A stretch of DNA of 22,847 bases, taken from a virus. The notes beneath the pieces were generated by a model, which worked only from the letters and a program-made list of their open reading frames with translations, was not told the DNA's origin and did no database searches. How positions within the stretch are numbered: position 1 is the first letter of the stretch; each line of letters begins with the position of its first letter. The position numbers and the translations under genes are program-made. The DNA is taken from IMG/VR virus record IMGVR_UViG_3300017527_000717, positions 1-22,847 of that record. One strand, given 5' to 3'. This document shows positions 1-22,847 of this stretch, one piece after another.

Positions 1-2482
1 ATGAACCTACACTAAAAATTGAACTTCCTGAAGGAATAGAAAGTGCTCCTGTTATACTGCCTGTATATTTTTGATTTATAAACTCAGGACTATCAAACAT
101 CAATGACCCTGTTCCATATACAGTTCCAAAATCATATGCAGGTCTTGCCCAACGTAAAGTCTCCATTATTTTTATACCCATAAAATCACACCAGCTACCA
201 TGATTCTTTAGAGTTGTCCACTTTTGGGTAGTAACAAAACCTATTTCACCCGCATCAGGGAAAGTATCATCAGTTCTCTCAATCATCCAATCTACTGGTT
301 CTGCATTAAAAGTCTCAACTTGTCCTACTGATTCTCCGCCATAGTCATCCCACATTTTAGCTTTAATAACACTTCCTGATATCTCTGCAGTTATATAGTG
401 TACGCCAGTAGTATTAGGAACAGATACACCTACACCTAATGCAGTAGATGAGCCATCTTCCCATTTAGTTATTTCCATTACATCTGCGCCATTTTTAGAA
501 ATCATATATCCAGATGATCCGCTCCATCTTAATACTAAAGAATTATTACGACCTGTTCCTCCTGATGATCCCTGAGAAGATCTCATTAACACAGTTGCGT
601 CAGCTATACTAGCACTTGCAGGATTAAATCTCATAATAGTAGGAACTGTGCCAGTATATATTGAACCAGTGGCCCGTAGCATCACTCCTTTTCCTTGCCA
701 CATTTCACCTACTTTACCCGTTACAGGAGCATCAACATCTGCTGCAGTAATAATAGAAGCAGACATCTGAGGTACTCCTGAAAGTCTTGTCCATTCTGTT
801 GGTTCAATTCCAGGTAATGATCCTGTTGCGTGATTTCTAAAATCACTTACTATATCAAATTGTGTTGGAATTGCTTGAGGTGTTCCTCCTTCGCCATCTA
901 CAGATATTACATCTAAATCAGCATAATTTGCGATATTCCCACGTACCATAAATCCTAAAAGATCATGTTGATAAGGAGAACTATCCGTTGTTTCTAACAT
1001 CCAATCATCAGGTTCATTTAATTCAAAATCCCAAATTTTAGCTTTTAGATTACTCCCAATCATCTGTAATCGCATATCATACCAGCCATATCTACCTGTT
1101 GGGAAATCCTCTATGGTAGTCAGTGCTTCACTAGACCCTGTTGTATATTTAATAATAGAAATTGAACCAGTCCAATGTGGTACTAGTATTAAGCCATACC
1201 CTTCCAAGTCATTCGATGGAACTGTAGATCCTGATGCTCTTATCATTGGTCCAAAAGATGACTGCAAAGTTTGTGTATGTGTTCTCATCCTAACTATCAT
1301 ATCCACATCAATGCATCTTATAGGTGTAGTATCTTCTGCAGTATCCCATACTTGATAATCATTAGAAACCCAAGGATCCACATTTATAAGTACTTTTCTA
1401 TTATTGGAACCTGTGCCTGTTGCGCCTCCTGCAACTGCTCCCAAAGAACCTGAAGGTGTTACCATATTGAAATCTTTTACTCTAACTTGTGCAGGAAGAC
1501 TCTCAGATATATTATACCAATTAACGGGTTCTTCTTCTGCGTCATACTCTGACATATCAGAGTAATAAATCTTTAATACTGGAGGTACAGGTTCTGTTAT
1601 ATCAAATGGATCACTAAGAGCAGTATTTTTCATAGGACAATCTGCTTGTAATATATAATCCAATCCCGCTATATTCAAACTTAAATCATCAAATGTAGCA
1701 ACACCATTAATCATTTCGCGTGTTAATGTGCCAGACAATACATAGCCAACTGGAGGGTCAGTATCTGGGTTATCATATACCTTAATAGTAACTTTAGTTC
1801 CATTAAAACTGGTAACTACATCGTCATTTTCATCTACTACTGCAACTTCAATATCAGGAGTAATTATATCATCTACTTCTGTATCAGTAGGATGTACAAT
1901 AAATTTTAATATTCTTGTGGGATTAACAATGGGATCAGGTAAATTCTCTGTAACCGCATTAACTGTAAGAGGTACAAAACATTCACGTGTACGTTTTATT
2001 AAATAATTTTTTTCTACAAATAAAAAACCAGGACATGACGTAAGTACCTTATCTCCATGGTACTTTAAATTCACTCTCGGATCTATTTGCAACCCTTTTA
2101 CCAATGTACATATGACCTTAACTAATGTATCTAATTGTACACTAGGTAATTTCTGTGAATCAAAATCCCCCGCAACTGCTATATGTACATAATCTTTTCT
2201 TAAATCGTCTGTCTCACCTATGCCAGCGTAAAAATGAGTATCATGAGAAAGCATTCTTATAACTGGCACATTTCTTAAATATTGAAATTTATTAGCCGCA
2301 TAAATCCAACGTGGAGTTAAATCAACAGTTCCATCTCTATTGATATAAATATCGTAAGGTGATCCAAAAAAGTTAACTGTAGTATTGTAATCTTTATTAA
2401 GAACATCACCAGCAGATGTTTCCACATCTTTTGTGTGATGTATCATTATTTTCTTTATGTCAGAGTTTGTGCGCTTTTTCAA
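1..2482 (-). CDS. Tail-associated amidase with Ig-like and tandem lectin-like domains (partial, C-terminus off window)
   Basis: This frame is open from 2482 to the left edge (827 codons, no stop), so the protein continues outside. Residues 1-165 form an N-acetylmuramoyl-L-alanine amidase (Amidase_2/PGRP/T7-lysozyme-like) domain: IMIHHT has the first zinc histidine (15 or 16), SPYDIYIN the catalytic-type Tyr43, and YHGD...TSCPG supplies His142, Thr148 and Cys150. About residues 190-295 look like a bacterial Ig-like/invasin domain (GTLTREMINGVATFDDLSL). After that come at least two related concanavalin/LamG-like units, each with a KAK(I/M)WD core followed by DDWM or VDWM and a GF strand (near 1080-960 and 390-240). 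It starts at TTG, not ATG; the paralogue at 4149-4757 starts the same way and matches from residue 1. Family knowledge suggests peptidoglycan cleavage at infection plus glycan binding. Acting in the tail fibre or tail tip is inferred from position. Confidence 0.8.
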   Translation of the reverse strand, partial: MKKRTNSDIKKIMIHHTKDVETSAGDVLNKDYNTTVNFFGSPYDIYINRDGTVDLTPRWIYAANKFQYLRNVPVIRMLSHDTHFYAGIGETDDLRKDYVHIAVAGDFDSQKLPSVQLDTLVKVICTLVKGLQIDPRVNLKYHGDKVLTSCPGFLFVEKNYLIKRTRECFVPLTVNAVTENLPDPIVNPTRILKFIVHPTDTEVDDIITPDIEVAVVDENDDVVTSFNGTKVTIKVYDNPDTDPPVGYVLSGTLTREMINGVATFDDLSLNIAGLDYILQADCPMKNTALSDPFDITEPVPPVLKIYYSDMSEYDAEEEPVNWYNISESLPAQVRVKDFNMVTPSGSLGAVAGGATGTGSNNRKVLINVDPWVSNDYQVWDTAEDTTPIRCIDVDMIVRMRTHTQTLQSSFGPMIRASGSTVPSNDLEGYGLILVPHWTGSISIIKYTTGSSEALTTIEDFPTGRYGWYDMRLQMIGSNLKAKIWDFELNEPDDWMLETTDSSPYQHDLLGFMVRGNIANYADLDVISVDGEGGTPQAIPTQFDIVSDFRNHATGSLPGIEPTEWTRLSGVPQMSASIITAADVDAPVTGKVGEMWQGKGVMLRATGSIYTGTVPTIMRFNPASASIADATVLMRSSQGSSGGTGRNNSLVLRWSGSSGYMISKNGADVMEITKWEDGSSTALGVGVSVPNTTGVHYITAEISGSVIKAKMWDDYGGESVGQVETFNAEPVDWMIERTDDTFPDAGEIGFVTTQKWTTLKNHGSWCDFMGIKIMETLRWARPAYDFGTVYGTGSLMFDSPEFINQKYTGSITGALSIPSGSSIFSVGS

Positions 2483-2494
2483 AATCAAATTCCG

Positions 2495-3694
2495 TTATGC
2501 TGACGTTGTAGAATAAAATAATCTAATAGTAAAAGATTCAGCAGGTCCTGTAACTAAATTACCTGTTAATTTTCTTGCAATTAAAACACGCGTTGTAGAA
2601 CCCCCTCCTCCACGAGTTACTAACCCACACTCTTTAATAGTAATACTGCCGGCAGAACTATTTGTAAAAGTCCTTGTAACTTCAAAAGTATTTGCTTCCC
2701 CACTTGTTTCATACCCACTAGTTGAACTTATTACACTGTGTTCAAGTTGTCCTGCGCCTGTGCCTTCTTCCACTACTGCTACCATATTCCAATCATCTAT
2801 ATCCACTGCCTGATCTGATGTACCTACTACAATACCATAACCATCTTCTGCAGCAGGTGCGTCAAAACGATGGTGAGTAGCTTGATTTCCCAAAGCTATA
2901 CTGCCAGATGATGTACTTCTCGCACTCCAGGATGCAGCATTATTATATGCATTAAAATAAAGCATGCTTAGCCCTTTTACAAAGCTTTGAGATACATCAA
3001 AATAATAATTATAAGTGAATTTTATGGCCTGTGTATCTAATACAATTACATCAATGTTATTACCATCCTTATTTATGATATCTCTTGCTATATGAAATGC
3101 ATACGTGTCCCAAACTGTGTAAATTGCAGGATATAATCCTGTCTCACGTATAGTTATAGAGCCTCCTGACGAGTTAGTATACGTCTTATGCATAGATGTT
3201 CTATAACTACCCCCCTCTAATACAGGAGTATTAAGAGTCATGGCACCCATTACAAGTTCTCCAGTACCTGTACCTGATTCAATTCTATCATCCAGTTTAT
3301 ACTGTCCTTCAGTAATAGAGCCAGTACCTGTACCTACTACTATACCACCATTCACATTTATACCGGCATTGCAAACCCCATTTTGACTAGCTATAGTTTG
3401 GCCTCCTGGTAATCCAGAAGTTATTAAACCTCCATCAATTTTTTGTAACCCATATGCATAAGTAAAATGACCTCTAGCATACATATGTCTAATGAAATTT
3501 CTAACATAACTTCGCATGGGGAATTGAAAATCCTTAACAACTTTTTCTTTTTTATCCGTCACTCTTACTTCTATATAATCATCTTTGTCGTCTGCTGGTA
3601 ACGTGCTCATTTTTCTAGCCTTCACCTTACCATGCTTATCATACTGGATAATTTCAATCCCTGATAAGAGTTTGTGACTATTTTGATGTGACAT
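2495..3694 (-). CDS. Putative virion structural protein with internal tandem duplication
   Basis: A 399-aa protein with an AAGGAG ribosome binding site before its ATG. It is built of two related halves. Residues about 60-232 run from a short helix (MRSYVRNFIRHMY) through GIVVGTGTGSI, an EGTGTGEL-like strand, TYTNSSGGSITIRETGLY and IARD to a beta-rich end. Residues about 234-397 repeat the order: SQSFVKGLSMLYF, YGIVVGTSDQAVDIDDW, EEGTGAGQL, TFTNSSAGSITIKECGL, LIARK. Glycine, serine and threonine richness with alternating beta strands is typical of phage tail or appendage proteins; I recognise the GIVVGT...DD / TFTNxSxGSITIKExGL pattern from phage structural proteins, but it has no named function. 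It lies 12 bases upstream of the long amidase gene, so a role in the tail tip or a fibre-like appendage is inferred. Confidence 0.7.
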   Translation of the reverse strand: MSHQNSHKLLSGIEIIQYDKHGKVKARKMSTLPADDKDDYIEVRVTDKKEKVVKDFQFPMRSYVRNFIRHMYARGHFTYAYGLQKIDGGLITSGLPGGQTIASQNGVCNAGINVNGGIVVGTGTGSITEGQYKLDDRIESGTGTGELVMGAMTLNTPVLEGGSYRTSMHKTYTNSSGGSITIRETGLYPAIYTVWDTYAFHIARDIINKDGNNIDVIVLDTQAIKFTYNYYFDVSQSFVKGLSMLYFNAYNNAASWSARSTSSGSIALGNQATHHRFDAPAAEDGYGIVVGTSDQAVDIDDWNMVAVVEEGTGAGQLEHSVISSTSGYETSGEANTFEVTRTFTNSSAGSITIKECGLVTRGGGGSTTRVLIARKLTGNLVTGPAESFTIRLFYSTTSA

Positions 3695-3707
3695 GTAATG
3701 CTCCTTA

Positions 3708-4133
3708 TTAAACTATTTCATATTCAACATTTATAAAATTATTCGAGCCGCTAGAAAGACTGGAATAAAGCGGCGGACTAAGTGGGCCTACAGGACTGTA
3801 TTCTACATCTTCTCTAAACATCGGTACAATATATACAGCTCTTATTTCAATAGCTTCTGTTATTTCCATAGATAAAACTGGGTCGTAAACCAAATCATTA
3901 GTGCCGTCATCATAAATAATTCTCCATACATTAAATGTTTTACCATCATATAATACTGGAGCTTCAGCTACAATCGTATTTCCTTCAACAATAGTGCGTA
4001 TAAAAGGTGTAAGTTCTTCTATATCATCAAATGTAATATTAACTACACCTGTACCTTCTTCAGGATCAACACCAATCTCATATGATACATCTGGGGCACC
4101 AAAATCCGCTTCAAATTCAAAATCAGTAGCCAT
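3708..4133 (-). CDS. Hypothetical 141-aa protein, tail locus
   Basis: I do not recognise this family. The protein is acidic and appears mostly beta-stranded, with no signal peptide, membrane segment or cysteine. The N-terminal stretch (MATDFEFEADFGAPDV) is rich in Asp and Glu, the middle has strands such as TFNVWRIIYDDG and AIEIRAVYIVP, and the C-terminus is Pro/Ser-rich before a final strand. The start ATG has only a weak purine run (AGAAAG) upstream. It sits 13 bases after the end of the next gene upstream and 13 bases before the duplicated-structure protein, with the short amidase copy on one side and the long copy beyond. A small structural or adaptor protein of the tail tip is possible, but nothing in the sequence proves it. 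Confidence 0.6.
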   Translation of the reverse strand: MATDFEFEADFGAPDVSYEIGVDPEEGTGVVNITFDDIEELTPFIRTIVEGNTIVAEAPVLYDGKTFNVWRIIYDDGTNDLVYDPVLSMEITEAIEIRAVYIVPMFREDVEYSPVGPLSPPLYSSLSSGSNNFINVEYEIV

Positions 4134-4148
4134 ATGCTAAAATACTTT

Positions 4149-4757
4149 CTAAGATGGTAAAAACGCAGTTACTAGAACCTCATAAGTAATTACCTCTTCT
4201 ATTATTTCTTCTGCCGGAGGAGTTGGAGGTGCTGTGACTATAAGAGGTATAAATGCATCTTTTGTTTGCTCTATTATGTACGCTTTTTCTGGGAACAAAA
4301 AACCTGGGCATGATGTAACTGCCTGATCCCCATGATAATATAAATGCACTCTTGGATCTATTTGTAATCCTCTTACAAAAATCCTCACAACTGTTAAAAG
4401 ACTGTACAACTGTATTTTTAGAGGAGCTTGCGAATCAAAATTTCCTGCAACTGCTATGTGTACGTAATCTTTTCTCATTGCTTCCGTCTCACCAATACCC
4501 GCATAAAAATGTTTTGCATAAGAAAGTATTCTTATGGGATGTACATTTCTTAAATACTGAAATTTCTCATTGGCATAAATCCAACGAGGTGTCAAATCTA
4601 TACTACCGTTCTTATTGATATAAATATCATAAGGTGACCCGAAAAACTTATTTGTAGTATTATAGTCTTCATTAAAAGACTCTCCAGAAGAGGCTTCCAC
4701 ATCTTGTGTATGATGCAGCATTATCCCAACAATGTCATCATTAGTACGTGTTTTCAA
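4149..4757 (-). CDS. Short N-acetylmuramoyl-L-alanine amidase-like protein (paralogue of the long tail amidase)
   Basis: This 202-aa protein is an Amidase_2/PGRP-type domain with little else. Visible residues are IMLHHT (zinc His15/16), SPYDIYIN (Tyr43), HFYAGIGE, YVHIAVAGNFD and YHGD...TSCPGFLF (His142, Thr148, Cys150), matching the order in T7 lysozyme and PGRPs. Residues 1-160 align without a gap to the first 160 residues of the 1-2482 protein, with about two thirds identical by eye. The tail after residue 175 is a Pro/Glu-rich linker (APPTPPAEEIIEEV) ending in a short strand. The start is TTG with GAGG upstream; the next ATG (codon 13) would remove the first strand, which is conserved in the paralogue, so TTG is preferred. 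It could be a separate virion amidase, a lysin, or a remnant of a larger fibre gene after duplication. Confidence 0.8.
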   Translation of the reverse strand: MKTRTNDDIVGIMLHHTQDVEASSGESFNEDYNTTNKFFGSPYDIYINKNGSIDLTPRWIYANEKFQYLRNVHPIRILSYAKHFYAGIGETEAMRKDYVHIAVAGNFDSQAPLKIQLYSLLTVVRIFVRGLQIDPRVHLYYHGDQAVTSCPGFLFPEKAYIIEQTKDAFIPLIVTAPPTPPAEEIIEEVITYEVLVTAFLPS

Positions 4758-4759
4758 AA

Positions 4760-7042
4760 TTAAACCTCGCCCGGTTCAAGAGGTTGTTTCTTATCAAATA
4801 CTTTTGCGTCTGTTAAATATATTTCGTCGTTATCAGAAAATGTAAGAAGTTCAGGTAATAATTCCCAAGGTTTTCTTCCATAACTTAAATGTAATGTAGT
4901 CGTAAAAGAATTTCCAAAAGCTATACTATGATCTACTGTTTCAACATAATATACCATATTCCTTGCAGGTATGTATATAGGTCTTCCAGGATCTATTTCA
5001 GGTCTTCCTGCTATAGTAATCTGTCCTTGGTATTTACTAGCTAATAATCTTTTCAAAAGAGATTTTGCAAATATCCTAACAGAATTAGCAGCAGCTTCTC
5101 TATTATCTGATAGAAAGATATCACTTGAAGTTGTTCCTGGTTTATTGACAGATTTAGTATTTATAATAGGATTAACCCCTACAAAAATACGTTGCCCATA
5201 TTTTAATATCGCCCCTTCATCTCTAAAAATACCTGTATAAAAACCTAATTGCTGAATTGCGCCCATGCCAAAATCGGGCTCTGTAGTTACCTGTACTTCA
5301 GTAAATAATTCACTATCATCTTCTATGAAACCAAAACTTACTATACTTGCGTTATCCATTACGTACACAGCGGAGTTTTCAGCTCCTAATATCCATGAAG
5401 TATCATAACGATAAGGATGAAACCAAATATGCCCTTTTCTATCAGCATAAAAATTGAAAAAACTATCTTCAGAAGCTTTATATGCTACTTCTCTTCTTGT
5501 CTTAAAATCTGCTTGAAAGAAACTCCAATTAGTATTCAATGACATCTCATACGGTCTCCATCCTTCTAAAGAAAGATCCCCTTTCCTATATGGATCATGA
5601 ATATGTACACTATGATCAGTAAATAAATATCCTAATACTTTCCTATAATCTGCTCTTGGTATCTTAAACTTTTTATTACCCTGTGGAATCCATTCCTCTG
5701 TAGTAGGGTCATATACTAAATCTTCTTTAAGATCCCCTTTGCTAGATAGCTTATAAAAACCTACTCCATCAATTTTCTGATTAAGATTTTCGCCTTTATT
5801 ACTTATTGCCTCAGAACCTAAACATAGTAAACGTATTATTTCAGGCGTAGTTAAACCTTGGAATATCTGCCCCCATATATGAATATTCTCATCTCCATAC
5901 TGCCCAGCTAATAATTGCCTGCCTATTGGTAATGCAGGATTAATGTTAATAATAGATAATCGTAAGTACTTAGTTACATCTTCTCCTTGCACAGTAATAG
6001 AATGTTCTCCATTACTATAAGATTGCTGTGCAGCATTTACAACTCCCGTAAATACAGGAACCATTGGAGCGGTATCTGATTCATTAAAAGTACCATCAGG
6101 ATTAAATCTCGGAGTCATAAATATGATAATCCTATCCATTGGAGATATTCTACATTTTCCTTTTTTATACACTCCCGCGTCGCCTTGTTCATCTGTATCT
6201 CTAAACTTCTTATCTGTTAAATCTTTATTATAATAAATACGTGCTGTATATTCTTTTTGAAAAGGTTTTTTTGAATTGTATTCAGATACATTAAAAACAT
6301 CTGTCAAACCTATACTATCCCCAATATCCGCTAATAATTCTTCTTCCGTAGGAGTATCGGGGAATTTACTTGAACGCATAGATACATATACAATATTACC
6401 ATTTATATCAAATGCCCATCTTTCTTTTACACTACCATCATGATCTCTAATAAATTGTGTTGGGAATGTTTTATGAGTATCAGGATCTTCTAATACAATA
6501 TGATAATCATTTGCCCATGCATTATAGTTATCCCATTGATAAAATTCGCCTCTATAAGGCTTATGATCTCTTCTAACGAAAGAATCTTTATTAGGAGGAG
6601 ATGTTGGGGTTGGGGGAGAAGGTAATAGCAAAGGATTTACACCTATATTTGTACCTTCAATAATGGGCTTATTTATTCTATCTTCGCCGGCTTTTATAAT
6701 AGGATGCTTCCCACCTTTTGTACCTCTGGAACTTCCAGTTGTTATTTTTCTGTCACTTATCTCTTTTAACTTAGGTATATCATAATCTGGGTCATCTGGA
6801 ACAATATATTTATTATAAGGATCTCTTAATGTAAGATTAAAAGTGCCAGGACTATTCTTTACGGTCAATGTAATATCTAATGATACAAGTTCTTTTTCTT
6901 CATTTATAGTTTCAGAAACTATAATATCATCTTCTATAATTTCCTGACCAAACCCAGGTACAAACATAATCATTGCATTCGGATGAATATGTTTTGTAGA
7001 GTCTGCTTTTATAGATTGATTTAAACTATTCTTATCCAACAT
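4760..7042 (-). CDS. Putative baseplate hub-like tail protein with large insertion
   Basis: A 760-aa protein downstream of tape measure and baseplate-type genes. Residues about 50-80 (SLDITLTVKNSPGTFNLTL then RDPYNKY) and 296-365 (CRISPMDRIIIFM, VFTGVVNAAQQSYSNG, SITVQGEDVTKYL) resemble the opening domain of phage tail hub proteins (gp27/gpD-like), in which an oriented strand pair is followed by a PMDxIxI strand, a FxGxV strand and a ITVxGxDxxKYL strand. Residues about 83-295 break this domain with a Pro-rich linker (PSPPTPTSPP) and a separate segment rich in aromatic residues. Later parts include FFNFYADRKGHIWFHPYR, like the central hub region, and a C-terminal LHLSYGR strand. In family members the hub joins tube to baseplate and passes the tape measure and DNA. 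Assignment rests on motif order and gene position; no distant-homology search was possible. Confidence 0.55.
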   Translation of the reverse strand: MLDKNSLNQSIKADSTKHIHPNAMIMFVPGFGQEIIEDDIIVSETINEEKELVSLDITLTVKNSPGTFNLTLRDPYNKYIVPDDPDYDIPKLKEISDRKITTGSSRGTKGGKHPIIKAGEDRINKPIIEGTNIGVNPLLLPSPPTPTSPPNKDSFVRRDHKPYRGEFYQWDNYNAWANDYHIVLEDPDTHKTFPTQFIRDHDGSVKERWAFDINGNIVYVSMRSSKFPDTPTEEELLADIGDSIGLTDVFNVSEYNSKKPFQKEYTARIYYNKDLTDKKFRDTDEQGDAGVYKKGKCRISPMDRIIIFMTPRFNPDGTFNESDTAPMVPVFTGVVNAAQQSYSNGEHSITVQGEDVTKYLRLSIININPALPIGRQLLAGQYGDENIHIWGQIFQGLTTPEIIRLLCLGSEAISNKGENLNQKIDGVGFYKLSSKGDLKEDLVYDPTTEEWIPQGNKKFKIPRADYRKVLGYLFTDHSVHIHDPYRKGDLSLEGWRPYEMSLNTNWSFFQADFKTRREVAYKASEDSFFNFYADRKGHIWFHPYRYDTSWILGAENSAVYVMDNASIVSFGFIEDDSELFTEVQVTTEPDFGMGAIQQLGFYTGIFRDEGAILKYGQRIFVGVNPIINTKSVNKPGTTSSDIFLSDNREAAANSVRIFAKSLLKRLLASKYQGQITIAGRPEIDPGRPIYIPARNMVYYVETVDHSIAFGNSFTTTLHLSYGRKPWELLPELLTFSDNDEIYLTDAKVFDKKQPLEPGEV

Positions 7043-7045
7043 TAC

Positions 7046-7645
7046 TTAAAATGTACCCTCGTCAAATCTTTCCTTGTTTGTACTACGGCCAGCATCCCAC
7101 ATTTCTTGCTGCGTATCTTGAGTTAATTGATAAATACCCACTTTATCACTATGCTCTATTTTTCCGGTTCTTATTAATATAGAAATCGCCTGCATTATAT
7201 CATTTCTTAATTTTTTCATAACTGATACATCATCAGTATAATATACTTGCATCAATTCAGTTATGATACGAGTTCTTGGAATTTTCTTATGCTCATATAA
7301 TAATTTTAATATTTCATTAGGAAGAGATTCTAATTTTCCTAATTGTTCATCATCAGACAATTTACGTAATGTAAAAAACTTACCATACCCTTCTGAAAAA
7401 TCAAGCCACCAGCTACCCTTTTCTGACTCTATAGCTACACCTATTGGGTTATTCTCAGGTGCTATTTCTAATATTTCATACTCTCTACCTTGTATGAATA
7501 TTGGCTGATTTCTGTCAGGATCCTCAGGATCAACTCCTGTTACTACAGGTACTAGATAATCCCCTACATTTAAGTTTCTTAAATCTTTCAATGTTAAGGT
7601 ATCATTTTCATCTGCTGTTATGATCATTGATTCTCGCCAAGGCAT
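7046..7645 (-). CDS. Hypothetical tail-locus protein, SH3-like plus winged-helix-like
   Basis: A 199-aa protein I do not recognise. Residues about 10-98 look like a small beta barrel (LKDLRNLNVGDYLVPVV, REYEILEIAPENNPIGVAI, GSWWLDFSEGYGKFFTL), a pattern usual in SH3-like folds. Residues about 107-172 look helical, ending in a beta hairpin (LPNEILKLLYEHKKIPR, then AISILIRTGKIEHSDKVGIYQLT), like a winged helix. The first ATG (MPWRES) has AGGAG upstream at good spacing, so it is preferred over the ATG at codon 7. It sits three bases before the hub-like gene and 22 bases after the baseplate-like gene, so it is probably co-translated with them. A baseplate or tail accessory role is inferred from position. 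The winged-helix impression could equally mean a regulator embedded in the late operon. Confidence 0.6.
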   Translation of the reverse strand: MPWRESMIITADENDTLTLKDLRNLNVGDYLVPVVTGVDPEDPDRNQPIFIQGREYEILEIAPENNPIGVAIESEKGSWWLDFSEGYGKFFTLRKLSDDEQLGKLESLPNEILKLLYEHKKIPRTRIITELMQVYYTDDVSVMKKLRNDIMQAISILIRTGKIEHSDKVGIYQLTQDTQQEMWDAGRSTNKERFDEGTF

Positions 7646-7667
7646 CTCAATCTCCTAATTTAATAAT

Positions 7668-8537
7668 TTAACCGCCAGGATTTGCAGGATTTGCATTACT
7701 GGCACTACTTCTTAAATATTCTAATCTTAATGGATTATCTGATTCAATTGTTTCTACAACAAATACAAAAGAATAGGTCATCAAATATGGTTTATCCGCT
7801 AGTATTTCAGGGCCGTTAAAACTTCTAAAATATCCCGTATAAAAATCTTCGTAAATTGAAAACCCAATTTTATAACTTTGTTTACTCAAAGGAGCGCCAT
7901 GATCCACTTCATATAATGTGCGTAATGTTCTTAAACTTTGCCACGCACTGGATTTACTAATATCAACACCATCAGATAATACTTGTCCTTTATTTCCTGG
8001 ATCTACATCATTACTAATATCTCTATGTAAACCTCCTGTTATTCCTTCTACTGTAATCTCAGTAAGTTTTTCTCCCCAGTGCTGAATATCCCAACCCCCT
8101 CTTGTTCTAACTTCTGTTATTAACTTTTGTCTGTTAAAAGATATTCTTTGAGGATTTACATAAAATTCAAATACTCTTGGTAATGGCTCTAGTTGAGCTA
8201 TTTCTACGCCGTCTCTAACTATAAAATATACATTCGTTCCAATGTATACAATATACTTTACCTGGTCATTCTCAGTGTTATTTGTTTCAAAAACAGGTAG
8301 AGGATTTATTAAATCATTATCATCAATCTCTCCTAATACATCTTGTGGGGCTAATTGAATATATCCTACTAATCTATCAGATACATTCGCTTGTGACCTA
8401 TCTATATCAGCATCTGTCTTATTCATTATATATTGCCAAGATTGAATTTCGCGAGTATCTTCTTTAGTATTTTTATCAACTTCATAAGAAACTGGTTGTG
8501 GTATTCTGTATAATTTAAAACGTATTCTATCTGCCAT
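7668..8537 (-). CDS. Putative baseplate / tail tip protein
   Basis: A 289-aa protein right after the tape measure gene, with which it shares one base (TAATG stop-start overlap), implying coupled translation. The most telling stretch is residues about 120-170: FEFYVNPQRISFNRQKL, then TEVRTRGGWDIQHWGEKL, then TEITVEGITGG. This FxxNPxxIxxxxxK...TRGGWxxQxWGxxLxxIxVxGxTG arrangement is familiar from phage baseplate or distal tail proteins that follow the tape measure. The C-terminal third has further strands (PYLMTYSFVFVVETIES) and a disordered Asn/Ala/Pro tail. No catalytic residues are evident. Position between tape measure and hub-like gene fits a baseplate wedge, tail-initiator or Dit-like role; which one cannot be decided here. 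Confidence 0.6.
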   Translation of the reverse strand: MADRIRFKLYRIPQPVSYEVDKNTKEDTREIQSWQYIMNKTDADIDRSQANVSDRLVGYIQLAPQDVLGEIDDNDLINPLPVFETNNTENDQVKYIVYIGTNVYFIVRDGVEIAQLEPLPRVFEFYVNPQRISFNRQKLITEVRTRGGWDIQHWGEKLTEITVEGITGGLHRDISNDVDPGNKGQVLSDGVDISKSSAWQSLRTLRTLYEVDHGAPLSKQSYKIGFSIYEDFYTGYFRSFNGPEILADKPYLMTYSFVFVVETIESDNPLRLEYLRSSASNANPANPGG

Positions 8538-10798
8538 TATCCTGTTACTCCTACAATTCCTTCCATTACTATACTTATAGCTCCTTGCTTCACTGCATCC
8601 TGTAATGTCTCATTTGCTAATACATCACCTGCAGCATTCATTATAATAATATTTAAGTTGGGTAAATCTTCTTTAGCTACATCTTTAGCTAATAAGTCAT
8701 CTTTTGTTTTCACATCATGCGCAGGCATCATCATATTTTCAGGTGTAATATTTCCTAAATAAGTACTTGACATAACCTCTTTTAACATATCATCGCCCAT
8801 CAATCTTTGAAAATAAGGCATTCTTTCTTGAAATTCTCCTTGAGTCATTTCTTTATTTTTTATTCTCTCCATCTCCATATCTATTATGGATTGACGCGCT
8901 GCGCCTTCCATCATTTTTCCGCCAGTAGGTAATCCGAGTACATCACCAAAAAGAAATTCTCCTATATCCCCAACTCCTCCGAGTGTGGTAGGCCCGCTTC
9001 TTTGATTTTCTATCATTTTAAGTTTATTAACATCACCGAAAGACATTCCTTGATCAAACATATCTACAAGATCTGCTATCTCTATACCTGCCGATAATAA
9101 AGCTCCGGCTGTTCCTAATACTTTTCCTCCTCCACGTAAGCCTCTACTAAGAGTTCTACCTACTTTGCCTGTAGTTTTACCTAACAATCCTGAAGTTCTG
9201 CCTACTGTCCCTGTTGTTTTACCTACAGTTCCTGTTTCAGATCCCCAAGGCACAAACCCTTCTCCTACAGTGTTCGTTACAGTAGGTATAACTGTTTCTG
9301 TAGCAGTGCCTAATATCTTAGGTATTTTCTTCATCAAATTTTTCGTCAGCTTTCTCATTATCAAACCAGACCCTACTATAGTTGCACCTGTCATTATACG
9401 AGGATCAATATCTACACCTACATCATCTAACAATTGTTGAGAGTATGTTGTAAATCCTTTAACTAAGTTTTCACCAGTTTCAAAAAGCCCGCTAGTACCT
9501 TTTTGAGAAGTTGCATCTAGTGCGTCCTGTATTGTTTTTGTTGTTTTTATAAAATCATTACCATACTTCATATTTCTAAAATTATCAGATATGTCTGTAC
9601 TTACATCTTTTATTTCTTTTAAATTATTTAATGTTTGTATAAGTTCAGGTGTAATTCCTAATGCTTTAAGTTTTTCAACTCCTCCTGCGTTCTTACTCCA
9701 TAATTCCATTATATTTTTAGGACTTTGTCCTTGTCCTGATAATCTATGGATCTGCTTTGCGAGTGTATTAATAAGATGTGTTCCACCTTCAGGGCCTGAT
9801 ATTGATTCTTGTGTTATGCCAGGTATTATATTTCTAGCAAGCATATTAGTCTGCAAATCATTTTGGAATTTAGGAACCATTCCAATTAACCCTTGTAATT
9901 CATTTACACCTGTCATCGGTTCATAATTTTCCATTATGTTAAGTATTTGATCAATCGCTACAGGCGCAGCTGTTCCTTGTTTCTTATACTGTAAAAGCCC
10001 TGAAGCAAAAGTTTCAGTCACTTCTCTTCCTGACATGCTTTTAAGTTCATCACCTGCTATAACTTCTGATGTCAATGATCTATAAAGATCTGTTACTTCT
10101 TCTGCATCAACACCAAAAGATTTAAGTTCGTCCCTTAACCTCATAAATCCTGTGACGGATACTCCTGACGCACTTTGTAGGGTAGTAAGTTGTTCTACCA
10201 AAGCATTTATTCTTGGTTCAATACCTTGTATAAATTTAGCACCATCTTCCTCAGACATTCCTTCTGGAGTTAAATCTGCAGCTAACTTTCTAAATAGATC
10301 TTTCTTCATATTAGCATAATCTTCACCATACTGACTATTGTACTCTAAAGATTTTCCAATAAAGTCTAATTGCATATCTAGTTGTGCTTGATAAAAATTG
10401 TCTGTGCCTCCAGGTAATTGACCTAAGCTCATAAACTGCCCCATCTGAGTAGAAGCTAACTTAGTTTGGCGTATGAGTTCAACCATACCTAAAGTCATTC
10501 CGGCGATAGCCCCTGTCACTGTCGCAAGATTCTTAGATTTAAGTACTAATTTATCAAACTCTACTTGCTGAGCTTTTGTAAAATTTGCAGCTTTTTTCAT
10601 TGGGTTAACAAATGCTGTTTCTAATCCAGTTGCAATTCTGCGCATGATGTATCCACCACTCAAAGGATTAGAAAGTAATTGTTTTAACGCACCGGAAAGA
10701 TCGGTCAATAGTGCAGTAGCTCCTGCTACCTGCTCAGCTCCGCTGACATTTAAATTAAGATTCTGAGTATTTTCTATACCGCCAATATCTTGAGACAT
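8537..10798 (-). CDS. Tail tape measure protein
   Basis: A 753-aa, largely helical protein in the canonical place, after two chaperone-position ORFs and before baseplate genes. It has hydrophobic glycine-rich helices (LATVTGAIAGMTLGMVELI near residues 92-110; MTGATIVGSGLIMRK near 470; KVLGTAGALLSAGIEIADLV near 560) typical of tape measure proteins, which thread the tube, set tail length and may contact the host membrane. By the usual rule of about 1.5 angstrom per residue, 753 residues would give a tail near 110 nm; this is an inference. A Gly/Thr/Arg/Lys-rich repeat covers residues 522-549. Its ATG directly abuts the preceding stop (TAAATG). No peptidase or lysozyme motif is evident, unlike some longer tape measures. 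Confidence 0.8.
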   Translation of the reverse strand: MSQDIGGIENTQNLNLNVSGAEQVAGATALLTDLSGALKQLLSNPLSGGYIMRRIATGLETAFVNPMKKAANFTKAQQVEFDKLVLKSKNLATVTGAIAGMTLGMVELIRQTKLASTQMGQFMSLGQLPGGTDNFYQAQLDMQLDFIGKSLEYNSQYGEDYANMKKDLFRKLAADLTPEGMSEEDGAKFIQGIEPRINALVEQLTTLQSASGVSVTGFMRLRDELKSFGVDAEEVTDLYRSLTSEVIAGDELKSMSGREVTETFASGLLQYKKQGTAAPVAIDQILNIMENYEPMTGVNELQGLIGMVPKFQNDLQTNMLARNIIPGITQESISGPEGGTHLINTLAKQIHRLSGQGQSPKNIMELWSKNAGGVEKLKALGITPELIQTLNNLKEIKDVSTDISDNFRNMKYGNDFIKTTKTIQDALDATSQKGTSGLFETGENLVKGFTTYSQQLLDDVGVDIDPRIMTGATIVGSGLIMRKLTKNLMKKIPKILGTATETVIPTVTNTVGEGFVPWGSETGTVGKTTGTVGRTSGLLGKTTGKVGRTLSRGLRGGGKVLGTAGALLSAGIEIADLVDMFDQGMSFGDVNKLKMIENQRSGPTTLGGVGDIGEFLFGDVLGLPTGGKMMEGAARQSIIDMEMERIKNKEMTQGEFQERMPYFQRLMGDDMLKEVMSSTYLGNITPENMMMPAHDVKTKDDLLAKDVAKEDLPNLNIIIMNAAGDVLANETLQDAVKQGAISIVMEGIVGVTG
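9152..9235 (-). repeat. Four 21-bp in-frame tandem repeats within tape measure gene
   Basis: Four imperfect 21-bp units (9152-9172, 9173-9193, 9194-9214, 9215-9235) encode, in protein order, TGTVGKT, TGTVGRT, SGLLGKT and TGKVGRT. A weaker fifth unit (LSRGLRG) may follow. The unit keeps a Gly at the second and fifth positions and a Lys or Arg at the sixth. Because each unit is a whole number of codons, copy number could vary without breaking the frame. Confidence 0.85.
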
Positions 10799-11551
10799 TT
10801 AATCACCTGAAGTTATTACATCTAATTCTTCTTCTGAAGGAGCACCCTTAAAAGAAACTGAAGTATTTTTACGTAATTGTCCAGCGACATCAGATGGAAT
10901 TGGAATATCCATATCTGATAAATCACCATCTACCATTAATTTACGTTGTTTATCATAATCCACATTTATTCTCTTATTATCTTGATTATCCTTATAATTT
11001 TTATACATTTCAGCATCCAGCCAAGGAAGAAGGCTTTCTCTTAAAGAGATAGCATAATTTGTCCAAAATTCTCTATCTGCAGTGTCACAAGCTGTGATCC
11101 AAACAGCCTTTGCATCGCTGCTTCTGCCTATATCTCCAGTATGCTTAAATTCCTTCCACCTTATTATGGAAATTGCGGTCTTGCAATACTCGGTCAAGTT
11201 CTTTTGCAAATAATTTTCCCAACTTGATAACATCCAAAGGTAATGACTATATAAACGTCCTAAAATAACAAAAGATATATTTCTAATACGGTCGGAATCT
11301 ACATCTCTGTTATTTATTTTGCTTATTAAACTTGTAAGATCTTGTATAAAAATATCGTCACGAGATTTAGTAGGTATTTGAAAGGTTACAGATACGTTAC
11401 GCAATTCAGACTCTTTCCAATCTTTAAATGGAAAAGTAGTAATCTCAGGAAGATCTTCACCGAATAAAAAAGCACTTATATCATCAAAATTAAACTTCTG
11501 TTGATGCGGATCGGGCGTCTTTATCTTCCAACTGTTGCTTACGTTCCTCAA
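10799..11551 (-). CDS. Second ORF of the tail assembly chaperone position (250 aa)
   Basis: This ORF lies directly upstream of the tape measure gene and overlaps the preceding ORF by 62 bases in the +1 (or -2) frame. That placement is where myophages and siphophages carry the second, often frameshift-made, tail assembly chaperone. The called start is TTG at 11551, preceded by AAGGAG at 11563-11558 with a 6-base gap, which favours independent initiation. Residues 41-46 contain FPFKDW, echoing PFKDW near the start of the upstream ORF. The middle (residues about 88-170) is helical and Trp-rich (LGRLYSHYLWMLSSWENYL, WKEFKHTGDIGRSSDAKAVW). Residues about 210-250 look disordered. Chaperone function is inferred from position; I do not recognise the sequence itself with confidence. 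Confidence 0.6.
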   Translation of the reverse strand: MRNVSNSWKIKTPDPHQQKFNFDDISAFLFGEDLPEITTFPFKDWKESELRNVSVTFQIPTKSRDDIFIQDLTSLISKINNRDVDSDRIRNISFVILGRLYSHYLWMLSSWENYLQKNLTEYCKTAISIIRWKEFKHTGDIGRSSDAKAVWITACDTADREFWTNYAISLRESLLPWLDAEMYKNYKDNQDNKRINVDYDKQRKLMVDGDLSDMDIPIPSDVAGQLRKNTSVSFKGAPSEEELDVITSGD

Positions 11552-12248
11552 AACTTTCTCCTTCTTTAGTCGCGGGAATTTCTGGTTTGTTATTCTCTAC
11601 ATTAGGTTCAGATTCTATTACTTCTTCTTTTGGAGTTAATGTGTTTGCGGAAATTATAATGAAATCCTTTTGATAATCTCCAACATATCCAGCAATACCT
11701 TCTGGTGTAATTATTTCAGCTAATTCATACTTAACATAGAATGAACCTGCGGGAATTGCGGACTTAGGGTATAATTGATTTGTAATTCCGCATATTACAT
11801 TGCCTTGTAATTGCCGAGCTTGTTTTAAAGTAAGCGCGCCATACACAGCATCAAGTCTGTCTACTACAACCTTCTCTAAATTACGTAAGAAGATAGATAC
11901 CCATTCTCTAGGAGATTGAAAATCGGTTTTATTAGCTTCATTATATCTTGTTAATTCTTCAGCATTAATTAAAGATCTACCTTCTATAGAAAGAATTGAT
12001 CTAGAAAGAATTTCAAACTTTGCGAACTCTAATTGAGCATTCTCATCTTTCCCTTTGTTCTCTGCATTGATATCTAAAATTTCCCCGGCATTACATAACC
12101 TCATAGAAAATATTTTATCCTTCCACGCATGAGATCCTTCCCAGTCTTTAAATGGCTTAACTTCATAAATACCATCGCCATTCAAAGCCCCAAGATTTTC
12201 AAAAGATTCGGCTTGTGGATTTTCCACGTTACCTGTGATTAGTCTCAT
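11490..12248 (-). CDS. Putative tail assembly chaperone (first ORF, 252 aa)
   Basis: A 252-aa protein located between tail tube and tape measure. Residues about 25-55 (GDGIYEVKPFKDWEGSHAW, then KDKIFSMRLCNAGEILDI) and about 100-150 (NLEKVVVDRLDAVYGALTL) resemble tail assembly chaperones of large myophages, with the PFKDWEG...WKDK...RL..GEILDI and LEKxVVDRLDAVYGxL arrangement. The helical core is followed by a beta-like segment and a Glu/Lys-rich C-terminal tail from about residue 212 (EVIESEPNVENNKPEIPAT). Such proteins coat the tape measure during tail assembly and are not in the finished virion. The gene follows a terminator-like hairpin, suggesting lower expression than tube and sheath. 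The last 62 bases overlap the next ORF, leaving room for a programmed frameshift. Confidence 0.6.
   Translation of the reverse strand: MRLITGNVENPQAESFENLGALNGDGIYEVKPFKDWEGSHAWKDKIFSMRLCNAGEILDINAENKGKDENAQLEFAKFEILSRSILSIEGRSLINAEELTRYNEANKTDFQSPREWVSIFLRNLEKVVVDRLDAVYGALTLKQARQLQGNVICGITNQLYPKSAIPAGSFYVKYELAEIITPEGIAGYVGDYQKDFIIISANTLTPKEEVIESEPNVENNKPEIPATKEGESFEERKQQLEDKDARSASTEV
11558..11563 (-). promoter_or_regulatory. Shine-Dalgarno AAGGAG deciding a TTG start inside the upstream gene
   Basis: AAGGAG on the minus strand lies within the coding tail of the first chaperone ORF. It ends six bases before the TTG at 11551. It is a near-ideal ribosome binding site and is the main argument that the second ORF is separately initiated. 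A strong internal Shine-Dalgarno can also stimulate frameshifting, so it does not exclude that. Confidence 0.6.
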
Positions 12249-12270
12249 AATTGCCCTTCTTTATTTATAT

Positions 12271-12323
12271 AAAAAAAGGAGAAGTCAATCAAAACATATT
12301 GTGGGTGTCTGAATCACTTCTCC
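12271..12323 (-). terminator. Terminator-like hairpin between tail tube and chaperone genes
   Basis: Read on the minus strand, GGAGAAGT (12323-12316) is followed, after a loop of about 30 bases, by its exact complement ACTTCTCC (12285-12278) and then seven T residues (12277-12271). The stem is 8 bp with a weak extension into the loop, and the loop is long for an intrinsic terminator, so read-through is likely. Placed 22 bases after the tube stop, it could attenuate transcription into the chaperone and tape measure genes. Confidence 0.5.
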
Positions 12324-12345
12324 ATTAAAATATTGTCATTTTTTA

Positions 12346-12798
12346 TTACTGTCTGCTGACTATGATCCTCTCAGGCCATAATGTAACAGATTCAGTTACC
12401 GTGATAGTTCCTTCTCTGATTGTTTTGCCCCATGTTTGAATCCAACAACGTTCATAAACGATTATACGTGAAGGGCTACCAAGTGATGCAGGGCCTCTTA
12501 CTTCCTCTACAATTTGTATTGGATCAGTAACTTGAGATATATCTTCAAAAGTTGCGAAGCCTAATTCTTCCATCATACCAGCATTATAGGTTTCAAGTCT
12601 ATCAAGTGAAATGGTAAACTCCGTTCTACCAGGAACTATTTCAACAATATCATCTATCTCGTTAAGTATTTCTCTTACTCTCTCGAGGTTACGATTTGCA
12701 GAAGGATTAAATCCTTGGACAGTTCCTATCACAGACCCATTAGCTTTAACGGTGTATGCATAGGATGCAACAGTTGTTGTATTAGGAATACGAGTCAT
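12346..12798 (-). CDS. Tail tube protein
   Basis: A 150-aa protein immediately after the tail sheath gene (19 bases), the usual place and size for a myovirus tube protein. Visible features are VKANGSVIGTVQGFNPSANR, RVREILNEIDDIVEIVPG, RTEFTISLDRLETYNAGMME and the C-terminal strand GTITVTESVTLWPERI, giving the alternating beta sandwich with one helix known from gp19-type tube proteins. In that family, hexamers stack around the tape measure to form the conduit for DNA inside the sheath. No truncation or odd composition is seen. Translation is probably coupled with sheath on one transcript, and a terminator-like hairpin follows it. Confidence 0.75.
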   Translation of the reverse strand: MTRIPNTTTVASYAYTVKANGSVIGTVQGFNPSANRNLERVREILNEIDDIVEIVPGRTEFTISLDRLETYNAGMMEELGFATFEDISQVTDPIQIVEEVRGPASLGSPSRIIVYERCWIQTWGKTIREGTITVTESVTLWPERIIVSRQ

Positions 12799-12817
12799 TA
12801 TTTATTACTCCTCTTTA

Positions 12818-14272
12818 TTATACGTAAGTTGATACTGTTACTGAAATATATTTCAGCGGATATAGATATTTAATTGAACAGGTCACTTCAATTCTTCTAG
12901 GCTCAACAGGATCCTGTTTAGCAGATATTTTTGTTTCTCCTGTAGAAGGATCATCATTAACACCGTAACCATAAATCTCACCTTGTACAACTAATGATCT
13001 TAATATAGCTTCAGTAGTTGCTATAACATCGTTCGGTGTAGTAGGAAGAATTACTTTTCCTTTACCTGTATAAGTATTTTCTAATCCATTTCTTAAAGAT
13101 CTCTTAACTAATCGTTTCTGAGATATAACTGATATTTCTTGTGTATCCGCACTAGTTGGGTCAGTGGTTATGGCATCTCTAATCTTAATAAAGTTAGATT
13201 TGCTCTCTAATACCAGGCAACCATTAGCGGCTAAGAAATTCATTTCAAAATCAGTCCATTTTTCATTTGTTATCGTAATACCTGCAACAGGCATTCCTGT
13301 AATAGGTGTACTTCTCTTGCGTTGTGCTACATGTTTTCCTGCAACAGCGGATGCTAAGAAGTTACCATCTAATATCATCGCATTTCCACTTTCATCAGTT
13401 CTTGCACATTCAGAAGGTACAACATATACACTATCTTCACTTCTTAATACTGTAGACCTGTAAGTATAAGTACCGGCAGTGGCAGGATCTCCTATAGCGT
13501 CAAAACCATCACTTGCAAAATTATCAGACGGAGAACCTTGCATAAGTCCTCTTTCTTTTCTATTCTGATTCATCTTGCCAACATGAGTAAAAGCATAAAC
13601 TAGTAAAGTTTCCTGTTGTGATCTTGTAACAGAACCACTAGGGAATACAACTACTACTTGTTCGATATAGTTATACTTCTCTAAATTATCAATTGCGGTC
13701 TTATAAGCTGTTTCATTATAAGCTGACCCTGATGCTTGTGATACTAATACAGCGGGTGCGCCATTTTCTAAATTAATTGCACCAGCAACTGATAAAATAC
13801 CAGTAGTGGCACTTTCTGATCCATGCTTTTCTGTTAGTAATTTCTTATCATTAAATAGCGTTGGTGTAAATTGAGAAGCAGGTACATCATATGTGTACGT
13901 CACAAAATAAGTATTACCAGAAGATGGAACATCATCTCCAGAACCTGACCAGGTAAGAAATCCTGTGGCATCTACAGATGCGCTTGCTGCATTATATAAT
14001 CCACCACCTGCTGAAATATGGGCATAACTAACAAGCCCTTCTACAATTCCGGCGAATGAAGCTATTTGAGATACAGCTACTCCAGCAGCTGAAAATGCGG
14101 CTAGATAATCGATTGACCCTGTTCCTCTTACAACAGCCTCGTCAGTCACTACACGAGTCATAGAGCCCATACCGACAATCGCAGTCACTCTTGTGGCTTC
14201 TCCTAAGTTAATCAAACGCGGATTATCTAAAACTGTTACATCCACTCCAGGTGGGCTATAAACTGTTGACAT
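12818..14272 (-). CDS. Contractile tail sheath protein
   Basis: A 484-aa protein starting STVYSPPGVDVTVLDNPR, the N-terminal arm signature of sheath proteins (the Y.SPGV pattern that interlocks neighbouring subunits). The middle has surface-type Gly/Ser/Ala-rich segments (about residues 48-175) followed by the sheath core, with YNYIEQVVVVFPSG and a conserved-looking region VAGKHVAQRKRSTPITGMPV. The C-terminal region (RRIEVTCSIKYLYPLKYI and a final strand) is the usual closing strand that completes the inter-subunit sheet. Length is normal for the family. The start has GGAGG eight bases upstream. It is the first gene of the structural block and proves that the phage is a myovirus. Contraction drives the tube through the envelope. 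Confidence 0.92.
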   Translation of the reverse strand: MSTVYSPPGVDVTVLDNPRLINLGEATRVTAIVGMGSMTRVVTDEAVVRGTGSIDYLAAFSAAGVAVSQIASFAGIVEGLVSYAHISAGGGLYNAASASVDATGFLTWSGSGDDVPSSGNTYFVTYTYDVPASQFTPTLFNDKKLLTEKHGSESATTGILSVAGAINLENGAPAVLVSQASGSAYNETAYKTAIDNLEKYNYIEQVVVVFPSGSVTRSQQETLLVYAFTHVGKMNQNRKERGLMQGSPSDNFASDGFDAIGDPATAGTYTYRSTVLRSEDSVYVVPSECARTDESGNAMILDGNFLASAVAGKHVAQRKRSTPITGMPVAGITITNEKWTDFEMNFLAANGCLVLESKSNFIKIRDAITTDPTSADTQEISVISQKRLVKRSLRNGLENTYTGKGKVILPTTPNDVIATTEAILRSLVVQGEIYGYGVNDDPSTGETKISAKQDPVEPRRIEVTCSIKYLYPLKYISVTVSTYV

Positions 14273-14345
14273 AATTAATTCCTCCAGTTACTAAATTTCT
14301 TAGAGTTATTGTGTAAAATCTAATACAGATATAGAGGAAATTTAA

Positions 14346-15143
14346 TTAGCTTTCAAGGGCTAAAGTGCCAACAATATCGTTCAGAAGTGCGGTTTTCCCA
14401 TATCTTTTTATGTAAGAATCCGGATCTTCTCCAGAAGGCAGTTGCACCTTGGAAGAAATCATATCAGCTTTCGCTAATATCGGAAGAATTTTGCGGTATG
14501 CCTTATCTCCAGCGATATCGCCATCATACACTAATACTATATTTTTTGTGAAATATCTCAGGAAATATGCATGTTCCTGAGTAAAAGCTGTGCCACAAGC
14601 CGCAACTACATTGTGCAAACCGTGCATAAATAGGGAAACTACATCGAAATTTCCTTCTACTAATATCACAAACTTATTATCTCTTATGTATCTCGCAGCA
14701 TTATGCAAATTGAAAAACATTAAAGATTTAGAGAAGATATCGCTGGAAGGTGTATTGATGTATTTGGCATATTTATCATCCTTATTGTAGGATGGTAAAA
14801 TATTAGCGCTGAAACCCAAAGTATTGCCAGAAACATCAGCTAATGGAAATGTTATACGTTTGGTAGTAACATTATATGCGTTATTTTCATACATCGCTGC
14901 AATCTTAGTTTCGAATAATAAATCATTTGGTAAGTGATTAAGTGCAAGAAACTCAGAAGTTTTGGCAAATCCTGGATCATACCCTAATTTAAAATATTTG
15001 ATATAATCATCAGTCAGCCCTCTGGAGTATAAATATTGTAGTGCTTCGGGAGTCTCAAATAAAGAATGTATGAAGAATTTTTCTACTTTACTAATGTACC
15101 CCGTATAAGTTTTATACTGTTGTTGTATTTCTTGTATTGTCAT
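14346..15143 (-). CDS. DnaG-like DNA primase catalytic core (RNA polymerase core plus Toprim)
   Basis: A 265-aa protein with the catalytic core of bacterial-type primase. Residues 30-70 (EALQYLYSRGLTDDYIKYF, KLGYDPG) and 96-145 (RITFPLADVSGNTLGFSANI, KYINTPSSDIFSKS) match the DnaG N-terminal core. The Toprim part has VEGNFDVVSL (Glu163), AACGTAFTQEH and LVYDGDIAGDKA (Asp207, Asp209), then PSGEDPDSYI. These acidic residues bind the metals for RNA primer synthesis. The usual N-terminal zinc-binding domain and C-terminal helicase-binding domain are absent; normal DnaG is about 600 aa. They may be supplied by another gene outside the window or be unnecessary. It overlaps the RNA ligase stop by four bases (ATGA), so the two are translationally coupled. 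Confidence 0.85.
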   Translation of the reverse strand: MTIQEIQQQYKTYTGYISKVEKFFIHSLFETPEALQYLYSRGLTDDYIKYFKLGYDPGFAKTSEFLALNHLPNDLLFETKIAAMYENNAYNVTTKRITFPLADVSGNTLGFSANILPSYNKDDKYAKYINTPSSDIFSKSLMFFNLHNAARYIRDNKFVILVEGNFDVVSLFMHGLHNVVAACGTAFTQEHAYFLRYFTKNIVLVYDGDIAGDKAYRKILPILAKADMISSKVQLPSGEDPDSYIKRYGKTALLNDIVGTLALES

Positions 15144-15805
15144 ACACGTGCGAAATCTTTAAACTTTACTTTAGTTATAATTCTACTGCCGTCTCGGGCA
15201 AACAATTCGACTTTTGGACGCGCAACTATACCTTCTGCTATAAAATCTCCCCATTGAGATTTGAAACCTTTTTGGGCGTAAGCAACCATGGATTTCAATC
15301 CCCCTCTTCCAATTATAGGCACATGCTCTATGCCCAACTTGAATGCGATTTCTTCAACTGCCGCCCTTTTTAACCACCATTTACCAATCTTCACATCAAA
15401 TAATACAAAAGATGCATCTGTTCTATATTTCCCGCCTTTTTGAATCTTGCCGCCAAACCCTTCTCCATATAAAGTAACCATCGGAAGATCTTCTTCATCT
15501 TCTATATTATCAAAAAGAAAAACATGTTCAAGCTTGCGTAATGGAAACATCTCGTCTAATTTAGATAATAAGAAATTAGGTGTTTCCGCTCTATCAGTTT
15601 TACCTTGGAACTCTACTCCTTTAATAAGAGGGTATGGGTTATACTGTACTCTGATATTAGTACCATCTACTTTCTCAGTCCATTCCCAATCAAGATTCTG
15701 AAGAAATTCAAATTCAGGAAGTGCAAATTGTCCACCTAAAAGTGTTTTCATATTAGTCTCAGGATCCCTCAGATATACGGTTTGTATTTTTTGATATTCT
15801 ACCAT
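15140..15805 (-). CDS. RNA ligase (nucleotidyltransferase family)
   Basis: A 221-aa ATP-dependent ligase with the motifs of the covalent nucleotidyltransferase superfamily: motif I EKVDGTNIRV (Lys45 nucleophile, forming the AMP adduct), motif III YGEGFGGKI (Glu115), IIIa FVLFDVKIG (residues 133-141), motif IV AEGIVAR (Glu191) and motif V ITKVKFK (Lys212, Lys214). This order and the small size match the T4 Rnl2-like/phage RNA_ligase group, without an OB fold or C-terminal domain. Members seal nicks or breaks in RNA, for example tRNAs cut by host defences; DNA nick sealing is less likely but cannot be ruled out. No polynucleotide kinase partner is in the window. The ATG has GAGGAT upstream. It sits among replication genes. 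Confidence 0.8.
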   Translation of the reverse strand: MVEYQKIQTVYLRDPETNMKTLLGGQFALPEFEFLQNLDWEWTEKVDGTNIRVQYNPYPLIKGVEFQGKTDRAETPNFLLSKLDEMFPLRKLEHVFLFDNIEDEEDLPMVTLYGEGFGGKIQKGGKYRTDASFVLFDVKIGKWWLKRAAVEEIAFKLGIEHVPIIGRGGLKSMVAYAQKGFKSQWGDFIAEGIVARPKVELFARDGSRIITKVKFKDFARV

Positions 15806-15812
15806 GATATCC

Positions 15813-16016
15813 TCATATTATTGTTATTGCTATTTTTACATACTTGTCTGAACCGGGCTCTGTTTCCATTTCTACAGAAGTAAAATCATACCTGCCTACT
15901 TTATTCAATGCTTGCCGTCTTAATAGTGATCTAACCGCTTTAGCTGAATATGCATATGCATAATAAAAACTACCTAAACTAAACCCTCTATAACGTGTTT
16001 TTCTTGTTAAAGACAT
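15813..16016 (-). CDS. Hypothetical 67-aa basic protein
   Basis: A small ORF that I do not recognise. The N-terminal half is rich in Arg, Lys, Tyr and Ser (SLTRKTRYRGFSLGSFYYAY, then RSLLRRQALNKVGRYDF), and the C-terminal third looks like a beta strand (KYVKIAITII). There is no signal peptide or clear membrane segment. The ribosome binding site is weak (GGGA, about eight bases upstream). It overlaps the 3' end of the 54-aa ORF upstream by 29 bases and ends seven bases before the RNA ligase start, consistent with an operon of coupled small genes. It may be a nucleic-acid-binding accessory protein because of its charge, but this is a guess. Confidence 0.45.
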   Translation of the reverse strand: MSLTRKTRYRGFSLGSFYYAYAYSAKAVRSLLRRQALNKVGRYDFTSVEMETEPGSDKYVKIAITII

Positions 16017-16152
16017 TTTTAATCCCGTAATATATACTTTTAGCTTTTAACATTATAAAGGCAACGGGCCCAAATACTAACAAATCTAATAAATTAAAAT
16101 GTGCTAAATGATCCGGGCAAATGCCTAATACATGTAATATTGTTTCCCACAT
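15988..16152 (-). CDS. Small putative membrane protein (54 aa)
   Basis: This short ORF was found by translating the gap after the exonuclease gene. It begins ATG at 16152 with AGGA eight bases upstream, the AGGA overlapping the exonuclease stop codon (TAGGA), and ends at TAG 15990-15988. It reads MWETILHVLGICPDHLAHFN, then LLDLLVFGPVAFIMLKAKSI and a basic tail (YYGIKNVFNKKNTL). Residues about 20-36 form one hydrophobic segment followed by Lys-rich sequence, so one membrane helix with a cytoplasmic C-terminus is likely. The CPD(H/S)..HFDLLDLL-type motif is one I associate with small conserved phage proteins of unknown function. It overlaps the next ORF by 29 bases. Codons look like those of neighbours. 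Confidence 0.6.
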   Translation of the reverse strand: MWETILHVLGICPDHLAHFNLLDLLVFGPVAFIMLKAKSIYYGIKNVFNKKNTL

Positions 16153-16159
16153 ATCATTC

Positions 16160-17137
16160 CTAAAATAATAAAAAATTATAAGGTCTAATTTCAGTCATTT
16201 CATATTTATCAAAAATAGGTTCAGGCGATGAAGATAACGACGCAAGTTTATTCTCACGCCCTTTAAAATCTAATTTATCTAGAGGAGCATCGTAAAAATC
16301 GTTCAGTGTGACTAATCTTTTACTTATTACCATATTTTCCCGATTGCCTATTAATACACTTTTAATATACGCACTTGTAGTAATATCACGTATGTTAGCA
16401 AACCAATCTCTGATCCTGCCGTTATCATTAAGAAGTTGTACTGCAGTTTTAGGACCTATCCCTGCAACACCAGGTACATTATCACTGCTGTCTCCTACTA
16501 AACAAAGATAGTCAGATAAGAAATCTGGAGTTATTCCAAATTTCTCTTTTACTTTTTCAGTTGTGTATTCTACGTAATTACTATGAGAAGGTGTACATAC
16601 TGTTACGCGCTCATTAACCAATTGTAGCATATCCTTATCATTAGATATTATTACAATCTTAAAATCTTCAATTGTATTTTGTTTCTTCTCTAATATAGAT
16701 TTCACAAGTGATGCTATTACATCATCACCTTCATATCCTTTATCACTAGTATATTGAACCCATCCTAACCTAGAAATTGCTAATTGGATATCTTCTATTT
16801 GATCATCTAGCCCTTCTCTTGTGTTTTCATTTCTATGAGATTTGTACCCAGAATAGAGTTGCTTGCGTAATAAATTCTCTCTCTTATCACCCCAACAAAA
16901 ATAAAGATCAACAGGGGAATGTCGTTCTATTTGATTTTTTAACATCAAAAAGAAACCATGAAATGCCCCTTTCAATAAACCTGCAGTAGTCCTTAAAGTA
17001 TTCTTTTCACATGTAAAAGCATGGTAACCTATATGAGCTAAACTTTCAGCGTCAATAACAAAATATACATTTTGTGGATTACCTACTATTATCTCAGTTC
17101 CGGAAGGCTTGTTATTATTGATCTTGATGACTGGCAT
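16160..17137 (-). CDS. 5'-3' exonuclease / flap endonuclease (FEN)
   Basis: A 325-aa protein of the PIN-like FEN family. Metal-binding motifs are in order: VYFVIDAESL (Asp29), GYEGDDVIASL (Glu136, Asp138, Asp139), IISNDKDMLQLV (Asp167, Asp169) and CLVGDSSDNVPGVAGIGPKT (Asp216, Asp219), the last running into the helix-hairpin-helix DNA clamp. RKQLYSGYKSHR near residue 91 is the usual basic helical-arch region. The family removes RNA primers and 5' flaps in lagging-strand synthesis; here it is a separate gene, complementing a polymerase that lacks this domain. It overlaps the small gene upstream by 23 bases. The start ATG at 17137 has GAGAT upstream. No catalytic residue appears to be missing. 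Confidence 0.88.
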   Translation of the reverse strand: MPVIKINNNKPSGTEIIVGNPQNVYFVIDAESLAHIGYHAFTCEKNTLRTTAGLLKGAFHGFFLMLKNQIERHSPVDLYFCWGDKRENLLRKQLYSGYKSHRNENTREGLDDQIEDIQLAISRLGWVQYTSDKGYEGDDVIASLVKSILEKKQNTIEDFKIVIISNDKDMLQLVNERVTVCTPSHSNYVEYTTEKVKEKFGITPDFLSDYLCLVGDSSDNVPGVAGIGPKTAVQLLNDNGRIRDWFANIRDITTSAYIKSVLIGNRENMVISKRLVTLNDFYDAPLDKLDFKGRENKLASLSSSPEPIFDKYEMTEIRPYNFLLF

Positions 17138-17498
17138 CTTTTTCTATCTCATCATGAATTATTTTATTTTGGCTATCTAACTCTTCAATTGTTTTATCTA
17201 ATCTTCTAGCCAGTTCTGCTTTTATCATCAATTGCATCTTGCCGAGAAAATCTGCATCTTGGTTAGCTAAAAACTTGTCCCAATAAATATTATCGAAATT
17301 ATATATCTTTTTCTCCATTGCTTCCTGCATACGTAATACCATCATCAAAGGCCATCCAATAATATCATAGAACTCATCATTGAGCTCTTTAGTCATATTA
17401 TTGACTACATAAGCATCTTTATATTTGTCAGCAGATACTTTAAGCCTATTAAGTACCTCTTCAATAACTTCTCTTGCTTTATCTTCATTAAACGCCAT
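17115..17498 (-). CDS. Hypothetical 127-aa helical protein between polymerase and FEN genes
   Basis: I do not recognise this family. The protein is charged and almost entirely helical by composition (EDKAREVIEEVLNRLKVSAD near the N-terminus; DFLGKMQLMIKAELARRLDK near residue 83), with one hydrophobic Trp/Met patch (IIGWPLMMVLRMQEAM) and a possible C-terminal coiled coil. There is no zinc motif or nucleotide-binding loop. A clear AGGAG site precedes the ATG. Its last 23 bases overlap the FEN start. Placement between DNA polymerase and FEN suggests a replication accessory protein, but nothing in the sequence proves this. Confidence 0.55.
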   Translation of the reverse strand: MAFNEDKAREVIEEVLNRLKVSADKYKDAYVVNNMTKELNDEFYDIIGWPLMMVLRMQEAMEKKIYNFDNIYWDKFLANQDADFLGKMQLMIKAELARRLDKTIEELDSQNKIIHDEIEKDASHQDQ

Positions 17499-17551
17499 TA
17501 TTTCTCCTATACTTGCGCTATATGCGCTTTGTTTATTAAATGTGCTATAAT

Positions 17552-20209
17552 CTATGCTAATAGTCCATTTGCGACTATTTCTCTATTTTTCATGAGATTA
17601 TTATACACGACATTCCAGTCATCTGTAATATCTATTTCTTCTAAAGATCCCCAATGTGTACCTACTTGAAGTTCGGCAAGTAAAGGTACTATAATAGGTT
17701 CAAATGCTTCATCTTCAGGTTTTCTTTTCATCTCAACATGTATCAAAGCAAGTACTTCCTGAAGTTCATTATCCGGAATATTAAATATCAAAGAATCATA
17801 TACTGTAAGTACTAATCGTGTCTTTAATTCTTTTGCCCATAAATATCTATGTATTCTAATAGCTGCCATAAACGTTAAATCAGATGCAGCAGATTGGATA
17901 GGGGCGTTGATGCATTGTCTTTCAGCTTCTGCCATCTTATTACTATCCGAAGAAAGTATATCTTTTAATCTTCTTTTTCTTCCAAATAAACTTTTTGAAT
18001 AACCATCTACTCTAGTATGCGCGGTAGTAGTTCTAATCCATTTATATGCAGAAGGATATCTTCCAAAGAAAGCATTTATAATAACTTCGGCCTGTGTTTT
18101 TGAAATGCCTAACTGTTTAGCAACACTAGCTGAACCTCTTCCATACATCAATCCAAATACTACATTCTTAGCTGCCTGTCTTTCAGGTTTTATAACATCT
18201 GCTATAAGTTCTTCGTATACGTCGTCTGGGAGATTACCTTCGGGAATAACTTTCCCCTTCCCCGCTGCTGCCATCAACTTATGTATATCAATGCCCATAT
18301 TCAAATCATAAAGTGCTTGCTTATCTTTAGCATAATCTATCCACATACGAAATTCCGCTTGTGCTAAATCCGCTTCACATAACCAATTTATAGGCTGTCC
18401 AGGGATATCAGGATCACAACAAAAAATATCTTTAATATCATCAGCTGTTCCTGTGCGTGGGATATTATTAAGATTAGGATCTCTTGAAGAAGGTCTTCCA
18501 GTTACAGTACTATGTAACAAATAATTTGTATGTACTCTATTCTTTTCAGTTAATCTGCCTCTTATACCATCCAAAAAAGTACTTTTAAGATGGCTCAATG
18601 TCCTATACTTTGAAATAGATGCACAAAATTCATTCTTCTTAGCATATTCCTCTAATACTTCAGCATCTGTACATGCTCCTCCTGACTTTGTCTTTTTAAT
18701 TACAGGTAATTTCATCCTATCAATCAATAACTCTTTGAGTTGTTTAGGAGAATTAATATTAAATTCAAAATCAAGTAACTTTGGTTTCTTCGATAACCTC
18801 ATACTAAGATAATCTTCAAATGTAGGATGTCGTTTAACAAGCGTTTTTGATCTACTCCAATGTGCTTTTATTTCTTCCTTTACCTGATGTATACAGTCAT
18901 ATTCATATTGACGTACTTGAGGAACGTTTTTCACTACATCTAATTGAATTTCCATTCTGTCAGTGTAACTCTCGATAGTCTTTTCTAAATAAGGTACATC
19001 AATTGATACACCATTGTATTCAGTAGTTAATAAAACTTTACTTGTAGGAATCATAACCTTATTATGTACAAAAGATAATCCTTCTTCTTCAATTAAAGGA
19101 TTCATCGCCAAATATGCTCTTAATGTTACATCAGCATCAGCCGCAGCATAAGGATGTATCACATCCATTGGGATATCTTTATAGTTATCAATTTTATTTT
19201 CGTTCTTGTATTTTTCTAAAGGAGCATCATAGCCTCCTATATCAGTATATTCCCATGCCAATAATTCTAATCCATGTTTTTCGTTTTCATTGAGTAAATA
19301 ATGCATTAGCATAGTATCTGCAATAAAATTTCTAACATATATTTCATGTGTTATAAAACATTGTATATCATAACTGCCATTTTGAAATACCTTGCGACTT
19401 TTATTCTCCATGACTTCTTTTACTTTAGACCAGAAATAATATGAATCATCTTTAAAATATCTACTATCCAATAATACTGCGGAATGAGTCTCCCAAGAAA
19501 ATGAAATAATAAAAATCTCAGCTTCTAATGGATTCAATGATGTTGTCTCAGTATCGCACGACCATAAATCATGTGTATGTAATTTGTTTACAACCCAGTC
19601 TAATTGTGCTCTATTAGTTACGATGTGATAATCGACTGGCTCAGGTTTATCAACTGTTATTTTACCATCAATGAAATCCGCGACTTTCTTCATATCCTTT
19701 ACTATTTTAGATCTTTCAATTGGATTCACTTCAAGATATGAAGGAGAAAATGTAGGTAATACTTGGCATTTAAGTTCTGGATGTGTAACCATCTCTCCTC
19801 TTGCTTGGGTAATAGCGCCAAGAGCAGGGAATATAGTTTTAAGTGCAATACTTCCTAACGGTACTATCAATTCAGGTTTTAATTCCTCAATTTCCTTGTA
19901 CAAATATTTTGTACATGTATTTATTTCTTTTTTGCTAGGTGTTTGATTATCAGGAGGTCTACAATTTACAATGTATGCAATTCCTACAGTAGATAAATTA
20001 ATATTTACTTCTGTGCATATCTGTCTAAATTTTTTACCTGCAGGCCCACAAAAATAAGATTGTTTACTACTATCTTCTTTACCGGGCTTATCATCTATTA
20101 ATAAAACCTTTGCACCTTCAGGCAATCTAGAAGGAACAACTCTAGATAATTCATTACCTAGTTTACAATCCCGGCATGCACGATCATGGTGTGATTTAAG
20201 TAACTCCAT
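17552..20209 (-). CDS. Family A DNA polymerase with N-terminal UDG-like domain and 3'-5' exonuclease
   Basis: The 885-aa protein has three parts. Residues 1-180 resemble family 4 uracil-DNA glycosylase (SPO1 polymerase-related): CRDCKLG (Cys12, Cys15), VNCRPPDNQTP (Cys83) and Cys99 could form the Fe-S site, but the GE(A/G)PG motif reads DDKPG and the catalytic HP motif reads FSPSYL (Ser155), so the glycosylase is probably inactive. Residues about 200-365 are the proofreading exonuclease: SCDTETTSLN (Asp219, Glu221), NGSYD (Asp281), YAAADAD (Tyr354, Asp358). Residues about 560-885 are the polymerase: TVTGRPSS, motif A CEADLAQAEFR (Asp614), motif B RQAAKNVVFGLMYG (Arg677, Lys681, Tyr689) and motif C VYDS (Asp805), where VHDE is usual. 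It shares one base with the gene before it (TAATG). This is the likely replicative polymerase of the phage. Confidence 0.92.
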   Translation of the reverse strand: MELLKSHHDRACRDCKLGNELSRVVPSRLPEGAKVLLIDDKPGKEDSSKQSYFCGPAGKKFRQICTEVNINLSTVGIAYIVNCRPPDNQTPSKKEINTCTKYLYKEIEELKPELIVPLGSIALKTIFPALGAITQARGEMVTHPELKCQVLPTFSPSYLEVNPIERSKIVKDMKKVADFIDGKITVDKPEPVDYHIVTNRAQLDWVVNKLHTHDLWSCDTETTSLNPLEAEIFIISFSWETHSAVLLDSRYFKDDSYYFWSKVKEVMENKSRKVFQNGSYDIQCFITHEIYVRNFIADTMLMHYLLNENEKHGLELLAWEYTDIGGYDAPLEKYKNENKIDNYKDIPMDVIHPYAAADADVTLRAYLAMNPLIEEEGLSFVHNKVMIPTSKVLLTTEYNGVSIDVPYLEKTIESYTDRMEIQLDVVKNVPQVRQYEYDCIHQVKEEIKAHWSRSKTLVKRHPTFEDYLSMRLSKKPKLLDFEFNINSPKQLKELLIDRMKLPVIKKTKSGGACTDAEVLEEYAKKNEFCASISKYRTLSHLKSTFLDGIRGRLTEKNRVHTNYLLHSTVTGRPSSRDPNLNNIPRTGTADDIKDIFCCDPDIPGQPINWLCEADLAQAEFRMWIDYAKDKQALYDLNMGIDIHKLMAAAGKGKVIPEGNLPDDVYEELIADVIKPERQAAKNVVFGLMYGRGSASVAKQLGISKTQAEVIINAFFGRYPSAYKWIRTTTAHTRVDGYSKSLFGRKRRLKDILSSDSNKMAEAERQCINAPIQSAASDLTFMAAIRIHRYLWAKELKTRLVLTVYDSLIFNIPDNELQEVLALIHVEMKRKPEDEAFEPIIVPLLAELQVGTHWGSLEEIDITDDWNVVYNNLMKNREIVANGLLA

Positions 20210-20970
20210 TAAACCTCACATAGCTCTTTTAAATATAGGATATTCTCACCTGCTAATTTCTTAATCTCTGTAGGGGCTATCCAATCAATTGGAGCACGTA
20301 CTCCAAGAGGCCAATCGTTCTCTATCAATGCCATTCCTTTATGTGCTGCTGATATTGGTAAAGATGTATCAATTGAAGAAATCTGATTGAACTTCATAAG
20401 GTCTAAAATTTCATAAGGATTAGGTAATCCTAATATATGGATAAGTAAATCATGTTCTTCGCACGTTTCAATAATATTAGTCTTTCTAAAAAGTGTAGGG
20501 CGGTAAAACATATGATAAGGAACCCCAATTGTTCTAATTGGATGTTTTTTAGATTGCCTTATATAATATTCCAGGCAAAATAAATAATCATTTATACTCT
20601 CACCTTGTAATACTCCCATATAACTAGGTACATTCAATTCTGTTAATGCCCTATGTAAAAATTCATCTGACATTGCAATAGTTGTACGCGCATCGTTTAT
20701 AGCATCAGGTAATACTACTTGGTCAGGCTTTAATGATTTAACTATCTCAGAATAATCAGCAAACTCCATGCTTTTACCATTTTCGAATGCTCCATTATCT
20801 AATATCATGAAACGTGATTGTTCACTTTTTCGAAGTTGTTTATAAAAAGCATCGTACGAATCATTATCCTCACAATAACTTGCTATAACAAAATCATAGT
20901 CTGTAAGGCAGAATTGATGAAATAAAGATACTGGCAATTCTACAGCTAGTGGTAATGCGGATTTTCGCAT
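20209..20970 (-). CDS. TGT-like (queuine/DpdA-type) base transglycosylase-like protein
   Basis: A 253-aa protein whose motifs follow tRNA-guanine transglycosylase (TIM barrel) order: MILDNGAFE (Asp58; TGT DSGGF), PDAIND (Asp89), GVLQGES (TGT G.VQG), TIGVPYH (TGT IGG), HILGLPNPYE (TGT LMG.G.P) and SIDTSLPISAAH (Asp201; TGT FDCV.PTR, the nucleophile). The C-terminal CxCxxC zinc site of tRNA enzymes is missing. Phage relatives without it, such as DpdA, swap guanine for 7-deazaguanines in DNA, so genome modification is the leading guess, though tRNA or unknown targets remain possible. The start is ATG 20970 with AGGAG five bases upstream; an in-frame upstream ATG at 21051 is rejected because it lies before a terminator hairpin. 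Its stop overlaps the polymerase ATG. Confidence 0.6.
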   Translation of the reverse strand: MRKSALPLAVELPVSLFHQFCLTDYDFVIASYCEDNDSYDAFYKQLRKSEQSRFMILDNGAFENGKSMEFADYSEIVKSLKPDQVVLPDAINDARTTIAMSDEFLHRALTELNVPSYMGVLQGESINDYLFCLEYYIRQSKKHPIRTIGVPYHMFYRPTLFRKTNIIETCEEHDLLIHILGLPNPYEILDLMKFNQISSIDTSLPISAAHKGMALIENDWPLGVRAPIDWIAPTEIKKLAGENILYLKELCEV

Positions 20971-20980
20971 ATTAACTCCT

Positions 20981-21010
20981 ATTAATTTAATAAATTTATA
21001 ATACACGTAT
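20981..21010 (-). promoter_or_regulatory. Candidate promoter after terminator
   Basis: Just downstream of the strong terminator, the minus strand reads ATACGTGTATTATAAATTTA. TATTAT or TATAAA could be a -10 box, and a similar CGTGTATATAAT stretch lies before the preceding gene. No convincing -35 box is seen. A promoter is expected here because the gene that follows would otherwise rely on read-through. Confidence 0.3.
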
Positions 21011-21013
21011 AAT

Positions 21014-21041
21014 AAAAAAGCCCAGTACAATACCGGGCTTT
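21014..21041 (-). terminator. Intrinsic terminator
   Basis: On the minus strand, AAAGCCCGGTATTGTACTGGGCTTT (21041-21017) forms an 11-bp stem with one G-U wobble and a TTG loop, followed by TTT to complete a six-T run (21019-21014). It lies 22 bases after the stop of the 209-aa gene, and the opposite strand lacks a comparable T-run, so it ends right-to-left transcription from the sigma-like operon. Confidence 0.85.
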
Positions 21042-21063
21042 CAAAGGTCAATAAATAGAATGT

Positions 21064-21693
21064 TTATTTAGATGTTTTTTCTGTCAGGTGTGCAGGCACT
21101 TCTTTTTTATCTTTTTCCAATTTCTTAATCAAATTATACTTCCTTGGTCCTCTGATCTGACGTATAAGATTTACTCTCTCAGGTGCGCCCACCCCTATAT
21201 CATCATGAGCTGTTATAACAGCATCAGCTATATCTTCTGCGGATTTCCCTTCCATAAGTAATGGATTAATAATCCCAGACATGTTGATCTTTTTTGATTT
21301 GTCCATCTCTTCTGCTTTCTTTATTGTTGTTTTCTTTTCTTCTTTAATTTCTGTTACAGATGTTGTTTCAGGAGATTCAGTAATAGTTTCAGGAGATGCA
21401 GTAATAGTTTCAGGAGATGCAGTTTCTACTTTTGCAGAAGGTATATGAAGATTTTTATCATATGCAATAAGCTCAGTAGTACCAGATATATTCAAATGTT
21501 TATTCTCGTCATTAGTTTCACTTTCAACGGTAACGCTTGTGCATCCTAAATTAGTTCCGTTCACTTTAACTACCTTTATCTTATATAGCATACCTACAGT
21601 TAAATATTCCTTACCGACTTCTGCGTCTCGCGCCATCAAACGTGGGTAAGTGTCTGACATTTTTAAACGATCCGCTTTTTCTTTTTCATCCAT
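21064..21693 (-). CDS. Hypothetical 209-aa protein with repeat-bearing linker
   Basis: I do not recognise a named family. Residues about 20-85 look like a small beta barrel (AEVGKEYLTVGMLYKIKVVK, then a strand-rich part ending STTELIAYD-like), an SH3-like pattern. Residues about 88-130 are a low-complexity linker with three copies of SPETIT/SPETTS, encoded by 21-bp repeats, then Lys/Glu-rich sequence. Residues about 135-209 are helical with a conserved-looking segment (MSGIINPLLMEGKSAEDIAD, GAPERVNLIRQIRGPRKYNL) that could bind nucleic acid. The ATG has AAGGAA upstream. A strong terminator follows. It lies between the sigma-like gene and the TGT-like gene; a regulatory or DNA-binding role is possible but unproven. 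Confidence 0.6.
   Translation of the reverse strand: MDEKEKADRLKMSDTYPRLMARDAEVGKEYLTVGMLYKIKVVKVNGTNLGCTSVTVESETNDENKHLNISGTTELIAYDKNLHIPSAKVETASPETITASPETITESPETTSVTEIKEEKKTTIKKAEEMDKSKKINMSGIINPLLMEGKSAEDIADAVITAHDDIGVGAPERVNLIRQIRGPRKYNLIKKLEKDKKEVPAHLTEKTSK
21365..21427 (-). repeat. Three 21-bp in-frame tandem repeats (SPETIT linker)
   Basis: Units at 21365-21385, 21386-21406 and 21407-21427 are near copies (the first two differ at one base). They encode the Ser-Pro-Glu-Thr-rich linker of the 209-aa protein. The 21-bp unit length matches the repeat in the tape measure gene, although the sequences are unrelated. Confidence 0.85.
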
Positions 21694-21720
21694 GTTTTAT
21701 ATTTCCTTAAATTTCATTAA

Positions 21721-21742
21721 TAATTATATACACGATAATTCC
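21721..21742 (-). promoter_or_regulatory. Candidate promoter upstream of the 209-aa gene
   Basis: In the 52-base gap between the sigma-like gene and the 209-aa gene, the minus strand reads ATTATCGTGTATATAATTAT. TATAAT at 21728-21723 is a perfect -10 consensus. The CGTGTAT core is shared with the candidate promoter near 21005. The -35 position (about 21746-21751) shows no consensus. AT-rich sequence makes chance matches common. Confidence 0.3.
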
Positions 21743-21745
21743 TGT

Positions 21746-22753
21746 TTACGAGCTCCCTACTACTTGCATAAGATTTTGGCGTAATCTTGATGGCTGCATA
21801 TTTATACTCTTAGCAGCTGCCGTGAGTGACTCTCCATCAAGAATCATGCGTATAGATGCGCGTAATTTAGATTCTTGCTTTTTTAAATGTTCAGGCATTT
21901 GTAAATGTTCTAAATCAATATCAAAATCCTGGAGAACGCCTGTCGAATCATCTGACAACACATCAAGTAATACACTCTCTTCGCCGCTCCCTGAATTTTT
22001 ACTAATCGGTGCAAAAATACTTTTAGCTTTATGATTAGTCATTGTTCTTGCACAATTCTTATTACTCCATACAAATACAGTGCCATCTTTCAATTTATCA
22101 TGCGCTTTACGTGCTTTTAATATTGCTTGTTTATCCTTCTTAAAGAATAGATCTAAAAATTGGTCATACATAAAATCTATAAACATTGGAGGGCGTTTCA
22201 TACCTTCAATTTTATCTTGATAAGCATCCCAAAATCTTTCATCATAATTATTAGTATCTAACCAATTCGTAAAATCTCCCTCTTCTTTATAAACACCTCT
22301 TCTTCTTGCGGAAGTTGTTAATATATTATTAACAATTAATTTAAAGAAAATTGAAAATTTCTGACCACTAGGTTTCGGCCCCCAAAACCTTAATACGAAA
22401 AAACTCTGATATTTAATATCAGCTACATCATTCTGTACTTCGAAATCCTGAAAGTTATTTGACTTATGACTATACATAGATGCTTTTGTAGCATACATCA
22501 CTAAGTGCTTCCATAATTTTTCAAATATTAAACCATCAACTTCATAAACTGTTTTTGTCTGTCCTTTTTTAGCTCCCTTATAATAAGTGCGCACAGGAGA
22601 TGCATATTTCTTTTTTAAACCCTCTTCCGAAGATATTCTATCTTCTTGGTATTTAAAAAATCTATTACGTTCGGCGGGTTTCATTTCGCGGCAGGCTTTA
22701 AGAGATAAGATATCAATTTCGGTCATTAATAAAGCTATCTGTTCTGGTTGCAT
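21746..22753 (-). CDS. Putative phage RNA polymerase sigma-like factor
   Basis: A 335-aa protein with a divergent sigma-70 layout. Residues about 102-153 (DFEVQNDVADIKYQSFFVLR, then KFSIFFKLIVNNILTTSARR) resemble sigma region 2, in which an acidic helix is followed by KFSTY-like sequence and a helix ending in Arg. Residues about 297-330 (IRMILDGESLTAAAKSINMQ, PSRLRQNL) look like a helix-turn-helix comparable to region 4. The middle (about 155-290) is not recognisable. Region 1.1 is absent. Phages such as SPO1 encode such factors to redirect host RNA polymerase to middle or late promoters. The ATG has AAAGGG upstream. Sequence support is by eye only, so an unrelated HTH protein is possible. 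It is the first gene of the transcribed order in this window. Confidence 0.5.
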   Translation of the reverse strand: MQPEQIALLMTEIDILSLKACREMKPAERNRFFKYQEDRISSEEGLKKKYASPVRTYYKGAKKGQTKTVYEVDGLIFEKLWKHLVMYATKASMYSHKSNNFQDFEVQNDVADIKYQSFFVLRFWGPKPSGQKFSIFFKLIVNNILTTSARRRGVYKEEGDFTNWLDTNNYDERFWDAYQDKIEGMKRPPMFIDFMYDQFLDLFFKKDKQAILKARKAHDKLKDGTVFVWSNKNCARTMTNHKAKSIFAPISKNSGSGEESVLLDVLSDDSTGVLQDFDIDLEHLQMPEHLKKQESKLRASIRMILDGESLTAAAKSINMQPSRLRQNLMQVVGSS

Positions 22754-22847
22754 TAATTACGCCCTTTCTTTATTTGTTATTTTAATCATTGAATTAAATA
22801 TACAAACATAGCACTGAAAAGTCCCGGCAAAATTTTGCCCCAATATA
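22754..22847. promoter_or_regulatory. Upstream region of the sigma-like gene
   Basis: These 94 bases hold no gene. On the minus strand a perfect 14-bp palindrome GGCAAAATTTTGCC (22839-22826) is followed about 24 bases later by TTTGTATATTTAAT, where TATATT (22802-22797) could be a -10 box. No convincing -35 box is present. The palindrome could be an operator; it lacks the T-run of a terminator. Confidence 0.3.
22826..22839. repeat. Perfect 14-bp palindrome
   Basis: GGCAAAATTTTGCC reads the same on both strands. It lies about 73 bases upstream of the sigma-like gene start, next to GGG. A dimeric repressor or activator site would look like this, but no partner site is visible elsewhere in the window. 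Confidence 0.4.

Follow-up and report, generated by a model that had tools for sequence, protein, structure and literature searches.

Overlapping genes that very probably encode separately initiated short and long tail assembly chaperones in a contractile-tailed phage

Two overlapping open reading frames (ORFs) of a virus record, here called A and B, very probably encode the short and the long tail assembly chaperone of a contractile-tailed phage as two separately initiated proteins. This reading follows from the existence of related gene pairs that do not overlap, from the lack of a shared slippery site, from a base composition that favours the phase of the overlap and from a strong Shine–Dalgarno (SD) sequence ahead of the TTG start codon of B. 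The window (the whole virus record of 22,847 bases analysed computationally here) carries the overlapping pair on its minus strand. Tail assembly chaperones interact with tape measure and tube proteins but do not form part of the virion. Many phages make the short and long forms through a ribosomal frameshift, which counts among the most highly conserved recoding events in phages; the title of a 2004 work by Xu et al. reportedly makes the same point.

On the minus strand, the gene order is tail sheath, probable tail tube, ORF A, ORF B and tape-measure candidate, the ATG of the last lying immediately after the stop of B. The pair thus occupies the place of tail assembly chaperone genes, between the tube (probable) and the tape measure (recognized from position and length). 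The features discussed below are as follows, in window coordinates:

12818..14272, minus strand: tail sheath gene (PHROG tail sheath, E 4e-25; tblastn 28.7% to the Bacillus phage G sheath)
12346..12798, minus strand: probable tail tube gene (PHROG virion structural protein, E 2.3e-8; position after the sheath)
11490..12248, minus strand: ORF A, 252 aa, short-form tail assembly chaperone (G type), with ATG start and TAA stop at 11492-11490
11820..12206, minus strand: predicted G-type domain of A, residues 15-143 (range aligned to 3klu)
11643..11801, minus strand: zinc-ribbon-like part of A, residues 150-202 (alignments; weak ZZ-domain fold matches, Z about 3)
11597..11599, minus strand: TAG, the last stop in the frame of B upstream of B (sequence)
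11571..11579, minus strand: ATT CCC GCG, earlier candidate +1 site, absent in L013
11558..11563, minus strand: AAGGAG, SD sequence of B (anti-SD pairing)
11549..11551, minus strand: TTG, start codon of B (SD; matching N-termini in relatives)
11490..11551, minus strand: A/B overlap, 62 nt (ORF coordinates)
10799..11551, minus strand: ORF B, 250 aa, TTG start, putative long-form chaperone that combines a G-like domain of its own with a T part
11180..11488, minus strand: G-like N-terminal domain of B, residues 22-124 (hhalign to the N-domain of A; similar helix/strand order in models)
10937..11179, minus strand: T part of B, about residues 125-205 (hhalign to the part of gp182 beyond its join)
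8537..10798, minus strand: candidate tape measure gene, 753 aa (position and length)

The tube gene also gave a Pfam Phage_tube_2 match, at an E of 0.015 that lies below the cut-off, and the tape-measure candidate had no convincing match to families (PHROG, Pfam) or to phage records. The ORF coordinates bear out the original prediction of a 62-nt overlap with B in the +1/−2 frame. The upstream stop, which had been placed near 11602 with about 110 bases available for switching, does exist, but it is the TAG at 11599-11597, and the frame of B (+1 relative to A, equivalent to −2) is open for 107 nt before the TAA of A, the possible switch zone. AAGGAG and TTG were confirmed at 11563-11558 and 11551-11549, and the ATT CCC GCG proposed as a +1 slip is indeed present at 11579-11571. 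When the 20 minus-strand ORFs are taken in order, five neighbouring overlaps are found, of 62, 23, 4, 1 and 1 nt. The overlap of 23 nt (17115-17137, between ORFs of 127 and 325 aa) is also in +1 phase and is the sole other same-strand overlap longer than 4 nt.

Neither A nor B gave a tblastn match at E 1 in 50,697 phage records, and the tape measure likewise had none in phage records. No relatives came out of single-protein scans of viral contigs, run with A, B and the sheath, and a scan of genome contigs with seven A sequences returned 20 pattern matches and no relative. Distant relatives of the sheath were found in Bacillus phage G, Rhodococcus phage E3 and Gordonia and Mycobacterium phages, phage G being the nearest among named phages. 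Seven named-phage records were examined around the sheath; six of them place a short chaperone ORF, with an extension offset by −1, in the interval from sheath to tape measure. The two are annotated as a two-piece join in five of these six and as a possible slippage fusion in E3, and the seventh record (Tunturi_5) has no annotated chaperone in the examined stretch.

A profile scan with seven sheaths retrieved 47 IMG/VR loci, 11 of them at 37-74% sheath identity, and scans with the A and B alignments added L065, L068/L069, L070 and L074. Two sets were drawn up, in both of which loci are counted singly and kinship is ignored. The window-type set (n = 13) comprises the window and 12 loci having A plus a long B; L012, whose contig ends before A, was left out, as were the near copies L016 (ORF lengths and overlap equal to those of L015) and L069 (coordinates and printed proteins equal to those of L068), and L059-L064, L066, L067 and L071-L073 were dropped as contigs already represented. 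The frameshift-type set (n = 27) comprises 26 of the 36 loci L023-L058, plus L074; eight loci without a tape-measure candidate, together with L032 and L042, were left out, and among the 27, L054 is doubtful and several are IMG copies of named isolates.

From its model and profiles, A looks like a G-type (short-form) tail assembly chaperone. The best Foldseek matches of the model in BFVD were phage G gp181 (E 5.4e-5) and then gp182 (E 2.5e-4). Among solved structures, the highest scores were obtained with PDB 3klu, YqbN (Z 7.4), and 2ob9, the HK97 tail chaperone (Z 7.0). Both values fall short of Z 8, the level under which the tool cautions about common arrangements; the third row reached Z 4.8 and the rest about 3 or less. 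A profile of 13 A sequences matched gp181 with a probability of 94.5% (E 7.8e-8). The G-type fold of a short form is thus found in A, and the tail chaperone identity that had been proposed for the pair is supported by the gp181 match, by the 3klu and 2ob9 fold matches and by the profiles. In the C-terminal part of A, two CxxC knuckles are seen in L014, L015, L017, L018, L021, L065, L068 and L070, with a further C..C...F...H...C finger-like motif in L014, L021, L065 and L068; the window and L013 have lost most cysteines of this zinc-ribbon-like part.

B, for its part, looks like a long-form chaperone made of a diverged copy of the N-terminal domain of A followed by a T part. Profiles detect both the G domain and the T domain of a long form in B, with probabilities of 87% for the N-domain and 91% for the T part. 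For the N-domains of B and A (hhalign, 13 sequences each), the score was 38.2 and the maximum over 200 column shuffles was 20.9; column shuffling breaks sequence order and is a lenient control, and the reversed profile gave an E of 0.38. Whole A and whole B profiles of ten sequences each matched with a probability of 8%, a forced global alignment of the two N-domains with 16%, and the single sequences by BLASTP with an E of 0.017, while the N-domain of B gave no match to gp181 (probability 4%). The match between these two N-domains is the weakest link in the domain-copy argument. FKDW occurs in both ORFs, at residues 33-36 of A and 42-45 of B, and the related N-terminal parts which this motif had suggested gain support from the hhalign match and from the models, built from ten-row alignments, in which helices and strands follow one another in much the same order in A and in the first half of B (mean pLDDT 76 for A and 70 for B).

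The T part of B matched gp182 beyond its join (13 sequences; E 1.2e-6) from extension residue 7 on, and the B profile did not match the actinophage extensions (0.2%). The N-terminal stretch of B, about 110 residues long, has no counterpart in the phage G extension. The B model had no significant match among Foldseek viral models (best E 0.29). Its similarity to the HK97 chaperone (Z 3.3) was tied with unrelated chains; matches to exosome and prion chains, at Z 2 to 3.5, were taken as noise, and the HK97 match is no better.

The TTG of B lies 6 nt from AAGGAG, whose pairing with the anti-SD of the 16S tail (−8.8 kcal/mol) ranks second among 19 gene starts in the window, after that of the sheath (−9.3). 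Pairing as strong as this is found for 0.9% of the 1180 start-like codons on the strand. A start codon precedes the conserved B block in 13 of 13 loci, and in eight of them the SD pairs at −5 kcal/mol or more strongly, at a spacing of 6 to 12; the SD is weak in L014, L015, L017, L018 and L021, and these five weak starts count against separate initiation. Good start signals, which an ORF reached by frameshifting could do without, are thus found at B in the window and in most loci. As far as sequence can tell, B has what a separate gene would have, namely its own start and a copy of the domain of the short gene.

The N-termini of B agree between relatives. Indeed, B begins with M-[RK]-[NS] 16 to 20 residues before a conserved F in the window, L013, L014, L019, L021, L065 and L068, although SD strength decided which of several possible start codons was taken in L019, L065 and L068, and N-termini are readily brought together by the aligner. 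In the non-overlapping L014 and L021, B starts with M-[RK]-S 16 residues ahead of the conserved F, and in L013 with M-R-N likewise. In the window and L013, the start of B is read from TTT GAG GAA of A, and A keeps the residues of six of eight codons; between these two, two silent changes in the eight compared codons of A alter B. In the window and its nearest relatives, F-E-E in the frame of A supplies T-TTG-AGG-AA, that is, the start and first codons of B. No stable RNA structure was found around the start of B (z of +1.25 for folding against shuffles in the window). Internal initiation at the TTG, one of the options of the original prediction, is therefore favoured by the AAGGAG pairing, by the matching starts in relatives and by the two non-overlapping pairs.

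These two pairs are those of L014 and L021, in which B starts 41 and 23 nt after the end of A and the B frame opens only past the stop of A. No single frameshift can therefore join them, and the overlap that a frameshift would need in every relative is present in 11 of the 13 pairs. The phase is +1/−2 in all 11. As counts over the 13 A genes (3091 codons) indicate, this one-sided phase has a plain cause in composition: start-like and stop codons number 272 and 223 in the +1 frame and 85 and 354 in the −1 frame, so that more starts and fewer stops are available in the phase observed. This fits the compositional phase bias of overlaps as described by Sabath and colleagues in PMC2542354.

A sheath tree was built with 12 of the 13 window-type loci (L068 has no sheath in the available stretch, and the sheaths of L014 and L019 are partial) and 22 of the 27 frameshift-type loci. 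The 12 window-type rows form one group, with support of 100/99, against the 22 frameshift rows. On this tree, L014 and L021 do not come out as sisters, which suggests that the overlap was lost or gained more than once. As the root is the midpoint and phage G and L023 have long branches, we infer the direction of change, from frameshift to separate genes, rather than read it from the tree.

The frameshift-type loci look different around the end of A. In all 27, the −1 frame is open for at least 82 codons past the stop of A, a count that is not blind because the A ORFs were picked by hand from ORF lists and annotation with the question known; in five of them (L030, L031, L037, L052 and L053), the +1 frame is also open for at least 84 codons. 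An X-XXY-YYZ heptamer lies within 75 nt of the end of A in 25 of the 27, and GGGAAAA is found near the end of A in 21 of the 27, versus 0 of the 13 window-type loci. Heptamers of the −1 type in the window-type loci L017 and L019 were taken as chance since the −1 frame closes there 31 and 4 codons past the stop of A.

The long chaperone could instead be an A–B fusion made by programmed frameshifting, +1 or −2, somewhere in the 107 nt of the zone, and the TTG would then go unused. The location of the pair would suit such a shift, as −1 frame joins are found at this place in relatives, and so would the single phase of the 11 overlapping pairs, which is equally a point against separate initiation, as are the weak resemblance of A and B in sequence, the failure of the N-domain of B to match gp181 and of B to match the actinophage extensions, and the lack of a significant fold match for the B model. 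Moreover, five +1 re-pairing sites lie in the window zone, CCC-G among them, and alone among the other ten zones, that of L070 has a CCC-G of its own, elsewhere in the zone. However, L013, the closest relative with both genes, lacks the CCC site in its zone, and codons of the A frame able to re-pair after a slip occur about as often as in 500 codon shuffles: 8 of 11 zones have +1 sites, where shuffles average 8.0, and 9 of 11 have −2 sites, where they average 8.6, the zones of L020 and L022 having neither kind. There is no shared slippery site, as no 8-mer occurs in more than two of the 11 zones, and none of the +1 sites, −2 sites or −1 heptamers is conserved; a search for a shift-stimulating structure, made in the window and L013, found none. 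Two of the 13 pairs cannot shift at all, and the fusion would carry two G-type domains. We thus consider this frameshift very improbable, and the original suggestion of a +1 slip at CCC-GCG or a −2 shift as in Mu is not upheld. Of the conservation that was proposed as a check on it, the overlap and its phase are kept in 11 of 13 pairs, but the slippery bases are not.

Both modes could also coexist, B being mostly initiated at the TTG with a minor A–B fusion arising from low-level frameshifting. Such shifting is compatible with all results, and SD-like sequences can also stimulate frameshifts; but it would act without a conserved signal and is impossible in L014 and L021, so that we hold this mixture to be very improbable. 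As to a sequencing or assembly error, which would turn A and B into one gene or a −1 frameshift pair, the window is one metagenomic contig, and when a 23-base piece of the overlap was searched for exactly in viral contigs, no other copy turned up. The same overlap phase nonetheless recurs in ten other distinct contigs and B has its own G-like domain, and the chance of such an error appears negligible.

With separate initiation, ribosomes would translate A from the ATG at 12248 to the TAA at 11492-11490, and other ribosomes would start B at the TTG at 11551, by way of the AAGGAG within the last codons of A, on an mRNA predicted to be free of stable structure there. B would bring its own diverged copy of the G-type domain along with the T part, and fusion to A would therefore not be needed. 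In better-known phages, the T part binds tube subunits. The ancestor probably reached the T part through −1 frameshifting, a route apparently kept by phage G and L074, and the frameshifting relatives suggest that, in the group of the window, the shift gave way to a duplicated G domain linked to T. We propose more tentatively, as a possibility we would rather doubt than assert, that the ratio of the two chaperones is set by two ribosome-binding sites instead of recoding, that the coat of the tape measure mixes two diverged G-type subunits and that the start of the long gene within a conserved motif of the short gene would tie the two genes together.

Phage Mu chaperones use a −2 frameshift, in the same relative frame as B of the window; the window type differs in having no conserved −2 site and in the start signals of B. 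Bacillus phage G resembles the window in that A matches gp181, in that the T part of B matches the part found only in gp182 and in the order of the genes relative to sheath and tape measure. It differs in that gp182 is annotated as a two-piece join with an offset of −1 and A-AAA-AAC at the junction, and in that its extension does not match the N-domain of B. In L074 (L074:4378-5147), the short chaperone is followed by an extension that comprises the T part only, lies in the −1 frame, has a nine-A run ahead of it and lacks a start of its own. This extension matches B of the window at 44% over 45 aa, and L074 is, on the sequences compared, a link between the frameshift type and the window type.

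Separate chaperone genes are themselves an already known strategy, as they have been reported in T4-like phages and in some Microbacterium cluster EA phages. According to the PRFect paper, PMC10274946 (citing Vladimirov, Gautam and Davidson 2022), the frameshift is replaced in some T4-like phages by two genes, a short one and a separate one for the long fusion. Compared with that description, the window shares the separate short and long genes, but its G-type domains are alike only at profile level, its long gene starts inside the short one in +1 phase and its sheath is nearest to phage G. Some Microbacterium cluster EA subclusters are likewise described as having two chaperone ORFs, apparently expressed separately and without evident frameshift (PMC7302621, PMC11659878), and the chaperones of an EA1 phage as encoded by two separate genes (PMC11659878). 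Short and long isoforms and a −1 frameshift are described for Pseudomonas phages in PMC12846349.

What is new here is the combination of diverged G-type domains with a long gene that starts inside the tail of the short gene. The group of the window was not found in the literature searched, where uncultivated contigs could not be looked up by name. Set beside its frameshift-type relatives (phage G, L023 and L074), this group offers a natural comparison for asking why a set ratio of short to long form is needed. For annotators, overlapping chaperone ORFs before a tape measure need not mean a frameshift.

Some neighbouring genes vary between loci. L018 has a 362-aa ORF between sheath and tube (L018:8529-9617), where the window has none, and in L065 a 787-aa repeat-rich protein follows B (L065:5642-8005), by eye unlike the tape measures of the window and L068. 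Elsewhere in the window (17552-20209), an 885-aa ORF encodes a family A DNA polymerase with uracil-DNA glycosylase and 3'-5' exonuclease domains. A scan with this polymerase returned three loci, none of them used for the overlap: L011 at 29% identity, and L009 (contig IMGVR_UViG_3300017613_003143, 44,934 bases) and L010 at 100% identity over the matched part. The last two probably belong to the same phage, as an adjoining stretch of its genome recovered in other samples. The polymerase of the window is about 30% identical to those of SPO1 and of Lysinibacillus phages.
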